Shown in pieces: positions 1 through 64,000 of a DNA stretch of 64,000 bases. This stretch comes from Desulfobacteraceae bacterium Eth-SRB1. GTDB lineage: Bacteria; Desulfobacterota; Desulfobacteria; Desulfobacterales; ETH-SRB1. The notes under the pieces are model-generated. The model saw only the letters and a program-made list of their open reading frames with translations, ran no database searches and had not been told where the DNA came from. Position numbers and translations under genes: made by a program. Positions within the stretch are counted from its first letter, which is position 1. The number at the start of each line of letters is the position of its first letter. The stretch lies in contig RPGP01000001.1 of NCBI GenBank assembly GCA_004193555.1, forward strand, positions 400,156 through 464,155, given 5' to 3'.

Positions 1-3000
1 TAAGAGGCGAGCGAATGAGCAGAAAACCGGTGTCCGCCACTTTTACTTCGCAGGCAAACGATTGATTCCGAGAGGGCGCAAGAGACTGAAACCGCGCCAT
101 GTCGGTATGGATCAATGTTTTGAGCAGAAAGGCATAAAACGCCACTTGCCATTTCTGGTAGTAGCGGGGAACAGAACTGCTTTTAATGTCCCCGACCTGA
201 AGTAGAGTTTTCTCTTTTTGCCCGACCCCTGACCCCTGATCCCTGATCCCTGATCCACAGACCTGGATCAGATCAGGAATACCAACTCCGTCTATGGAGA
301 TTTTTTTGCCGGCTTGCCCGTTAAAAAACGCAGGAGATGGAGACAAAACAGCATCAATTATCAAAACGCCCTGCGCAAGATAGAGATTACCGGCAAGAGA
401 GTTTTGTTGCGCCATCCGCTGCAATTGCGCCCAGGTCTCATTAAACCTGTCTTTGAGCGACCGCATTTTTCCGGTCTCGTCTTTTTCTGAGATGATGGTA
501 AGGATTTCATTCTGCTTGCGCAAATCAGTCAGTATTTCTCTTTCAAATTCCCGTCCTCTTGCCATGCGCAGGGTTGTCAGCTCATCATCCACCTGAGTAC
601 GCCTGAACGGTTGATGCTCAGGCAGGAGAAAGTGAAAGCTTAGCCATCGGCTGCATAGTTGATGACGGAAGTATTCACCGATTATGGTTCCTGTCAAAGG
701 CCGGGCCCGGTAACGCGCATCTTCGCATATGGAAAAAGGAATGCCGGTTGTCCGGCGATTTTTTTCCCATGTCAGCAAAGGCTCTGCGGAAGATGGCGTA
801 TCAAGAAAGGCAATGACTTTTTTCTCTGGATGCCTGAGCATGGAATCAAGGTTCCGGAAATCAAGATTCCTTGATTCAATATTCCCTGATTTAATATTCA
901 GTGGATCGCCCTGCACGATTTCGGATGATCTGCTCAAGTATTGTTTGAAAAAAACAATCAGGCGCTCATCATAGATAAAATCGTTCAGTTCACGCAGTAT
1001 TAATTCTTTCGGAAGGGTGGCGCAAAAGGAATTTAGAGGGAACATGGCCCGCATTACCTTGAAGTGACGATTAATCCAGGCGGTAAAGTCTTTTGGTTCT
1101 AAAGGAAGAGAGAGTTTTTCGAATTGAATCCAATGGGAGCATTCCAGACCAATCTCATCGGATACCACACAAAGATTCTCTATGTAGTTTGCAAATTTAT
1201 CTTTGATACTCCACGCAAGAATCATGTTGCCGATTACGCCAAGGAATGTCCGGTATTGGTACGTGCCGTTTGCAGAGAGGATTACCTCAATGCCGTTATC
1301 CAGCACAACAGCCTTTTTCTCTTTATTTAACTCATTGCGGACAAGTTTGCGGGTACGGGAAAAAAGCCCCGGCGCTGCCTCGTTTTCAGCGGTTTTTTCC
1401 GATTTCAGCACGTCCCGCATGGCTTGCGCCACTTCATAGGAAACGTGACACCCCATGCCAAGCCAGTACAGCTCTTTTTCATCAATCCGGTCAGCAGGTT
1501 CAGTCAGCACCCGCTTGCATTTTCCCTCATCAATCCATAAAATCCGCAGCCGCCGGCCGGCAAGAAGCACACGGTCGCCAGGATCGAATTGTTTGACAAT
1601 GGATTCAGGAATATCGGCCACGGACTCGTTAGACACCTCAAGCCTGTATTCTTCTTCATTTTTCGGAAAATTGCTCCAGATCCGATGCTCCAGCAATGCA
1701 TCCCGGTACTGCCAGCCACCGGTATAAAGACCGTTCATGCCGGACTTCTTTAGCCAGTTTTTTTTCAAAAGAGACTGGAATATATCATTGAGAATTGAAT
1801 GGTCATCTGTTCCTGCCATGCAAGAAAAGAGATCTTGAAGCGCAGCAAGGGAGAGCCGTTTTTTTTCGTACAAACACGAAATCACCTGCTGGCTCAACAC
1901 GCTTGGTAAATATTTAGGCAAAGGCGATTCCACCTTACCCTGACCGGCGAGACGCAGCAGGGCCAGAAAACGCAGCATTTGTTTTCCAGCCTGTTCACCA
2001 CGGCAGATGCCCCAGAAATGAATCGTATCCTGACGGCGGTTAGCACGGCCAATCCGCTGGAGAAAAGTAGCAACAGAATCCGGCGGCTCAAAGAGAATCA
2101 CCGCATCCACATCACCCACATCAATGCCCAGCTCCAGGGTACTGGTTGCGATACAAACCGACCGGGCCCGTTGCCGAAATCTTTTTTCGACGATTTGTCG
2201 TTCTCTAACATTGAGGTTGGAGTAATGCAGTTCAGCCATCCCCATGAATTGCCCTTGCCGGTTTAACAATCCGAAAATTTTATCACACCGGCCTCTGCTG
2301 TTGGCAAAGATCAGAATTTTCCGATAATTCCATTCCCTGTATAAATCGTCGAGTAAGGTCACCAGTTCGTGTTCATCGTTTTTAAGGTGAATCAGGCGGG
2401 GAAGAATTTGACGGCTGACATTCTCAATTAGAAGGACGGTATCGGGACTGAAACCCAGGAACCGGATAACAAGATCGGGATCGGCAATAGTCGCCGACAG
2501 GGCGATTTTCTGCAACTGTCTGCCTATTCGGCGTTCTAACCGTTGCAGCACATAGACCAATTGACGCCCACGATATTGATGGATAAACGGATGGACTTCG
2601 TCGATTATTACCGTACGGACCCGCAAGAGAAAACCCCGTAAATCAGAATTGGAGCTGCCAAGCATCACGTCCAGCGATTCCGGTGTTGTGAGCATGATGT
2701 CGGGACAACCGCCACCGGTACGTTTGATGTCGCCGGTACGAATGGCGAACCGTAGTCCCAGCCGTTCGATTAGAACTGATTCAAACCGGCGGCGGATATC
2801 AAAAGCCAGAGCGCGGGTCGGTACGATGTAGATGGCTGATTCGGTCAATCCTGAGCAAATTATCCGTTCCAAGCAAGGAGCCAGCACAGCCTCGGTCTTG
2901 CCGGAGCCGGTGGCTGACTGGATAATGAGATCCCTGCTTTTTAAAATGGGTCTAATGGCTTGCTCCTGTATAGGATGCAGACCCGGGAAAGCCCCATAAA

Positions 3001-3139
3001 AAGCCCTGAAAGTATTAGGGAGCAGAAGAAGCGGCGAGTAATGGTTGTTGTGCATGAGTAAATTCGGACTTTTCGGACAGACACTATTTATGGAAGTTAT
3101 TTCGTCCCCGGCAGGTTCCTCCGGCCATGCTATTTTCAC
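1..3139 (-). CDS. Lhr-like superfamily II helicase fused to a RecB/Cas4-like nuclease domain (partial, runs off the left edge)
   Basis: The minus-strand frame stays open from 3139 to the window edge, about 1046 codons. Near the N terminus are Walker A ATGSGKT, then TTPESLDVML, the DEAH-type box DEVH, SAT, and motif VI QRIGRANR, the set expected of an Lhr-type DNA helicase. The C-terminal third has GRGREFE-like and GIPDLIQV segments and GDIKSSS followed by KWQVAFYAFLL, which fit a RecB/Cas4-type PD-(D/E)XK nuclease. I chose the GTG at 3139 because it overlaps the stop of the upstream helicase gene (GTGA); the alternative is ATG at 3055. It is the last visible gene of the operon. Two in-frame repeat blocks interrupt it. 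The role is probably DNA unwinding and cleavage in defence or repair (inference). Confidence 0.85.
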   Translation of the reverse strand, partial: MKIAWPEEPAGDEITSINSVCPKSPNLLMHNNHYSPLLLLPNTFRAFYGAFPGLHPIQEQAIRPILKSRDLIIQSATGSGKTEAVLAPCLERIICSGLTESAIYIVPTRALAFDIRRRFESVLIERLGLRFAIRTGDIKRTGGGCPDIMLTTPESLDVMLGSSNSDLRGFLLRVRTVIIDEVHPFIHQYRGRQLVYVLQRLERRIGRQLQKIALSATIADPDLVIRFLGFSPDTVLLIENVSRQILPRLIHLKNDEHELVTLLDDLYREWNYRKILIFANSRGRCDKIFGLLNRQGQFMGMAELHYSNLNVRERQIVEKRFRQRARSVCIATSTLELGIDVGDVDAVILFEPPDSVATFLQRIGRANRRQDTIHFWGICRGEQAGKQMLRFLALLRLAGQGKVESPLPKYLPSVLSQQVISCLYEKKRLSLAALQDLFSCMAGTDDHSILNDIFQSLLKKNWLKKSGMNGLYTGGWQYRDALLEHRIWSNFPKNEEEYRLEVSNESVADIPESIVKQFDPGDRVLLAGRRLRILWIDEGKCKRVLTEPADRIDEKELYWLGMGCHVSYEVAQAMRDVLKSEKTAENEAAPGLFSRTRKLVRNELNKEKKAVVLDNGIEVILSANGTYQYRTFLGVIGNMILAWSIKDKFANYIENLCVVSDEIGLECSHWIQFEKLSLPLEPKDFTAWINRHFKVMRAMFPLNSFCATLPKELILRELNDFIYDERLIVFFKQYLSRSSEIVQGDPLNIKSGNIESRNLDFRNLDSMLRHPEKKVIAFLDTPSSAEPLLTWEKNRRTTGIPFSICEDARYRARPLTGTIIGEYFRHQLCSRWLSFHFLLPEHQPFRRTQVDDELTTLRMARGREFEREILTDLRKQNEILTIISEKDETGKMRSLKDRFNETWAQLQRMAQQNSLAGNLYLAQGVLIIDAVLSPSPAFFNGQAGKKISIDGVGIPDLIQVCGSGIRDQGSGVGQKEKTLLQVGDIKSSSVPRYYQKWQVAFYAFLLKTLIHTDMARFQSLAPSRNQSFACEVKVADTGFLLIRSPL
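220..256. repeat. short tandem repeat inside the helicase-nuclease gene
   Basis: About four copies of a 7-bp unit related to CCCTGAT/CCCCTGA lie in frame in the nuclease part and encode a low-complexity GSGIRDQ-type stretch. Repeats of this kind are usually intergenic; here the frame is preserved. Confidence 0.7.
842..900. repeat. second in-frame repeat insertion in the helicase-nuclease gene
   Basis: Imperfect repeats of a motif like AATCAAGGTTCC / AATCAAGATTCC / AATATTCCCTG encode NIKSGNIESRNLDFRNLDS. Compare the dispersed CAAGG-type repeats near 57.6-57.8 kb. The reading frame continues through it. Confidence 0.55.
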
Positions 3140-5622
3140 AGAGTACCTGCAAGGTGTTTCCGGCGGGCCAGCATCATTCTGATTTCGCCATAGGAGTAGT
3201 CATCTTCCAGGGCAGTTTTTACTTCACTGAGGGAATTGTTGTGATCTACAGCAAGTTCCTTTTCAATGGCCTGTTGTTTTTCAGGTGAAAGTAGCTTGTT
3301 GATATCTAATTTGCCTTTTTCCACAAAAAAACTCAGATGTCCTTCAATTGTAGATTGTGCCAGGCCTCTTTCTTTTGCAATCCCGGCAATAGTTAATCCT
3401 TTATTGAACATATCGAAACTTGTCTGTTTCGTGTCGGAATGCTGAGCCTCTTTTTCTTCTGCTGTACTTTCTTTTGGGAGTTTTTTAAGCTCCGGCAGTA
3501 CGACTTTGTCTATTTCGTATTTTTTGCGATAGGCTGAAACCAGTTTCACAAGTTCTTCGCCGTATTTCTCAATGGTTATTTTGCCGACTCCACTTATTTT
3601 TCTTAGATCAGCAATATTGTCAGGCAAACATACCACAATCTGGATCAATATCCGTTGATGTAAAACCTGAAAGTGGGCTGCATCTTCCTCTTTGGCCTTG
3701 CGGGAACGCCAGTCCTTCAAGGTCTGAAACAACTCTGGATGGGCAACGTCCGATTCGGTATAAGCAGGGGGGCGGCGCTTTTTTTCTTTTTCAGGGGTAA
3801 AGTCAATTTCAGCAACTGAAACAGCGCGCAGGAAACTTGACGGCGAAAATCCTTTTTCACAGCACTGTACTCCAGTTCGCTTTACGGCAATTTCTTTTTT
3901 GAGATTACTCAGGGCATTGTCATTTTTTTTTCTAAGTTCGGTATTGTCTGTTTCTATATGCAATTTTGGCACTGACTCTCCAAAAATTTCGGTAAATTTT
4001 TTCTGAAACCATATGGATGCTTTTCTGATCCGTTCCAAAATAACTGGATCTGACTCGGGCAAGCCGCCATCTGTAAAAATTGTGCGTAATTGCTGCTTAA
4101 AATTTTCACTGACAACAAAAATATCTTTCGTGGCCATTTCCTCTAATTGACGGATATCTTCAACGCCTGAAACCTGGACTACTCTGGCGTTACCTGTCAA
4201 AAGCCGGACAAGATAGTTGAGATTGTTGCGCAATAGTGAAAAATTAAAACAATCAAGCAACAACTGCTGCTGATAGCTGATTTTGGCTGCCTGAAGCCGG
4301 CTTTCGGAGGGCGGGTTCTGGTGAGCATTTTCGTCAAAGCACATTATTGCTTCATCCGTTCCCACTCCACGAGATGAGATGGGAGAGCTCAGCACCATGC
4401 CCTCCATAGTTTTACAACGGCTCAAGGCCACGTAAACCTGACCATGGGCAAAAGCTGCTTTGGCATCGATAATGGCTTTTTCAAAAGTCAGCCCCTGACT
4501 CTTGTGGATGGTGATTGCCCATGCAAGTTTCAGGGGGTATTGCTTGAATTTACCGATTATATCTTCTTCGATTTCCTTGGTTTTTTCGTTAACTGTGTAT
4601 TTGATATTTTCCCAGATAATTGGTTCAACCACGATTTCCTGTTTGTCGCCGGAACAGATAACGCTGATGTTTTTGCTCGAAATTTTGGTTATTTTGCCGA
4701 TTTTACCATTATAATAGAGTTTTTCAACAGAGGGATCATTGCGCACAAACATCACCTGTGCCCCCTTTTTAAGCAGGAGGGTGGCTAATGTCGGGTAGAT
4801 ATGTTCAGGAAAATCTCCGGAAATTTCAGCTTTGAAACAGTGTTCCTTTTTGGTCAGGGCATGAAGTCTGGTCTGATTGATGGATTCGGCGCTGCGGTTG
4901 TGGGTGCTCAGGGTAATATAGCCCTGATCTTTGCCCGGTTTAAAATCCTGAATATAACGCTGATTAAGATCCCTTAGGGTTGATTCATCAAGCCGGTTGT
5001 CACGTACCCGATTCAGGAGCTTGATGAAACGGGCGTCTGACTGACGATAAATATGCTTCAGTTCAATGGTAAGCAGTTCAGCAAGACCAAGCGCTTTGCT
5101 GCTGAAAAAATAAACCGACTCATAATATTGCTGCAAAAGGCGCCATTCATCTTGCTTTGCCACCGGAGAGAGCTGATGCAGATCGCCGATCACAAGCAAC
5201 TGCACCCCGCCAAAGGGCTGATTATTACGACGATAGCGACGCAGCACAGCATCCACTGCGTCTAATAAATCGGCCCGCACCATACTTATTTCGTCAATCA
5301 CCAGCAAATCAAGGCTTTGTATAATCCGCTTTTTTTCTCTGCTGAACCTGAACTGGCGCTGCTTATTGCTCTCGTATGTTTCGCTTCCCGGCACAAATGG
5401 GCCAAATGGCAACTGAAAAAAAGAATGGAGTGTTACCCCGCCGGCGTTGATAGCCGCAACACCGGTTGGAGCAGTGATAATCATCCGCTTCACCGTGTTC
5501 TTATGCAGATTATGGAGAAAAGTTGTTTTGCCGGTGCCCGCTTTACCTGTCAGAAAAATATTGCAGTCAGTGTGCTGAACAAAGTCGTTGGCAAGTTGCA
5601 GTTCATGGTTTATGGGGGACAT
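3136..5622 (-). CDS. PIF1/RecD-type helicase with C-terminal HRDC and HTH regions
   Basis: A protein of about 828 residues. Walker A GKAGTGKT is near residue 26, followed by LLVIDEISMV (Walker B), LLVIGDLHQLSPV, and near residue 385 ITIHKSQG and VYVALSRC, the PIF1/RecD-family set. Around residue 650-700 NIADLRKISGVGKITIEKYG looks like an HRDC domain, and near 745 IAKERGLAQSTIEGHL is an HTH like those at RecQ C termini. I place the start at 5622 (MSPINHE) because AGGAAA lies just upstream; an in-frame ATG at 5637 is possible. It overlaps the next helicase gene by the GTGA motif, so the two are translationally coupled. Likely a 5'-3' DNA helicase. Confidence 0.9.
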   Translation of the reverse strand: MSPINHELQLANDFVQHTDCNIFLTGKAGTGKTTFLHNLHKNTVKRMIITAPTGVAAINAGGVTLHSFFQLPFGPFVPGSETYESNKQRQFRFSREKKRIIQSLDLLVIDEISMVRADLLDAVDAVLRRYRRNNQPFGGVQLLVIGDLHQLSPVAKQDEWRLLQQYYESVYFFSSKALGLAELLTIELKHIYRQSDARFIKLLNRVRDNRLDESTLRDLNQRYIQDFKPGKDQGYITLSTHNRSAESINQTRLHALTKKEHCFKAEISGDFPEHIYPTLATLLLKKGAQVMFVRNDPSVEKLYYNGKIGKITKISSKNISVICSGDKQEIVVEPIIWENIKYTVNEKTKEIEEDIIGKFKQYPLKLAWAITIHKSQGLTFEKAIIDAKAAFAHGQVYVALSRCKTMEGMVLSSPISSRGVGTDEAIMCFDENAHQNPPSESRLQAAKISYQQQLLLDCFNFSLLRNNLNYLVRLLTGNARVVQVSGVEDIRQLEEMATKDIFVVSENFKQQLRTIFTDGGLPESDPVILERIRKASIWFQKKFTEIFGESVPKLHIETDNTELRKKNDNALSNLKKEIAVKRTGVQCCEKGFSPSSFLRAVSVAEIDFTPEKEKKRRPPAYTESDVAHPELFQTLKDWRSRKAKEEDAAHFQVLHQRILIQIVVCLPDNIADLRKISGVGKITIEKYGEELVKLVSAYRKKYEIDKVVLPELKKLPKESTAEEKEAQHSDTKQTSFDMFNKGLTIAGIAKERGLAQSTIEGHLSFFVEKGKLDINKLLSPEKQQAIEKELAVDHNNSLSEVKTALEDDYSYGEIRMMLARRKHLAGTL

Positions 5623-5702
5623 GGTTTTCCTGATCATGAGCGTTATTATCGTTTTTTATTAAGGATTATAGTGAAACGAGCATCCTCCTCCAGCCCAATG
5701 TT

Positions 5703-5944
5703 GTGTGCCGGGCACGGCACACGTCTTAAGGGTGAGCCTATAATTTCCAATTATGGAAGTCAAGGCAAGTCCCAAGCCGAGTGAGATGGAGGTGAAGGGC
5801 ATAGTGTTATCACAAAGTGGTATCCGGTGACGATGTCTCGGGATGCCGCATACGGCAGAAAGTGGCTAAAGGGCAGGAATGTTCAGGTTATGATTTTCAT
5901 TAAATGAGAAACGCATAAAATCATGGGCGTCCCACTGTACGCCC
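5703..5944. mobile_element. group IIC intron fragments at the left end of the integron
   Basis: On the + strand GTGTGCCGGGCACGGCACAC followed by TTAAGGGTGAG resembles the first stem of a group IIC intron. At 5908-5944 the minus strand reads GGGCGTACAG then GGGACGCCCATGATTTTATG, matching the intron-like sequence at 51731-51785. No ORF or domain V is left. This and the flanking 5640-5702 are non-coding. Confidence 0.5.
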
Positions 5945-5949
5945 TTTCG

Positions 5950-5996
5950 TAAAACGGCACGGCTTTGCCCAGTCCATCTCCAGCGCCTGGTTCGCC
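5950..5996. other. attC right half (left half lost to intron fragment)
   Basis: CGGCACGGCTTTGCCCAGTC ... GCGCCTGGTTCGCC matches the right halves of the sites at 19303-19433 and 48490-48622. The RYYYAAC half is replaced by the intron remnant. It is the most distal attC of the array. Confidence 0.7.
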
Positions 5997-6013
5997 CTTT
6001 TTATCTTGTTGCT

Positions 6014-6286
6014 TTAAGGTAGTTTTTTTAAATCTCTATAGTAATTTTCATGTGGGCCAATCATTATTAATTCAAGACCAGCTCCGACAAAGCGATAGGA
6101 AAGTAAATATTGAGTGTTTTTAATTCTGAATTTGTTAACGTATACTCCACGGAGGTCGCCTTTTTTTTCCGCTCCAACAGATGGATTTTTGGCAATTTTT
6201 AGAACCTGCTTGTCTAATGCCTTTTTTTCTTGTTTGCCGAATTTTTTAACTTTTCGTTCAAATGATCTGGACTGAATAATTTTCAT
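6014..6286 (-). CDS. RelE/ParE-family toxin
   Basis: A 90-aa basic protein with the RelE/ParE pattern: N-terminal helices (FERKVKKFGKQEKKALDKQV), then DLRGVYVNKFRIKN, YLLSYRF and a closing GPHENYYRDLKK. Family members cleave mRNA on the ribosome or poison gyrase. The gene starts 6 bp after the stop of a ParD-like antitoxin and is clearly co-transcribed. It forms one two-gene cassette, the last before the left edge of the array. I infer an mRNA-interferase or ParE-type activity but cannot tell which. Confidence 0.85.
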   Translation of the reverse strand: MKIIQSRSFERKVKKFGKQEKKALDKQVLKIAKNPSVGAEKKGDLRGVYVNKFRIKNTQYLLSYRFVGAGLELIMIGPHENYYRDLKKLP

Positions 6287-6292
6287 TGGCGA

Positions 6293-6511
6293 TTATCCAA
6301 ATTTGTACTCTGATGATTCACCTTGTTCCAGCTCTGCAAGACCGATAAGGATATCTTTAATCAGACTATAGGTTAAATCAGTATTTTCTTCAGCGCATTT
6401 ACCAATTCGTGCCCAATGCTCAATCTGGCCGGTTAACGACCGACTATCGATTTTACAAAATATCTTTGCGTCCCGAACCAAATCGTTTGTAATTCTTACT
6501 GCGGTTGCCAT
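6293..6511 (-). CDS. ParD-like antitoxin
   Basis: A 72-aa protein MATAVRITNDLVRDAK ... SRSLTGQIEHWARIGK ... SLIKDILIGL, typical of the ParD_like antitoxin family (ribbon-helix-helix type). I chose the ATG at 6511 because GAGGAGGT lies 7 bp upstream; the longer frame to 6592 has no ribosome site and adds an unrelated hydrophobic stretch. It is expected to bind the downstream RelE/ParE toxin and repress its own promoter. A palindrome in the leader fits that. Confidence 0.85.
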   Translation of the reverse strand: MATAVRITNDLVRDAKIFCKIDSRSLTGQIEHWARIGKCAEENTDLTYSLIKDILIGLAELEQGESSEYKFG

Positions 6512-6526
6512 TATAGTTACCTCCTC

Positions 6527-6552
6527 TAATATTATTTCAGGTAATAATATTA
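6527..6552. promoter_or_regulatory. putative operator of the ParD/RelE cassette
   Basis: A perfect 9-bp inverted repeat, TAATATTAT and ATAATATTA with 8 bp between, lies just upstream of the antitoxin ribosome-binding site. This is the usual place for autoregulation by a ribbon-helix-helix antitoxin. Confidence 0.6.
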
Positions 6553-6615
6553 CAAAGAATTGCAAATTGCAACATATTATTGCTTGGCACAATATGGCTT
6601 TTTTTTGAAGGCGAA

Positions 6616-7852
6616 CCCATAAACCCCGCAGTTAGCGCAATTTGTCTTTTATTAATGGGCAGTTAACGATGAAGCATGATTTAATGGTCAAAAAGGAGGC
6701 GCCGTCATGCTTCATCAACATATCAGCCCATTTCTGGATTATTGCCGATTGGCAGATTTCTCGGTACGTTCCATACAGGCTTTAGCCATCCGGCTAAATG
6801 AATTTAAAACCTACATGAAATCTCTAAGAATCCAGTCTGTTAAAAAGATCACTTACCTGCGTCTAATCGATTTTGTAGCCGACTATAAAGACCCCTCAAT
6901 ACATGTAAGAAAATCTCGTGTCTGGACCCTCAGACAATTTTACCACTTTTTGACACTCCATCGGTATGTGCCGAAAAACATTGCCCTCAAACTCCCATAT
7001 CCGAAAATTGAAAAGACAGTGCCGCAGTTTCTCACAATTGATGAATACAATCGCCTGATCCGCCACTTCAGCCGAAAGGCACAGGATATTTTGGAACTGA
7101 GGAACCTCATTATCATCATGCTTTTGGGCATACTTGGGCTGCGGACATCGACCCTGATCGCTATAAATATTGAAGATGTCGATTTAACCTGCGGGCTGAT
7201 CTGGATCAGGGAAAAGGGCCGACGCCGGCGCAATCTGATTTTGCCTCACAGTCTTTGTAAAATTATCCACAAGTATTTGCAACTACAACAGCGTAAAAAA
7301 GGGCAATCGACTGGCCATCCGAACAATGGAAGATAATCTGAAAAAAATACTGCTTCAAACCGACTTCCATGTGCCATTTAACGTTACCTGCCACACGTTG
7401 CGGCACAGCATGGCTTCTCATCTTAACGATAAAGACGTTGATATCCTGGTCATACAGAGCATTCTCGGTCATTCTTCTACTCGAAGTACTGAACCCTATA
7501 TCCACCCTTCTGCCGACAGCATCCGAAAGGCTATGGAAAAACGCCCGGTGTTAAATTTGTCAAAGAACTGTTAAGAAAAGGAGAATTGAATTTGCGCTTC
7601 CAAAAACCATTTAGACCTAAAAGAAAATAGTACTTTTTCTATATTACTTCCATTTGTTTTCTTATTAACTGTTTTCTATAACGGGACAGGAAAAGTGTTT
7701 GTAAATTATCTTTTACTATCATTACTGAAAATAATTTTCTTGAAATGTTCGTAATATTAATGCAGAATACAAGAAAATAACTTCTTCTCGTCATGTTTTA
7801 TCAAAAAACGCCATTCCTAATTGCGCCTAACTTTGTATCTTACTGCGGGGTT
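6616..7852 (+). mobile_element. tyrosine-recombinase element, copy 1, inserted in an attC site
   Basis: A 1237-bp element. It begins CCCATAAACCCCGCAGTTAG and ends with TTACTGCGGGGTT, giving an inverted AACCCCGCAGT near both ends, and carries one recombinase gene. Removing it joins GGCGAA to CGTCTGAACTGAGCC and restores a complete attC (GGCGAAC ... GTTATAA). The element therefore sits exactly between AA and C of the R'' core, the position of integron strand exchange. It is about 95% identical by eye to copy 2 at 16105-17342. Confidence 0.85.
6707..7574 (+). pseudogene. tyrosine recombinase of element copy 1, reading frame broken at an A6 run
   Basis: 6707-7336 encodes the N-terminal core-binding region and the first catalytic arginine (LGILGLRTSTL). 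The rest, with HTLRH, LGHSS and EPYIH, lies one frame over and is annotated from 7326. The join is in AAAAAAGGG at 7295-7303; one A fewer would give a continuous protein of about 289 aa. Copy 2 has the same run, so this is not a random sequencing error. Either the family uses slippage, or a dead copy was copied. XerC/D-like recombinases cut and rejoin DNA through a tyrosine, here in EPYIH. A ribosome site AAGGAGG precedes the start. Confidence 0.75.
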
Positions 7853-7905
7853 CGTCTGAACTGAGCCGCCGTGCTTTTACGGTCGGCTCAAGTGATTTGT
7901 TATAA
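7853..7905. other. attC, right part (left core GGCGAA at 6610-6615)
   Basis: CGTCTGAACTGAGCCGCC, a short loop, and GGTCGGCTCA ... GTTATAA at 7899-7905. The body forms the GAGCCG/CGGCTC hairpin also seen at 13354-13413. Confidence 0.75.
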
Positions 7906-7931
7906 ATCCTCTATAATTTTTTCAAAATGTC

Positions 7932-7961
7932 TTGACTTTGTAGAAATTATACCAGTAGAAT
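7932..7961 (+). promoter_or_regulatory. promoter of the inverted DUF3467/RelE-like cassette
   Basis: TTGACT (7932) and TAGAAT (7956) separated by 18 bp, 24 bp before the ATG. AAGGAGA precedes the start. A cassette whose genes oppose the array direction needs its own promoter. Confidence 0.55.
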
Positions 7962-7984
7962 ATTTGTAAAAGGAGAATAAAATC

Positions 7985-8323
7985 ATGTCCGACAAAAAAA
8001 CAACGAAAAAGTCCACAAAAGCACCCGAAGGTATCCAAGTAACATTGGAGCCTAACGAAAACATCCCCCCAAGACGAATTTATTCAAACTACATTCATGT
8101 CGCCCAAACCCCTTATGATTTTAGTCTTAAATTCTGTGATGCCGTCCCCCTTTCAGGTAATAATACAGGTGGAAAAGTAACACATTCTATTCCTATCGTG
8201 GCTGAAATAGCCCTTCCCTTCAATCTTATACCCGGATTTATAGATGCTCTTCAAGCTCAATATAAACTCTATAAAGATAATATTGGGAGGGTTGAGAGTG
8301 TCAAAAAAACATCAAAAAAATAG
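7985..8323 (+). CDS. DUF3467-type protein
   Basis: 112 aa. The segment YSNYIHVAQTPYDFSLKFCDAV and the following IPIVAEIALPFNLIPGFIDAL match the small DUF3467 family of unknown function. The ends are Lys/Thr rich. It is the first of three overlapping genes read against the array direction. With the RelE-like third gene it may form a toxin-antitoxin cassette, but the antitoxin role is inference. Confidence 0.75.
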   Translation: MSDKKTTKKSTKAPEGIQVTLEPNENIPPRRIYSNYIHVAQTPYDFSLKFCDAVPLSGNNTGGKVTHSIPIVAEIALPFNLIPGFIDALQAQYKLYKDNIGRVESVKKTSKK

Positions 8324-8540
8324 CGAACTCCTTAGGTGTTTATCTAAGGAGGATAAAATTCTGTTTCTGAGTGAGTTGCTCCAAGCAATAGATCGATCAA
8401 TAAGCGAAGGAAATTTTGATGCTATAAGTTTGTGCATCGAAAATTGGGAAGATACTGCGGAGCTACTCAGTATTCCTGGGTTAAAGGATCGTGTTTGGGC
8501 GCAATTTACCAAGCTCAAAGATACAGGGTGTATAAGTTGA
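8298..8540 (+). CDS. small acidic protein, possible antitoxin
   Basis: 80 aa from the GTG at 8298, which has GGGAGG upstream and overlaps the DUF3467 gene by 26 bp. A longer frame to 8244 lacks a ribosome site. The protein is mostly helical (LLRCLSKEDKILFLSELLQAID, CIENWEDTAELLSIPGL). Its position directly before a RelE-like gene suggests an antitoxin. I do not recognise a named family. Confidence 0.6.
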   Translation: MSKKHQKNSELLRCLSKEDKILFLSELLQAIDRSISEGNFDAISLCIENWEDTAELLSIPGLKDRVWAQFTKLKDTGCIS

Positions 8541-8542
8541 AG

Positions 8543-8845
8543 ATGAAAAAATTTATTATCGACAAAGAAAGTGCTGAAAAGGCAAAAGCAACAATATCAG
8601 ATACCTTAGCCTTTAAGAAATGGCCAAAATTTGAAAATGCCGTAACCGAAAACCCATTTTATCATCCAAAACCTAAACGAATTAAAAAGTTAGAAGCAGG
8701 CACTACATTTCCCCCTGGAACTTACCGATACAAAGATGAGCCTTTGAGGGTTGTTTATTACCCTAAGAAGGAAGACCGCATTGTTTATCCATTAGCAGCA
8801 GGCACAGCAACTAACATTTCCTACAAGAAAAAATCAAAAAAATAG
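8543..8845 (+). CDS. RelE-like toxin candidate
   Basis: 100 aa from MKKFIIDKESAEK, two bases after the previous stop. The C-terminal half, KPKRIKKLEAGTTFPPGTYRY, EPLRVVYYPKKEDRIVYPL and ISYKKKS, has the beta-sheet and basic tail of RelE-superfamily toxins. The start at 8543 is favoured by gene packing; the frame extends to 8432 inside the previous gene. Activity is inferred only. Confidence 0.55.
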   Translation: MKKFIIDKESAEKAKATISDTLAFKKWPKFENAVTENPFYHPKPKRIKKLEAGTTFPPGTYRYKDEPLRVVYYPKKEDRIVYPLAAGTATNISYKKKSKK

Positions 8846-8932
8846 CCCGTCTCTTATTTGTTTCTGCTACTTTATTTTACTTTTCTCTCAGTTCTATATT
8901 AATTATATTTCAAAGAACAATTTTATTTTGCT

Positions 8933-9056
8933 TTATAATGCTTCGCATCACCTACAAGCAGGGAAACGGGCATTTGTAAATGCTACGTTTTCCTCAAACT
9001 TGGCAAATATTACAGCCGCCCGACCCTGCTTGTTAGAGTGTATGCGGTTGTTCTAC
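8933..9056. other. attC site
   Basis: Body CGCATCACCTACAAGCAGGG ... CCCTGCTTGTTAGAGTGTAT GCGGTTGTTCTAC. It is nearly identical to 47098-47212. The left core is degenerate (TTATAATG). The right core GTTCTAC supplies the stop codon of the Phd-like gene. Confidence 0.8.
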
Positions 9057-9271
9057 CTTTCTCTTCCTTCTCGAATAATATCCACTATTTCTTGCGTTGT
9101 AATATTCGCCTTAATTGATGGGACATCTAAAGGTGAAGAAGAGATCTTTTCCGGAACTAATGCAAAAGTTCTGCCGTCTTTCCTCCGAATTAGTATTTTT
9201 CCAGTATTTTCAGCCTGCTCAAGAACTATAGCAAGCTTTTGTCGGGCTTCTGAATATGTATAAACCTGCAT
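9053..9271 (-). CDS. Phd/YefM-type antitoxin
   Basis: 72 aa, beginning MQVYTYSEARQKLAIVLEQA, followed by RRKDGRTFALVP and IVDIIREGRER, the Phd/YefM fold. It follows the VapC gene by one base, so the toxin comes first, an order seen in some PIN-domain pairs. AGGAGGTC-like sequence (GGAGGTCTAAA) precedes the ATG. The stop codon lies in the attC core. A paralogous pair is at 28376-29004. Confidence 0.85.
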   Translation of the reverse strand: MQVYTYSEARQKLAIVLEQAENTGKILIRRKDGRTFALVPEKISSSPLDVPSIKANITTQEIVDIIREGRER

Positions 9272-9272
9272 T

Positions 9273-9665
9273 TTAGACCTCCATGGTTTCGACGTTGAGA
9301 TTTTGAGCAGCTCTCTTTAGCTTTCGATCCAATGTTAATAGCGGTGCTTTATGTTTAATAGCACAATCTAGGAAATAGGCATCGTATGCATACATTTTGG
9401 CTTGTTTGGATATTTTTAAGGCATTAACAAAATCTGGTTTTATATACCGGAGAGGGATACTATCGAAAATTACAAGGCCTTTTCGAGCTTCATCAAGTGT
9501 CAACCTGTTCTGTTTAAACATTGCTGAGAAGGCATTACCAATTTCCCATGGAATAGAACCAGGCCCAATGAGTGTATTCCCAGTAGTAAGCTCAACAATA
9601 CTATTACGTTCAGGTTCGCCGGCAATAACTGCAATCAATGCCGATGTATCAATTACAACATCCAT
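9273..9665 (-). CDS. vapC: VapC-type PIN-domain toxin
   Basis: 130 aa from MDVVIDTSALIAVIAGE. Acidic residues of the PIN active site are visible: D in VIDTSAL, E in WEIGNAFS, D in YDAYFLDCA and D in LLTLDR. PIN toxins cut tRNA or rRNA. I chose ATG at 9665, with TGGAGGT upstream, over an unsupported TTG at 9722. It is paired with the Phd-like gene and has its own consensus-type promoter even though it points along the array. Confidence 0.9.
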   Translation of the reverse strand: MDVVIDTSALIAVIAGEPERNSIVELTTGNTLIGPGSIPWEIGNAFSAMFKQNRLTLDEARKGLVIFDSIPLRYIKPDFVNALKISKQAKMYAYDAYFLDCAIKHKAPLLTLDRKLKRAAQNLNVETMEV

Positions 9666-9694
9666 GTTTACCTCCAGAATATGTATTTCTGACA

Positions 9695-9722
9695 ATTGTA
9701 CAATAGTAAATTTGTTTGTCAA
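9695..9722 (-). promoter_or_regulatory. promoter and likely operator of the VapC/Phd cassette
   Basis: On the minus strand TTGACA (9722-9717), 16 bp, TACAAT (9700-9695). ATTGTACAAT is a palindrome over the -10. The same arrangement recurs at 28341-28375. Confidence 0.7.
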
Positions 9723-9732
9723 GTGTCAAGAG

Positions 9733-9864
9733 GTAGAACGCCGGGCATGAGTGCGCAGGGAAAAGCCAAGAAAAACCTTGGAAACTGGTAGTTTTGGAAA
9801 GGCTTCAGCTAAAGGTATAAAACGTGACGGCTTTTCCCTGTCCATCTCAATGCCTTTGTTCGCT
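9733..9864. other. attC site
   Basis: GTAGAAC (9733) ... GCAGGGAAAAGCC ... GGCTTTTCCCTGTC ... GTTCGCT (9858). The long palindromic arms make a clear stem. Confidence 0.8.
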
Positions 9865-9868
9865 GTTT

Positions 9869-10573
9869 TTATTGTCTTAATCGGTCTATTTCTTTAATAA
9901 TTTTGTCAATCACATCTGTATTGTAAATTTTTTTCTTTTTCCCTGAACCTTTGACGGAATAAATGAAAAATACATTGCCCCCAAAATCATTGTTAAATCG
10001 CTCATGATTTTTTCGATGCATTTCCACCCATTGATACTGATTGATCGACTGCCCAGAAGAAATAGGTTTGATTTGAATTCCTACATACTTATCATTTACT
10101 TTTATGTAAAAATCAACTCCATACGTTCTATCCCATTCATCCGGTGCCGGTTCTATCTTACGATTGACAATTGATTCAAGCTGTCCATAGATTGTATCAA
10201 TTTCTGCCTTATAGCCTTCGTAAGTCCTATTAAGAACCAGATTGTATGCATAATCAACGCATTCATCTTCAGTGATTGATTCCAACTCACTTTGAACGAC
10301 CTCGGAAATCTTTATATATAGAGTCTGACCTAAACCTGTTATGTAATCTCTTGTAATTCTGACGCCATCTTTCTTTTTTTGTTGCGCATTATTGAAATAG
10401 AAGTCTTCCCATTCATCAAAAGTCTTTGGAGCACAAGCTCTTATCAATTCAGATGTTGGCCCCACACTGTATGCCTTATTCAAACCCCACCTATTCATTC
10501 CATAGTTTAATAGGGTTTCCCTCTTAAATTTTAAATTGTGCCCTTCAGTGCCGGCAATCCATTCTTTATTCAT
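9869..10573 (-). CDS. MjaI-like type II restriction endonuclease
   Basis: 234 aa. Order and sequence fit the RE_MjaI family. The catalytic-looking stretch is GVDFYIKVNDKYVGIQIKP, a PD-(D/E)XK variant with D ... QxK. Family members cut CTAG. The gene overlaps the methyltransferase gene (ATGA, 4 bp) and has GAGGAAATC upstream, so the pair is made together as one cassette. Specificity is inferred from family and partner. Confidence 0.75.
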   Translation of the reverse strand: MNKEWIAGTEGHNLKFKRETLLNYGMNRWGLNKAYSVGPTSELIRACAPKTFDEWEDFYFNNAQQKKKDGVRITRDYITGLGQTLYIKISEVVQSELESITEDECVDYAYNLVLNRTYEGYKAEIDTIYGQLESIVNRKIEPAPDEWDRTYGVDFYIKVNDKYVGIQIKPISSGQSINQYQWVEMHRKNHERFNNDFGGNVFFIYSVKGSGKKKKIYNTDVIDKIIKEIDRLRQ

Positions 10574-11859
10574 GATTTCCTCAAATTTAAAAATTTATGT
10601 TTGTGTTTATATTCTTGCTGGCTATCAACTAAAACAAGCCCCTTTTTTATGAGGTGTGCATTTATGAATGTTTTGTTTTTAAGATATAGATAACAAAACA
10701 GATTGTTGTCTTCATCATATTTTTCATTGTCAAATCTCATATACACTTTTTGATTTCTTGTCTTTAATTTCAGAAATTCAACAGCTTCTCCGTTTGCTGA
10801 TTTATCTTCTTTGATGCCAATCAAACGGACAGTTAATCCATTGGTTAACTTTATTATTTCCGGACTGATGATCTCTTGAACAGAATAGTACTCTTCTCTA
10901 TTAGCATGATTTTTATCGATTTTTGAACCAAACTGTAATTTCTTAGGATCGATTTTTTTATCAAAAGCATGAAAGTCTTTAAATACATATGAGAGTTTGT
11001 CTATTTCGTTCTTAAAATCAATATTGATTTTCTTCTGCTCTATAAACTCATATTTAGCGCCAAACAAGCCAAGTTGGCTTACTTGCAGCTTCTGTTTAAT
11101 ATAGGGGATAAATTCATGATTAATTTCATAACCAACTGAACTTCGGCCAAGATTTTTAGCGGCAAGCGAGGTTGTTCCACTTCCAAGAAATGGATCAAGA
11201 ATTATATCTCCGACAAACGAAAACATTTTAATTAATCTTTTTGGAAGTTCTTCAGGAAACATTGCAATATGGCCATCTTGTTTTACGCCGCCAAAATTCC
11301 AATGCCCGGAAAAATATTCCTTCCATTCTTCTTTTGTCATCCTTGATTGTTCTTTGCTTGTTTTATCAGGCCGTGTGGATGTGCCAAGTTTTTTAAACAA
11401 TAGTATAAATTCATAATCAATTGATAGGATACCATTGCGTGGGAAAGGAAAACTTCCCATTATACTTGCACCCCCAGTAGTATTGGTTGTTGTTTTTTTC
11501 TGCCAAATTATAGCGCCCATATAATCAAAACCAATACTTTCGCAAAATTTGATTATTTCTGTTCTTATTGGAATAACTTTATATCTTCCATAATAAACAG
11601 AACGGGCAAATTGATCCCCGATATTTACACACAGTCTGCATCCGTTATCTAAAACACGATAACATTCTTTCCAGACCAGATTCAAATTATTTATGTAATT
11701 TTCGTAACTCTCGTTAAATCCGATTTGTTCATCTATTCCATAATCTTTCAATTGCCAGTATGGAGGTGACGTTATAACGAGCTGAATTGATTTATCTCGC
11801 AACTCTGTCATGCATCGACTATCACCTCTGACAATCTTATGTTGTGTTTGAATATTCAT
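10570..11859 (-). CDS. N4-cytosine-type DNA methyltransferase with C-terminal SNase-like domain
   Basis: 429 aa. Motif IV TSPPYW is near residue 30 and motif I DPFLGSGTT near 218, the beta-class order; SPPY points to N4-cytosine methylation, consistent with an MjaI-type partner. The C-terminal part, VRLIGIKEDKSANGEAVEFL, KVYMRFD, LFCYLYLKNKTFINAHLI, resembles a staphylococcal-nuclease fold, but I do not see an intact catalytic set. GAGGTT precedes the ATG. It protects host DNA from the endonuclease encoded next. Confidence 0.8.
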   Translation of the reverse strand: MNIQTQHKIVRGDSRCMTELRDKSIQLVITSPPYWQLKDYGIDEQIGFNESYENYINNLNLVWKECYRVLDNGCRLCVNIGDQFARSVYYGRYKVIPIRTEIIKFCESIGFDYMGAIIWQKKTTTNTTGGASIMGSFPFPRNGILSIDYEFILLFKKLGTSTRPDKTSKEQSRMTKEEWKEYFSGHWNFGGVKQDGHIAMFPEELPKRLIKMFSFVGDIILDPFLGSGTTSLAAKNLGRSSVGYEINHEFIPYIKQKLQVSQLGLFGAKYEFIEQKKINIDFKNEIDKLSYVFKDFHAFDKKIDPKKLQFGSKIDKNHANREEYYSVQEIISPEIIKLTNGLTVRLIGIKEDKSANGEAVEFLKLKTRNQKVYMRFDNEKYDEDNNLFCYLYLKNKTFINAHLIKKGLVLVDSQQEYKHKHKFLNLRKS

Positions 11860-11889
11860 TTTTGATCAACCTCTTTGAATAGTTAATCC

Positions 11890-11949
11890 AGCGAACATGT
11901 GAAATCAGCGGCGCGGTTTACCGCGTACGCTGCATTTGTCTGGTTCGGT
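11890..11949. other. attC site (60 bp)
   Basis: AGCGAAC ... CAGCGGCGCGG TTTA CCGCGTACGCTG ... GTTCGGT. A short site with a strong hairpin. Confidence 0.85.
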
Positions 11950-11960
11950 GTCGCGATTCC

Positions 11961-12572
11961 TCAGAAATTCTGTACCCAAGTTTGGATCCCTCGCATGATC
12001 ATCTCAATGGATATTGTACCAACAAAGAGCGACGTAATCCGTCCAGCAATTTCGATGTAGCGCTCAATCAAAGGCTCGCGTCTGGGGCGCACAAAATCGT
12101 GGACTGCCTTGAGAATGACCATGATCAGAATGGATACGATGAGAGCTACCAACACAGCACCGCAGGCTAAAAGCCGGGTGAGTCGTTCGCCCATAATAAC
12201 GCTGGCGCTTATCGTCCCTGGGCCGATAAGCACCGGCATGGCAACAGCACCGGCAATGTGTTTTGATTCTCCTCTTAACATCTGGATTGCTCGGGGACCG
12301 CGGAAGACGAATTGAAGAGCAATGAGCAGTAAGACAATGCCGCCGAAAATCTGAAACGATGCAAACTCAGCCTGCACTACGCTTGCAAAAAGAGTATCTC
12401 CAAGAATGGCAAAGCACCAGAATACCCCAGTGGAAATCAGGCCAGCGCGAAACAGAACGCGAGTGAACTGCTTCCGGTTCAGTTTCTCAAGCACATCAAT
12501 CAGGTAGACAATGACCAGGAATGGGTTGAGCAATACCAGAAGAAGCATTGTCGATTTCAAGAAGTCTGTCAT
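11961..12572 (-). CDS. MarC-family integral membrane protein
   Basis: 203 aa with six hydrophobic stretches. LLVLLNPFLVIVYLIDV near the N terminus and PVLIGPGTISASVIMG in the middle are MarC-family signatures (NP and GPG motifs). Function in the family is unsettled. It is a single-gene cassette between two clear attC sites, without an obvious ribosome site, so expression may depend on readthrough. Confidence 0.85.
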   Translation of the reverse strand: MTDFLKSTMLLLVLLNPFLVIVYLIDVLEKLNRKQFTRVLFRAGLISTGVFWCFAILGDTLFASVVQAEFASFQIFGGIVLLLIALQFVFRGPRAIQMLRGESKHIAGAVAMPVLIGPGTISASVIMGERLTRLLACGAVLVALIVSILIMVILKAVHDFVRPRREPLIERYIEIAGRITSLFVGTISIEMIMRGIQTWVQNF

Positions 12573-12582
12573 ATCATTTCAC

Positions 12583-12707
12583 ACCGAACGCCCGCCATCA
12601 CCAGTGGGCAGGGTAACCGGGCATTTGTAAAAGGCGATTAAACACAAAACTAGTAAAAAACTCAAACCGCACGACCCTGCCCATCTGAGTGAATGGCGTT
12701 GTTATAA
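12583..12707. other. attC site
   Basis: ACCGAAC ... CAGTGGGCAGGGTAAC ... CGACCCTGCCCATCTG ... GTTATAA. The arms GGGCAGGG/CCCTGCCC pair. Confidence 0.8.
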
Positions 12708-12736
12708 GGCTTTTATATTTCTGACGATAATATCAG

Positions 12737-12781
12737 TTGACAACCGAATTTGTTTAAAATACAATATGTACAAAAAGTACG
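12737..12781 (+). promoter_or_regulatory. promoter and operator of the inverted YefM/RelE cassette
   Basis: TTGACA (12737), 17 bp, TACAAT (12760). GTACAAAAAGTAC at 12769-12781 is an inverted repeat at the start-site region, a likely antitoxin operator. Confidence 0.7.
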
Positions 12782-12814
12782 TAATGTTCATAATGATTCA
12801 GGAAAATATTTATT

Positions 12815-13066
12815 ATGCTTAATAAAATAACAACTGCTGATGCAAGGAAAAAATTTGCTAATATTATTAATCGAGTAGCTTTCGGAGATGAATCGTTTGT
12901 TCTGACCCGGCGGGGCGAGCCAATAGCTGCCATTGTGTCTGTGAAGGAACTTAAGTTGTTACAGGAATTAGAGGACCAAATAGATATAGAAGATGCCTGG
13001 AAAGCTAAAAATGAGCTTGGTGATCCGATTCCCTGGGAAGAGTTGAAAAAGGAACTTGTGCTTTGA
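12815..13066 (+). CDS. Phd/YefM-type antitoxin
   Basis: 83 aa. MLNKITTADARKKFANIINR and LTRRGEPIAAIVSVKELKLL are the standard Phd/YefM pattern, followed by an acidic tail that would neutralise the toxin. It overlaps the RelE gene by 4 bp and is read against the array direction from its own promoter. Confidence 0.9.
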   Translation: MLNKITTADARKKFANIINRVAFGDESFVLTRRGEPIAAIVSVKELKLLQELEDQIDIEDAWKAKNELGDPIPWEELKKELVL

Positions 13067-13329
13067 AATATAGGATAGAGGTTAAAAGATCTGCTGCAAA
13101 AGCGCTTAAAAAGATCCCGAAACCAGAGCGAAAGAGCATAAGCAAAAAGATCGACAGCCTTGCAGAAAAGCTTCCAAATCCGGATATAACTAAGATGAAG
13201 GGAAACAATCCCTTTCACAAAGTGCGTGTCGGAAATTATCGTATAATATACGAGATTCAAGATGATGCCCTGCTTATTCTGATTGTTAAAATTGGACACC
13301 GCAAAGATATTTATAGAAACCTATCCTGA
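13063..13329 (+). CDS. RelE-type toxin
   Basis: 88 aa. VKRSAAKALKKIPKPERKSI, NPDITKMKGNNPFHKVRVGN, YRIIYEI and KIGHRKDIYRNL form a textbook RelE-family sequence. These toxins cleave mRNA in the ribosomal A site. The start codon (a TTG; no ATG is in frame there) overlaps the antitoxin stop. It is the second gene of a two-gene cassette. Confidence 0.9.
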   Translation: MKYRIEVKRSAAKALKKIPKPERKSISKKIDSLAEKLPNPDITKMKGNNPFHKVRVGNYRIIYEIQDDALLILIVKIGHRKDIYRNLS

Positions 13330-13353
13330 ATTCCTATTTTACTTCTTCCAGCC

Positions 13354-13413
13354 TTATAACGGGCTACTCAGCCGCCGCGTTTTTTGCGGTCGGCTGGAGT
13401 AGCATGGTTGGGG
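13354..13413. other. attC site (60 bp)
   Basis: TTATAAC ... CTCAGCCGCCGCG TTTTTT GCGGTCGGCTG ... GTTGGGG. The stem is nearly perfect. Confidence 0.9.
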
Positions 13414-13439
13414 GATAACATTCCGATGCACTGGAGGCT

Positions 13440-14201
13440 TCAGCGGACAGCAACACCCCGGTTACGTAGGTAGTCCTTCAAGTCACCAATTTCAATGATC
13501 CCAAAATGGAACACAGACGCGGCAAGTAAGATTGTAGCACCCGCTTCAATTGCTTGATAGAAATGATCCAATTCCCCTGCGCCACCGGAGGCCACCACAT
13601 CGGCCGAAACCGCTTCCTTAATCGCTCTGATCACCGGCAGATCATAACCGGTCTGCACGCCGTCGCCCGCTTTGCTTGTAGGCAGAATAACCGGAACACC
13701 GTATCCGTCAACGCGCTTTGCCCATTCGATCGCATCTGCGCCAGTGGCTGTCCGTCCTCCATCAATATATACTTCATAGCCTGAGGGCATAGCTGCGTTT
13801 TGATCTACGTCGATGGCCACCGTCACCTTCTCGGCGCCCAGCGCTTTAACCATTTCTTCGACCAGCTCAGGCTTCCGAAAGGCGGCACTGCTGGTCGATA
13901 CCTTGTTTGCTCCAGCGCTTAGCACTAACTCGGCCGATTTAACATCAGATATACCGCCGCCAACGGTGAATGGCACAGTTGTGACTTCGGCGACGCGTTT
14001 AACTACGTCGAGCATGGTGGCTCTACCTTCCACCGTGGCTGTGATATCCAGTAGCGCCAGTTCGTCTGCGCCAGTCTCACAATAAGCTCGTGCGCATTCG
14101 ACCGGATCACCAGCGTCTCGTATGTCCACGAAATGGACGCCCTTGACAACGCGTCCGTTCTGCATGTCCATGCACGGCATGATTTTAATTACTTGATCCA
14201 A
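13440..14201 (-). CDS. HisF-like TIM-barrel cyclase in a cassette
   Basis: 253 aa, full HisF length. PCMDMQNGRVVKG, VGGGISDVKSAELVL, VAIDVDQN, TSKAGDGVQTGYD and VASGGAGELDHF match HisF strands, with both phosphate-binding ends kept. The aspartates equivalent to D11 and D130 are present, but the segment normally DRDGT reads AGDGV. HisF makes imidazole-glycerol phosphate with ammonia from HisH, and no hisH is nearby. The start is TTG at 14201, fixed by GAGGAGG just upstream. It may be a redundant enzyme or a HisF-like enzyme in another pathway. Confidence 0.8.
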   Translation of the reverse strand: MDQVIKIMPCMDMQNGRVVKGVHFVDIRDAGDPVECARAYCETGADELALLDITATVEGRATMLDVVKRVAEVTTVPFTVGGGISDVKSAELVLSAGANKVSTSSAAFRKPELVEEMVKALGAEKVTVAIDVDQNAAMPSGYEVYIDGGRTATGADAIEWAKRVDGYGVPVILPTSKAGDGVQTGYDLPVIRAIKEAVSADVVASGGAGELDHFYQAIEAGATILLAASVFHFGIIEIGDLKDYLRNRGVAVR

Positions 14202-14337
14202 TGTTTCCCTCCTCGCTACTTTATTTTATAGATATATCCTTTTCCCTCACTATCTATCAAAAGGCATGTCATTATCTGTGCCTCCCCGACCATCGATAAT
14301 TTTCATCACATAATCCAACTCCACCTTGGTCTATGTA

Positions 14338-14475
14338 CCCCAACGACTGGCATGAGGGGCTGGGAAAAGCTTGCTACAGCCTTGAAAACAATTAAGAAAA
14401 TGACTTTTAAGCAACCTGCGCAAAAGCATGAAAGTCGCCCGCTTTTCCCAGTCCCTCTCCATGCCTTGGTTCGGC
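14338..14475. other. attC site
   Basis: CCCCAACGACTGGCATGAGG ... CTTTTCCCAGTCCCTCTCCA ... GTTCGGC. Nearly identical to 46164-46302, 32 kb away. The gap 14202-14337 between the HisF-like start and this site shows no gene. Confidence 0.85.
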
Positions 14476-14479
14476 AATT

Positions 14480-14704
14480 TTATTGATTTTGTAAAAACTC
14501 TTCAACAGTCAGCCTGATATCTTTGACAATTTTTTTTAACAAAATAGGCGAAATATCTCTGCCGGCATGAAATGGTACAGTTGTTCCTCTACCATCGGGA
14601 TGGCGAAATTGCCTGTGAGAACCCTTTTGCCGGACTTCAAAAAAACCGAGACGCTCAAGTATAGATACAATTTTATTCGGTTTAAGTACTGGCACTGTTC
14701 CCAT
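14480..14704 (-). CDS. hicA: HicA toxin
   Basis: 74 aa with LERLGFFEVRQKGSHRQFRH, GRGTTVPFHAGRDISP and ILLKKIVKDIRLTVEEF, the HicA dsRBD-like fold with catalytic His in GSHRQF. HicA cleaves mRNA. Here it follows hicB by 2 bp, so the antitoxin is made first. Complete and apparently functional. Confidence 0.92.
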   Translation of the reverse strand: MGTVPVLKPNKIVSILERLGFFEVRQKGSHRQFRHPDGRGTTVPFHAGRDISPILLKKIVKDIRLTVEEFLQNQ

Positions 14705-14706
14705 AG

Positions 14707-14916
14707 CTATGCCACCATAACGTTTTGAGTGCCAATAAATTCTCCCTCAAGCTCTGGCTCTCCATCTTCAAGAAGCATTTCAACAACCTCTTTTAAGTTT
14801 CTGTTTAATTCATCTAATGTTTCTGCTTGTGAATGTGCCCCTGGAAAACCGGGAATAGAACCGACATAAAGATCGGTGTTTGAACATTTTTCAATTACTG
14901 CTGTAAAAAGTTTCAT
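14707..14916 (-). CDS. hicB: HicB antitoxin
   Basis: 69 aa. LYVGSIPGFPGAHSQAETLD and ELNRNLKEVVEMLLEDGE are HicB signatures (degenerate RNase H fold). No long C-terminal DNA-binding part is present, as in short HicB proteins. GGGAG precedes the ATG. Confidence 0.92.
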   Translation of the reverse strand: MKLFTAVIEKCSNTDLYVGSIPGFPGAHSQAETLDELNRNLKEVVEMLLEDGEPELEGEFIGTQNVMVA

Positions 14917-14939
14917 TGATAACTCCCTTTTTATCTATT

Positions 14940-15077
14940 GCCGAACGTCTCGGATAACCTGATGAAAAAGCCTATAAAAACATAACAGAAAAGCAAGATA
15001 GTTCGATGAACATAAAACTGAGTAAAAACCAAAAAATGTCTCGGCTTTTTCAGTCAGAGTTCATCCGATTGTTATGT
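14940..15077. other. attC site
   Basis: GCCGAAC ... ATGAAAAAGCC ... GGCTTTTTCAGTCAGAGTTC ... GTTATGT. It encodes the last residues and stop of HigA. Confidence 0.8.
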
Positions 15078-15379
15078 GATTTTAGAGTTTTTTGTGGTAC
15101 AAAATCAAGTTCCAATTTAAACCCAACTGCCTTGGCATACTCTTCTATTGTTGATAACTTTGGCGATATTTTTGAATTTACACTCTCAAGACGTGAAATA
15201 TTACTTTTCTGTGTATGAAGTCTCTTAGCAAGTTCATCTTGGGTTAAACCAGCGTTCTTGCGAAGACCAATTAATTTTTTTCTAAGATGATAAGCAGGAG
15301 ATAGTGCTTCGTATTCTGCTCTTACGTCCGGATCACTTAATGCTTTCTTTTTAAAATCATGGAATGTGGGACGAGTCAT
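15050..15379 (-). CDS. higA: HigA-type XRE antitoxin
   Basis: 109 aa. The HTH is LRKNAGLTQDELAKRLHTQK SNISRLE, the XRE type. It binds HigB and represses the operon. It overlaps higB by 4 bp (toxin first, the usual higBA order). The last nine residues are encoded by the attC site, so the C terminus is set by the recombination site. Confidence 0.88.
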   Translation of the reverse strand: MTRPTFHDFKKKALSDPDVRAEYEALSPAYHLRKKLIGLRKNAGLTQDELAKRLHTQKSNISRLESVNSKISPKLSTIEEYAKAVGFKLELDFVPQKTLKSHNNRMNSD

Positions 15380-15702
15380 AGTTTTTTCACCTCCTTCATC
15401 CGTTTTCTTGCCAAATCTATATCTTTTTTTGGTGTTTTCTGTGATTTTTTAATAAATGAATGAAAAATGATTATTTCCCGACCTTTGATTGTACAAAACA
15501 AAGAACGCCCAATGCCTTCCCTTCCTTTTGCTCTAATTTCAAAAAGTCCGTCTCCTATTGAAGCAGTGTAAGGTTTGCCTAATGCGGGACCGTATTCCTC
15601 TATCATCTCAACAATACGCAAAAAATTGGCCAATATTCCTTTTGGGAATGATAACGTCTCCTTTTCAACCTTTTTGTTATAAAATGTGACTTGCCAATTC
15701 AT
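15376..15702 (-). CDS. higB: HigB-type toxin (Gp49-like)
   Basis: 108 aa. ILANFLRIVEMIEEYGPALG, YTASIGDGLFEIRAKG and IIIFHSFIKKSQKTPKKDID match the Gp49/HigB branch of RelE. It should be a ribosome-dependent mRNA interferase. No ribosome site precedes the ATG; the -10 lies so close that the transcript may be leaderless. Confidence 0.88.
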   Translation of the reverse strand: MNWQVTFYNKKVEKETLSFPKGILANFLRIVEMIEEYGPALGKPYTASIGDGLFEIRAKGREGIGRSLFCTIKGREIIIFHSFIKKSQKTPKKDIDLARKRMKEVKKL

Positions 15703-15708
15703 ATGAAT

Positions 15709-15736
15709 ATGTTATCATGTAAGATAACCTTGTCAA
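15709..15736 (-). promoter_or_regulatory. higBA promoter with operator palindrome
   Basis: TTGACA (15736-15731), 16 bp, TAACAT (15714-15709). GTTATC-N6-GATAAC at 15711-15728 is a perfect inverted repeat inside the promoter. Confidence 0.6.
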
Positions 15737-15764
15737 TAAAAAAATCCCTTCAATAATTATTTTA

Positions 15765-15802
15765 TATCGCTGTGATTGTGCATACCCAGTGATTTGTTAT
15801 GT
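15765..15802. other. attC remnant (right half)
   Basis: GTGATTGTGCATACCCAGTG ATTTGTTATGT carries the right core GTTATGT at 15796. No left half is seen. 15803-15846 is the non-coding tail of the truncated gene. Confidence 0.5.
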
Positions 15803-15846
15803 GGTTTTTCCAATGAAGTTCAATCTTTAGTCTTTTATTTGGAATA

Positions 15847-16104
15847 TCAGTTTCTAATTTTTGATATTGCCTTTGATGAACCGTTTAATTGAAATAGAAA
15901 ATAAGTTTTCCCTTGGCCATGCCAATCTAATTCAAGAAGCATTGTATTAGATTTTGCTATTCTTGAAACAACATCAGGAATATCTTCTCGCCGAAACAGA
16001 AGAAATTTAGATCCCCAATCCTGAGTTAAATGAAAATTATATAAATTGTTATCCCATTTAATTCGGGCATAAATATCATTATATCCGTTTTTAATATCTG
16101 TATT
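15847..16104 (-). pseudogene. cassette gene truncated at its 5' end by the recombinase element
   Basis: An 85-residue C-terminal fragment with no start. It includes WDNNLYNFHLTQDWGS, RREDIPDVVSRIAKS, LLELDWHGQGKTYFLF and QLNGSSKAISKIRN. The last part resembles the C terminus of secreted beta-rich proteins with a FxLxGxxxAI ending, but I cannot name the family. The frame runs straight into the end of element copy 2 at 16104/16105. Confidence 0.6.
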
Positions 16105-17342
16105 CCCATAAACCCCGCAGTTAGCGCAATTTGTCTTTTATTAATGGGCATTTAACGATGAAGCATGATTTAATGGTCAAAAAGGAGGTGCCGTCATGCT
16201 TCATCAACATATCAGCTCATTTCTGGATTATTGCCGATTGGCAGATTTCTCAGTACGTTCCATACAGGCTTTAGCCATCCGGCTAAATGAATTTAAAACC
16301 TACATGAAATCTCTAAGAATCAAGTCTGTTAAAAAGATCACTTACCTGCGTCTAATCGATTTTGTAGCCGACTATAAAGACCCCTCAATACATGTAAGAA
16401 AATCTCGTGTCTGGACCCTCAGACAATTTTACCACTTTTTAACACTCCATCGGTATGTGCCGAAAAACATTGCCCTCAAACTCCCATATCCGAAAATTGA
16501 AAAGACAGCGCCGCAGTTTCTCACAATTGATGAATACAATCGCCTGATCCGCCACTTCAGCCAAAAGGCACAGGATATTTTGGAACTGAGGAACCTCATT
16601 ATCATCATGCTTTTGGGCATACTTGGGCTGCGGACATCGACCCTGATCGCTATAAATATTGAAGATGTCGATTTTAACCTGCGGGCTGATCTGGATCAGG
16701 GAAAAGGGCCGACGCCGGCGCAATCTGATTTTGCCTCACAGTCTTTGTAAAATTATCCACAAGTATTTGCAACTGCGACAGCGTAAAAAAGGGCAATCGT
16801 CTGGCCATCCGAACAATGGAAGACAATCTGAAAAATATACTGCTTCAAACCGACTTCCATGTGCCATTTAACGTCTCCTGCCATACATTGCGTCATAGTA
16901 TGGCGTCACACCTTAACGATAAAGATGTGGATATTTTGATCATCCAGAGTATTCTTGGTCATTCTTCTACTCGAAGTACTGAACCCTATATCCACCCTTC
17001 TGCCGACAGCATCCGAAAGGCTATGGAAAAACGCCCAGTGTTAAATTTGTCAAAGAACTGTTAAGAAAAGGAGAATTGAATTTGTGCTTCCAAAAACCAT
17101 TTAGACCTAAAAGAAAATAGTACTTCTTCTATATTACTTCCATTTGTTTTCTTATTAACTGTTTTCTATAACGGGACAGGAAAAGTGTTTGTAAATTATC
17201 TTTTACTATCATTACTGAAAATAATTTTCTTGAAATGTTCGTAATATTAATGCAGAATACAAGAAAATAACTTCTTCTCGTCATGTTTTATCAAAAAACG
17301 CCATTCCTAATTGCGCCTAACTTTGTATCTTACTGCGGGGTT
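16105..17342 (+). mobile_element. tyrosine-recombinase element, copy 2
   Basis: A 1238-bp element, nearly identical to copy 1. The right end GGGGTT joins CGTACGCACCACCTGCGC, the body of an attC lacking its R'' core, so this end is again at the AA/C crossover point. The left end joins the interior of a cassette gene instead. Confidence 0.85.
16196..17064 (+). pseudogene. tyrosine recombinase of element copy 2, two frame breaks
   Basis: It has the same A6 run (16785-16790) that breaks copy 1, plus an extra T in TTTT at 16672-16675 (TTT in copy 1). The extra T shifts the frame before the catalytic box. The C-terminal part HTLRH ... LGHSS ... EPYIH is open from 16816. Not functional as read. Confidence 0.8.
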
Positions 17343-17463
17343 CGTACGCACCACCTGCGCTCAAAGCCAATAAAAAACATTGCAAGAGCGACTTTTTACA
17401 CAGACTACGCAAAAGTAAAAAACGGCTTGGCTTTGAGCGTCAGAGTGAATGCGATTGTTGGGC
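17343..17463. other. attC, right part (left core replaced by element copy 2)
   Basis: CGTACGCACCACCTGCGCTC AAAGCC ... GGCTTTGAGCGTCAGAGTGA ... GTTGGGC at 17457. The stretch 17464-17573 after it holds no recognised gene. Confidence 0.8.
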
Positions 17464-17573
17464 AATCTATTGATTTTAATGACAGTTATAGACGTTGGAC
17501 TTTGGAATAAAGTGCGGGCAAGGCATTTTGTCGTAATCTGAATTTAGTGCCGTGATTGTGGCCTGTTCGAGCA

Positions 17574-18269
17574 TCAAAATCTACGAGTAATTTGCCCGTT
17601 TTCTATTGATTCAAGAAAATTCTCAAGTGATAGACCTTGCAATATCATTATATCGCTGTAGAAAAAATGAGTTTTCCCATCAATTTTCTTTGTTTCAGCC
17701 TGTACATAAAAGCAATTAAGCAGTTTTGTGCCGGCTTTATGAAAAAGATCATTAAATCCCCAATATGGTTGCGGGTTTAATTCATCCAAGCCAATTTTAT
17801 CTTTTACAGATTTTAGCCATTCCGAATGTCTATTATCTACGGTCTTGGCATCAAATGAAATGAGGATTTTTTTCTCATTCCTATCAACAACAACTTTGAA
17901 ACCTCTATCACTTCTTGATAAACCGTGTATCGTTTGGCGAAAACTCATTTCATTACCGGAATATTTATCGCCGGCAAGTTGATGCGCCCAGCCATATTTA
18001 GGCAATAGTATTTGAGGCACAAATTTTAAAGCTCTTGGTGAGGGTTCCATATGAAACAAGGTGGTTAATGATGTTGTTTCTTTTCGTTGGCATTTTAATT
18101 CCCATTCTGATGCATTTGGAATAGGTAAGTTGTTTTCTTCGATTCCAAGTAAATCTTCAAGGGTATTTCCAATTCCACCCACATTGCCAGACCTAGCATT
18201 TGGTATCCAACCTTTTTCTCTGATTTCAATCAAAGACGCTATTAATGACTCTTTAGTAAATATTTTCAT
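17574..18269 (-). CDS. MvaI/BcnI-family restriction endonuclease
   Basis: 231 aa. GNVGGIGNTLEDLLGIEENN followed by ASEWELKCQR matches the catalytic N-terminal part of MvaI/BcnI monomeric nucleases (E...E.K, ELKCQR). Family targets are CCWGG or CCSGG. It lies 15 bp after an SPPY-type methyltransferase and forms a two-gene cassette with it. Length is normal. Confidence 0.8.
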   Translation of the reverse strand: MKIFTKESLIASLIEIREKGWIPNARSGNVGGIGNTLEDLLGIEENNLPIPNASEWELKCQRKETTSLTTLFHMEPSPRALKFVPQILLPKYGWAHQLAGDKYSGNEMSFRQTIHGLSRSDRGFKVVVDRNEKKILISFDAKTVDNRHSEWLKSVKDKIGLDELNPQPYWGFNDLFHKAGTKLLNCFYVQAETKKIDGKTHFFYSDIMILQGLSLENFLESIENGQITRRF

Positions 18270-18284
18270 AAAATACTACGCCCT

Positions 18285-19217
18285 TTATTCCGGCTTCCAG
18301 AAATCTAACAAATATTCGAAAGTTGTGCCCATTGTAATGTAGTTGCTTGGCCACCCGAATATGCCTATTCTATTTACTATATTTGTTCTATCCCAAATAA
18401 TAGTATTACGCAGCTCATAACCTCGACTCCTTAATTCTTGTATTAGAGAAACATGTATAGTGATACGCTGATTTTCCCACCACATATCCGGCACATTGAT
18501 GACACAATGGCCTTTTGGCTTGAGCAATGGCAACAATGCTTCATAAATATCACCAATAGCTTTAGTATACTCATCTAATGACATGGTCCCAAGGTCTCTG
18601 GGATTTTGCGAGTATTGCTCAACTTTAAGATATTGATCATTTTTTCTGTCACGCCGTGATTTATTCTTTCTTTTTCTATTTAATAAATTTGCATAAGGCG
18701 GTGATGTACATATCAAACTCACAGTATTTGGACTAAGATATAAAGGAATATTTAACGCATCATCTTGAATTGCTAACTGCTTTGTCTTATTGAATAGATT
18801 TTTTTGGGAAAGACGTTGTGAACATAAATTTATATAAGATTCCTGAAGATCAAAGCCAACAGCATTTCTATTTAAATCTTGTGCGGCCACAAGTGTTGTG
18901 CCGCTGCCAACAAAGGGATCTAAAACCAGTTCACCTTCGTGTGTAAATAATTCAACAACTTTTTTTGCTAATGAGATAGGAAATGTCGCTGGATGTAGGT
19001 CTTTTTTTCTAATATCTCTTTTCTCATAATAAAATTGCCAAACCCCTATTTGGCTTTTTAACCATTCTTTAGCAGTCATGCAATTAATGTGTGTTTTTCC
19101 GCAATCACAGGTTCTTTCATTGTCAATATTAATTGTACGGCGATATTGTTCGCAATCTTCCTTTATTATATGTAGATTTTCCAATTCTGCTTTTTTTTGT
19201 AGCACAGTTGACCTCAC
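18285..19217 (-). CDS. DNA methyltransferase (SPPY type) of the MvaI-like system
   Basis: 310 aa. Motif I DPFVGSGTT is near residue 100 and motif IV TSPPY near 171, so I precedes IV, the reverse of the MjaI-type partner's enzyme. SPPY suggests N4-cytosine. An N-terminal CDCGKTHINC could bind zinc. The start is GTG at 19217, or GTG at 19205, which has GAGGT upstream. A damaged inverted copy lies at 37530-38405. Confidence 0.82.
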   Translation of the reverse strand: MRSTVLQKKAELENLHIIKEDCEQYRRTINIDNERTCDCGKTHINCMTAKEWLKSQIGVWQFYYEKRDIRKKDLHPATFPISLAKKVVELFTHEGELVLDPFVGSGTTLVAAQDLNRNAVGFDLQESYINLCSQRLSQKNLFNKTKQLAIQDDALNIPLYLSPNTVSLICTSPPYANLLNRKRKNKSRRDRKNDQYLKVEQYSQNPRDLGTMSLDEYTKAIGDIYEALLPLLKPKGHCVINVPDMWWENQRITIHVSLIQELRSRGYELRNTIIWDRTNIVNRIGIFGWPSNYITMGTTFEYLLDFWKPE

Positions 19218-19302
19218 ATGATTAACATAAATGTAATTATTGAATACCTGTAATCCTTATAGCAAATTATTCTGAATGAAGCCAGTTAATCTTATCTGTC
19301 CT

Positions 19303-19433
19303 GCCCAACGACAAAGCTGAGGGGTTGGGCAACGATAAGCGAAAATCTTGATAAATGCATAAGCTTCCGATTAAATACCGCCTTTCAAAAATGGCACGGC
19401 TTTGCCCAGTCCCTCTCAAGCATCTGGTTGGGC
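19303..19433. other. attC site
   Basis: GCCCAACGACAAAGCTGAGG GGTTGGGC ... GCACGGCTTTGCCCAGTCCC ... GTTGGGC. Close relative of 48490-48622. Confidence 0.9.
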
Positions 19434-19658
19434 GGCTTTTGTATATTTTGCCCCTGCTATTTTCATTAATAATCTCAATGCTTCGTTTACGGATTCATTA
19501 TCCTTAAAAACTTCAGCTACATCAGATGATAATAAAATTAAATTTGTTCCTTCTTTATATTTTGATGCATATTTGCCTCTAACTCCACCTTTTAGTTGTG
19601 ATAAGTCATACTCGGGGCGAAGCTCATCATCCATTTCATTATATGTATTGCTACTCAT
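19416..19658 (-). CDS. putative antitoxin paired with BrnT-type toxin
   Basis: 80 aa. ELRPEYDLSQLKGGVRGKYA, GTNLILLSSDVAEVF and ESVNEALRLLMKIA occur in small proteins that follow BrnT-like toxins; I cannot assign a named family with certainty. The ATG overlaps the end of the BrnT frame (GAGGAGGCAGT upstream). The C terminus enters the attC site. Confidence 0.7.
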   Translation of the reverse strand: MSSNTYNEMDDELRPEYDLSQLKGGVRGKYASKYKEGTNLILLSSDVAEVFKDNESVNEALRLLMKIAGAKYTKAAQPDA

Positions 19659-19922
19659 ACTGCCTCCTCTCTTTTCGTGTCAATTGTCTGGCACTTATAA
19701 TTCTTATGGTATCCTTTGTCTCCACATGGGAAATAAATAACAATTTGCCAAAAGCCGACAACCAATTATTATGTATCTGTTCTCATCATAAGAATGGTCA
19801 GGACCATCATAAGTTATTGATAATGGATCAGAAAATACTGTTGCAGCTTCATCAAATGGTACTCCATGTTTTGCAATATTCTTTTTAGCTTTATTCGGGT
19901 TCCATTCAAAATTCAACGACAT
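19651..19922 (-). pseudogene. brnT: BrnT-type toxin, frameshifted
   Basis: FEWNPNKAKKNIAKHGVPFD EAATVFSDPLSITYDGPDHS and ENRYIIIG are BrnT. The frame then breaks at ATTGGTTGTCG near 19768-19778. One extra T would continue as SAFGKLLFISHVE, IRIISARQLTRKER, ending RRQYE in overlap with the antitoxin start. The inverted copy has the same short T run, so the lesion predates the duplication. The toxin is probably inactive. Confidence 0.8.
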
Positions 19923-19952
19923 AAGCCATAAATCCTTACTTATTTTTTAGGT

Positions 19953-20022
19953 GCCCAACACTTAGATCACTTGCTATTTTTCGCGACAGCGAAAAATAGT
20001 CAAGTGCATCTTTTGGTTCTAC
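19953..20022. other. attC site (70 bp)
   Basis: GCCCAAC ... CACTTGCTATTTTTCGC GACA GCGAAAAATAGTCAAGTG ... GTTCTAC. The stem is almost perfect. Confidence 0.92.
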
Positions 20023-20023
20023 C

Positions 20024-20950
20024 CTATTTTTTATTTCCAAAAACTTTTTTTAGATCTAATAAAGTCTGAATTCCCCATTCTTGAATCTTCTGTAATTCTT
20101 CAGAACTATCTTCTATGGAACCCGAGCGATATATAGCAATACGACATGCTCGTTTGTTGTCTAAGCGTTCCCACTCTACCTTTTGTCCTAATTCTGTTTC
20201 TATTGATTCTTTTTGTGTGAGCAACGTGTCAAAAAACGCCTTGTTTTCATCAAAATCTCCAGCATCAATATAAATTTCTGTTCGTACACGACTTCCTTGT
20301 GCAAAACTATGCCCATACAGAAACTTTTTGTTTCCCGATGAGAATGTATACCAATTTTGAGGTTGCCCTTTTTTAGCAGTAGTAAAACGATAAGTTTCTC
20401 TTAAAGTATCTAGCAAGTCCTGAAAATATTCTCTGTATTTTTCTGATTTTTCAGATGCCACAGAATTGGATTGTTTCTTTTTTGATTTTTGCCATTCATT
20501 TGGAGAAACAATTACTTTAAATTGTAATGCAGGACGTGAGTCCCCAATTTTAATTACCTCTACCACAACCCCAAAAAAATCTGTATTAGAATCGGTTCTC
20601 TGATTGAGCCAATCTAAAGCTTGTCTGTGTTCTTCTCTCATTTCTGTTGATAACCAAATAATAATATCGGCATCATATCCACTTGCATAAGTAAGTAGTT
20701 TACCAAGGTGATCGTGGTCTGTTATAGCAAGTTGATTTTCTATAATGACATTAGCATTGCGCCCTAAATCTTTTGCTAGAATATCTAATGAAAAGCCCCC
20801 AACATCCGCTTCTTGTTCTGTAACTTCTAATTCAATTCCAATTGACTCGCCAAGTTCTGTAATATTGTCAGATAGCCAAGGAGTAAAATCGTGGGCTTCA
20901 TGCTTCCAAATACTTCTTGGATCCACTTTTTGAATTTTATCAAACATCAT
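20024..20950 (-). CDS. DUF4268 protein with nuclease-like N-terminal region
   Basis: 308 aa. DVGGFSLDILAKDLGRNANV IIENQ has the D ... ExQ pattern of endonuclease-like folds, followed by DHDHLGKLLTYASGYDADII IWLS. The C-terminal half (from about 170) is the DUF4268 region, FSSGNKKFLYGHSF ... TEIYIDAGDFDENKAFFD. Such proteins often sit beside defence genes, but the activity is unknown. AGGAAAG precedes the ATG pair. A decayed inverted copy is at 35780-36715. Confidence 0.8.
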   Translation of the reverse strand: MMFDKIQKVDPRSIWKHEAHDFTPWLSDNITELGESIGIELEVTEQEADVGGFSLDILAKDLGRNANVIIENQLAITDHDHLGKLLTYASGYDADIIIWLSTEMREEHRQALDWLNQRTDSNTDFFGVVVEVIKIGDSRPALQFKVIVSPNEWQKSKKKQSNSVASEKSEKYREYFQDLLDTLRETYRFTTAKKGQPQNWYTFSSGNKKFLYGHSFAQGSRVRTEIYIDAGDFDENKAFFDTLLTQKESIETELGQKVEWERLDNKRACRIAIYRSGSIEDSSEELQKIQEWGIQTLLDLKKVFGNKK

Positions 20951-20970
20951 CTTTCCTTTTGTTTTTATTG

Positions 20971-20998
20971 GTAGAACGTATTAATCACGGCGATTGGG
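20971..20998. other. attC left half next to group II intron end
   Basis: GTAGAACGTATTAATCACGG CGATTGGG starts with an R''-type core at 20971. The rest of the site is replaced by the 3' end of the intron remnant. Confidence 0.5.
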
Positions 20999-21780
20999 TA
21001 AAAACCACAGTCACCTGAGGTAATCCCCGTTAGAACCCATCGTGCCCAATTAAGGCAATAGGCTCACGATTATATCTTTGTATAATTAAGTATTCAAAAT
21101 AGCCTATGATAAATTTTTGTTTTAGGAGGTGGAAATTTTAATAGAAATAATGAAAACTTTTCAAAAGTCATCGATTTCCTCTGACTACGACGGTTTATCC
21201 ATTTAAAAAATATCTTTACAGATTTAAAAATAAACCCCTGAACAGCTTTATAATTAAAAGATATGCCATAATACTGGGCGTGACCTCTTAATTTTCTACA
21301 AAAAGATTTCCATAATTCCGGTAATGGGTAAATATTACGGCTTTGTTTGCACCATAAATTTACTTTAGTAAGTTTACTCCTTAATTTCTTACCACAACTT
21401 TTAAGTTTAGGTACAACCATGCCATTTTTCGTTAACCCAAGGTAAAATGTAAAGCCTAAGAAATCGAAAGATTTACTGTTCTCTTTCTCAAACCTGTTAA
21501 AAACAATTGTTTTGGTTTTGTCTTTATTCAATCTAAGTTTGAATTTAGATAGCCGTTTTGGCAAAGCGACCCTGATTCGTTCAGCATCTTTTGCATTTTC
21601 ACAGCAGATAACTGCATCATCTGCATAACGGAAAATTTCGACATTACCTTTACAATGGTTCTTAACCGTCATATTAAACCAATCATCAAGTGCATAATGT
21701 GCAAAGATATTGGCTAATATCGGACTACAGACACTACCTTGTGGCACTCCTTCATCACTTACTGTAGATTCCGGCCTAAA
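20999..21780 (-). mobile_element. 3' part of a group II intron
   Basis: The RT C terminus is followed on the minus strand by GAGCCTATTGCC TTAA TTGGGCACGATGGGTTC, a domain-V-like hairpin at about 21019-21063. The 5' part is missing because IS21 element A abuts at 21781. Confidence 0.65.
21094..21780 (-). pseudogene. group II intron reverse transcriptase/maturase, 5'-truncated
   Basis: The remaining frame has GVPQGSVCSPILANIFAHYA, the active-site FRYADDAV, SFDFLGFTFY and a maturase-like C terminus (KLRGHAQYYGISFNYKAV, WINRRSQRKSMTFEKF). The first catalytic blocks are missing. The ATG-like start at 21855 belongs to the IS21 end. The duplicated copy (34.94-35.64 kb) is truncated at the same place. 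Confidence 0.85.
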
Positions 21781-21918
21781 CCTGCCACCCATTCCGGAGG
21801 AAAGTTTACCACTTTTCAGATCATTTCCGGAATGCCAAAAATAATTAATATTCATCCTTTTCCCTTCAAAATTGGATAATATCTCCTCTGAAACAATAAT
21901 TCAAGAGAGGAGATATAA

Positions 21919-23466
21919 ATGGCACGGAAAAGGATTAATATGAAAAAGATTCGAGAGATTATACGTTTCAAAGAAACCACCAATATGAGCGACAGGAAGA
22001 TAGCCCGGGCACTTAAGATTTCCAGGCCTGTTGTTGCACAATACATCAAGGACTTCAAAGCAAGCGGTCTTGCCTATGAAGAAATTAAAAGCATGCCTGA
22101 CAGCGAGTTCCTTGCGCTATTTGAAAAACAAAGGAACAAAAGGTGCTCAAAATATGAGAAGCTCTCAAAGCTGTTTCCACATTTTGTGACAGAGCTCAAA
22201 AGAACCGGTGTAACCCTGATGACCTTGTGGAATGAGTATCAGAAGGGACATCCTGACTGTTACAGTTACTCACAGTTCTGTTATCACTTCCAGGTATGGC
22301 GGAATGCATCAAAAGTAACGATGCATATTGAACACAAGGCCGGCGACAAAATGTTTGTCGATTATGCCGGTGACAGGCTGGCTATTGTGGATCGTAAAAC
22401 CGGCAAAGAGCAGCCGGTAGAGGTCTTTGTGGCCATTCTTGGGGCCAGTCAGTTGACCTATGCGGAGGCATCATTCAGCCAGAAGTCGGAAGACTGGATT
22501 CGATCCAATGAACATGCATTCATATACTGTGGTGGTGTCACTCAGGCTATTGTTCCTGACAATCTCAAATCCGGTGTGACGCAGAGCAACAGATATGAGC
22601 CGGGAATCAACCTCATGTTTGACGACTTTGCAGATCACTATCAAACGGTTATCCTTCCCGCGCGTGTTCGCCGTCCTCAGGATAAGGCGCTTGTAGAAAA
22701 TGCTGTAAATCTTGTCTATCAGAGGATATATGCGCCGTTAAGGAACAGGATATTTTACTCTCTGGAGGAACTCAACGAGGCCATATGGGATCTTCTGAAG
22801 CAGCATAACAATACACCGTTTCAGCGTTTGAAAACCTCCAGAAGAGAGATCTTTAATAATATTGAGAAGCCGGTACTCAAGCCCCTGCCAAAGGAGCGGT
22901 ATGCCATCAAACAGTGCAGGGAACTCACGGTACAGTTCAACTACCATGTCGAATTGCGTGAAGACAGGCATTATTACAGTGTGCCATGGCAGCTCAAGGG
23001 GGAACGTATGCGAGTCGTCTATGATGACAGGAATGTAGCGATATATTATGATAACATAAGGATAGTGCAACACAAAAGGGATCGTAGTCCAAACGGCTAT
23101 ACTACACTACACAGCCACATGCCGGCCAGTCACAGATATTACGCTCAGTGGAGTCCTGAACGCTTTCTCAAATGGGCACAAGCCATTGGAGATGATGTTG
23201 CTGAAATAATCCAGATGGTTCTCAAAAGCAGAAAGCATCCGGAACAGGCATTCAAGACCTGCATGGGCATACTTAATCTTGTAAAAAAGTATGGGCCCGA
23301 CAGACTGAACAAGGCATGTGCCCGCGCGCTTGACTTCGGGTTTTATTCGTACAAACGCATTAAAAACATCCTCGATAGAGGTCTGGAAGAAGAACCACTG
23401 ACTGAATCAAGGGAACTGACGGTTTCTTCCCATGAAAACATCCGGGGAAGCCAATACTATCAATAA
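21919..23466 (+). CDS. istA: IS21-family transposase IstA
   Basis: 515 aa. An N-terminal HTH (NMSDRKIARALKISRPVVAQ YIKDF) is followed by an rve-type DDE core: D in KMFVDYAGDRL, D in IVPDNLKSGV and E in RRPQDKALVENAV, then a C-terminal beta region. Complete. GAGAGGAG precedes the start. It works with IstB for target selection. Confidence 0.95.
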   Translation: MARKRINMKKIREIIRFKETTNMSDRKIARALKISRPVVAQYIKDFKASGLAYEEIKSMPDSEFLALFEKQRNKRCSKYEKLSKLFPHFVTELKRTGVTLMTLWNEYQKGHPDCYSYSQFCYHFQVWRNASKVTMHIEHKAGDKMFVDYAGDRLAIVDRKTGKEQPVEVFVAILGASQLTYAEASFSQKSEDWIRSNEHAFIYCGGVTQAIVPDNLKSGVTQSNRYEPGINLMFDDFADHYQTVILPARVRRPQDKALVENAVNLVYQRIYAPLRNRIFYSLEELNEAIWDLLKQHNNTPFQRLKTSRREIFNNIEKPVLKPLPKERYAIKQCRELTVQFNYHVELREDRHYYSVPWQLKGERMRVVYDDRNVAIYYDNIRIVQHKRDRSPNGYTTLHSHMPASHRYYAQWSPERFLKWAQAIGDDVAEIIQMVLKSRKHPEQAFKTCMGILNLVKKYGPDRLNKACARALDFGFYSYKRIKNILDRGLEEEPLTESRELTVSSHENIRGSQYYQ

Positions 23467-23480
23467 AGAAGGAGAATCCA

Positions 23481-24218
23481 ATGAATAATAATCAGGCTAC
23501 CATACAGAAACTTGAACAGATGAAGTTCTACGGTATGGCAAGGGCATTTACAAACACTATGGAAACGGGTGTCAAAAACCAGTTCGCGGCAGATGAACTC
23601 GTCTCACATCTCGTGGATGCAGAGTGGGATGACCGGCACAATCGCAAACTCACACGACTTTTAAAAGGTGCAAGATTCCGCTACAAGGCCTCTTTCGAAG
23701 AGATCGATTTTGCTTTGAACAGGAATATTGACAAAAATCAGCTGCTCCGCCTTTCTAACTGCCAGTGGGTAGAATCCCATCAGGACTGCATTCTGACAGG
23801 CCCAACAGGAGCGGGAAAGAGTTTCATAGCTTCCGCCTTGGGCCATCAGGCCTGCATGTACGGATTCAAGGTGGGGTACTATCCCTGTTCAAAGCTGTTT
23901 GCCAATCTAAAATTATGCAGGGCAGATGGGAGTTATCTCAAAGAGCTTACTAAAATACAGAAATTTGATGTTATCATCCTGGATGATTTTGGTCTTGAAC
24001 CTCTTGATGCGCAGAGTCGTCTCACTTTACTGGAAATCCTTGAGGATCGACACGGACGAAAATCATCGGTCTTTGTATCCCAACTGCCGGCAATTAGCTG
24101 GCATGAAGTCATAGGTGATCCTACTATAGCAGATGCTATCTGTGATCGTATTATTCATAATGCTCATAGAATAGAATTGAAAGGAGATTCTGTAAGAAAA
24201 ATTTACGCAAATAATTGA
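23481..24218 (+). CDS. istB: IS21-family helper ATPase IstB
   Basis: 245 aa. Walker A TGPTGAGKS near residue 106 and Walker B VIILDDFG near 165, with the N-terminal IstB region MKFYGMARAFTNTMETG. AAGGAG precedes the ATG, 14 bp after istA. Complete. Confidence 0.95.
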   Translation: MNNNQATIQKLEQMKFYGMARAFTNTMETGVKNQFAADELVSHLVDAEWDDRHNRKLTRLLKGARFRYKASFEEIDFALNRNIDKNQLLRLSNCQWVESHQDCILTGPTGAGKSFIASALGHQACMYGFKVGYYPCSKLFANLKLCRADGSYLKELTKIQKFDVIILDDFGLEPLDAQSRLTLLEILEDRHGRKSSVFVSQLPAISWHEVIGDPTIADAICDRIIHNAHRIELKGDSVRKIYANN

Positions 24219-24304
24219 CGCAAACCTGCCACTCTGGTATTGCTGTCAACAAGGGAATTGGATTGGGTATTAAGTGGTAAAGTTATTCCCGGAATAGGTG
24301 GCAG

Positions 24305-24445
24305 TTTTCGCCGGAATCCGCACTGGAAACTCAGGCCGATATTTCATGGTCTTGAACTGCGATTCTGAATAAGGGTTGTCATTGCTGACGTAGGGTCTTG
24401 AATGACTTTTGGTAATCCCTAAATCAGCCAATAACAATGCCACCG
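24305..24445 (-). pseudogene. IS3-type transposase OrfB fragment
   Basis: The minus strand encodes ADLGITKSHSRPYVSNDNPY SESQFKTMKYRPEFPV, the end of an rve domain. It matches 32296-32437. It marks the outer edge of the 6.1-kb inverted duplication. Confidence 0.8.
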
Positions 24446-25570
24446 GTTTTTTACCTTGACTGATTCATTTCAAGCTGATTTCCGGCAAAACTGCAAAAGG
24501 CTTCTTTGATGCTGATTGTATATGTCTCAACGGTTGATGCAGCAAAGCCGTTAACCTTAAGAGCTCTTTTGGTACCGGTCTATAAGGGCAATCATAGCCT
24601 CCTTTGCATAAAAGGGTGTTGGTTTCATATAAACAGCATACTGGTCGGGATTCAGGTGGCAGGTTTAACGTATTCGCCCTCCGGCTGTGGCCAAGCACAT
24701 GCTGTGTTAACTTCTGAATACCAGATACCTTGTTAAGATGGGTTGCCGCCGTATGCCGAAGCGGTTTCGGGCGTGGAGTTTTATCATTCTATTTCGCTCT
24801 TGATCGTATGGCGGTGCGGAAGATATCTTGCAATGTCCGCTGTGAAATGCGTTTTTACGTTTGATATAAGAAACGGCCCCTTTACGCTGTTGTAGTTGCA
24901 AAATAATTTTGTGATAATTTTATTACAAAGACTGTGAGTAAGTAAAAATCAGCTTTGCGCCGGCGTCGGCCCTTTCCCCGGATCCATACTCAGCCCGCAG
25001 GTTAAATCGATATCTTCAATATTTTATAGCGATCAGGGTCGTGATGTTCGCAGGCCCAGTGTGCCGAGCATCAGATGATAATGCAAATTTAAGCCCTAAA
25101 GATCCTGAGCCCCATTGCTGGCGAAGCGGATCAAGCGATTGGTACTCATTGATTGGAAGAAATTATAATCGTTTTTTCAATCTTTGATATGGGGAGTTTA
25201 AGGGCAATATTTTCGAACATACCGATGGAGTGTTGGGTGCGGCAAAATTGTCTGAGGATCCAGACACGAGATTTTCTTACATGTATTGAGGGGTCTCTTT
25301 ATAGTCGGCTACAAAAATCGATTAGACGCAGGTAAGGATCTTTTTAACAGACTGGATTCTTAGAGATTTCATGCGGTTTTAAATTCATTTAGTCGGATGG
25401 CTAAAGCCTGTATGGAACGTACCGAGAAATCTGCCAATCGGCAACAATCCAGAAATGGGCTGATATGTTGATGAAGCACACGGCACTCCTTGAATCTCAT
25501 TAAATCGCCTCTTCTACCGTTAAATGCCCATTAATAAAAGACAAATTGCTCTAACTGCAGGGTTTATGGG
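24446..25570 (-). mobile_element. tyrosine-recombinase element, copy 3 (diverged, decayed)
   Basis: On the minus strand it starts CCCATAAACCCTGCAGTTAG at 25570 and follows copies 1 and 2 through the N-terminal part of the recombinase. It then continues into a longer, different C-terminal region. The outer end abuts TTATGCC, so it too sits at G/TT of an integron core. The inner boundary at about 24446 is uncertain. Confidence 0.75.
24557..25479 (-). pseudogene. tyrosine recombinase, copy 3, multiple frameshifts
   Basis: The start is GTG at 25479 (CTTCATCAACATATCAGCCC, as in copies 1 and 2). The C-terminal part reads VLGHSRRANTL, then after a frame break HLNPDQYAVYMKPTPFYAKE and ALIDRYQKSS. 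Many small indels; not functional. Confidence 0.7.
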
Positions 25571-26040
25571 TTATGCCTGAAAGGAGAGATTATGAGTGAA
25601 TTAATTTCAAAATGGAGTGTTAACGAGAGCCTTTTGCAGTCACATCGCTCCATATTTATTTCTTCGCAAACATTTTTCATTGCCGTTGGGGCACTCCTAC
25701 TGCAAACCGACAAGCCCGAGTGGTTGCTTTGGCTTTTGACCGGTTCAGGGTTGACAATTATTTGGTGGTTTTGGTTTAGGGTGGTGGTTATACGAGCGCG
25801 AATTGTTGATTATTATAAATTCCAGCTATATGACCAAAACAAAGCAATTTTCGATAATTGCTCAGAAGAAGAGTATGTGAAGAATAAAGAAAAACGGGAC
25901 TTAATCAATGAAAAGATCGGCAAGTCAAACTGGAGAACTACCAGAAAGAAGATGGATCTTGGGTTGCCCGTTATATTTTCTATTATCTGGCTTGCACTTC
26001 TGGCTGCGCGATACTGTTTGGCATAACAAGGCAAATTCTC
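25571..26040. other. cassette boundaries: core GTTATGC and following GCATAAC
   Basis: G/TTATGC at 25570-25576 opens the plus-oriented cassette and GCATAAC at 26021-26027 starts the next attC, which is interrupted by a group II intron at 26041. Confidence 0.5.
25592..26026 (+). CDS. small membrane protein, cassette gene of unknown function
   Basis: 144 aa. Two adjacent membrane segments (ISSQTFFIAVGALLLQT and LLWLLTGSGLTIIWWFWF) are near the N terminus, then a charged cytoplasmic stretch (YDQNKAIFDNCSEEEYVKNK) and a C-terminal membrane segment (LPVIFSIIWLALLAARYCLA). It resembles bacterial RipA-like membrane proteins in layout, but I would not name it. AAGGAGAG precedes the ATG. It is read against the array direction. 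Confidence 0.75.
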   Translation: MSELISKWSVNESLLQSHRSIFISSQTFFIAVGALLLQTDKPEWLLWLLTGSGLTIIWWFWFRVVVIRARIVDYYKFQLYDQNKAIFDNCSEEEYVKNKEKRDLINEKIGKSNWRTTRKKMDLGLPVIFSIIWLALLAARYCLA

Positions 26041-28212
26041 GTGCCCAATGAAGACCGAATCGTTGGGATTTGATATATAAGTTTACTTTTGTATCTTTGA
26101 AATTCGATGTTGTTACCCAGTGGGTGATCGGGTGAAGACGTATTTCACCTTTCTCTTTGCAGGGCTTGCCGTGGCATTGAGGTTAAGAAAATCCCATCTG
26201 ATTAGAGCTTAGCCGGCAGGTCAGCAGTGAAGTCCGAGGGCAAGACCGGTAACGGGAGTCCGAAGCCGGACGGATCAAGAATGCAGGCTCTGTATGGAGC
26301 CCCGAAAAATGTATAGTTGTGGACAGAGGATAATGCCGAACTTTGGCAGAAAGCCGACGCTATGGATGCCGCGGAAGGCAGCAGCCCTGAATTCGATATG
26401 GCAAGAGTTCAGGACACCACCGGGGTCTGAGACCAGGGCATGTTCATAAGGGTAGCTCGGGAAATGGGGAGATCCGGATGTCTCCTTGTAAGCTGAAGTT
26501 ACAGCAAACAAGGTATCAGGTGCGGATAGTGAATAACAAACAAACCTGAGATTGACATTCGGAAGTCTTAACGGATCATAGTACCGATGGTCAGTCATGT
26601 GTCGAAAGACCGTGAAGGTGGGGAAGTGATGCTCAAGCGACCCACTGTAGGGAAGGTGAAGTAGGGTATAACGTTTCACTGGCAGGAACTACGGGAGATA
26701 CACAGAAATCACAAACCATATCAACAGGAAGCCAGAGGATTGCAAAGAAGGCCGCTTGCAAACCCGGTCTGAGTTTCTGAGATCAGGCATGGGATAGACC
26801 ACCACTATTAGTGAGAGAGTCATCCCTTGTTAAAATCAGAATGCTGGCAGAGAGTGACCCCGAGATGGTGTTTACATCTCTGGCTCACCGGATCGACCTG
26901 TCCTTGTTAGAGAAATCCCTCCGTCAGGTACGCACGAGTAAATCATCCGGGGTGGACGGGATAACAGCAGAGGAGTACGCTGAGAATCTCGATAAAAACC
27001 TCTATAATCTGTATCAACGACTGCGGAGAGGGCAGTACGTAGCCACACCGGTAAAGCGTATCTGGATTGATAAGGAAGTTGTGGGGTAGGCAAAGTCTGG
27101 AAAACGCATGAAAGTGCCCCGCCAATTTTTGAGTGGACAAGATTGTCCAGTGTGCAGCGGCAAGCATATTGAACGTCATATTCGACGTTAACTTTTACGA
27201 TTTTTCCCATGCCTTTCGGAAAGGGCATAGTCAGCATATGGCAATACACGAACTTCGTGAAAATTGCCGGAAGCTTAATATTGGCTGGATTGTAAGTGCA
27301 GATATTACAGGACTGTTCGACAACATAGATCATGGACATCTTCGCGATTTTGTAAAGCGAAGGGTAAATGATGGAGGGATATTGCGTTTGATCGGCAAAT
27401 GGTTGAATGCAGGTGTAATGGAGGAAGGATTTCATCCTGAAAGTACGCACCCTGCTAAGCGGGTGATTTCGCCTGTGCTTTCCAATATATTTTTCCACTA
27501 TGTACCTCGAACACTGTTTTTACCTGAACGAAAAGCGGGAAATGCTTCATAATCCGTTGGGCGGATGATTTCATAATAGGCTGCAAACCTGTAACCCGCA
27601 TGCGCAATACCAATTATATTGGCCCTTCATCCGGAAAAGACCAGGGTAATTCCGTTCAGGAAGCCGGCTTCAAAGGTAGTGCGGAAAGGAAAGGGAACGT
27701 TTGACTTTCTTGGATTCACATTTTACTGGGGGAAGTCTCGAAGATGATATTGGGTGATAAAGAAGAAAACAGCGAGGAAGCGGTTACACCGTTTCATGAA
27801 GATGCTGTGGCAATGGTGTAAGGCTAACCGGCATGATGCGATGAAAGAACAGTACAAGGTGCTCTGCAGTAAGTTAAGGGGTTTTTACCAGTACTACGGA
27901 GTTTGTGGTAATTACAAGGCTCTGGAAGTCGTGTTCGAGCATGCCGAGAGGGCGTGGCGGAGGTGGCTAAGCCGCCGCAGTCACACTGGCAAGGTTTTGT
28001 TCGAAGACTTGCGCAGAACCCACCCATTACCGTTACCCAGAATAGTTCACAATAATATTTGATTTGCCTATGGGCAGCAAAGTTATGCGCCAATCGGGGT
28101 GTCGCCTGATTGGTTGACGGCTCGGTAAAAAGGGCCTCAATCGAGGAACCGTATGAGGGAAATCTTCACGTACGGGTCTGTGGGAGGGCGCCGGGTAACC
28201 GGTGCCTTTACC
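26041..28212 (+). mobile_element. group II intron B, reverse-transcriptase gene broken
   Basis: It starts GTGCCCAATGAAGACCG and has typical domain I sequence up to 26.8 kb, including AGTCCGAGGGCAAGACCGGT. RT remains follow, and at 28145-28180 the domain V hairpin GAACCGTATGAGGGAAATC TTCACGTACGGGTC. The 3' end is about 28212. It lies inside an attC, between GCATAAC (26021) and the site body at 28217. Confidence 0.75.
26811..28062 (+). pseudogene. group II intron reverse transcriptase/maturase, frameshifted
   Basis: Three open pieces (26811-27089, 27133-27552, 27754-28062) hold LEKSLRQVRTSKSSGVDGIT, FRKGHSQHMAIHELR, DITGLFDNIDHGHLRDFV and the C-terminal KLRGFYQYYGVCGNYKAL. The YADD box is lost in a damaged stretch (CIIRWADDF is read near 27560). 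The errors look like those of the 32.3-38.4 kb block. Confidence 0.75.
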
Positions 28213-28216
28213 CGGA

Positions 28217-28326
28217 AGGTGACAGCCAGGGCTGAGCCGATTTTGACAGATGTAGGAATATTGAAAATTTATCGTTTTTTATGAAGTCAGTGGAAGCCCT
28301 GGCTGCCCCTGACTTCGGCGTTCGGC
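28217..28326. other. attC right part after intron B
   Basis: GACAGCCAGGGCTGAGCC ... GGAAGCCCTGGCTGCCCC ... GTTCGGC at 28320. The arms pair well. Confidence 0.65.
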
Positions 28327-28340
28327 CTCCAAAATTCTAC

Positions 28341-28375
28341 TTGACAAACAGCTAAATATAAGTACAATTGTACTT
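28341..28375 (+). promoter_or_regulatory. promoter and operator of the second VapC/Phd cassette
   Basis: TTGACA (28341), 16 bp, TACAAT (28363). AAGTACAATTGTACTT at 28360-28375 is a perfect 16-bp palindrome covering the -10 and ending at the ATG, so the vapC transcript should be leaderless. Confidence 0.7.
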
Positions 28376-28771
28376 ATGAAAATTATAGCAGACACAAATA
28401 CGTTTTTAGCTGTCACTCTTTATGAACCAGAAAGAGATAGAATTATCAAACTTACCTTAGGTCATGATTTGGTTGCACCAGATATATTACCTTTTGAAAT
28501 TGGCAATGCTTTATCAGCAATGCTTAAAAGATGCAGGCTTGAACCAGATAATTTGTTATCTGTTTGGGATGCAACACAAAAAATACCTGTTGATTTGCGT
28601 AGCGTTGATATTCGTGAGGCATTGAAAATAGCATCTCGATTTAATATTTATGCATATGATGCGTATTTTTTAATGTGTGCTATTTCTTTACACAGCCCAC
28701 TAATCACTCTTGACCGACGTATGATTGAAGTTGCTGAGAGTTTGGGTATTCAAACTATGGAGGTGACCTAA
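28376..28771 (+). CDS. vapC: VapC-type PIN-domain toxin (second copy)
   Basis: 131 aa. MKIIADTNTFLAVTLYEPER, FEIGNALSAMLKRC, YDAYFLMCA and LITLDRRM contain the PIN acidic residues. It is a clear paralogue of 9273-9665 (same gene order and promoter layout) but quite diverged. No leader and no ribosome site; the ATG directly follows the operator. It is read against the array direction. Confidence 0.9.
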   Translation: MKIIADTNTFLAVTLYEPERDRIIKLTLGHDLVAPDILPFEIGNALSAMLKRCRLEPDNLLSVWDATQKIPVDLRSVDIREALKIASRFNIYAYDAYFLMCAISLHSPLITLDRRMIEVAESLGIQTMEVT

Positions 28772-29004
28772 TGAGAGTATATACATATTCAGAAGCGCGT
28801 CAAAAATTTTCTGCAGTTCTCGACATTGCAAAATCAGAAGATGTTATTATTCAACGCAGAGGCGGTGAGACCTTCAAGGTTATATTTACCAAATCACCAA
28901 AATCACCTTTTGATGTTGCAGGTATAAAAACAAAAGCAACAACTAAAGATATTCTTAATGCAATAAAAGAATCTCGAGCAGGGATTGCCGAACCAAACTC
29001 TTGA
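28771..29004 (+). CDS. Phd/YefM-type antitoxin (second copy)
   Basis: 77 aa. MRVYTYSEARQKFSAVLDIA parallels the antitoxin at 9053-9271. It overlaps the vapC stop by one base. The last residues read into an R''-type core (GCCGAAC at 28987). Confidence 0.88.
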   Translation: MRVYTYSEARQKFSAVLDIAKSEDVIIQRRGGETFKVIFTKSPKSPFDVAGIKTKATTKDILNAIKESRAGIAEPNS

Positions 29005-29050
29005 GCAGACCTGGGGTTACTGAGCGGCTCTCGAAAGTTTCGGGTTTAAC
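28987..29050. other. attC left half, cut by IS21 element B
   Basis: GCCGAACCAAACTC ... GGTTACTGAGCGGCTC starts like other sites and stops at the IS end (TGTCAATGG at 29051). The right half is not found. Confidence 0.5.
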
Positions 29051-29110
29051 TGTCAATGGACAATAATTTTGACCCACTACCGGACAATAAAACTGACCCA
29101 CCCCCTGCAC

Positions 29111-29815
29111 TTAGTTTAAATTGATTTTTTGTTTGAGCCGATAGCTTTCACCCCCCATCATAAAAATATGTGAATGATGGATAATACGGTCTACAATCGG
29201 AACAGCCACATTGTCATCAAAGAAAAAGTCACCCCAGTTCGTAAAGTCCTTGTTTGTGGTTATAATAATAGAGCGATATTCATACAAAGCATTTATCAGC
29301 TGGAAGAAATTGAACATGCTTTGTTTGTTCATAGGCAGATATCCCAGCTCATCAATTACAAGCGTATCGAACTTTGATATCGTATTGATTTTCTTTTTCA
29401 GTTCTCCTTTTGCTTCAGCAAGATCAAGCATCTCAATAAGTTCAAGGGCTGTAGTAAACAGAACCTTGTATCCGGCATGAACCGATTTATAGCTGATACC
29501 GATGGCCAGATGAGTTTTGCCGACACCTGGAAGCCCGATAAAAACGATATTTTCACGGTTGTCGATATAAGAAAAATCAAGCAGCCGATTGATCTGTTTT
29601 TTTGTAATAGTAGTCTGAGATACAAAATCAAATTCTTCAATCTGTTTTTTAACAGGAAACCCGGCCCGTTTCATATTGAGATTAAATCTGTTTTTATCCC
29701 TTTTACTCAGCTCATGGCTTACAAGCATATCAGCAAACTGCAGATACGAGGTTTCGTTATCTTCAGCCTGGCTAACCAGCATTTCCAGAGACTCTGCGAT
29801 GGAGTTAAAACGCAA
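29111..29815 (-). CDS. istB: IS21-family helper ATPase IstB (element B)
   Basis: 234 aa. Walker A FIGLPGVGKTHLA near residue 95, Walker B LVIDELGYLPM near 152, and IITTNKDFTNWGDFFFDD. It belongs to a different IstB lineage from the one in element A. Complete; it may act in trans if an IstA of the same type exists elsewhere. Confidence 0.92.
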   Translation of the reverse strand: MRFNSIAESLEMLVSQAEDNETSYLQFADMLVSHELSKRDKNRFNLNMKRAGFPVKKQIEEFDFVSQTTITKKQINRLLDFSYIDNRENIVFIGLPGVGKTHLAIGISYKSVHAGYKVLFTTALELIEMLDLAEAKGELKKKINTISKFDTLVIDELGYLPMNKQSMFNFFQLINALYEYRSIIITTNKDFTNWGDFFFDDNVAVPIVDRIIHHSHIFMMGGESYRLKQKINLN

Positions 29816-29829
29816 AGAGTTATATTTTG

Positions 29830-31380
29830 CTTAATCGCTTCAAAATGCATTCATGCGCTGTAACTCCTTTTGTTGTGATGTCCTGATATCGATACTATAC
29901 TATATCTGCTTAAAGCATCGGAGCGAGGTTCTTGATTGTCCGGCCAGGAAAAGCGCGCTATATTCCCTTTGTTTGTATAAAAGCCCTAAGATAGTCTCTT
30001 TTTATGGACGCAACTCTACACGGTCTCTCTAAACCACCAGTCCAAGAGGATTATTGATAATCCCTGGTTTGCTCGAATGCTGCCTTAAGACTTCGACGAA
30101 TCCTGGCGACCTGGATCTCTGTGATTTCCGGGAGATGATGCCTTTAAAATAGTACAAAAGCTTTGCCCGCTTCATTTCCAACAATACCGTCATTGGTATC
30201 CTCTTCAAAAATCCTTTTATGTTTTGATGATCAATGATAATATTTGTGTTTTACATAGTTCACCGCCAAATATCGTGTTGGCAAATTCATACGTCTCCAT
30301 TCAGGCTTGTAAATTATCAGTTTACTGCTGTCCTTGTTCATCATAACAGTTGATGACTGATATATCAGCGGGAACCGGAGTATTTGTTTGACTTGTATGG
30401 ATATCAGATGTTTTTATCCATTATCCTGGCTTCTCGCCATTAACATCGTTCATCACCCGGCTGCAGGTAAGGCTTTATTTTTTGATCAGTTCAACAAGAG
30501 AATAAAGTTCTTCCGGTTTTCTTTGGCAGCTGTGAATACGCTTATTTGCAACCGTATCCACCAACTGCAAAGATTGATCTGTGTTGAGCTGATCAAAAGA
30601 ATCAAATGTGTCGCCATAGAAAACCGTTCTTTACATATTTTACAACGAATCGACCTCGCCCTGTTTTCCGGGTCATACACCTTCACATACCCGTATATCC
30701 AAGGCCGCAGAAGCATATTGATAAAACCTTTCTATTGAAACCAGACCTCCTGAACTCTTTCAGGATTGCAACAAGCTTTTAGGTCTTCGGCTCATAGACA
30801 CATTCTTCACAAACACCGTCAGCATCTAGCCCCATCATGCATCCTGATAAACATTTCTACACTATCGACAGGGGAGGCTCCAACATACATTTGTCGAAAA
30901 GAGAGAACAAATACTACAAAATAGATATTGATAAATTTATCGCCAGGAACACCCCTTGATTTCTCCGATTCACCTATGTTCCGAACCCCTTGAACCATAT
31001 CTATAACAGGTTCATAATAGCGTTTCTGCTTCCACGGCCATAGTTTGCCCGATTCCAAGCCACGAAGCGCCTTATTACAGACCTGTTAGAGGACAGTTAA
31101 ACCATCCCTATTTTAAGTTTCCTCTGATTCCAACCGAGTTAAGATAATTTCATATGAGATAATATACATTTTATCGGAGTTCTTCGTCCGCCTTGTTTAA
31201 GATATCTTATGACTCTATCTATTTGCAGGTATCTCGGATTGTATTCCTCGACAAATTCGAAGTTCATAGCAATGGCACGGATAGAATACCTGCTACACTA
31301 TAGAGCACTTAATCTTTATGAATCACATTCCACCTTCATCTGTTCCTATTGAAAATAATGAGGAACTCTTTAAGCAACAT
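29830..31380 (-). pseudogene. istA remnant of element B
   Basis: This is the position of istA upstream of istB. Only short open pieces remain (30486-30716, 30819-31058), and I cannot follow a DDE core through it. Decay or low sequence quality would both explain it. Confidence 0.5.
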
Positions 31381-31566
31381 ATTAATTATAATACAAATGC
31401 TTATTATGCTGCCTGTAAAAGCTTAATTGTTTGAGGTGGGTCAGTTTTTATTGTTCACTGGGTCATTATAAATGACTTCAACAAAAGCCCTATCTCCCAA
31501 GAACGAGGGCCTAAATATAAAAGGTAACGATCCATCAGCCCATCGCGCCATTGAACTTGAGCGAGA

Positions 31567-32437
31567 ATGAAAGGTTGGAAGAAAAAAGCTCAAGCAGACA
31601 GAAACCATAATAGAAGTTCAAAAAAGTATCCGGAGATCCTTGCAGGATACCTCTCACAGAGAACGGAGAGAAGCGAACTTATGAATGCAAGCAGGATCAC
31701 TATCAAAGATGTTGGTATCAAGAACGCATGTGATGCCCTGGTTATTCCAAGAGCCAGTTTTTACCGGTGGTACGACAGAGATAAACACTCTACAAAGAAT
31801 AATTGCCGTCCGGTGCCACCGCTATCACTGACAGGAAAGGAACGGGTGCGAGGTGCTTAACATACTCATGGTATGATTTATCAGGCGCCCAAAGAGGTCT
31901 ATGCTGCATTGCTTTTGATGCCGGAACCTATCTTTGTTCTGTAAGGATTCATAAAATCGCATTTTGGAAGCAGAATCAAGAAGTGAGAGAACGGAGAAAT
32001 CAGCTTCGCTTATCCAAACTATAAGAAACCGGAGCTTTGTAGCAACAGCACCTAATCAGGTATGGTCCTGGGATATAACGAAGCTCAAGGGGCCGGTAAA
32101 GTGGACGTATTATTATCCTTACAAGTTACCCTTTGATATCTTCAGCCGGTATGTTGTTGGCTGGATGGTAGCACACAGGGAAAAATCGGTACTGGCCAAG
32201 AAACTGATCGAACAGAGTTGTGAGAAACAGTGCATCCAACAGGATCAGCTGATCATTCATTCGGATCGAGGCCCAAGCATGACATCGAAACCGGTGGCAT
32301 TGTTATTGGCTGATTTAGGGATTACCAAAAGTCATTCAAGACCCTACGTCAGCAATGACAACCCTTATTCAGAATCGCAGTTCAAGACTTCATGAAATAT
32401 CGGCCTGAGTTTCCAGTGCGGATTCCCGGGCGAAAAC
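31567..32437 (+). pseudogene. IS3-family transposase OrfB, frameshifted and cut by IS21
   Basis: MNASRITIKDVGIKNACDAL VIPRASFYRWYDR opens the protein, then after frame breaks come PNQVWSWDITKLKGP, IFSRYVVGWMVAHRE, IIHSDRGPSM and SRPYVSNDNPYSESQFK, an rve core with D, D and the region of the final E. The frame ends where the IS21 copy begins. Confidence 0.8.
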
Positions 32438-32439
32438 TG

Positions 32440-34938
32440 CCACCTATCCTGTGGGAATAACTTTACCACTTAATACCCAATCCACTTTGTTGACAGCACA
32501 CCAGAGTGGCAGGTTTGCGTCAATTATTTCGCAAATTTTCTTGGTACAGAATCTCCTTTCAATTCTATTCTATGCATTATGAATAATACGATCACAGATA
32601 GCATCTGCTATAGTAGGATCACTATGACTTCATGCCAGCTAAGTAATTGCCGGCAGTTGATACAAAGACCGATGATTTTCGTCCGTGTCGATCCCTCAAG
32701 GATTTGCAGTAAAGTGAGACGACTCTTGCGCATCAAGAGGTTCGCTAAGACCAAAATCATCCAGGATGATAACATCAAATTTCTGTATTTTAGTAAGCTC
32801 TTTGAGATAACTCCCATCTCGCCCTGCATAATTTTAGATTGGCAAACAGCTTTGAACAGGATAGTACTCACCTTGAATCCGGTACATGGTAAGGCCTGAT
32901 GGCCCAAGCGGTGCTAAGGAAACTCTTTCCCGCTCCTGTTAGCCTGTCAGAATGCAGTCCTGATGGGATTCTACCCACTGGCAGTTAGAAAGGCGGAGCA
33001 GTTGATTTTGTCAATATTCCTGTTCAAAGCAAAAATCGATCTCTTGAAAGAGGCCTTGTAGCGGAATCTGCACCTTTTAAAAAGCCGTGAGTTTCTGTGA
33101 TTGTGCCGGTCATCCCACTCTGCATCCACGATGGTACGAGTTCATCTGCCGCGAACTGGTTTTGACAATCTGCTTCCATAGTGTTTGTAAATGCCCTTTG
33201 CCATACCGTAGAACTTCATCTGTTCAAGTTTCTGTATGGTAGCCTGGATTAATACCTCATTGATTCTCCTTCTTATTGATAGTATTGGCTTCCCCGGATG
33301 TTTTCATGGGAAGAAACCGTCAGTTCCCTTTGATTCAGTCAGTGGTTCTTTCTTCCAGACTCCTATCGAGGATGTTTTTAATGCGTTTGTACGAATAAAA
33401 CCCGAAGTCAAGCGCGGGCACATGCCTTTGTATCTAGTCTGTCGGGCCCATACTTTTACAAGATTAAGTATGCCCACATGCAGGTTCGAATGCCTGTCCT
33501 GATGCTTTCGCTTTGAGAACCATCTGATTATTTCAGCAACATCATCTCCAATGGCTTGTGCCCATTTGAGAAAGCACCAGGACTCCACTGAGCGTAATAT
33601 TCTCCGTGACTGGCCGGCATGTGGCTGTGTAGTGTAGTATAGCCGTTTGACTACATCCCTTTGTGCTGCACTATCCTATGTTGTCATAATATATCGCTGG
33701 GCATTCCTGTCATCATAGACGACTCTCGCATACGTTCCCCTTGAGCTATGGCACACTGTAATAATGCCCCGTCTTCACGCAATTCGACATGGTAGTTGAA
33801 CTGTACCGTGAGTCTCCTGCACTGTTTGATGGCATACCGCTCCTTTGGCAGGGGCTTGAGTACCGGCTCTCAATATTATTAAAGATTCCCTCTCGGAGGT
33901 TTTCAAACGCTGAAACGGTGTATTGTTATGTTGCTTCAGAAGATCCCATATGGCCTCGTTGGAGTTCCTCCAGAGAGTAAAATATCCTGTTCCTAACGGG
34001 CTATATATCCTCTGATAGATGCGACGGCAGTATTTCTACAAGCTCATCCTGAGGACGGCGAACACGTTGGAAGGATAACCGTTTGATAGTGCGATCTGCA
34101 GTCGTCAAACATGAGGTTGATTCCTTTGCTCATATCTGTTGCTCTGCGTCACACCGGATTTGAGATTGTCAGGAACAAATAATAGCCTGAGTGACACCAC
34201 CACAGTATATGAATGCATGTTCATTGATCGAATCCAGTCTTCCGGACTTCTGGCTATTGAATGATGCCTCCGCATAGGTCAACTGACTGGTCTGAATGGC
34301 CACAAAGACCTCTACCGGTTGCTCTTTGCCTAAGTTTCACATCCCAACAATGCTCGCTCTGGCATGCAATCGACAAACATTTTGTCGCCGGTCTTTGTGT
34401 TCAATATGCATCGTTACTTTGATGCATCTCGCCATACCTGGAAGTGATAACAGAACTGTGAGTAACTGTAACAGCTCGTGAGGTCCCTTCTGATACTCAT
34501 TCCACAAGGTCATCAGGGTTACACCGGTTCTTTGAGCTCTGTCACAAAATGTGGAAACAGCTTTGAGAGCTTCATATTTTGAGCACCTTTGTTCCTTTGT
34601 TTTTTCAAATAGCGCAAGGAACTCGCTCGTCGTAGCATGCTTTTAATTTCTTCATAGGCAAGACTCGCTTGCTTTGAAGTCCTCGGATGTATTGTGCAAA
34701 CAACAGGCTCAAAATCTTAAGTGCTCCGCTAATTCCTGTCGCTCATATTGGTGGTTTCTTTGAAAACGTATAATCTCTCGACTCCATATTAATCCTTCTG
34801 TGCCATTTATATCCTCTTGAATTATTGTTTCAGAGGAGATATTATCCACCTTTTGAAGGGAAAAGGATGAATAATTCATTTTTATCCTGAAATGATCTGA
34901 AGTGCGGTAAACTTTCTCCGAATGGGTGGCAGGTTTAG
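32440..34938 (-). mobile_element. damaged inverted copy of IS21 element A
   Basis: Pieces of IstB (32608-33255) and IstA (33300-34815) can be aligned by eye to 21919-24218; both are frameshifted. The terminal CTGCCACC and GGTGGCAG are retained. Confidence 0.85.
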
Positions 34939-35760
34939 GGCCGGAATCTACAGTAAGTGATGGTTGAGTGCCACAAGGTAGTGTTCGTAGTCCGATATTA
35001 GCCAATATCTTGCACATTATGCACTTGATGATTGGTTTAATTACGCCTGGCTAAGAACCATTGTAAAGGTAATGTCGAAATTTTTCCGTTATGCAGATGA
35101 TGTTATTCGCTGTGAAAATGCAAAAGATGCTGAACGAATCAGTCGCTTTGCCAAAAACGGCTATCTAAATTCAAACTTAGATTGAATAAAGCACAAACCA
35201 AAACAATTGTTTTGGGCCAGGTTTGAGAAAAGAGAACAGTAAATCTTTGATTTCTTAGGCCTTTCATTTTACCTTTGCCAATCGAAAAAATGGGATGGTT
35301 GTACCTAAACTTAAAAAGTTGTGGTAAGAAATTAAGAAGCAAACTTTACTAAAGTAAATTTATGGTGCAAAACAAAGCCGTAATACTCACCCATTAGCGG
35401 AATTATGGAAATCTTTGTAGAAAATTCTAAGAGGTCAATGCTTCAGTATTAAGGGCATAATAATCTTTTAATTATAAAGCTGTTCAGGGGTTTATTTTAA
35501 ATCTGTAAAAGATATTTTTAAATGGATAAAACCGTCGTAGTCAGAGGAAATCGATGACTTTTGAAAAGTTTTCATTATTTCTATTAAAAATTTCCAATCT
35601 CCTAAAACAAAATTCATCATATAGGCTATTTTGAATAATTTCAATTATACAAAGATATAATCGTGAGCCTATTGCCTTTAATTGGGCACGATGGGTCTTA
35701 ACGGGGATTACCTCAGGTGACTGTGGTTTTACCCAATCGCCGTGATTAATAATACGTTCA
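34939..35760 (+). pseudogene. damaged copy of the group II intron RT and 3' end
   Basis: Pieces such as ttttccgttatgcagatgat (FRYADD region), cttaggcctttcattttac (DFLGFTFY region) and gtgagcctattgccttt (domain V) match 20999-21780 inverted. No open frame. Confidence 0.8.
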
Positions 35761-35779
35761 CCAATAAAACAAAAGGAAA

Positions 35780-36715
35780 GATGATGTTTGATAAAAATTC
35801 AAAAAGTGGATCCAAGAAGTGAGCTTTGGAAGCATGAAGCCCAATGATTTTACCTCCTTTGGCTATCTGACAATATTACAGAACTTTGGCGAGTCAATTG
35901 AATCTCTGAATTGAAGCTACAGAACGTTGTGCTGGATGTTGGGGCTTTTCATTAGGATATTCTGTTAAAGATTTAGGGCGCAATGCTAATGTCATTATAG
36001 AAAAAATCAACTTGCTATAACAGACCACGATCACCTTGGTAAACTACTTACTTATGCAAGCGGATACATGCCGATATTATTATTTGGTTATCAACAGAAA
36101 TGAGAAGAACACAGACAAGCTTTAGATCACTCAATCAGAGAACCGATTCTAATACAGATTTTTTGGGGTTGTGGTGGTAGAGGTAATTAAAATTGTGGAC
36201 TCACGTCCTGCATTACACCTCTAAAAGCAATTGTTTCTCCAAAATGAATGGAAAATCAAAAAGAAACAATCCAATTCTGTGGCATCTGAAAAATCAGGAA
36301 AAAATACAGAGAATATTTTCAGGACTTTAAGGTGATACTTTAAGAGAAACTTATCGTTTTACTACTGCTAAAAAGGCAACCTCAAAATTGGTATATACAT
36401 TCTCATCGGGAAACAAAAAGTTTCTGTATGGGCATAGTTTTGCACAAGGAAGCTGTGTACGAACAGAAATTCTTATATTGATGCTGAGATTTTGATGAAA
36501 AACAAGGCGTTTTGACACGTTGCTCACACAAAAGAATCAATAGAAACAGAATTAGGACAAAAGGTAGAGTGGGAACGCTTAGGACAACAAACGAGCATAA
36601 ATGTATTGCTATATATCACCTGGGTTCCATAGAAGATAGTTCTGAAGAATTACAGAAGATTCAAGAATGGGGAATTCAGACTTTATTAGATCTAAAAAAG
36701 TTTTGGAAATAAAGT
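35780..36715 (+). pseudogene. damaged copy of the DUF4268 gene
   Basis: It starts atgatgtttgataaaaattc and ends near ctagtttttggaaat-like sequence at 36715. It matches 20024-20950 with many homopolymer indels. Only a 66-aa piece (36512-36712) is open. Confidence 0.85.
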
Positions 36716-36807
36716 AGGTAGAACCAAAGATATTCTTGACTATTTCGCCGTCGCGAAAAAATAGCAAGTGATCTAAGTGTTGGGCACCTAAAAATAAGTA
36801 AGGATTT

Positions 36808-37320
36808 ATGGCTTATGTCGTTGAATTTGAATGGAACCCGAATAAAGCTAAAAAGAATAATAAAACATGGAGTACCATTTGATGAAGCTTGCAACAGTAT
36901 TTTCTTGATCCATTATCAATAACTTATGATGGGTCCTGACCATTCTTATGATGAGAACAGATACATAATAATTGGTTGTCGGCTTTGGCAAATTGTTATT
37001 TATTTCCCATGTGGAGACAAAGGATACCATAAGAATTATAAGGCCACAATTGACACGAAAAGAGAGGAGCAGTATGGAGCAGCAATACATATAACGAATG
37101 GATGATGAGCTTCGCCCCCGAGTATGACTTATCACAACTAAAAGGTGGAGTTAGAGGCAAATATGCATCAAAATATGCCAGAAGGAACAAAATTTAATTT
37201 TTATTATCATCTGATGTAGCTGAAGTTTTATGATAATGAATCCGTAAACGAAGCATTGGAGATTATTAATGAAAATAAAGTAGGCAAAATATACAAAGCC
37301 GCCCAACCAGATGCTTGAGA
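36808..37320 (+). pseudogene. damaged copies of the BrnT-type toxin and antitoxin genes
   Basis: TTGAATGGAACCCGAATAAA (36828 onward) and the antitoxin region gatgatgagcttcgcccccg match 19416-19922 inverted. The GGTTGTCGG lesion of BrnT is present here too. Confidence 0.8.
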
Positions 37321-37529
37321 GGGGAATGGGCAAAGCCGTGCCATTTTTGAAAGGCGGTATTTAATCGGAAGCTTATGCATTTATCGTAAGATTTTGTTAT
37401 CGTTGCCCAACCCCGAAGCTTTGTCGTTACAGGACAGATAAGATTAACTGGCTTCATTCAGAATAATTTGCTATGTAAGGATTACAGGTATTCAATAATT
37501 ACATTTATGTTAATCATGTGAGGTCAACT

Positions 37530-38405
37530 GTGCTACAAAGCAGAAATTGGAAAATCCATATAATAGCGAAGATTGCGAACAATACCGCCGCCGTACAATT
37601 AATATTGACAATGAAAAGAACCTGTGATTGCGGAAAACACACATTAATTGCATGACTGCTAAAGAATGGTTAAAAAGCCAACAGGGGCTCTTGGCAATTT
37701 TATTATGAGAAAAGCAGATATTAGGAAAAAAAGACCTACATCCAGCGACATTTCCTATCTCATTAGCAAAAAAAGTTGTTGAATTCATTTACACACGAAG
37801 GTGAACTGGTTTTGTAGATCCTTTGTTGGCAAAGCGGCACAACACTTGTGGCCGCAATAAGATTTTAAATAGAAATGCTGTTGGCTTTGATCTTCAGGAA
37901 TCTTATAAATTTATATGTTCACGTCTTCCCAAAAAATCTTAATATTCAATAAGACAGCAGTTAGCAATTCAAGATGATGCGTTAAATATTCCTTTATATC
38001 TTAGTCCAAATACTGTGAGTTTGATACATGTACATCACCGCCTTATGCAAATTCTATTAAATAGAAAAAGAAAGAATAAATCACGGCGTGACAGAAAATG
38101 ATCAATATCTTAAAGCTGGAGCAATACCGCAAAATCCTTATATCTTTGCACTATGTCATTAGATGAGCATACTAAAGCTATTGGTGATATTTATGAAGCA
38201 TTGTTGCCATTGTCAGCTCTCAAAAGGCCATTGTGTCATCAATGCCGGATATGTGGTGGAAATCAGCGTATCACTATACACGTTTCTCTAATACAAGAAT
38301 TAAGGAGTCGAGGTTATGAGCTGCGTAATACTATTATTTGGGATAGAACAAATATAGTAAATAGAATAGGGCATATTCGCGGCCAAGCAACTTACTACAA
38401 CAATG
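37530..38405 (+). pseudogene. damaged copy of the MvaI-like system methyltransferase
   Basis: The part 38153-38400 still reads MSLDEHTKAIGDIYEALLPL and IHVSLIQELRSRGYELRNTI, matching 18285-19217. Motif I and SPPY regions are broken. It stops at the junction with an IS21 B fragment at about 38410. Confidence 0.85.
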
Positions 38406-38414
38406 GGCAATAAC

Positions 38415-38560
38415 TGAATATTTGTTCATTCACATATTTTTATGATGGGGGGTGAAAGCTATCGGCTCAAACAAAAAATCAATTTAAACTAAGTGCAGGG
38501 GGTGGGTCAGTTTTATTGTCCGGTAGTGGGTCAAAATTATTGTCCATTGACAAATAAAGT
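38415..38560 (+). mobile_element. fragment of IS21 element B (istB 3' end and terminus)
   Basis: This is the inverted match of 29051-29180, including the GTGGGTCAGTTTTATTGTCC terminal repeats. It borders the inverted duplication. Confidence 0.85.
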
Positions 38561-38569
38561 TTGTAAAAC

Positions 38570-38626
38570 CAATATGTTCCAAAAAGCGCCGCTGTAAGCC
38601 AGTCCGCGTTAATTTGTCTTGTTATG
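38570..38626. other. attC remnant (right half)
   Basis: AAAAGCGCCGCTGTAAGCCA GTCCGCG ... GTTATGC at 38620. The left half is lost at the IS fragment. Confidence 0.45.
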
Positions 38627-38644
38627 CATTGATAGGATAATGAC

Positions 38645-38812
38645 ATGGATTGGGAAAATATAATAGAAGAAATTAAGGCGCTTGAACCAAAAATTGACTC
38701 ATTTCTGGATGGGCTTGAAACGGCTAAACTTATATCCATAGGATTTAAATTTTCCCATCAATTTTTACTTCTTTTATCACCTGACCATGCGCAAGCATTG
38801 CAAAAAGCATAG
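38645..38812 (+). pseudogene. 5' fragment of a plus-oriented cassette gene
   Basis: MDWENIIEEIKALEPKIDSF LDGLETAK begins after an attC core and a weak AGGA, then at about 38738 runs antisense into the transporter gene and stops at 38812. The first 31 codons look like a real N terminus; the remainder is antisense readthrough. Confidence 0.35.
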
Positions 38813-39572
38813 TGCCTCCGATGATATTTCCTGCAAGAGTTGGAATGGTTATAGAAAAAACAGTATCCATGAAGGATATTTTTCCCACCAACATCATAAT
38901 AAATACTTCTCCTGAGCCGGCAATAACATGGGCAAAACCACCAAGAGAGATAAGGTATATAAGGGCAATAATCACCCAGACTTTGTTGCCCCCCTCTGAG
39001 CTTGGCATCATCCACACAAGTGCGGCCATCAAGAAACCTGCGGGTATCCCCTGCATAAAGAAACCGCTTGGGCTTCGGTCAATATAATGACTCGATATTT
39101 CAATAATGCCAGTTACCACATCTACAGGAAGCATGTTTGTGTATACCGTCATGCAAGAGCAAATAAAAACACCAATAAGATTGGCTGTAAAGACAATAGC
39201 CCAGAGCCTGATTATAAGACGCAGTGTTTTTTTATTCCAATCGGCCAGTAAGGGTATAATGACAGTAATGGTTGCTTCCGTAAATAGTTGGAACCTACCC
39301 AGAATCACTATCAAAAAACCAAAGCAATAACCTAAATGTATTAACAAGCTAGAACCCAGATAATTATGGAAGATTGCAAGCCCTACCACAGAGAAGAAGA
39401 TAGCTATTCCTGCGGCAATGCCGGATAACCACAAAGATTGCATCGAGCGCGCCAGCTCATCCTCGCCTTCCTGCTTGATAGCATTGTAGACGACAGGAAC
39501 ACGCAAAACCGAAACCTCAGCGGCTTTTTCTACGTCCTGCTCCATTTGCTCTCTTTGTTCTTCTTTCCTCAT
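38745..39572 (-). CDS. formate/nitrite transporter family protein (YfdC-like)
   Basis: 275 aa. After a charged N-terminal 45 residues come six membrane segments, with ILGRFQLFTEATITVIIPLL, PAGFLMAALVWM and GSGEVFIMMLVGKISF, as in the FNT family (FocA/NirC; YfdC branch). Pentameric channels for small anions; the substrate here is unknown. AGGAAAT precedes the ATG. It is a single-gene cassette, complete. Confidence 0.85.
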   Translation of the reverse strand: MRKEEQREQMEQDVEKAAEVSVLRVPVVYNAIKQEGEDELARSMQSLWLSGIAAGIAIFFSVVGLAIFHNYLGSSLLIHLGYCFGFLIVILGRFQLFTEATITVIIPLLADWNKKTLRLIIRLWAIVFTANLIGVFICSCMTVYTNMLPVDVVTGIIEISSHYIDRSPSGFFMQGIPAGFLMAALVWMMPSSEGGNKVWVIIALIYLISLGGFAHVIAGSGEVFIMMLVGKISFMDTVFSITIPTLAGNIIGGTMLFAMLAHGQVIKEVKIDGKI

Positions 39573-39676
39573 ATCAGAAATTTCCTATTTTTCTTTGCAG
39601 ACTGAACTACCATTTTTTGATGTGACTTCTGACAACAGCACCAACAATGAAAACCCATATATCCTTTCAGGCTCTT

Positions 39677-39757
39677 GCATAACGCCGCAAATCACCGGCT
39701 GCCAAAAGGTGCAGCGCGAAGCGGTGTAGCTTTTGGCAGTCCGAGTGAATTTGCATT
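39677..39757. other. attC site, interrupted by a group IIC intron
   Basis: GCATAAC ... CACCGGCTGCCAAAAGGTG ... GCTTTTGGCAGTCCGAGTG AATTTGCATT, then the intron. The remainder of the right core (TTAGC) follows the intron at 42419. Confidence 0.85.
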
Positions 39758-39891
39758 GTGTACGCCCGGCATGGGCGTGAACTTATAGGGTGAAAGTCCC
39801 TTATACGTGAACCCTGCTGATATTTTGATATATTAGCAAAAGTATTAGCCGAAGGCAAGGGCGTTTCCGTGAGGAAGGGTCTGAAGGGCTG

Positions 39892-41619
39892 GTCGAGTAG
39901 CCCAAAGGAACTTCCCCTAAAGGCTCTCACAGAACCGTACGTGAAGCTCTCGCTTCATACGGCTCTTATCATTCAATCTTATGCGCATACCCGATTCCAG
40001 TGCGCCAAGAGTTTTCGATTCCTTCTTCTGAAGAAATTAACTCTTTTAGCCGCCTGTATCAATGTCTTGAGTTTCTTGTACTTACGCTTTGCCCAACGGC
40101 TGAGTTTCATATCAAAATGGAACAGAACATTGGCAATTGCACCTCGTCCAAACCTTCCATAATATTCCATCCAACCACGGAGCTTGCTTTGGCTAAAGCG
40201 GATGATATCCTTTATGTCACCCTGCTGCCATTTTAGCCAAGTCCACCCGTTGATTTCAGTTCTTATCCGTTTTGCCGCTTTTTGGCTTATTGCCGGTAGA
40301 AAACAAACCAGTTGTTTACCTTGACGGGTTTTAATCAGTCTGGGTCTAAATGTAAATCCCAAAAAGTCAAAACTTATTCTGGCATAATCTGCCTTGTGTT
40401 TCCAGCTTTTGCAGTAGATGATTTTGGTTTTCTCCGGGTGTAGCTCTAAGCCGCATTGTTTAAACCTTTCTGTGAGTACAGTTTGGAGTTCTACGGCTTC
40501 CTGTTCGGTTCTACAGTGGCAGACTATATCGTCTGCGTATCTTTCAAACTGTATCCCTTTCCAGTGCTTTCCTACCCAGATGTCAAAGCTATAGTGCAGG
40601 AACAGGTTTGCCAAAAGAGGGCTGATAACGCCACCTTGTGGTGTGCCTTGCGTTCGCTGTTCTATACGACCGTCTGGATGCTGTACCGGTGCTTGTAACC
40701 ACCTTCTGATATACAGCCGTTGCCAAGATTCTTTGACGTGTTTTTCTATTGCACGCATCAGCAGGTCATGGCCTATGGCATCAAAGAAGCCTTTTATGTC
40801 CATGTCCAGTACCCAGGCACGCTGCCAGCTTCTCGCCCGTACTTGTTCTAACGCTTGATGCGCTGATTTGTTGGGGCGATAGCCGTAGGAATCAGGATGG
40901 AAGTGTTGCTCCAGTTCAGGCTCTATCTCCATCTTTACTGCCATTTGGGCTATCCTGTCAGCCACGGTGGGTATTCCTAATGGACGTGTTCCACCATCGG
41001 CTTTGGGAATTTCTACCCGTTTGACCGGCTGCGGAAAGTAACTGCCTGATGACATTCGATTCCAAAGCTTATAAAGGTTGTTTGTGAGGTCTTCCTCAAA
41101 GTCTTTGAGACTTTGTTTGTCCACCCCTCCACTGCCTTTATTCGCTTTGACTCGTTTGTACGCCTCATATATCAGGCGTTTCGGTATGTTGTAAGGTCTT
41201 GTCTGTTCCAATGGGTTCCTCCCATAACTGGTTGACTCATCAAACCAGACTGAATGATTTAGCCCCTTCGCTCCATTTCCATTACAGAAACTTCTTCGCT
41301 ACTACGGGCTAATCCGTCCCTGTGTTCTGCATCGGTACTCTCGCCTTGTGGGGTTTCCACTTGTGCTTCTCCCTTAACATCAGAACGACAGGTTCTCATG
41401 TTCCGTGTTAAAGCCTGTATTGAGTTCATGCCCCCTCTATGCCGACTGCCGCTTTGCCTGTTATGCCAGTTCACATCAAAGCTTATCCCAAACTTACGCT
41501 CGGAGTTTGGTTTTGACAGTATCGTTCTCCATTTCGACACCTCATCAGGGGTTCACTTTCGTTCATCTCCTCAATACCCACCTGACAATTCTCTGATTGC
41601 CTTTTCCCTAATCGCTCAC
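39892..41619 (-). mobile_element. group II intron D, nested in intron C in opposite orientation
   Basis: On the minus strand it opens GTGAGCGATTAGGG at 41619, carries an intact RT, and has domain V GAGCCGTATGAAGCGAGAGC TTCACGTACGGTTC at about 39927-39965. It ends about 39892 (CTACTCGAC). It splits domain I of intron C. Confidence 0.75.
39979..41211 (-). CDS. ltrA: group II intron reverse transcriptase/maturase (intact)
   Basis: 410 aa. ANKGSGGVDKQSL, ADGGTRPLGIPTVADRIAQM, VLDMDIKGFFDAIGHDLLM, GTPQGGVISPLLANLFLHY, the catalytic FERYADDIVCH, and ISFDFLGFTFRPR are the RT blocks in order; the maturase-like C terminus is KLRGWMEYYGRFGRGAI. It lacks an HNH endonuclease. It is the only intact RT in the window, so intron D may still be mobile and could act on the others in trans. 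Confidence 0.95.
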   Translation of the reverse strand: MEQTRPYNIPKRLIYEAYKRVKANKGSGGVDKQSLKDFEEDLTNNLYKLWNRMSSGSYFPQPVKRVEIPKADGGTRPLGIPTVADRIAQMAVKMEIEPELEQHFHPDSYGYRPNKSAHQALEQVRARSWQRAWVLDMDIKGFFDAIGHDLLMRAIEKHVKESWQRLYIRRWLQAPVQHPDGRIEQRTQGTPQGGVISPLLANLFLHYSFDIWVGKHWKGIQFERYADDIVCHCRTEQEAVELQTVLTERFKQCGLELHPEKTKIIYCKSWKHKADYARISFDFLGFTFRPRLIKTRQGKQLVCFLPAISQKAAKRIRTEINGWTWLKWQQGDIKDIIRFSQSKLRGWMEYYGRFGRGAIANVLFHFDMKLSRWAKRKYKKLKTLIQAAKRVNFFRRRNRKLLAHWNRVCA

Positions 41620-42418
41620 GACAGTTGCTCTTAACAAATGCCGCATAGGGCGGTTTGATTCCAGCTTCTGGTCGCCGAAACCGAGAGACCTACTCTCATC
41701 TTTAATACAGCACGAAAGGCTTACGCCTCTCTTCATGACACACGAGCAAAGCGGAAGGCGAGAGCGACTGAAAGGAGCGGCAACCCGGAGTGCAAAGCTA
41801 TGAGCCGACGAACAGAAATAGCATACAAGGCCAAGTCCCCGGGTGAGTTAGCACAACATAACGAAGCCCAGCGGTTCAGGGGATATGGTAAGTGCTGCAG
41901 TTGTGTAGCGAAAGTTCACGTTCTTATCCGGGGAGATCTGTCCGGCATGCGGTTCTTTGATGTTTATATTACCATTCGGTGAAACTGCCGGTAGGGGCGA
42001 TCGGCTCACCAAGTCCCGGCGATATCATGAGAGCATCCCGCCTGGTATCGAGAAACGAAACAAAGAGGAGCGCATACAGGATCGGTAAACATGACGCATC
42101 AGAAAGCAGCGCTTTATGGGGCAACTCATAAGGTGATCGGACAGAAGTCAGCAGAGGCCATAGTAGCCAAACGCCAGGGGTAATGCCCGGGACAGGGTGA
42201 AGGGCCAAACCTTTGGGAGCAGGGAGGAGCTGGTCATACTCGAAAAGGCGATGAACCCGACAGGGGGAGCCAATAATATTCGGCGTGTTGACAGTAGCCA
42301 GCCTTGGAATACAGCCAGAAGTCGGGCGGTATTTTAAAACTCTCGGGGAACCGCATAGTGCGGACCCGCTTGCTATGTGGTGTGGGGAGGGGGAGAGAAA
42401 AAACTCCCCCTTACCCGA

Positions 42419-43119
42419 TTAGCAAATCTGCCATTGCTCATTCTCATGATACGTAAATTGAATGTCTCCGATTTGTATTACCGCTCCCGGAGCATTTGGA
42501 AAGGTTACAGCTTTAATTCTCTTTTTCACTTCAGAAATTGTCATATCAGTAGTCACCTTACATAAATCATTTAATTCTTTTTTTGTGTATGCTTTCCTTT
42601 TCCAATTCTCATTTGAAACAGGTAAATCTTTGTTTTCATGTATTAACGACATAGTGTCATAAAAAGTTGTTAATATGTAAGAGTAGCATCTTTGCGTCAA
42701 CGAAAAGACAGTATCTGATGTAAAAAGAGGAAATCGTTTAACAGTAATAAGTTGTCCGGTATCAACCTTTGGATTCATGTGATGACAAGTTATGCCAAAT
42801 GTATTTTCTCCATGATAGATAGCAAAGTTTGTACATCCAATACCTGGATATTCAGGTGGCCCAGGATGAAAATTAATACTTGCCTTGTTCGCTCTGTTCA
42901 GTAAATATTCTGGGATGATCCAAGGAGATAAATAAGAGATAATATAGTCCCCTTTCCACCAACCTATATCCTCAGGAAGTTTGTCACCTCTTTTCCCAAG
43001 CAAAATCTCATGATCTGGAAAATGTAATTCGACAAATTTTATTGCACATTCGCAGTAAAAATCGTTCTTTTTACCAATAAATAGTATACTTGGTATTCTG
43101 TTCTGTTCTGTTCTGTCAT
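42419..43119 (-). CDS. formyltransferase-family enzyme with a 5-bp repeat that puts its start out of frame
   Basis: INFHPGPPEYPGIGC, GITCHHMNPKVDTGQLI and the Asn/His/Asp-type pattern fit the Fmt/PurN-like formyltransferase fold. The frame is open from SILFIGKKNDFYCECAIKF, but the only good start, ATG at 43119 with GAGGT upstream, is in another frame. (TTCTG)4 at 43096-43115 lies between; with three or six units the frames join. A TTG at 43003 would give only 194 aa. The stop TAA comes from the attC core. The role may be sugar or amino-acid formylation (inference). Confidence 0.7.
43096..43115. repeat. pentanucleotide repeat (TTCTG)4 at the start of the formyltransferase gene
   Basis: Four perfect tandem units directly after the ATG at 43119-43117 (minus). 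A unit change alters the frame of the whole gene. Confidence 0.9.
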
Positions 43120-43165
43120 AATTTACCTCAATTTTGTTTTGTCAAGTGATTATTGGTTAATGCTT

Positions 43166-43288
43166 GCCCAAAGCTGAGTGGTCGGGGGCTTTATGCCAAC
43201 ACACTCTGCATAATTAAAATTTTACTTAAAGCCGAAATTTTTAAGAGCGGCTCAGTAGCCCCCGATCCACTCCAGCGGTTTGTTAGCT
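43166..43288. other. attC site
   Basis: GCCCAAA (mutated core) ... GCTGAGTGGTCGGGGGCT ... AGCCCCCGATCCACTCCAGC ... GTTAGCT at 43282. Confidence 0.8.
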
Positions 43289-43304
43289 GATGATTTTTAT
43301 TACG

Positions 43305-44270
43305 TCACCCAATATATTCACGCAAAAGTTTTATAAAATTTTTACTATATTTATTATTTTTCAAAGTTACGGCTTCGTTTTTATTTGTTAATTCGATATA
43401 ACTCATTTTAAATGCTTTTTTGAAACCTTTGGCGTAAATATCAAATGGCTGATTAATAGGGATATTTTTATTAAGCTGAATCCAATAGAATGGATACTCA
43501 TTAGAATTTTTTTGCTGCGATTTTATTCTTATTTCTGGAACAAGCCAACTTAGCTCCTCAATTTTTATTAGCTGATCTTTTTCCCACACTTCTTTAATAT
43601 TAAGAACCCATTCACCAATTTCATAGGCATTCGATTTTTCTGTTTGCATAAAATCGTAATATCCTGCTTCGGGTTGTTTGATATTTAACTCACTTTTAAC
43701 ATCTCTTGGTAGATCACCTACCTCTGACCAAGGATAAATTTTCCATTTAGAACCACTTTCTTCGTCCCACTCTTGGAATCTCTGCGACTTTGCTTTTCTA
43801 TTTTTGGATGTTTGCTTATTCTTTAGCGTATACAGATTATATTTTTTATCAAGCTGGTCAATATCGGAATAATTTATTTGAGTTGAATTCAAATTTGACA
43901 CATACGATTGAACATCGAAACTGTCTTTTGGAAGTAAAACGCCAATCTCATGGTTGCCATATTTTGACAATCCATTGTTAGATAGATTAGCTGAACAAAT
44001 AACAACCCCGCCAGATTTACTCCAATATATTTTGGAATGTAATTTTTTGACTTCGTAAATTTCAACGCCTTCCTTCTTAAGTTTTCTTAGGCTACTAGGA
44101 TTTGCACCAGGAATACTAGTTGAACAATAGAGATTTATATTTTTAGGATTGGGAAGATAATCAATAGCATTGTCTCCCACATATGCAACAGCAATAATTC
44201 TATCAGAATTTTTATTTAAAACTTCATGGATAGATTTTTTTATCTCTTCTGAGTTATTTAATATTTTCAT
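43305..44270 (-). CDS. phospholipase D-like protein (single HKD motif)
   Basis: 321 aa from the ATG at 44270, which has GGAG upstream; a TTG at 44285 is less likely. KKLHSKIYWSKSGGVVICSA NLSNNGLSKYGNHEIG is one HxK(x)nN PLD motif. Bacterial single-motif PLD proteins act as dimeric nucleases, and several are in restriction or defence loci. The C-terminal 150 residues (from KIYPWSEVGDLP) are unfamiliar. A single cassette gene. Confidence 0.78.
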   Translation of the reverse strand: MKILNNSEEIKKSIHEVLNKNSDRIIAVAYVGDNAIDYLPNPKNINLYCSTSIPGANPSSLRKLKKEGVEIYEVKKLHSKIYWSKSGGVVICSANLSNNGLSKYGNHEIGVLLPKDSFDVQSYVSNLNSTQINYSDIDQLDKKYNLYTLKNKQTSKNRKAKSQRFQEWDEESGSKWKIYPWSEVGDLPRDVKSELNIKQPEAGYYDFMQTEKSNAYEIGEWVLNIKEVWEKDQLIKIEELSWLVPEIRIKSQQKNSNEYPFYWIQLNKNIPINQPFDIYAKGFKKAFKMSYIELTNKNEAVTLKNNKYSKNFIKLLREYIG

Positions 44271-44316
44271 TTTATTGAGCTCCAAAAAATAAAAGTTTTT
44301 TAGGCAAGGCTCATGC

Positions 44317-44442
44317 AGCTAACCGTAAAGCTCACCGGCACCAAAAGCCAATGATGATCTGGCAAAAGCAACGTTTTGCTCTGAAATGGCAAAAGCGAAA
44401 AACGTGCCGGCTTTTGGTGTCGGGTGGAGCGCATGGTTAGCA
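44317..44442. other. attC site
   Basis: AGCTAACCGTAAAGCTCACC GGCACCAAAAGCC ... GGCTTTTGGTGTCGGGTGGA ... GTTAGCA. It gives the stop codon of the upstream gene. Confidence 0.88.
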
Positions 44443-45066
44443 TTTGCATTTTTTTTCATCTAAGCATGAGAGAATTCTGAGTCCTAATTCTGCAACATTA
44501 AAACAAATAGTTGCTTCCTTTTCGCCATAGTCTGAAGCTCCAAGGTGCAATATTCTGTTCCTGGGCCAAAACAATTTTTCCTGAAAACTTTTAGATAGAT
44601 TGTTGATATCAAGGGTTGGAAAACCTCTCTCTATCATTTCTTTAAGTTCAGTGGAGTCAAGAACGGATTGGGTAAAACTTTCTGGGGCCATTAGTTGTGA
44701 AACTTTTTCGATTTTTGATTTGATGTTGCTAAAACTACGAAGTTTTTTTTCTAATTCCTCATCACTAATGTCAAATTCACTTTCTAATTCCTCAATTAAA
44801 CTCCATTTAAAAAATAGCCGAGACAGTTCACAATCCAGCGATGCTGCCGCAAACACAATCGAAAGAGGATAGTCTTTGTTGTTCGAAAATTCATATTTGC
44901 TGCGCCATAGTAATTTATCACCTATGGTAACCGTGCCATCCAAGCTGCCAAATATTTCTTCACCACAGGCGCAAACTGAATCCCCAATATCAGTATCATC
45001 TAATTTGACGAAAATATTATGTTGGCGACCGCAACTTGAACATTTTATGGGAAGTGGAATTTTCAT
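44437..45066 (-). CDS. zinc-ribbon protein with a HEPN-like motif
   Basis: 209 aa. The N-terminal CSSCGRQHN ... CACGEE forms a likely zinc ribbon. Then a helical region, and near residue 170 FWPRNRILHLGASDYGEKEA. RNRILH fits the R-x4-H signature of HEPN ribonucleases. I do not know a named family. The stop codon lies in the attC core. No ribosome site is obvious; the core GTTAGCAG is 13 bp before the ATG. Confidence 0.6.
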   Translation of the reverse strand: MKIPLPIKCSSCGRQHNIFVKLDDTDIGDSVCACGEEIFGSLDGTVTIGDKLLWRSKYEFSNNKDYPLSIVFAAASLDCELSRLFFKWSLIEELESEFDISDEELEKKLRSFSNIKSKIEKVSQLMAPESFTQSVLDSTELKEMIERGFPTLDINNLSKSFQEKLFWPRNRILHLGASDYGEKEATICFNVAELGLRILSCLDEKKCKC

Positions 45067-45076
45067 AATATTTTTC

Positions 45077-45134
45077 TGCTAACTCGTTTGGCACAGCGGC
45101 GCGAGTTTACGAGCGTCCATTGGAGCCGATAGCT
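45077..45134. other. attC site (short)
   Basis: TGCTAACTCGTTTGGCACAG CGGCGCGAG TTTA CGAGCGTCCATTGGAGCCGA then a mutated right core GATAGCT. Confidence 0.7.
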
Positions 45135-45135
45135 A

Positions 45136-46146
45136 CTATTTATACATGTTGGCGATCACAAAACTATTTGCCATAAGATCAAACAATTTTTCGTGTTTTT
45201 TCAGCCCTCCACCAACTATTTCTTTCCCGTTTACAGATGTTGTAACCTGCCCTTGCATTTGGATCATTTTGTTTTTGTAAAAAATCGTATACATTATTGT
45301 TTCCATGCCTATAGTATTTCTTACTCTTGGCATTTCCATCTTGAAATGCACCCAAAATCCTGGAAGATTTTCGAGTGTTAGTTTTTCGCTTTTGATATAG
45401 CTTGCTCCTTCTGGAAGAAAATCCTTGATATCCTTCGGATTTAATATTTCTGCCACGTCTTTCTCTGTTACTTTCTCGCCTGGTTGCAGTGGCATTTCAT
45501 TTATTAATATGAGAAATAACTCAAGCCCCCGGCCATTCTCACTTACGAATTTTTGAACAATATTTGGTCGATTTCCATCTTTTGCAACCCAAGTTTTTGG
45601 GGATTCTATCGAAAATTCCACACCTTTTGATTTGCCTATACTATTATAATTGACGTATTTGTATTTGTAACCATCGAGAAATTCCATCTCTGGGTTCTTT
45701 TCGTACCCTGATTTAAAAAGCAACAATGTTTCGATAATGGGGGATTCAATATTTCCTTTTGCTCTTTGACGAACAAGATTAATGAATTGTCGTGCTTCGG
45801 TTTCAGTGATTTGGTCAATATTAATAGATGAGGCGATTTGTTTTGATAATGTTCCTTTGATTTTTTTCCACTCGTTCTTAGAATACTTTCGCATGATGGA
45901 ATCCATGCCATCAATTGACGATTTAAAATTAGCCAAAAATTCCTTTTCAGCTATGAGCGCCAAACCAGATAAGGAGGGGTATTTCTTTGAGATTTCATTT
46001 AACGAGTAATCTTGACCCAAATAAAATCCATAGGCTCGCCCAATATCTTTGGCCAGTGCGTTTGTAAGTTGTATTTCTGCAAATACATTTCCGGCCCATA
46101 TGGACAAACCGAGAAGGACGATCATTGTGAAAATTATTCTCTTCAT
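45136..46146 (-). CDS. exported protein of unknown function
   Basis: 336 aa with a clear signal peptide (MKRIIFTMIVLLGLSIWAG, likely cleaved at NVFA/EIQ). The mature part is soluble. Its C-terminal half (from about 170: GVEFSIESPKTWVAKDGNRP to the end) looks like the PsbP/DcrB-type fold of lipoproteins that judge fit by GFWVHFKMEMPR-like strands, but this is a weak guess. GGGAG precedes the ATG. One cassette gene, complete. Confidence 0.7.
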   Translation of the reverse strand: MKRIIFTMIVLLGLSIWAGNVFAEIQLTNALAKDIGRAYGFYLGQDYSLNEISKKYPSLSGLALIAEKEFLANFKSSIDGMDSIMRKYSKNEWKKIKGTLSKQIASSINIDQITETEARQFINLVRQRAKGNIESPIIETLLLFKSGYEKNPEMEFLDGYKYKYVNYNSIGKSKGVEFSIESPKTWVAKDGNRPNIVQKFVSENGRGLELFLILINEMPLQPGEKVTEKDVAEILNPKDIKDFLPEGASYIKSEKLTLENLPGFWVHFKMEMPRVRNTIGMETIMYTIFYKNKMIQMQGQVTTSVNGKEIVGGGLKKHEKLFDLMANSFVIANMYK

Positions 46147-46163
46147 TTTGCTCCCTTTGTCGC

Positions 46164-46302
46164 GGCTAACGGCCTGGCATGAGGGGCTGGGAAAAGCTTG
46201 CTACAGCCTTGGAAATAATTAAAAAGATGACTTTTAGACGGCCTGCGTAAAAGCGAAAAAGTCGCCCGCTTTTCACAGTCCGCCTCTATGCTTTTGTTGG
46301 GC
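46164..46302. other. attC site
   Basis: GGCTAACGGCCTGGCATGAG GGGCTGGGAAAAGC ... CCCGCTTTTCACAGTCCGCC ... GTTGGGC. A near-twin of 14338-14475. Confidence 0.9.
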
Positions 46303-46307
46303 AACTG

Positions 46308-47067
46308 CTATTTTTTAGCCACCAATACATTATTCTCTGGAAGGCTATCTTCTATCCATAAGTACGCATTATTCTTGTACAACTTAACGTCTGTGAAACC
46401 AGCTTCTTTCAACTTCTTTACCCAGTGTCTTTTACTTCTAAGCCTTTTATTAATGTGGCCATCTTTGTCTATTTGCACATTTAAGCCATCTATGTAGCCA
46501 AAATGACCGCCTATAATAAATATCCCACCTTTTTTTTAGAATATTTCCTATAGCGTTAATAGTATTTTCCCACTCAGAATCTTCAACTATATGAAACATA
46601 ACACCAACGGCATTCACGAGGTCATAATCATTATTTAGTTTACCTATAACTTCAAGAGCTTTTCCTTGATGAATTTCTATGCTGTCATTCTTAGAATATT
46701 TCTTTTTGAGAAAATTGAACGACAAAAGAGAAATGTCCATTCCCGTAATTTTGAGCGGCTCTATTGAATTATAGAAATCAATCCAATGACCTGAGCCAGA
46801 GCCTATGTCCATTATATTGGATTGATTGATATGTATTCCGTTGTTTCGCAGATGTTTTAAAATCTGCAATTCCATCGATGCGTAGTGGTACTTAGCAGTA
46901 ATAATACTTTTTTTTTGTGAAATCGTTTGCCTATCCGAAACACCTTCCGTATAGAATGAAGCATCCCACCATTTCGTGTTGTCATACTTTCGACCTTTCT
47001 TTCGAATGTAAGTATTTAAAAACCCAAAGGCTATTTTTGCCCTTTTCCACAGGAATTGTTTAATCAT
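46308..47067 (-). pseudogene. class I SAM methyltransferase broken at an A8 run
   Basis: From ATG 47067: IMDIGSGSGHWIDFY (motif I), ITGMDISLLSF, DLVNAVGVMFHIVEDSEWEN and IGNILKK. The frame then breaks at AAAAAAAA (T run 46530-46537). One A fewer continues as GGIFIIGGHFGYIDGLNVQI, KRHWVKKLKEAGFTDVKLY and NNVLVAKK to the stop at 46308. The full protein would be about 252 aa. The run could be a slippage or phase-variation site, a mutation or a read error. Confidence 0.8.
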
Positions 47068-47097
47068 ATGTTTTCTCTCATTTATGTGCCCAACGTC

Positions 47098-47212
47098 TCC
47101 GCATCACCTACAAGCAGGGAAACGGGTATTTGTAAATGCTACGTTTTCCTCAAACTTGGCAAATGTAACAGCCGCCCGACCCTGCTTGTTAGAGTGTATG
47201 CGGTTGTTATGA
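47098..47212. other. attC site
   Basis: GCCCAACGTCTCCGCATCAC CTACAAGCAGGG ... CCCTGCTTGTTAGAGTGTAT GCGGTTGTTATGA. Close to 8933-9056. Confidence 0.9.
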
Positions 47213-47222
47213 TCGCTTTTCC

Positions 47223-48224
47223 TCAGTGGCTGTTGTTCAATGCTGATAAGAATGTCCTGACAAATTCGAGCAGCCTTCTCTCTATTTCCGTTGTACTTTG
47301 TGTGGTTTCCCCGATAACCATATTAAGAGAAGTGGTGACATCCACTACTGGGACTTTTCCTTCCTTTCGACGAACTATGGTTTCACTTATTTCTGTGGGA
47401 ACGCGTAACGATTTGGCGGCATGCTTTAATACCGTAAATACTTCATCCAGCTTTCGCTTACCAGGGGTCACACGGAAAAGGAACCTATCCAGCATTGCTG
47501 GTGAGACGAATACATCAGTAGCCAGAGACGTCGGGCTTTGGGAGAGATAGAGTTCAACAATTGAGCCTGTGTCGACTTTCCATCCTAATTGACTTGCGAA
47601 AGACCTCGTGCTACTCCATAACTTGGCAAAATTCTTGCGATTCCTCGAGTTTTCTTCAGGGTCTGGCCCTGAAAGCTCACCAATAATGTGGTGAAGCGGG
47701 GTAAAACCCAGTGTCTCAAAACCTTCTTTGATCCAAGCGATAAACTGGTCATCTGATTGAGCGAGAATGTTGTAAAAATCCCTCCATAGAAAGAGTTCTT
47801 TTTCGGGCGGTCTTATGTATTTTGGATTCTCTAATACGGCTTGAGCCGGAGACTTCCAAGACGACCGAACGTAAACCAGTCCATCGATTGGTAGGGCCAA
47901 ATATCTTTCGAGTTGTAATCGATCATCCGGTTCTGATCCCTGTGTTTCAAGAGCGTCAATCTTGTGTTCACATATGACAATGTGCCCGTCGGTCAAGGTT
48001 AGCCGCATGTCTGGACAACAGTTAGTGCCATCGTACAAAACTTGCGTTTCCACCTTTTCGATAACAGGGTTTCTCCATCCGTTTTCTTGAGCATAACGAC
48101 CGAAAACGAGTTCAGCATATGCGTTGCGCACATGTTCATTGAGCGTTAACGCGGCAGCAAAAAATTCCGTGAGGTGATCTTCTTTTGAATGGGTCAGTGC
48201 CCGTGTTGACCAGAATAGATTCAT
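47223..48224 (-). CDS. PD-(D/E)XK nuclease-superfamily protein
   Basis: 333 aa. NCCPDMRLTLTDGHIVICEHKI is the D ... ExK catalytic core near residue 70-90 (PDMRL, ICEHK). The context THSKEDHLTEFFAAALTLNE at the N terminus is common in PDDEXK-type defence proteins. The rest is unassigned. No ribosome site is visible before the ATG. A single cassette gene; a DNA-degrading role is inferred. Confidence 0.75.
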   Translation of the reverse strand: MNLFWSTRALTHSKEDHLTEFFAAALTLNEHVRNAYAELVFGRYAQENGWRNPVIEKVETQVLYDGTNCCPDMRLTLTDGHIVICEHKIDALETQGSEPDDRLQLERYLALPIDGLVYVRSSWKSPAQAVLENPKYIRPPEKELFLWRDFYNILAQSDDQFIAWIKEGFETLGFTPLHHIIGELSGPDPEENSRNRKNFAKLWSSTRSFASQLGWKVDTGSIVELYLSQSPTSLATDVFVSPAMLDRFLFRVTPGKRKLDEVFTVLKHAAKSLRVPTEISETIVRRKEGKVPVVDVTTSLNMVIGETTQSTTEIERRLLEFVRTFLSALNNSH

Positions 48225-48234
48225 TTAGTCTTAA

Positions 48235-48336
48235 TCATAACGATTAAGCTGACCTGCCGTGAAAGCGACAGGCAGCAAGTTGATTTACTCCGAATCGACA
48301 CCGCTTTCACGGTCAGAGTCAAGCGGCTGGTTAGGT
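48235..48336. other. attC site
   Basis: TCATAAC ... CTGACCTGCCGTGAAAGCG ... CGCTTTCACGGTCAGAGTCA ... GTTAGGT. Confidence 0.85.
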
Positions 48337-48482
48337 GACGGAATGCCGTAGTTAACAGGGGGGTCGGGTTTGGATTCACCAGATAGCGCCCATGCTCCTA
48401 AAGCATAAAGATATGCGTCAAGATCGTTTCTTATCCTATTAAATTGTTGATAGGCTTCAAGGGCCTCTTTAGTTTTATTCAT
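48285..48482 (-). CDS. small cassette protein, unknown
   Basis: 65 aa from MNKTKEALEAYQQFNRIRND. The previous attC core GTTAGGT plus GA gives an AGGTGA ribosome site 5 bp before this ATG, so I prefer it to the GTG at 48491. The last 17 residues (PLDSDRESGVDSE end) come from the attC. No family recognised. Confidence 0.55.
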   Translation of the reverse strand: MNKTKEALEAYQQFNRIRNDLDAYLYALGAWALSGESKPDPPVNYGIPSPNQPLDSDRESGVDSE

Positions 48483-48489
48483 AGTGGTC

Positions 48490-48622
48490 ACCTAACGACC
48501 AAGCTGAGGGGCTGGGCAACGATAACCGAAAAACTATAATAAAGGTAAAAACTACCGGTCAAATACTGCCTTTCGAAAAGCGGCACGGCTTTGCCCAGTC
48601 CATCTCAAGCGCCTGGTTCTGC
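48490..48622. other. attC site
   Basis: ACCTAACGACCAAGCTGAGG GGCTGGGCAACG ... GCACGGCTTTGCCCAGTCCA ... GTTCTGC. Relative of 19303-19433. Confidence 0.9.
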
Positions 48623-48708
48623 ATCACACAGCTCATAACTTCGTTACTGTTGAGCAACGGATATTGCGTATACGTAACATATTTGGACAACTCCATAATC
48701 CGCGATTG

Positions 48709-48906
48709 CTATTTGAAGAAGTTGTCACAAAAAATACCCAAGGGTAATGCCTCTTCCATTAGCTCTTTGATGAGGCCCTCATGTAACCTAACAGCTCGCT
48801 TACCTTCTGAGGTTGACCCAATTTCTTCTAATTTGCCATCAACCCAAGGTCGAATCTGGGCGGCATTACGTAGCGTTTCAATTTCATTCTTGGTGATATG
48901 TGACAT
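48709..48906 (-). CDS. small cassette protein, unknown
   Basis: 65 aa, MSHITKNEIETLRNAAQIRP ... LIKELMEEALPLGIFCDNFF. Mostly helical. No family recognised and no ribosome site, so reality of the gene rests on its position between attC sites. 48623-48708 holds nothing else I can name. Confidence 0.5.
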   Translation of the reverse strand: MSHITKNEIETLRNAAQIRPWVDGKLEEIGSTSEGKRAVRLHEGLIKELMEEALPLGIFCDNFFK

Positions 48907-48911
48907 GATGG

Positions 48912-49015
48912 TTTATTGCGATCGCTTCACATCAGCGGCAGCAAAAAGTGGGGCTGACTGTAGCGTAGCAAAAGCCGCGCCGCTTTTTGATTTTTACTTG
49001 ATGTGATTGTTTAGT
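48912..49015. other. attC-like site with degenerate left core
   Basis: CACATCAGCGGCAGCAAAAAGTGG ... CGCGCCGCTTTTTG ... TGATGTG ... GTTTAGT. The arms pair, but no RYYYAAC is seen at the left. Confidence 0.65.
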
Positions 49016-49017
49016 TG

Positions 49018-49326
49018 CTAGTAAAGGTTAATATTCTGTTCATCATATTGTTCGCCCCACTTCACTACTTTTCCATTTCTTAACGTTACCATATATGTTC
49101 TAGGCCACGCTGATATTGCATGCTTCATCTTTTTGTATACTAGATATTCTTCGTCCTTATCACCATCAACTGAAACTGAAACCGGTTCTCCCAACGCTTT
49201 TATAACCTGTGTCTTCGTCATTTCAAGGCTGAGTTTATTAAATTCAGTTGCTGTTCCATAAATAGCTGCTTGGCATCCAGCCAGAAGCAAAACCGCAAAC
49301 AAAGTAAAAATATGTGCTTTTTTCAT
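49018..49326 (-). CDS. lipoprotein with SmpA/BamE-like domain
   Basis: 102 aa. A signal peptide ends in the lipobox LLAGC (Cys near residue 18). The mature part, LSLEMTKTQVIKALGEPVSV ... EEYLVYKK ... YMVTLRNGKVVKWGEQYDE, has the SmpA/OmlA/BamE-like pattern (MTKxQVxxxLGxP). Probably anchored in the inner leaflet of the outer membrane. AGGAGA precedes the ATG. Second cassette from intI. Confidence 0.75.
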   Translation of the reverse strand: MKKAHIFTLFAVLLLAGCQAAIYGTATEFNKLSLEMTKTQVIKALGEPVSVSVDGDKDEEYLVYKKMKHAISAWPRTYMVTLRNGKVVKWGEQYDEQNINLY

Positions 49327-49339
49327 CTATTTCTCCTAC

Positions 49340-49397
49340 ATCTAACCATGCTCAGCGGTGCAGCTATTTGGCATCCGTCTGAAGCAATTTGTTCTGT
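49340..49397. other. attC site (short, first in the array)
   Basis: ATCTAACCATGCTCAGCGGT GCAGC TATTTG GCATCCGTCTGAAGCAA ... GTTCTGT. Confidence 0.75.
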
Positions 49398-49407
49398 ATT
49401 GAATTCA

Positions 49408-49776
49408 TTAATCTGTTTCTTTGTAAAACTTCAGAGCTCGAAGCACACCAAGAGATTTAGCAAGTTTTTCTAATGTCATTGATGCTTGTTTTGATTCTCC
49501 AATATATTGTTCTGAATGCTTCTTTATTTCAGATAAAGCATTTCTGAGTTCGACAAGTTCATTTATGAATTTTTCGTTCACTTCAGAAGTCACAAAACTC
49601 TCATAACAGGTTAAACATTGACGGCCTCTCCGAAACCAATTGATATCTGGATGATCAGTCCTATACCATCTTTGATCAGGTTTATAGCCTACTATTTCAT
49701 TAAGAGGAATAGCTCTGCAAACACAAATCTTTTTGCATTTCGGACAATGCATTTTCGTACCACCATCTTTCCCCAT
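49408..49776 (-). CDS. zinc-binding protein of unknown function, first cassette
   Basis: 122 aa from MGKDGGTKMHCPKCKKICVC, chosen because GGAGGGG lies 4 bp upstream; a longer frame to 49824 has no ribosome site. Two Cys pairs (CPKCKKICVC; CLTCYESF) suggest a split zinc ribbon. The tail EKFINELVELRNALSEIKK is helical. As the integrase-proximal cassette it should be the most strongly expressed and the most recently gained. Confidence 0.7.
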   Translation of the reverse strand: MGKDGGTKMHCPKCKKICVCRAIPLNEIVGYKPDQRWYRTDHPDINWFRRGRQCLTCYESFVTSEVNEKFINELVELRNALSEIKKHSEQYIGESKQASMTLEKLAKSLGVLRALKFYKETD

Positions 49777-49789
49777 ATCCCCTCCTATA

Positions 49790-49869
49790 ATGTATTGCAG
49801 AACAATTAGTCTGTGAACATTCACTATTTTTTAGAATAACAATTATTATATGTTTCACCTAATAAACAA
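49790..49869 (-). promoter_or_regulatory. putative attI and cassette promoter region
   Basis: The region between intI and the first cassette gene. GTTCTGC at 49803-49797 (minus) could be the attI core. TATAAT at 49850-49845 (minus) is a candidate Pc -10, but the -35 is weak. Positions are tentative. Confidence 0.4.
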
Positions 49870-49898
49870 TTGACATTTAATCAAGTGGTTATTATAAA
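49870..49898 (+). promoter_or_regulatory. intI promoter
   Basis: TTGACA (49870), 17 bp, TATAAA (49893), 54 bp before the ATG. No LexA-type palindrome (CTGT-N8-ACAG) is seen. Confidence 0.65.
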
Positions 49899-49951
49899 AT
49901 TTTTATGAAAAAATTGATTCGTATAAGTATTTATTTGGCAGAAAAAACCTT

Positions 49952-51235
49952 ATGAAAAAAAATAATTCAAATAGTTTTAAAGAATTTCTTATTAATGATA
50001 AAAATATACCTAATAAAAATATAATATTTTATCAAGCATGGGTAAATAAATTCTTATCATTTTATCAAAAGAATTTGAAAGCGGTTAAATATGATAATAT
50101 TAAGGCGTTTCTTGATAAACTGGAATCAGATGGTACAGAAGACTGGCAGATCAGGCAGGCTTACAGGTCTATAAAATTTTTTCTGGAAGACTTTATGCGC
50201 TTGACTATTGATTTTAGTGAAAACCCGGAGGATGAATCTTCCGGTAAACCTGTGAAAAATCCTGCGACATGGAAGGATGCTTTTTCAAAATTTATTAATG
50301 AAATGCGTTTTCAACACCTTGCATATAGCACGGAAAAAACTTACAGATCATGGATCAGGCGTTTTGTTGGATTCTGTAATAATGCCCCCCCGGGAACAAT
50401 TCAGTCATCTCATGTGAAAAAATTCCTTGTTCATCTGGCTGTGGAAGGAAACGTCAGTTCATCCACTCAAAACCAGGCATTTAATGCTTTACTGTTTTTA
50501 TTCAGATATGTTCTTGAAAAAGAGTTTGATGTAAGTGACAATGTCATTCGGGCAAAAAAAAGCAGTAGAATTCCGGTTGTTTTCAGCAGAAAAGAGATAA
50601 AGAAGCTTTTTAAGCATTATCCAGAACAATATCTACTTCATGTAAAGCTGATTTATGGTTGCGGTCTTCGCATAACAGAATGTATCAGACTTCGTGTAAA
50701 AGATCTCGATTTTGAGAACAAATCGTTGATTGTACGTTTTGGTAAAGGAAACAAGGACAGGGTAACAACTTTGCCTGAAATACTGCATCAGCAATTAAAA
50801 AACCACCTTCAGGAAGTAAAAAAAATCCATGAATTGGATCTGAACGCCGGAAATGGTTCTGTTTATATGCCTATGGCATTAGCAAAAAAATTTCCCAATG
50901 CTTCAAAAGAGTGGGCATGGCAGTATGTATTTCCATCAAAAAATTTAAGCCTTGATCCACGGGAAAAGATAATAAGAAGGCACCATATTACTTCACGCGC
51001 GTTGCAGAACTCTATGAGCAAGGCCTTAAAAAAGTCAGGTATTCCCAAAAAAGCCACTATTCATACACTAAGGCACAGCTTTGCCACCCATCTTCTTCAA
51101 GATGGCTATGATATTCGAACCGTTCAGGAACAGTTGGGACATAAAAACGTTCAAACCACTATGATATATTTACATGTATTGAAAAACCTGGAGGGTAAGG
51201 TGATCAGCCCTCTGGAAAAACTGCAAACAGCATAG
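49952..51235 (+). CDS. intI: integron integrase
   Basis: 427 aa. The C-terminal part has the catalytic Arg (GCGLRITECIRLRVKDL), HTLRHSFATHLLQDGYDIRT, LGHKNVQTTMIY and SPLEKL. It also has the IntI-specific insert (VYMPMALAKKFPNASKEW AWQYVFPSKN, RRHHITSRALQ). The N terminus is longer than the usual ~330 aa: residues 15-90 and 110-190 look like two core-binding domains in tandem. It recombines attI and attC to add or remove cassettes. Complete. No strong ribosome site is visible. Confidence 0.95.
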   Translation: MKKNNSNSFKEFLINDKNIPNKNIIFYQAWVNKFLSFYQKNLKAVKYDNIKAFLDKLESDGTEDWQIRQAYRSIKFFLEDFMRLTIDFSENPEDESSGKPVKNPATWKDAFSKFINEMRFQHLAYSTEKTYRSWIRRFVGFCNNAPPGTIQSSHVKKFLVHLAVEGNVSSSTQNQAFNALLFLFRYVLEKEFDVSDNVIRAKKSSRIPVVFSRKEIKKLFKHYPEQYLLHVKLIYGCGLRITECIRLRVKDLDFENKSLIVRFGKGNKDRVTTLPEILHQQLKNHLQEVKKIHELDLNAGNGSVYMPMALAKKFPNASKEWAWQYVFPSKNLSLDPREKIIRRHHITSRALQNSMSKALKKSGIPKKATIHTLRHSFATHLLQDGYDIRTVQEQLGHKNVQTTMIYLHVLKNLEGKVISPLEKLQTA

Positions 51236-51269
51236 GGGAACTTACGGAATGTTATGTTGCGAGTTTAGA

Positions 51270-51358
51270 TAATAACAATACTTATTATGCTGCCTGTAAA
51301 AGTTAATTGTTTGAGGTGGGTCAGTTTTATTGTCCGCTACTGGGTCATTATAAATGAC
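51270..51358. mobile_element. right-end remnant of IS21 element B
   Basis: CTTATTATGCTGCCTGTAAAAG ... GAGGTGGGTCAGTTTTATTG ... GGGTCATTATAAATGAC matches the end at 31390-31475. Confidence 0.85.
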
Positions 51359-51360
51359 CG

Positions 51361-51522
51361 CTAACATATTTCGGTTAAATTGAAACTATGCTTGCCCTGT
51401 GATGTAATAATTTTATTCAGAAATTCACTGATTATTCCGTATATATCTTTTTGGCTATCATAACGCTCTCTAAATACAGCTAATGATGCCAATAATTGAC
51501 TCTCTTTTTTTATATCTTGCAT
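51361..51522 (-). pseudogene. 5' fragment of a gene cut by the IS remnant
   Basis: 53 codons from MQDIKKESQLLASLAVFRER through DSQKDIYGIISEFLNKIITS to SFNLTEIC and a stop supplied by the IS border. It looks like the start of a larger helical protein with a winged-helix-like region; the rest is missing. 51523-51575 shows nothing. Confidence 0.5.
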
Positions 51523-51575
51523 AGTTTATTTGCCTTTGCCTATCTTGAGAACCGCCATCTTGCACTTCACATAAC

Positions 51576-51683
51576 GAGACTGTCGAAAAAGTACAAAAGC
51601 GGCTAATTTGTTAATTTCGCATGTAATAAAATTAAGTACTTACAAACCTTAAAACCACGGGTTTAGAGTTTTTCGACAGGCTC
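51576..51683. mobile_element. miniature inverted-repeat element inside an attC-like site
   Basis: GAGACTGTCGAAAAAGT and its inverted AGTTTTTCGACAGGCTC bound a 108-bp non-coding segment. ACATAAC precedes it at 51568. Confidence 0.6.
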
Positions 51684-51785
51684 AATGTTGAACTGTGCGG
51701 CGCGGCTTCTTGCGTCCGCACCAGTGAATGGTGTACGCCCGGCATGTATGTCCAGGGGGACGCCCATGATTTTATGCGTTTCATA
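51684..51785. other. attC-like right half followed by a group IIC intron 5' fragment
   Basis: TTGAACTGTGCGGCGCGG CTTCTTG CGTCCGCACCAGTG AATG, then from 51731 GTGTACGCCCGGCATG ... GGGGGACGCCCATGATTTTATGCG. The intron end matches 5908-5944 inverted. 51786-51949 holds a dispersed GAGGCACGAGCGAGCAGG repeat and no gene. Confidence 0.6.
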
Positions 51786-51949
51786 CACTTGCAGAATTTA
51801 TTAGATTCTATGATACATCTCCTCCTGCCAGTGTGAGGCACGAGCGAGCAGGAAGCAGGATTGTACTGAACTAAAAAACAAGAAAATGAAGAAAAGCGCT
51901 CAATAGCTGTCTCTTAAAAGTTTTAGAATTTTGGGCACCGGCTTTTCGC

Positions 51950-53188
51950 TTACCCGCCTAAGACTACTTTCTGATGGGCCAGATCCAGGTGGTTTACCAT
52001 GGCCTTTATTCTCAAGCGAGCTTCACGATCACCTTTTTCTGCCAGAATTTTTGCCATTTCTTGCCGCATTTCGGTCTCCGGCGGTTTCCAGGCATATGCT
52101 TTGGCGTGAAAATGGATCAGTTTTTCAGACATGGTTTCCCATTCTTTGCTTGATAGATCGTGCAGGCGATAGATATTCAAATGGCGCCAGGACTCAGCGT
52201 AATTTTCTTCAAAATAGGAAAATTCCTGTTCATTGCGAAGATATACACGGTCATAGTCTTCCCCCTGAACCCGCATAAAGAAGTCGTCGGTAAAGGCGAA
52301 AATGGGATAGAGTCCGGCCGGAGGAGAGGCAGACGAAAAGAATTGATTCAAAATAGTGTAGCTTTTCCGGCGCACGTTGATGCGTAGCTGGGCAATGGAT
52401 TCACCTTCATCAAACAGCAGAACCCAGCCTTTAAACCCTGTTTTTTGAAACATGGCTGACAGGCCGCATATTGCCTTAAAATATGGTTCCCATCCTTTGC
52501 AGACCAGGGATGCGTCTTTGTAAAATGGAACCTGTCGGTACTTCATGGCATGACGGAGACGAAACACAGGCAAGCTGTTTCCGTTCAGGGCATTGGCGAG
52601 GAGCCAGGGAAACTCTCGGGGCCGGAATGTGGTATGCTTTTTTAAGCCTTTTTGCCGGTTGGAAAGCGGTATGTTATCCTGCGCCATGGCCGTTAAAATG
52701 GCTTTGAAAAAATGAGGCATGGATTCCGGGATGATGTCCAGCGGCCCGACGCTGTTATTTTTCCAGGATATTTTTTGTTTGCCGCTCAGGTCTTTCCACC
52801 ATTTTACCAGGGATGACTCGCTATCCGGAAAAGAAATTTGACTCACCAGGGCATGGTAAACCTGCCGGAAGTCATAAAACGGAATTTCCCTTGGATCAAG
52901 GTTGATCTGACTGGTAACGAACCCCTGTGCCAGAGCCCGTTGACGAATATAGGTAAGACTATGGGATTTACCCTGGCCATAGGCGCCGCAGACACAAAGG
53001 TGGGTGGATTCATCTTTCTCCAGGGTTTTAACGCCATGGTCAAATATACTGTTTAATTGCGCTTCATGGGCAGTTAACAGCCTGACACCAAAGGGATCGA
53101 AAAGCCCCTCCCGCAAGCGTTCCACCGCCCTTCTGAGTTTGAAATTGCCGGTGCTTTCCAGTAGCTGGATAAAATTGGCCTTATCCAT
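51950..53188 (-). CDS. BrxC/BrxD-like P-loop ATPase (second)
   Basis: 412 aa. The N-terminal RRAVERLREGLFDPFGVRLL leads to Walker A GAYGQGKSH at residues 68-76 and Walker B GWVLLFDEGESIAQL near 255. This is the layout of the DUF2791/BREX-type ATPases. It is 3 bp after the first ATPase gene. The pair presumably forms a hetero-oligomeric DNA-loading motor. It ends next to the integron boundary. Family-level calls only; substrate unknown. Confidence 0.78.
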   Translation of the reverse strand: MDKANFIQLLESTGNFKLRRAVERLREGLFDPFGVRLLTAHEAQLNSIFDHGVKTLEKDESTHLCVCGAYGQGKSHSLTYIRQRALAQGFVTSQINLDPREIPFYDFRQVYHALVSQISFPDSESSLVKWWKDLSGKQKISWKNNSVGPLDIIPESMPHFFKAILTAMAQDNIPLSNRQKGLKKHTTFRPREFPWLLANALNGNSLPVFRLRHAMKYRQVPFYKDASLVCKGWEPYFKAICGLSAMFQKTGFKGWVLLFDEGESIAQLRINVRRKSYTILNQFFSSASPPAGLYPIFAFTDDFFMRVQGEDYDRVYLRNEQEFSYFEENYAESWRHLNIYRLHDLSSKEWETMSEKLIHFHAKAYAWKPPETEMRQEMAKILAEKGDREARLRIKAMVNHLDLAHQKVVLGG

Positions 53189-53191
53189 TTG

Positions 53192-54484
53192 TTACTTATC
53201 CCAACTGGGCTGCAGTTGTTCCATCTTCTCTTGTTCCATTTCCTGCTGACTGGAGACGATATGCTCGGTAAGATCAAGTGTCTCTGCCGGATCTTTGCCC
53301 TGTTCGGCCATATCCAGAATTCGAATGACCTGTTTGACAAAAAGCCGTACCTCGCTCAAGAGCCCCATCTTCTTCTGATTTTTACAGATATCCTCAAGAA
53401 GCTTGTCCGGCACAGACTCTGCAGCGTTCCAGCGATAAGATATCTCGTGAATACGACGCAATGACTGCCCCAGATCGACCAACTCGCCCGATTTCAACGG
53501 TGTTCGATGCAGATCGATCAAAACCCCGCGATAATTCAGACGCTTCTGCTGACCGATGGACCGGACACGGCTCCATAACGCATCGTAGGATTTAAATCCC
53601 TTTTCAGACAGCAATACGTCCGGGATGATGGAAAAAAAGATATGGAAATACTCAGACTGTTCGGTATTGTCTATCAGCAGCCGCACGTTCTCGTAAGCTG
53701 CGTTGCGCACTGAGGCGGACTGGGCGATGACCGTCTCCAGTTCATCTAACAGCAGAATAAATCCTTTATAGTTCAGATAACGTAGAAAGGCATTCAGGGA
53801 GTTGAGCATCTGCTTGCTGTTGGCCTTGTTCACTACTTCAAAAATTCCGAAGGGTTTAAGTTCCCGTTTGGTTGCTTTGCCTGCCTCGAACCAGTGGAAA
53901 ATGATCTCCCTGTTTGTGATGCGATCTTCTTTATGTTCTCCTTCCATCAATGGCAAAAAACGATTATGCGCCAGAGCCACAAGCGCATTGGCAAAATTTA
54001 CGTTCATGCCCGGCAGATTACGTAAGGTTTCGGCCAGATCAGCAATTTGCTCTGTTGAAGGAGGAGTGTCATTTTGAACCAGACTGTCTAACCATTGGCT
54101 CAGAAGGTTTCGAATTCCAATGCCCTCAAAACGACCGCGAAGCTGACGCGTAATAGATTGATAGACGGCTTCGAACTTGTGAATAGGTACTTCCCGCGTC
54201 AACACGACAAAAGAAACGGCAAACCCCTGTTGCAACGCAAGATGACGAATTATTGACATAAAATGAGTCTTGCCGTCACCATAATCACCACTGAGAAAGC
54301 GGACTTTGGCCCCGCCTTCGGCAATATAATTTTTCAGATCATCCTCAATAAAAGTGAGCCAGTTATCGCGGCCGACAGTAAAAAAAGGCACATAGTCGGC
54401 GGGCACGCTGCCTTTTCGAAGTTCTTCAATAATTGATCTGGCCTGAAATGGTTCTAACTGATCAATCTCTTTCACAGGTATCAT
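53192..54484 (-). CDS. BrxD-like P-loop ATPase (first)
   Basis: 430 aa. ARSIIEELRKGSVPADYV and FFTVGRDNWLTFIEDDL are typical N-terminal BrxD/DUF2791 segments; Walker A GDYGDGKTH at 66-74 and Walker B GFILLLDELETVIAQSASVR. The C-terminal tail is acidic and ends EQEKMEQLQPSWDK. The ATG overlaps the previous stop (ATGA). In BREX and related systems such ATPases work with large nucleases or helicases. Confidence 0.8.
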   Translation of the reverse strand: MIPVKEIDQLEPFQARSIIEELRKGSVPADYVPFFTVGRDNWLTFIEDDLKNYIAEGGAKVRFLSGDYGDGKTHFMSIIRHLALQQGFAVSFVVLTREVPIHKFEAVYQSITRQLRGRFEGIGIRNLLSQWLDSLVQNDTPPSTEQIADLAETLRNLPGMNVNFANALVALAHNRFLPLMEGEHKEDRITNREIIFHWFEAGKATKRELKPFGIFEVVNKANSKQMLNSLNAFLRYLNYKGFILLLDELETVIAQSASVRNAAYENVRLLIDNTEQSEYFHIFFSIIPDVLLSEKGFKSYDALWSRVRSIGQQKRLNYRGVLIDLHRTPLKSGELVDLGQSLRRIHEISYRWNAAESVPDKLLEDICKNQKKMGLLSEVRLFVKQVIRILDMAEQGKDPAETLDLTEHIVSSQQEMEQEKMEQLQPSWDK

Positions 54485-55320
54485 GTTTTACCCTCCAGAA
54501 ACGAAATTCCTGAAATCTGCCGACGTTCGCCATTGCTGTCAATAAGCCAGAGAGAATAATTACGCCCCGGATCCAGCCTCAACTTCTTGCCGTTCGAAGC
54601 CCCTCCGATACCGGCCTCGAAATAACGCCATATATCCACGCCAAACTGTTCCAGACTGTAGCCCCGGAACTTGGCCTTATCCATATTGGTGAAAAACGTT
54701 TTGCTTTGCAGGGAAATTACATATTTCAGATAAAACTGTTGAATGGGAACCGGATTGCCCGGGGAAATATTATCCATTTTGCTGATTTCGGCATACGTCT
54801 CGTAGAGGCCGTCAATAAACTTTCGAGGATCAAAAGGCCGGTCATAAAGTTGTTTTTTTACACGAAGGGCGGCAGTAACGATACGACGGGGATCAATGGA
54901 CTTCAGTATCTTCTTGTTGATGGTGGTAATACGTTTGCTGAAAGCAATCTCCCCGTCAATGCCTTTAAGCACGCTGAAACGAGGAAAATCAATTTCAACA
55001 GGCAGCCCTGCTTCTTCTGCCAGCCGGTTAAGGTCTTCGATAAATTCCAGCCGGTATCTTTCCACCTGTTCCCTGGCGTATTCCCGCAAGCTGTCAAAGA
55101 CAGGTTTACAGTCAGTCAATGCCTCTTCCTGTTCCACGTTTTCAGCCATTTTTGTACGAAGCAGTTCGTCTAACTGGAGAAAATCATCTCGCATTGCACA
55201 GCGAATACACTGCTTTAAAAAATCGGCCAGGCGTTGACCGCGATTCAACTCCTGCTGGAATGGACGAAGTATCCCCTTCAATTCTTCCTCGGTGTTTTGT
55301 AATAAAGATTCTTTATTCAT
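54481..55320 (-). CDS. alpha-helical protein, first gene of the ATPase operon
   Basis: 279 aa. The N-terminal 120 residues are helical (ILRPFQQELNRGQRLADFLK, REQVERYRLEFIEDLNRLAE) and may form a coiled coil. The C-terminal part (SLEQFGVDIWRYFEAGIGGA SNGKKLRLDPGRNYSLWLID) is more globular. I recognise no family. In the similar Shango-type loci the first gene is a TerB protein; this is not obviously one. It probably provides the sensing or scaffold function. Confidence 0.7.
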   Translation of the reverse strand: MNKESLLQNTEEELKGILRPFQQELNRGQRLADFLKQCIRCAMRDDFLQLDELLRTKMAENVEQEEALTDCKPVFDSLREYAREQVERYRLEFIEDLNRLAEEAGLPVEIDFPRFSVLKGIDGEIAFSKRITTINKKILKSIDPRRIVTAALRVKKQLYDRPFDPRKFIDGLYETYAEISKMDNISPGNPVPIQQFYLKYVISLQSKTFFTNMDKAKFRGYSLEQFGVDIWRYFEAGIGGASNGKKLRLDPGRNYSLWLIDSNGERRQISGISFLEGKT

Positions 55321-55452
55321 TGTTTTATTTGTTCCTGTCTGTGTGGGTCTGTGGCTGAATATAGATAAATGGAAATTCCTATACTACAAAATATATTTAT
55401 CATATGAATCATCATGAAACAACTGAAAAATAAAAATCAACATTTCTAATTT

Positions 55453-55586
55453 TGATGAACTCGTAAAAAGTCGAAAAATACCGTTTTCCGTCATTCCGGC
55501 GAAAGTCGGAATTCAGTAATTACAAATAGTTATCTCTGTGTTCTCTGTGCGCTCTGTGGTAAATTGCACTTTTTACGAGACCATCA
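55453..55586. mobile_element. miniature inverted-repeat element
   Basis: TGATGAACTCGTAAAAAGT at 55453 and inverted ACTTTTTACGAGACCATCA at 55568 (2 mismatches) bound 134 bp with an inner GTCATTCCGGCGAAAGTCGG-type repeat. It has replaced the end of the EamA-like fragment. 55321-55452 is non-coding. Confidence 0.75.
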
Positions 55587-55840
55587 ATCCAGCATTCTGC
55601 TTTTGATATCGGTTTCCTTGAACAGAAGCCAGCCGTATATAACGGTAAATAGAGAATAAACCCAACGCATATTCCTCTGCCAGGCATTTTAGACAAAGCA
55701 TTCCACTTAATTCTTTCTAACAACTGGAAGAAGATCAATATTGTGATATCAACGGAGACAAGGAAGAAAAACCCGAAAAATATCGGGGAGGAATGCTGGA
55801 TCGCTTTTTTCTCCAAAACAGCTAAAATCGAGTAGAGCAA
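55520..55840 (-). pseudogene. EamA-like transporter fragment
   Basis: VLEKKAIQHSSPIFFGFFFL VSVDITILIFF ... GFILYLPLYTAGF resembles one half of a DMT/EamA permease. There is no proper start (a TTG would be used), the N-terminal half is missing, and the end is encoded by the inverted-repeat element and a CACAGAG repeat. Confidence 0.6.
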
Positions 55841-55859
55841 CGGGCTTACCTCAGTTGCT

Positions 55860-57560
55860 TTACTGTTTTTTTCTTTTTATCAGATCTTCTTCTCTTAGAA
55901 CCTTTTTTAATATTTTGCCTACATTGGTTTTTGGCAGCTCTTTTCTGAATTCGATCTCAGTTGGAAACTTGAATTTGGCCATCTTGTTTGTGCAGAATTC
56001 AAGAAGTTCTTCCTGTGTTGCGGATTCGCCTTCCTTTAACACAACAAAAACTTTAATCGCCTCGCCACGGGTTGAATGCGGTATTCCGATGGCACATGCT
56101 TCCAGTACCTTGGAATGTTCATAAAAGACCTCTTCAATGTTGCGCGGATACACATTTAAACCGCCGGATATAATCATATCTTTTTTCCGGTCAACAACAA
56201 AAAAATAGCCGTCTTCATCCATTTTGGCAATATCTCCTGTGTAAAGCCAGCCATCCGCCAGAGTTGCTTCTGTTTCTTTCGGCATATTCCAGTAACCTTT
56301 CATAACCTGGGGCCCCTTTATAAGGAGTTCGCCGACTTCTCCAACAGGAACATCTGTTTTTCCCTCAACCAGGTCAACTATGCGGCAGTCTGTATCCGGA
56401 ATAGGCACGCCAATGCTTCCAACCTTTCTCTTTCCATCGACAAAGGGGTTTACATGGGTTACAGGGGTGGCTTCGGTTAAACCAAATCCTTCCACGATGA
56501 CCGCTCCGGTTTTGTTTTCAAAATCTTTAATAACTTCAACAGGAAGCGGAGAGCTCCCTGAAAAGCAACCTCTGATGGAAGTAATATCTGCCTTAACAAT
56601 ATCAGGATCGTTAAGCATTCCGATTATCATGGTTGGAACAAATGCCACAATAGTCGGTTTGAATTTATTTATTGAGTCTATCAAAGGTTTTGATTGAGGC
56701 TTTGGAACAAGGATAATTTCCCATCCCATGCGTATAGACCAGTTCATGCAAGCCGAAAGACCGAAAGCATGGAAGAACGGAAGGCAGCCAAGCATTATTT
56801 CATTGCCTTTTTTAAATGTTGGAAACCATGCTGTAATCTGCTGAATCTGTTTGCTAAGATTAGCATGTGTCAGCATTACACCCTTTGAAACACCGGTTGT
56901 CCCTCCGGTATACTGGTACATAGCAACATCATCAAAAGAGATGTTCACAGGTTGTGGCTTTGAAGAATATTTTGTTAGAACATCCTTCCATTTATAAAGA
57001 TTATCAGCAGGTTTAACATTCGCGGCAAGTTTTTTCTTTTTTCCGACAAGCTTGAACAGAAAATTTTTTGGAAAAGGCAGATAATCGCCGATAGATGTAT
57101 AAATAATCTGCTTTATCTTTGTTTTCGGCCTGAGATCTATCATCCGGTTGGCAAGCAGATCAAGGGTGATGAGAATTTTTGAGCCTGAATTATTGAATTG
57201 ATGGAGAAGCTCCCTGTCCGCATACAAGGGGTTGTTCATTACAACTATTCCGCCTATCTTCAGTATGGCGTAATAGCTGACGACGCAGGGAATAAGATTC
57301 GGGAGAAGTACGGCTACACAGTCGCCCTTTCTTATGCCGAAATCATTAAGGCAGGCCGCAAAACGGTTTACCATATCATTCAGTTCGCGATATGAAACCC
57401 TGTATCCTTGAAAGCTCAGCGCTGTTTTATCCGGGAACCTTTCAACCGATCTCTCTAAAAAATTTACAATATGTGTTTCTTCATATTCCAGTGTTTCCGG
57501 AACATCCTTTCCATAATAAGCCAGCCACGGTTTGTCCTGATATCGGATTCCATTTGTCAT
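55860..57560 (-). CDS. fadD: long-chain acyl-CoA synthetase (AMP-forming)
   Basis: 566 aa. YTGGTTGVSKGVMLTHANL near residue 218 is the AMP-binding P-loop; GFGLTEATPVTHVNP, GWLYTGDIAKMDEDGYFFV, DRKKDMIISGGLNVYPRNIE and the C-terminal Lys in PKTNVGKILKKVLR complete the family set. It activates fatty acids to acyl-CoA for beta-oxidation. AGGAGA precedes the ATG. It is divergent from the Etf oxidoreductase operon. Confidence 0.92.
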   Translation of the reverse strand: MTNGIRYQDKPWLAYYGKDVPETLEYEETHIVNFLERSVERFPDKTALSFQGYRVSYRELNDMVNRFAACLNDFGIRKGDCVAVLLPNLIPCVVSYYAILKIGGIVVMNNPLYADRELLHQFNNSGSKILITLDLLANRMIDLRPKTKIKQIIYTSIGDYLPFPKNFLFKLVGKKKKLAANVKPADNLYKWKDVLTKYSSKPQPVNISFDDVAMYQYTGGTTGVSKGVMLTHANLSKQIQQITAWFPTFKKGNEIMLGCLPFFHAFGLSACMNWSIRMGWEIILVPKPQSKPLIDSINKFKPTIVAFVPTMIIGMLNDPDIVKADITSIRGCFSGSSPLPVEVIKDFENKTGAVIVEGFGLTEATPVTHVNPFVDGKRKVGSIGVPIPDTDCRIVDLVEGKTDVPVGEVGELLIKGPQVMKGYWNMPKETEATLADGWLYTGDIAKMDEDGYFFVVDRKKDMIISGGLNVYPRNIEEVFYEHSKVLEACAIGIPHSTRGEAIKVFVVLKEGESATQEELLEFCTNKMAKFKFPTEIEFRKELPKTNVGKILKKVLREEDLIKRKKQ

Positions 57561-57895
57561 ACCGGTCTCCTTTTCGGTTGTTTAACAAGGGATTTTATAT
57601 TAAAAAATATTCAGGGTTCAAGGAGTCGAGCGCTTTTTTTAGCGATTTAATAAGCGCTTTGTAAATTTCAAAACAGAGTTTGTATGCCTTTTGCCAGACT
57701 TTCAAATCTTTGTAATTCTCTAACATTGAGCACTGAGGCTTCACTTCGTATCACTCGAACCCTTGAATCCTTGACCCCTTGTACCCTCTGGGATCACACC
57801 TGCAAAATTGGAGATAACCCACTTATTTTGCTTAATTAACTACGACTAATCAGGAGATGATCCCATATTAAGAATTCGATATTTTTTAATAAGAT
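57561..57895. other. intergenic region between divergent operons
   Basis: About 420 bp with short CAAGG-type repeats (GGGTTCAAGGAGTCG; CGAACCCTTGAATCCTTGACC). No gene seen. Confidence 0.6.
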
Positions 57896-57924
57896 TTGAA
57901 TTTTATGATTAATATGATTAAAAT
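57896..57924 (+). promoter_or_regulatory. candidate promoter of the Etf oxidoreductase operon
   Basis: TTGAAT (57896), 17 bp, TAAAAT (57919), 54 bp before the ATG. Confidence 0.45.
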
Positions 57925-57978
57925 AGAATAGTTGTCAACCAAATGTAAAACTTATGTAAAACTTAATGAAAGGAAAAA

Positions 57979-60048
57979 ATGAATCCAGCTTTGATTCCTC
58001 CGGCCGGCGCTTATATCCTTGGCATGCCTGCTGTTGTTTTTTCTGTTTTGATTCCTGTTGCCGGAACCGGCATATTTGCATATATCATTGCAAAACGGCT
58101 AACCCCCCTTTTCCCCGCAGCCCCTGATCCCCGTCTTGATCGTTTTAAAGATCGTTTTATATATATGTTGAAATATGCGGTCGGCCAGTATCGCCAGCCC
58201 AGATATCTGCTTGCCGGAATTATCCATGTTGTAATCTTTGCCGGTTTTATGATTCTCTCCATTCACTCGGCATCCCTTGTGCTGGCAGGAATATCAAAAG
58301 GTTTTGCGGCATCTGTTTCAAATTCTATGGTTGGGCATATCTATGGAGTATTGAAGGATTTTGCATCCACATTTGTTTTGCTGGCATGTGTAATCGCAAT
58401 TGTCAGGAGAGGCATTTTTAAGCCGAAAAGATATTCAGTGCCTCCTGAGTACGGCAAAGACCACACAAAGGAAGCGATATTTGTGCTGATGCTTATTTCG
58501 ACTCTCATGGTATGTGATATGCTGTTTGAAGCAAGCCTGACTGCTGCCGGCATCCAAAAAGGGTTGGACACGGAGCTCCTTGTGCCCGGCACAGGCACGT
58601 GGTTTGCTGCCGGAATATTGATCACAGTGTCGCCTGTAAAACTGCAGACCATCCATATTGTCTCATATTTTATACATGATTTAACCTTTTTCTTCTTCCT
58701 TTGTTTTTTGCCGATGGGTAAGCATTTTCATGTAATTACCTCTCTTCCGAATGCATTTTTTATGAAACTGAATAAAGGAACGGTTAAACCGGTTGTATGG
58801 GGCATTGCAGAAGAAAAGCTTGACGATCTTGATTCTTTTGGAGTCAAGAAATTTTCGGATTTTACTTGGAAGCATATGCTCGACTTCTATACCTGTGCTG
58901 ATTGCGGAAGATGTTCAGATCAGTGTCCTGCCAATGCGGTTGGCAGGCCATTGTCTCCTCGATTTATCTCTATCAAGTGTCGTGACTATATCTTCAAGAA
59001 TTACCCTCTGTTTGGGAAGCCACCTGTAAATACTGAGAATTTGATCGGCAATGTATTTACAGAAGATGAAATCTGGTCATGTACGACCTGCGGCGCCTGC
59101 GAAGCAGAGTGCCCTCTTATGATTGAGTATATTGACAAGATTGTTGATTTAAGAAGGGGTATGGTTGATGACGGGATTGTGCCGCAGTCGTTGCAGAAGC
59201 CGCTGCGCGCGCTTGAAAAACGGGGCAATCCTTATGGAAAAATGGAGAAGAAACGCTCAGACTGGGCCAGGGAAAAGGAATTTTCTGAAAAGTACAAAGT
59301 AAAAATTCTCGGAAAGAAGGAGACGGCAGATGCGCTTTATTTTGCTGACAGTATAACCTCCTTTGATGACAGAATGCAGGAGATCGCCAGGTCTGCTGTC
59401 AGGGTTCTTCTTGCAGCCGGTGTTGACTTCGGAATATTAGGGCCTGCTGAGAAGGACAGCGGCAATGAAGTAAGAAGATTTGGCGAGGAGATGCTTTTTC
59501 AGGAATTAAAGGATCAAAATACCGATGCAATCCTCAGCTCAGGCGTTAAAAGAATCATTGCAACTGATCCGCATGCTTTTAACTCCTTAAAGAATGATTA
59601 TAAAGATATTCCGCAGGTGGAACATATAAGCCAGGTGATTGCAAGGAAAATAAAGTCCGGCGCTATCAGGCTAAATGGCGTGAAAGACAGTTCCGCAGTT
59701 TACACTTATCATGATCCGTGCTATCTCGGACGGCATAATGGGATTTATGACGAGCCAAGAGATGTGATAGATGCTATTCCGGGGATAACAAGGGTTGAGA
59801 TGGACAAAAGCAGAGACCGTTCTTTCTGTTGTGGAGGCGGCGGCCTGATGCTTTTTTATGAACCCATAGAGGAAAAAAGAATGGGACAGTTGAGGGTTGA
59901 GATGGCAAAAGAGGCCGGCGCAACCGTGATCGTGACAGCCTGCCCATTTTGTATGGTAAATATAGAAGATGCCATCAAGACAAGCGGTCTGGAAGGAAAG
60001 ATGGAGGTTATTGATCTTGTTGAACTGATTGATCGGCATATAAAATAA
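57979..60048 (+). CDS. membrane EtfAB:quinone oxidoreductase (NarI-like membrane, two 4Fe-4S, CCG domains)
   Basis: 689 aa. The N-terminal 260 residues have about six membrane helices (AVVFSVLIPVAGTGIFAYII; LLAGIIHVVIFAGFMILS). Two ferredoxin clusters follow: CADCGRCSDQCPAN near 305 and CTTCGACEAECP near 367. The C-terminal half has CCG motifs (HDPCYLGRHN near 578, CCGGGG near 615, CPFCMVN near 655). This is the EMO-type enzyme that passes electrons from reduced EtfAB to menaquinone. AAGGAAA precedes the start. It is in one operon with etfBA. Confidence 0.9.
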   Translation: MNPALIPPAGAYILGMPAVVFSVLIPVAGTGIFAYIIAKRLTPLFPAAPDPRLDRFKDRFIYMLKYAVGQYRQPRYLLAGIIHVVIFAGFMILSIHSASLVLAGISKGFAASVSNSMVGHIYGVLKDFASTFVLLACVIAIVRRGIFKPKRYSVPPEYGKDHTKEAIFVLMLISTLMVCDMLFEASLTAAGIQKGLDTELLVPGTGTWFAAGILITVSPVKLQTIHIVSYFIHDLTFFFFLCFLPMGKHFHVITSLPNAFFMKLNKGTVKPVVWGIAEEKLDDLDSFGVKKFSDFTWKHMLDFYTCADCGRCSDQCPANAVGRPLSPRFISIKCRDYIFKNYPLFGKPPVNTENLIGNVFTEDEIWSCTTCGACEAECPLMIEYIDKIVDLRRGMVDDGIVPQSLQKPLRALEKRGNPYGKMEKKRSDWAREKEFSEKYKVKILGKKETADALYFADSITSFDDRMQEIARSAVRVLLAAGVDFGILGPAEKDSGNEVRRFGEEMLFQELKDQNTDAILSSGVKRIIATDPHAFNSLKNDYKDIPQVEHISQVIARKIKSGAIRLNGVKDSSAVYTYHDPCYLGRHNGIYDEPRDVIDAIPGITRVEMDKSRDRSFCCGGGGLMLFYEPIEEKRMGQLRVEMAKEAGATVIVTACPFCMVNIEDAIKTSGLEGKMEVIDLVELIDRHIK

Positions 60049-60296
60049 GAGGTCATAGAGATTGAAAAAAATGAACATCGAACATCGAACGTCCAACGTC
60101 GAATTTTGAATAAGGTATTCTGCCAATTTATAAACTGGCAGAGCGAAGCGATTTCATCATTCGATGTTCAACGTTCGATGTTCGATGTTGGACGTTCATC
60201 TTTTAATAAGTCTAAAGTTAATGAGTTGCTTCGTTCTAATTTAAAATTAAGAATTCAAAACTCAAAATTATTCAGTAACTGTCAGGGAGGAATTGG
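60049..60296. repeat. dispersed short repeats between the oxidoreductase and etfB
   Basis: Repeated units such as GAACATCGAACATCGAACG, CATTCGATGTTCAACG and GATGTTGGACGTTCATC in both orientations. Non-coding. Confidence 0.8.
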
Positions 60297-61088
60297 ATGG
60301 AAATTTTGGTGTGTATTAAGAGAGTCCCGGATACATCGGAAAATGAAATTATCGTAAACAGGAACGGCACAAACATCGAACTTGAGGATCTTGTTTACTC
60401 GGTAAACGAATGGGATAATTATGCGGTTGAAGAGGCAATCCAGATCCGCGACAGGGTGGGTGGCTCGGTAACCGTTGTTACAGTCGGCGACGAGGAAGCA
60501 GAGGAAGTGGTCAGGAGGGAGATGGCCATGGGCGCAGATAAAGGCATCCTTCTTTCGGATGAAGTGTTTAACGGCTCTGACGGGAAAGGAGTTGCAGGCA
60601 TTATAAAAGCTGAGGTTGAAAAAGGGAAATATGACCTTATCCTCACGGGCGCTCTGGCAGATGACGGGGCAGGCCAGGTGGGAGGCATGCTGGCAGCAAT
60701 GCTTGATTGGCCGTATGCATCTCTTGTAATCTGCCTGGAAGAGATAGATGATAAAAAAATCAAAATCGGCAGGGAGATCGAAGGAGGCAATCTGGAAATG
60801 CTTGAGATCAATCTTCCGTGTGTGCTTTCGATTCAGACCGGTATCAATGAGCCGCGTTATGTAGGAATCCGCGGAATAAGAAAAACGGCATCTGTGGAGA
60901 TTCCTGTTCATGGCGCAGAAGAGCTTGGTTTATCGTCTGAATCTGTTGGCGAATCCGGATCAAACTTAAAACGGCTGGATTACTTTGTGCCTGATCCCGG
61001 TGAAGGAGCAGAGATTCTCGAAGGAAGCGCTGATGAGATAGTTGAAAAACTGGTTGAACTGTTAAAAGTTAGAGGAGGAATTAAATAA
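60297..61088 (+). CDS. etfB: electron transfer flavoprotein beta subunit
   Basis: 263 aa. KRVPDTSENEIIVNRNGTNI, LVYSVNEWDNYAVEEAIQIR, VVTVGDEEAEEVVRREMAMG ADKGILL, LTGALADDGAGQVGGMLA and GLNEPRYVGIRGIRK-like ending (INEPRYVGIRG) match EtfB with its AMP/NAD-binding segments. GGGAGG precedes the ATG. It works with EtfA to take electrons from acyl-CoA dehydrogenases. Confidence 0.95.
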   Translation: MEILVCIKRVPDTSENEIIVNRNGTNIELEDLVYSVNEWDNYAVEEAIQIRDRVGGSVTVVTVGDEEAEEVVRREMAMGADKGILLSDEVFNGSDGKGVAGIIKAEVEKGKYDLILTGALADDGAGQVGGMLAAMLDWPYASLVICLEEIDDKKIKIGREIEGGNLEMLEINLPCVLSIQTGINEPRYVGIRGIRKTASVEIPVHGAEELGLSSESVGESGSNLKRLDYFVPDPGEGAEILEGSADEIVEKLVELLKVRGGIK

Positions 61089-62071
61089 TGGTTAGACAGG
61101 TTTTTGCATATATTGTTCATAAGGAAGGGGCTGCTGATGACACAGCTCTTGAAATGGTTGCGGCTGCTAAAAGGATAGACCCTGATGCTTCAATTACCGC
61201 TATTGTTTTTGGAACCGGTGATGATCTTAATGCGGCATGTAATGAAATTGTTTCTTCTTATCAAGAGGTCTGGAAGATAGACAACGAGGCGCTTTCCTGT
61301 CCGGATGCTGAAGCGACCCGGACGCTTCTTGTCCGCATTTTACCGGGAAAAGCAATAGTCATAATACCTCACGATACATTTGGAATGGATCTGGCTCCTG
61401 GTTTATCTATAAAGCTTGATGCTGCATATCTTCCCGATGCCGTCGATATAGAGGGGGTTGATGAAAACCGGCTGAAAGCTGTCCGTCAGGAGTACAGCGG
61501 ACAGATCAGCACACATGTTGTTTGCGATATCTCTGGGGGCGCTGTAATTACAGCCCGGCCGGGGTCGTTTAAGGCAGAGGAAACTAAGGGAACAGGCGGT
61601 CAGATTGTTGACAAGACAGCCGAAGCCCTGAAAGGAGAATTCCCGGAAACCGGTCGCCGCTTTATCGAAGTTGTTGAAGCCGAAGTCGGGGATGTTGATA
61701 TAACCAGGTCCGATATTCTTGTGTCTGTAGGCAGGGGAATCGAAGATGAGGATAATATGGAAATTGTACATGATCTGGCCAGGGCTATGGGCGGAGATGT
61801 TGCATGTTCCAGGCCTGTTGTGGATGCAAAATGGCTTGAAAAATCACGGCAGGTCGGCACCTCGGGAAAAACAGTTAAGCCAAAGGTCTATATGGCTTTA
61901 GGGATAAGCGGTTCATTCCAGCACCAGGGAGGTATAAAAGGAGCGCCTTTTATGATTGCGATAAATAAGAATCCAAATGCCCCGATTTTTCAGGCCGCAG
62001 ATGTTGGGGTTGTGGCGGACATACTCGATTTTGTCCCGGAGCTTACCGATAAAATAAATGGTAGCCGTTGA
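61088..62071 (+). CDS. etfA: electron transfer flavoprotein alpha subunit
   Basis: 327 aa. The C-terminal FAD domain has SVGRGIEDEDNMEIVHDLAR, GGDVACSRPVVDAKW, RQVGTSGKTVKPKVYMALGI SGSFQH and INKNPNAPIFQAADVGVVAD, all standard for EtfA. The ATG overlaps the etfB stop by one base; GAGGAGG is upstream. Complete. Confidence 0.96.
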   Translation: MVRQVFAYIVHKEGAADDTALEMVAAAKRIDPDASITAIVFGTGDDLNAACNEIVSSYQEVWKIDNEALSCPDAEATRTLLVRILPGKAIVIIPHDTFGMDLAPGLSIKLDAAYLPDAVDIEGVDENRLKAVRQEYSGQISTHVVCDISGGAVITARPGSFKAEETKGTGGQIVDKTAEALKGEFPETGRRFIEVVEAEVGDVDITRSDILVSVGRGIEDEDNMEIVHDLARAMGGDVACSRPVVDAKWLEKSRQVGTSGKTVKPKVYMALGISGSFQHQGGIKGAPFMIAINKNPNAPIFQAADVGVVADILDFVPELTDKINGSR

Positions 62072-62517
62072 CGGCTTGAAACTTGAAATTGGAAATTTGG
62101 GAGAGATGAAAGAAAAGACGAATATCGAACATCGAACGTCCAGGTAAGCGCAGACTCCGACATCGAATGTTGAATGGAAAAGATGAAAGAAACAGAGGTT
62201 GGAGGTCAGATGTCGGTTTTTCATTCGATTTTAAAATAACCTGCCCGCCACCGCCATGCATGCCGAGATAGAAGCAGTATGCTGTGACAGGCGTTGGCAG
62301 GCGGGTTTGAGGAGCAGAGCGACATCATTATTCGACGTTCGATGTTCAATGTTGGACGTTCATCTTTTAATATGTTCGATGTTGGACGTTTATTTTTATA
62401 ACTTAGAATTGTAGGTTGGGTTGAGCGAAGCGAAACCCAACATAATCCTGAATATCCTGTAAATCCTGTCAAAGAAGTCTCTTTAAAGGACCTGAATTAT
62501 TACCGGAGATTTAAACA
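62072..62517. repeat. intergenic region with dispersed repeats
   Basis: Units such as GAATATCGAACATCGAACG, GACGTTCGATGTTCAATG and GTTCGATGTTGGACG, as in 60049-60296, plus a CGCCATGCATGCC-type repeat and GTAGGTTGGGTTGAGCGAAG. No gene seen. Confidence 0.8.
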
Positions 62518-63855
62518 ATGAAAAAAGGTTTTATGTTCAAATCAACGCGGGTTGTCGTGGTTCTTGGTTTGTCTGTAGCCATAGCCGTCTTGCTTATAAC
62601 GCTGCGGCCCAAAGCAGAGCGCCAGGTTAAAACGGAAACAGGGCGTCTTGTTGAAGTTCTGTCTGTTAAATCTGAAGATTTGAATATGATTATAGATGGC
62701 TATGGCACAGTTAAACCACGAGAAACGCTGAAACTTGTGGCAGAGGTCAGGGGACAGATTGTTGACATCCATTCATCCTTTAAGGAAGGATCCTTTATCA
62801 AAAAGGGTGTGGCTCTGATCAAAATAGATCCGCGTACGTACAGGCTGGAAGTTGACAGGCAAAAGATCCAGATAAAACAGACCGAAGCCGAGATGAAGAA
62901 ATTGCGACAGAATATAAAAAACCTTGATGCCAGCATTGAAATTTCAAAGGCGGACACAGCCCTGGCCAGGGCCGACTTTTCACGTCTGAAAAAACTTTCC
63001 ATTAGAAATGTGGTGTCCCAAACCACTCTTGACCAGGCAGAGCAGAGATATCTTTCAAGCCTTGAGCGTTTGCAGGGGCTTAAAAATCAGTTAGCTTTAA
63101 CCGGGCCTTTAAAAGAGCAGCTTAAAGCGCAGCTTGATATGGGAAAGGTCATGCTTCGCCAGGCAAAACTCGACCTTGAGAAAACAGGCATTATTGCTCC
63201 ATTTGATGGCTGGGTTCTTCAAAAAGATATTGAAAAGGGCCGGCATGTAAGTGCAGGGCAATATATGGGCAGTATTTACAAGGACGGCGCTCTTGATATT
63301 GAGGTCAGCATACCGGCAAAAGATTTCAAGTGGTTTGCAACCGATTTGAACCAGGATGCCATGCCTGATGCTGAAATAATTTTCAGGGACAACAGCAGCC
63401 CACATAAATGGAAAGGATGGGTCGCGAGGATAAAGGCGCAGATGAATGAAAAGACACGGACACTTCCGGTTGTTGTGGAAATCGACAGAAATTCAATAAA
63501 AGATAAAATCAAAAGCGGCATTCAGTTAAGACCGGGCATGTTTGTGACTATACTGATAAAAGGAAAAAAGATTAAACAGGTATTTGTGCTTCCGCGTCAT
63601 GTGGTTCATGCCGGAGATGTGGTCTATGTTATGACGGATAATCGTTTACAGATAAGGCCGGTCAACATTTTGCGAAGATTTAAGGATTCGGTGTTTATAA
63701 ATAAAGGACTATCTGACGGCGAGCTGGTGATTAAATCTCCATTATCCGGCGCAGTAGATGGGATGAAGGTTAGAATTAACGAAACTATTCAGCCACAGAT
63801 TCACACAGACTTGTCCGCCACTGCGAGGCACGAGCGAGCAGGTGAACGCAGATAG
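62518..63855 (+). CDS. RND-type efflux periplasmic adaptor protein
   Basis: 445 aa. An N-terminal anchor (VVVVLGLSVAIAVLLITLRP), a lipoyl-like half (LVAEVRGQIVDIHSSFKEGS FIKKG), a coiled-coil hairpin (about residues 120-200), the second lipoyl half (LEKTGIIAPFDGWVLQKDIE KGRHVSAGQ) and a beta-barrel region. It links an inner-membrane pump to an outer-membrane channel. GGAG precedes the start. The last residues (TARHERAGERR) come from a dispersed repeat. Confidence 0.88.
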   Translation: MKKGFMFKSTRVVVVLGLSVAIAVLLITLRPKAERQVKTETGRLVEVLSVKSEDLNMIIDGYGTVKPRETLKLVAEVRGQIVDIHSSFKEGSFIKKGVALIKIDPRTYRLEVDRQKIQIKQTEAEMKKLRQNIKNLDASIEISKADTALARADFSRLKKLSIRNVVSQTTLDQAEQRYLSSLERLQGLKNQLALTGPLKEQLKAQLDMGKVMLRQAKLDLEKTGIIAPFDGWVLQKDIEKGRHVSAGQYMGSIYKDGALDIEVSIPAKDFKWFATDLNQDAMPDAEIIFRDNSSPHKWKGWVARIKAQMNEKTRTLPVVVEIDRNSIKDKIKSGIQLRPGMFVTILIKGKKIKQVFVLPRHVVHAGDVVYVMTDNRLQIRPVNILRRFKDSVFINKGLSDGELVIKSPLSGAVDGMKVRINETIQPQIHTDLSATARHERAGERR

Positions 63856-63936
63856 GTTTAAATACAAGTAACCACGGCTTGCCCGCCGTCAGTTTGGCGG
63901 GTTCAAAGTTCAAGGTTAAACTGATTTACCATAAAA
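63856..63936. repeat. dispersed repeat between adaptor and next gene
   Basis: CTTGCCCGCCGTCAGTTTGG and GGGTTCAAAGTTCAAGG; a related GAGGCACGAGCGAGCAGG is just upstream inside the adaptor gene and at 51838. Confidence 0.5.
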
Positions 63937-64000
63937 ATGGCATTAAAAAAGCAGAATAAAGTCCGGATGGTTGGTAAAACCAGTGCGGCCAAATGGTATC
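63937..64000 (+). CDS. start of the next gene, probably the RND pump subunit (partial)
   Basis: MALKKQNKVRMVGKTSAAKWY runs off the window. A position directly after the adaptor suggests the inner-membrane transporter, but the sequence is too short to show it. Confidence 0.4.
   Translation, partial: MALKKQNKVRMVGKTSAAKWY

Follow-up and report, generated by a model that had tools for sequence, protein, structure and literature searches.

A pentanucleotide repeat behind the start codon of an integron cassette formyltransferase gene as a probable translational switch

In a 64,000-nucleotide stretch of the genome of Desulfobacteraceae bacterium Eth-SRB1 (the window), a predicted formyltransferase frame that is otherwise intact is preceded by a well-placed start codon that does not read into it. 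Between the two lies a short tandem repeat with a five-base unit. This arrangement raises the question of whether the gene is broken, is expressed in some unconventional way, or carries a switch that happens to be off.

Start codon, repeat, and reading frames

On the minus strand, the order is TTGAGGTAAATT-ATG-(ACAGA)4-ATACCAAGT..., followed by the formyltransferase frame from 43096 to 42419; the repeat corresponds to (TTCTG)4 on the plus strand. The features of the gene start are as follows.

43139..43147, minus strand: ACTTGACAA motif, common to the leaders of related repeat-started genes
43125..43129, minus strand: GAGGT ribosome-binding site, read from the sequence
43117..43119, minus strand: ATG start codon, not in register with the enzyme frame at four units (frame translation)
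43097..43116, minus strand: (ACAGA)4 pentanucleotide repeat directly 3' of the ATG, with one extra A at 43096
42419..43096, minus strand: predicted sugar N-formyltransferase frame, 225 codons, intact (Formyl_trans_N match and fold)
43001..43003, minus strand: TTG, the earliest potential start within the enzyme frame, not considered the true start

The repeat (4.2 copies with 100% matches in TRF) has a unit length not divisible by three and sits directly behind the start codon, and the number of units determines whether the ATG joins the long frame. With four units, the ATG frame stops after 26 codons. Translation at 2 to 8 units indicated that 3 or 6 units connect the ATG with the long frame, whereas 4 do not. 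A preliminary description had placed the repeat right after the only well-placed ATG, with its GAGGT site, and had proposed the same frame logic. Reading and translating the sequence bear out both statements, and the description was correct in every checkable detail. Its assertion that the gene is currently off holds for the present assembly only.

Four-unit pentamer arrays are rare in this setting. None arose when 300 copies of the window were generated with a third-order Markov model, and 400 kb sampled from the host genome lacked them as well, the repeats detected there being limited to 7- and 8-base arrays, homopolymers, and a single TA run. Likewise, within approximately 370 kb around integron integrases of the host and related genomes, four-unit pentamers were limited to that of the window and two in related cassettes, and the other arrays searched had no repeats of a different unit close to gene starts. 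Apart from this, the host genome (C40 and C1 samples: L085, L095, L098, and L099) contains many 7- and 8-base tandem arrays, apparently intergenic and up to about 12 units long, with tetramer arrays, like pentamers, absent from the 400-kb sample.

We propose that translation of the formyltransferase cassette is probably switched by slipped-strand changes in the repeat directly behind its start. As five bases are not a multiple of three, gain or loss of a unit would shift the frame. ACAGA repeats are free of stops in every frame (TEQNR residues), and the ribosome would thus always cross the repeat. One length in three would join the enzyme frame, with 3, 6, and 9 units corresponding to the on state and the present 4 to the off state. 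A repeat that is open in all three frames, follows the only good start, and interrupts glycan-type enzymes that are otherwise intact is, on sequence evidence, the anatomy of translational phase variation, and we have moderate to good confidence in the switch overall. Change of the unit number within a population, the exact substrate, and the effect on the surface are components that we infer. Four to six pentamer units are short for a fast switch, and its rate may be low.

Constitutive expression despite the frame, either through −1 slippage on GTAAAAAG or through initiation at a nonstandard or TTG start, would reduce the repeat to a hydrophilic N-terminal tail. There are features that would permit this. 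A run of five A's (minus strand ..GGTAAAAAGAAC..) is positioned such that ribosomes slipping by −1 would pass from the ATG frame into the enzyme frame, the slip product would have a hydrophobic stretch in the place of strand 1, and the TTG at 43003 opens a 194-codon frame with no ATG, GTG, or TTG upstream of it in the long frame. However, read in the ATG frame, the five A's do not form a standard slippery heptamer. Furthermore, the 31 codons upstream of the TTG are 71% identical to those of the closest relative, with changes falling mostly in third positions (9, 5, and 17 of 31 by codon position), and they contain the first strand of the fold (residues 4 to 9 in the structure model). In most full-length relatives, the start lies within about 12 codons of this strand. 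The conservation of this stretch as protein argues that the enzyme has been selected from the ATG region and not from the TTG, which we rejected as a start. Constitutive expression is thus considered very unlikely.

Predicted enzyme and integron setting

The long frame matches Formyl_trans_N, and its predicted fold (structure model pLDDT, 94.5) matches the sugar N-formyltransferases Rv3404c, WbkC, and VioF, with TM-scores of about 0.72 to 0.77 by query length. Identity to these enzymes is only 16 to 20%, but the catalytic residues are held in common, and Asn75, His77, and Asp112 are invariant in 15 relatives. Based on the modeled fold and the catalytic Asn, His, and Asp, the predicted product is a sugar N-formyltransferase. 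Unlike Rv3404c, WbkC, and VioF, the enzyme of the window has relatives in nonulosonic-acid operons, where they replace an acetyltransferase step. Those in G175 and G429 have the LegC aminotransferase on one side and NeuB on the other, and others adjoin NeuB or NeuC. Judged by gene order, this position corresponds to the 4-amino acyltransferase step of nonulosonic-acid synthesis, and the neighbors of the homologues point to a nonulosonic-acid-type amino sugar as the probable substrate class. The host genome has a nonulosonic-acid locus at C40:179-197 kb (LegB, LegC-like, NeuB-like, NeuD, and PseF-like), on whose product the cassette enzyme may act. In the on state, the enzyme would formylate a nucleotide-linked amino sugar of the legionaminic or pseudaminic acid type at an amino group, and this formylation would alter a surface glycan.

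A member of the same enzyme family is encoded on a small plasmid, pLO2 of Vibrio anguillarum serovar O2 (L027). It lacks a repeat and is 53% identical to a repeat-bearing gene on a Hydrogenophaga contig (L026, see below).

The formyltransferase gene belongs to an array of single genes that is read away from an integron integrase. The features of the array are as follows.

49952..51235, plus strand: integron integrase (TIGR02249, 4.3e-131), divergent from the cassette array
44316..44442, minus strand: attC-like hairpin of the neighboring cassette (z-score, −4.35)
43155..43290, minus strand: attC-like hairpin between the preceding cassette and the formyltransferase gene, with a degenerate right core (z-score, −4.5)
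39885..42418, strand not assigned: group II intron sequence with a reverse transcriptase at 39979-41211, limits approximate
39678..39760, minus strand: attC-like hairpin downstream, past the group II intron sequence (z-score, −4.4)

Strong attC-like hairpins flank the gene on both sides; the right core of the upstream one is degenerate, and group II intron sequence separates the gene from the downstream one. A simple core-box scan for attC sites did not discriminate. Due to the degenerate upstream core and the undiscriminating scan, folding and visual inspection are the basis of the attC calls. Judged by these features, the formyltransferase gene is a predicted integron cassette in the array beside the integrase. 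As it lies approximately 7 kb from the integrase, its expression is uncertain.

Several properties of the array and its host favor another explanation, namely, that no switch exists and that the gene is a decaying pseudogene or the units were miscounted in assembly. Cassettes located at a distance from the integron promoter decay, and the length of a repeat can be misjudged. Of the five integron integrase loci in the host genome, two contain stops. In addition, a methyltransferase cassette of the same array (46290-47067, minus strand) goes out of frame at a poly-A8 run (46530-46537), and its frame resumes as GGIFIIGGHFGYIDG... in another frame. This cassette may represent a second switch, decay, or an assembly indel, and it leaves room for assembly indels or decay in the array. 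Nevertheless, the sole break in the 225-codon formyltransferase gene sits exactly in the rare repeat, and gain or loss of a whole five-base unit is not a usual assembly error. Together with the recurrence of the repeat described below, this makes decay or miscounting an unlikely explanation.

Additional observations concern the surroundings of the cassette. The integrase comprises 427 amino acids, about 100 of which form an additional SAM-like domain at the N terminus, and integrases of comparable length occur in several related genomes. The region at 39885-42418 contains Rfam group II intron pieces on both strands, with domains accompanied by the reverse transcriptase on the minus strand and pieces at 41754-41922 and 42110-42205 on the plus strand, as if two introns of opposite direction were nested or lay side by side next to the cassette. 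At 51950-54484 (minus strand) lies a tandem pair of genes whose similarity to the BREX ATP-binding protein BrxD does not reach the cutoff for that protein.

Recurrence of the repeat and its leader

An ATG followed within 12 bases by three ACAGA units was sought in overlapping samples of 58 relatives, 389 genomes of the order, and 395 genomes of the phylum. Both among the 389 genomes of the order and in the samples as a whole, at least four units just after an ATG were found at only three places, all of them integron cassettes. The three genes are different and unrelated: the gene of the window (four units, off), a PseH-like acetyltransferase gene (five units, on), and a methyltransferase gene (six units, off). 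The acetyltransferase gene (G003:C78) starts in frame and is divergent from an integron integrase. The methyltransferase gene (G546:C12) is out of frame, with GTTAGGC upstream, an attC-like site after the gene (z-score, −2.2), and an integrase-like N-terminal fragment on the other side; no homologues of it were detected in 94 relatives or in viral contigs. Matches with three units in G041, G473, G550, G346, and G392 were, as far as read, not frame-switched cassette genes.

That two other genes, both intact, start with five and six units of the same repeat argues against decay or miscounting. One in-frame gene and two out-of-frame genes match free slippage, and this distribution likewise speaks against constitutive expression. 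A different repeat occupies the equivalent place in a relative of the enzyme itself. A 38% identical formyltransferase gene on a contig of a Hydrogenophaga metagenome-assembled genome (L026) carries about 10 CA units directly behind its ATG and is out of frame, which is also difficult to reconcile with decay or miscounting at the window's repeat. This gene came from genome contigs; a search of viral contigs, plasmids, and phages for formyltransferase relatives yielded no repeat-bearing copy. The on/off switch proposed in the preliminary description thus gains sequence support from the same repeat after the ATG of two unrelated cassette genes and from an out-of-frame repeat of another unit in a formyltransferase relative.

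The leaders of the window gene and of the G003 and G546 genes all contain ACTTGACAA 20 to 21 bases upstream of the ATG. A search with the leader and two units added one more genome, G451, in which two near-identical copies of a NeuD-family acetyltransferase gene start in frame with ATGATTT(ACAGA)2. This NeuD-like gene is surrounded by insertion sequences and has a frameshift downstream of the repeat, a break that could be counted in favor of decay. A DNA match to the leader in G001:C62 lacked the repeat. We also considered ACTTGACAA as a −35 box of an ordinary promoter and rejected it, as none of the four leaders showed, by eye, a matching −10 element at 16 to 18 bases.

Other cassettes of the order that encode glycan-type enzymes would accordingly share one beginning, with ACTTGACAA, about 20 bases, ATG, and (ACAGA)n. 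We tentatively suggest, at somewhat less than even probability, that this is a portable phase-variation start module placed on different glycan-decorating enzymes in the integrons of the order, where cassette shuffling and slipped-strand switching together would diversify surface sugars. Alternatively, leader and repeat could reflect a common ancestry of the 5' ends of cassettes, for instance through recombination within the leader, and could serve translation efficiency, cassette formation, or some other purpose instead of switching. The near-constant distance of ACTTGACAA in four genes is unnecessary for slippage and would fit such ancestry. However, two of the three genes with at least four units are out of frame, which would be intolerable for a simple translation aid, and the CA repeat of the Hydrogenophaga gene has a different unit and lacks such a leader. 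We regard this alternative as very unlikely.

Comparison with known phase-variable genes

Repeat-driven phase-variable glycan genes include the tetranucleotide genes of Haemophilus influenzae (PMC2651432). Phase-variable formyltransferases have been described with poly-G tracts (PMC6321876, PMC2823697), namely, lgrA in the Campylobacter phasome, at G8-10, together with a Campylobacter fetus formyltransferase (PMC6321876), and HCAN_0643 of Helicobacter canadensis (PMC2823697). As in the gene of the window, a simple repeat in the coding region of a surface-sugar enzyme shifts the frame at these loci. In contrast, they are chromosomal genes with mono- or tetranucleotide tracts, whereas the window gene has a pentamer directly behind the ATG of a predicted integron cassette, common to unrelated genes and accompanied by a leader motif. 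With the sedentary chromosomal integron of Vibrio cholerae, the window shares an integrase, attC-like hairpins, and unidirectional single-gene cassettes. In the V. cholerae superintegron, slippage was reported in the integrase gene, not in cassette genes (PMC11023631).

No report of repeat-switched integron cassettes was found in the open-access PubMed Central literature. Integron cassettes here seem to come with a slippage on/off switch of their own, and the new part would be a set of glycan-enzyme cassettes that start with the repeat and have a leader in common. Bacteria generate variety separately through integrons and through repeat-driven contingency loci, and cassettes with their own slippage switch would join the two. 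If this is true, an enzyme gained by cassette capture could then be toggled on and off without being lost, and out-of-frame cassettes annotated as pseudogenes may be switched-off genes.

ACAGA repeats of at least four units are also common in viral contigs (114 stretches), in other contexts, and were not counted as support. On the phage contigs L190, L127, and L183, (ACAGA)12, (ACAGA)8, and (ACAGA)13 arrays, respectively, break or border reading frames. The frames on either side of the L190 array resemble a DNA cytosine methyltransferase, which suggests that phage methylases may be switched by this pentamer as well.
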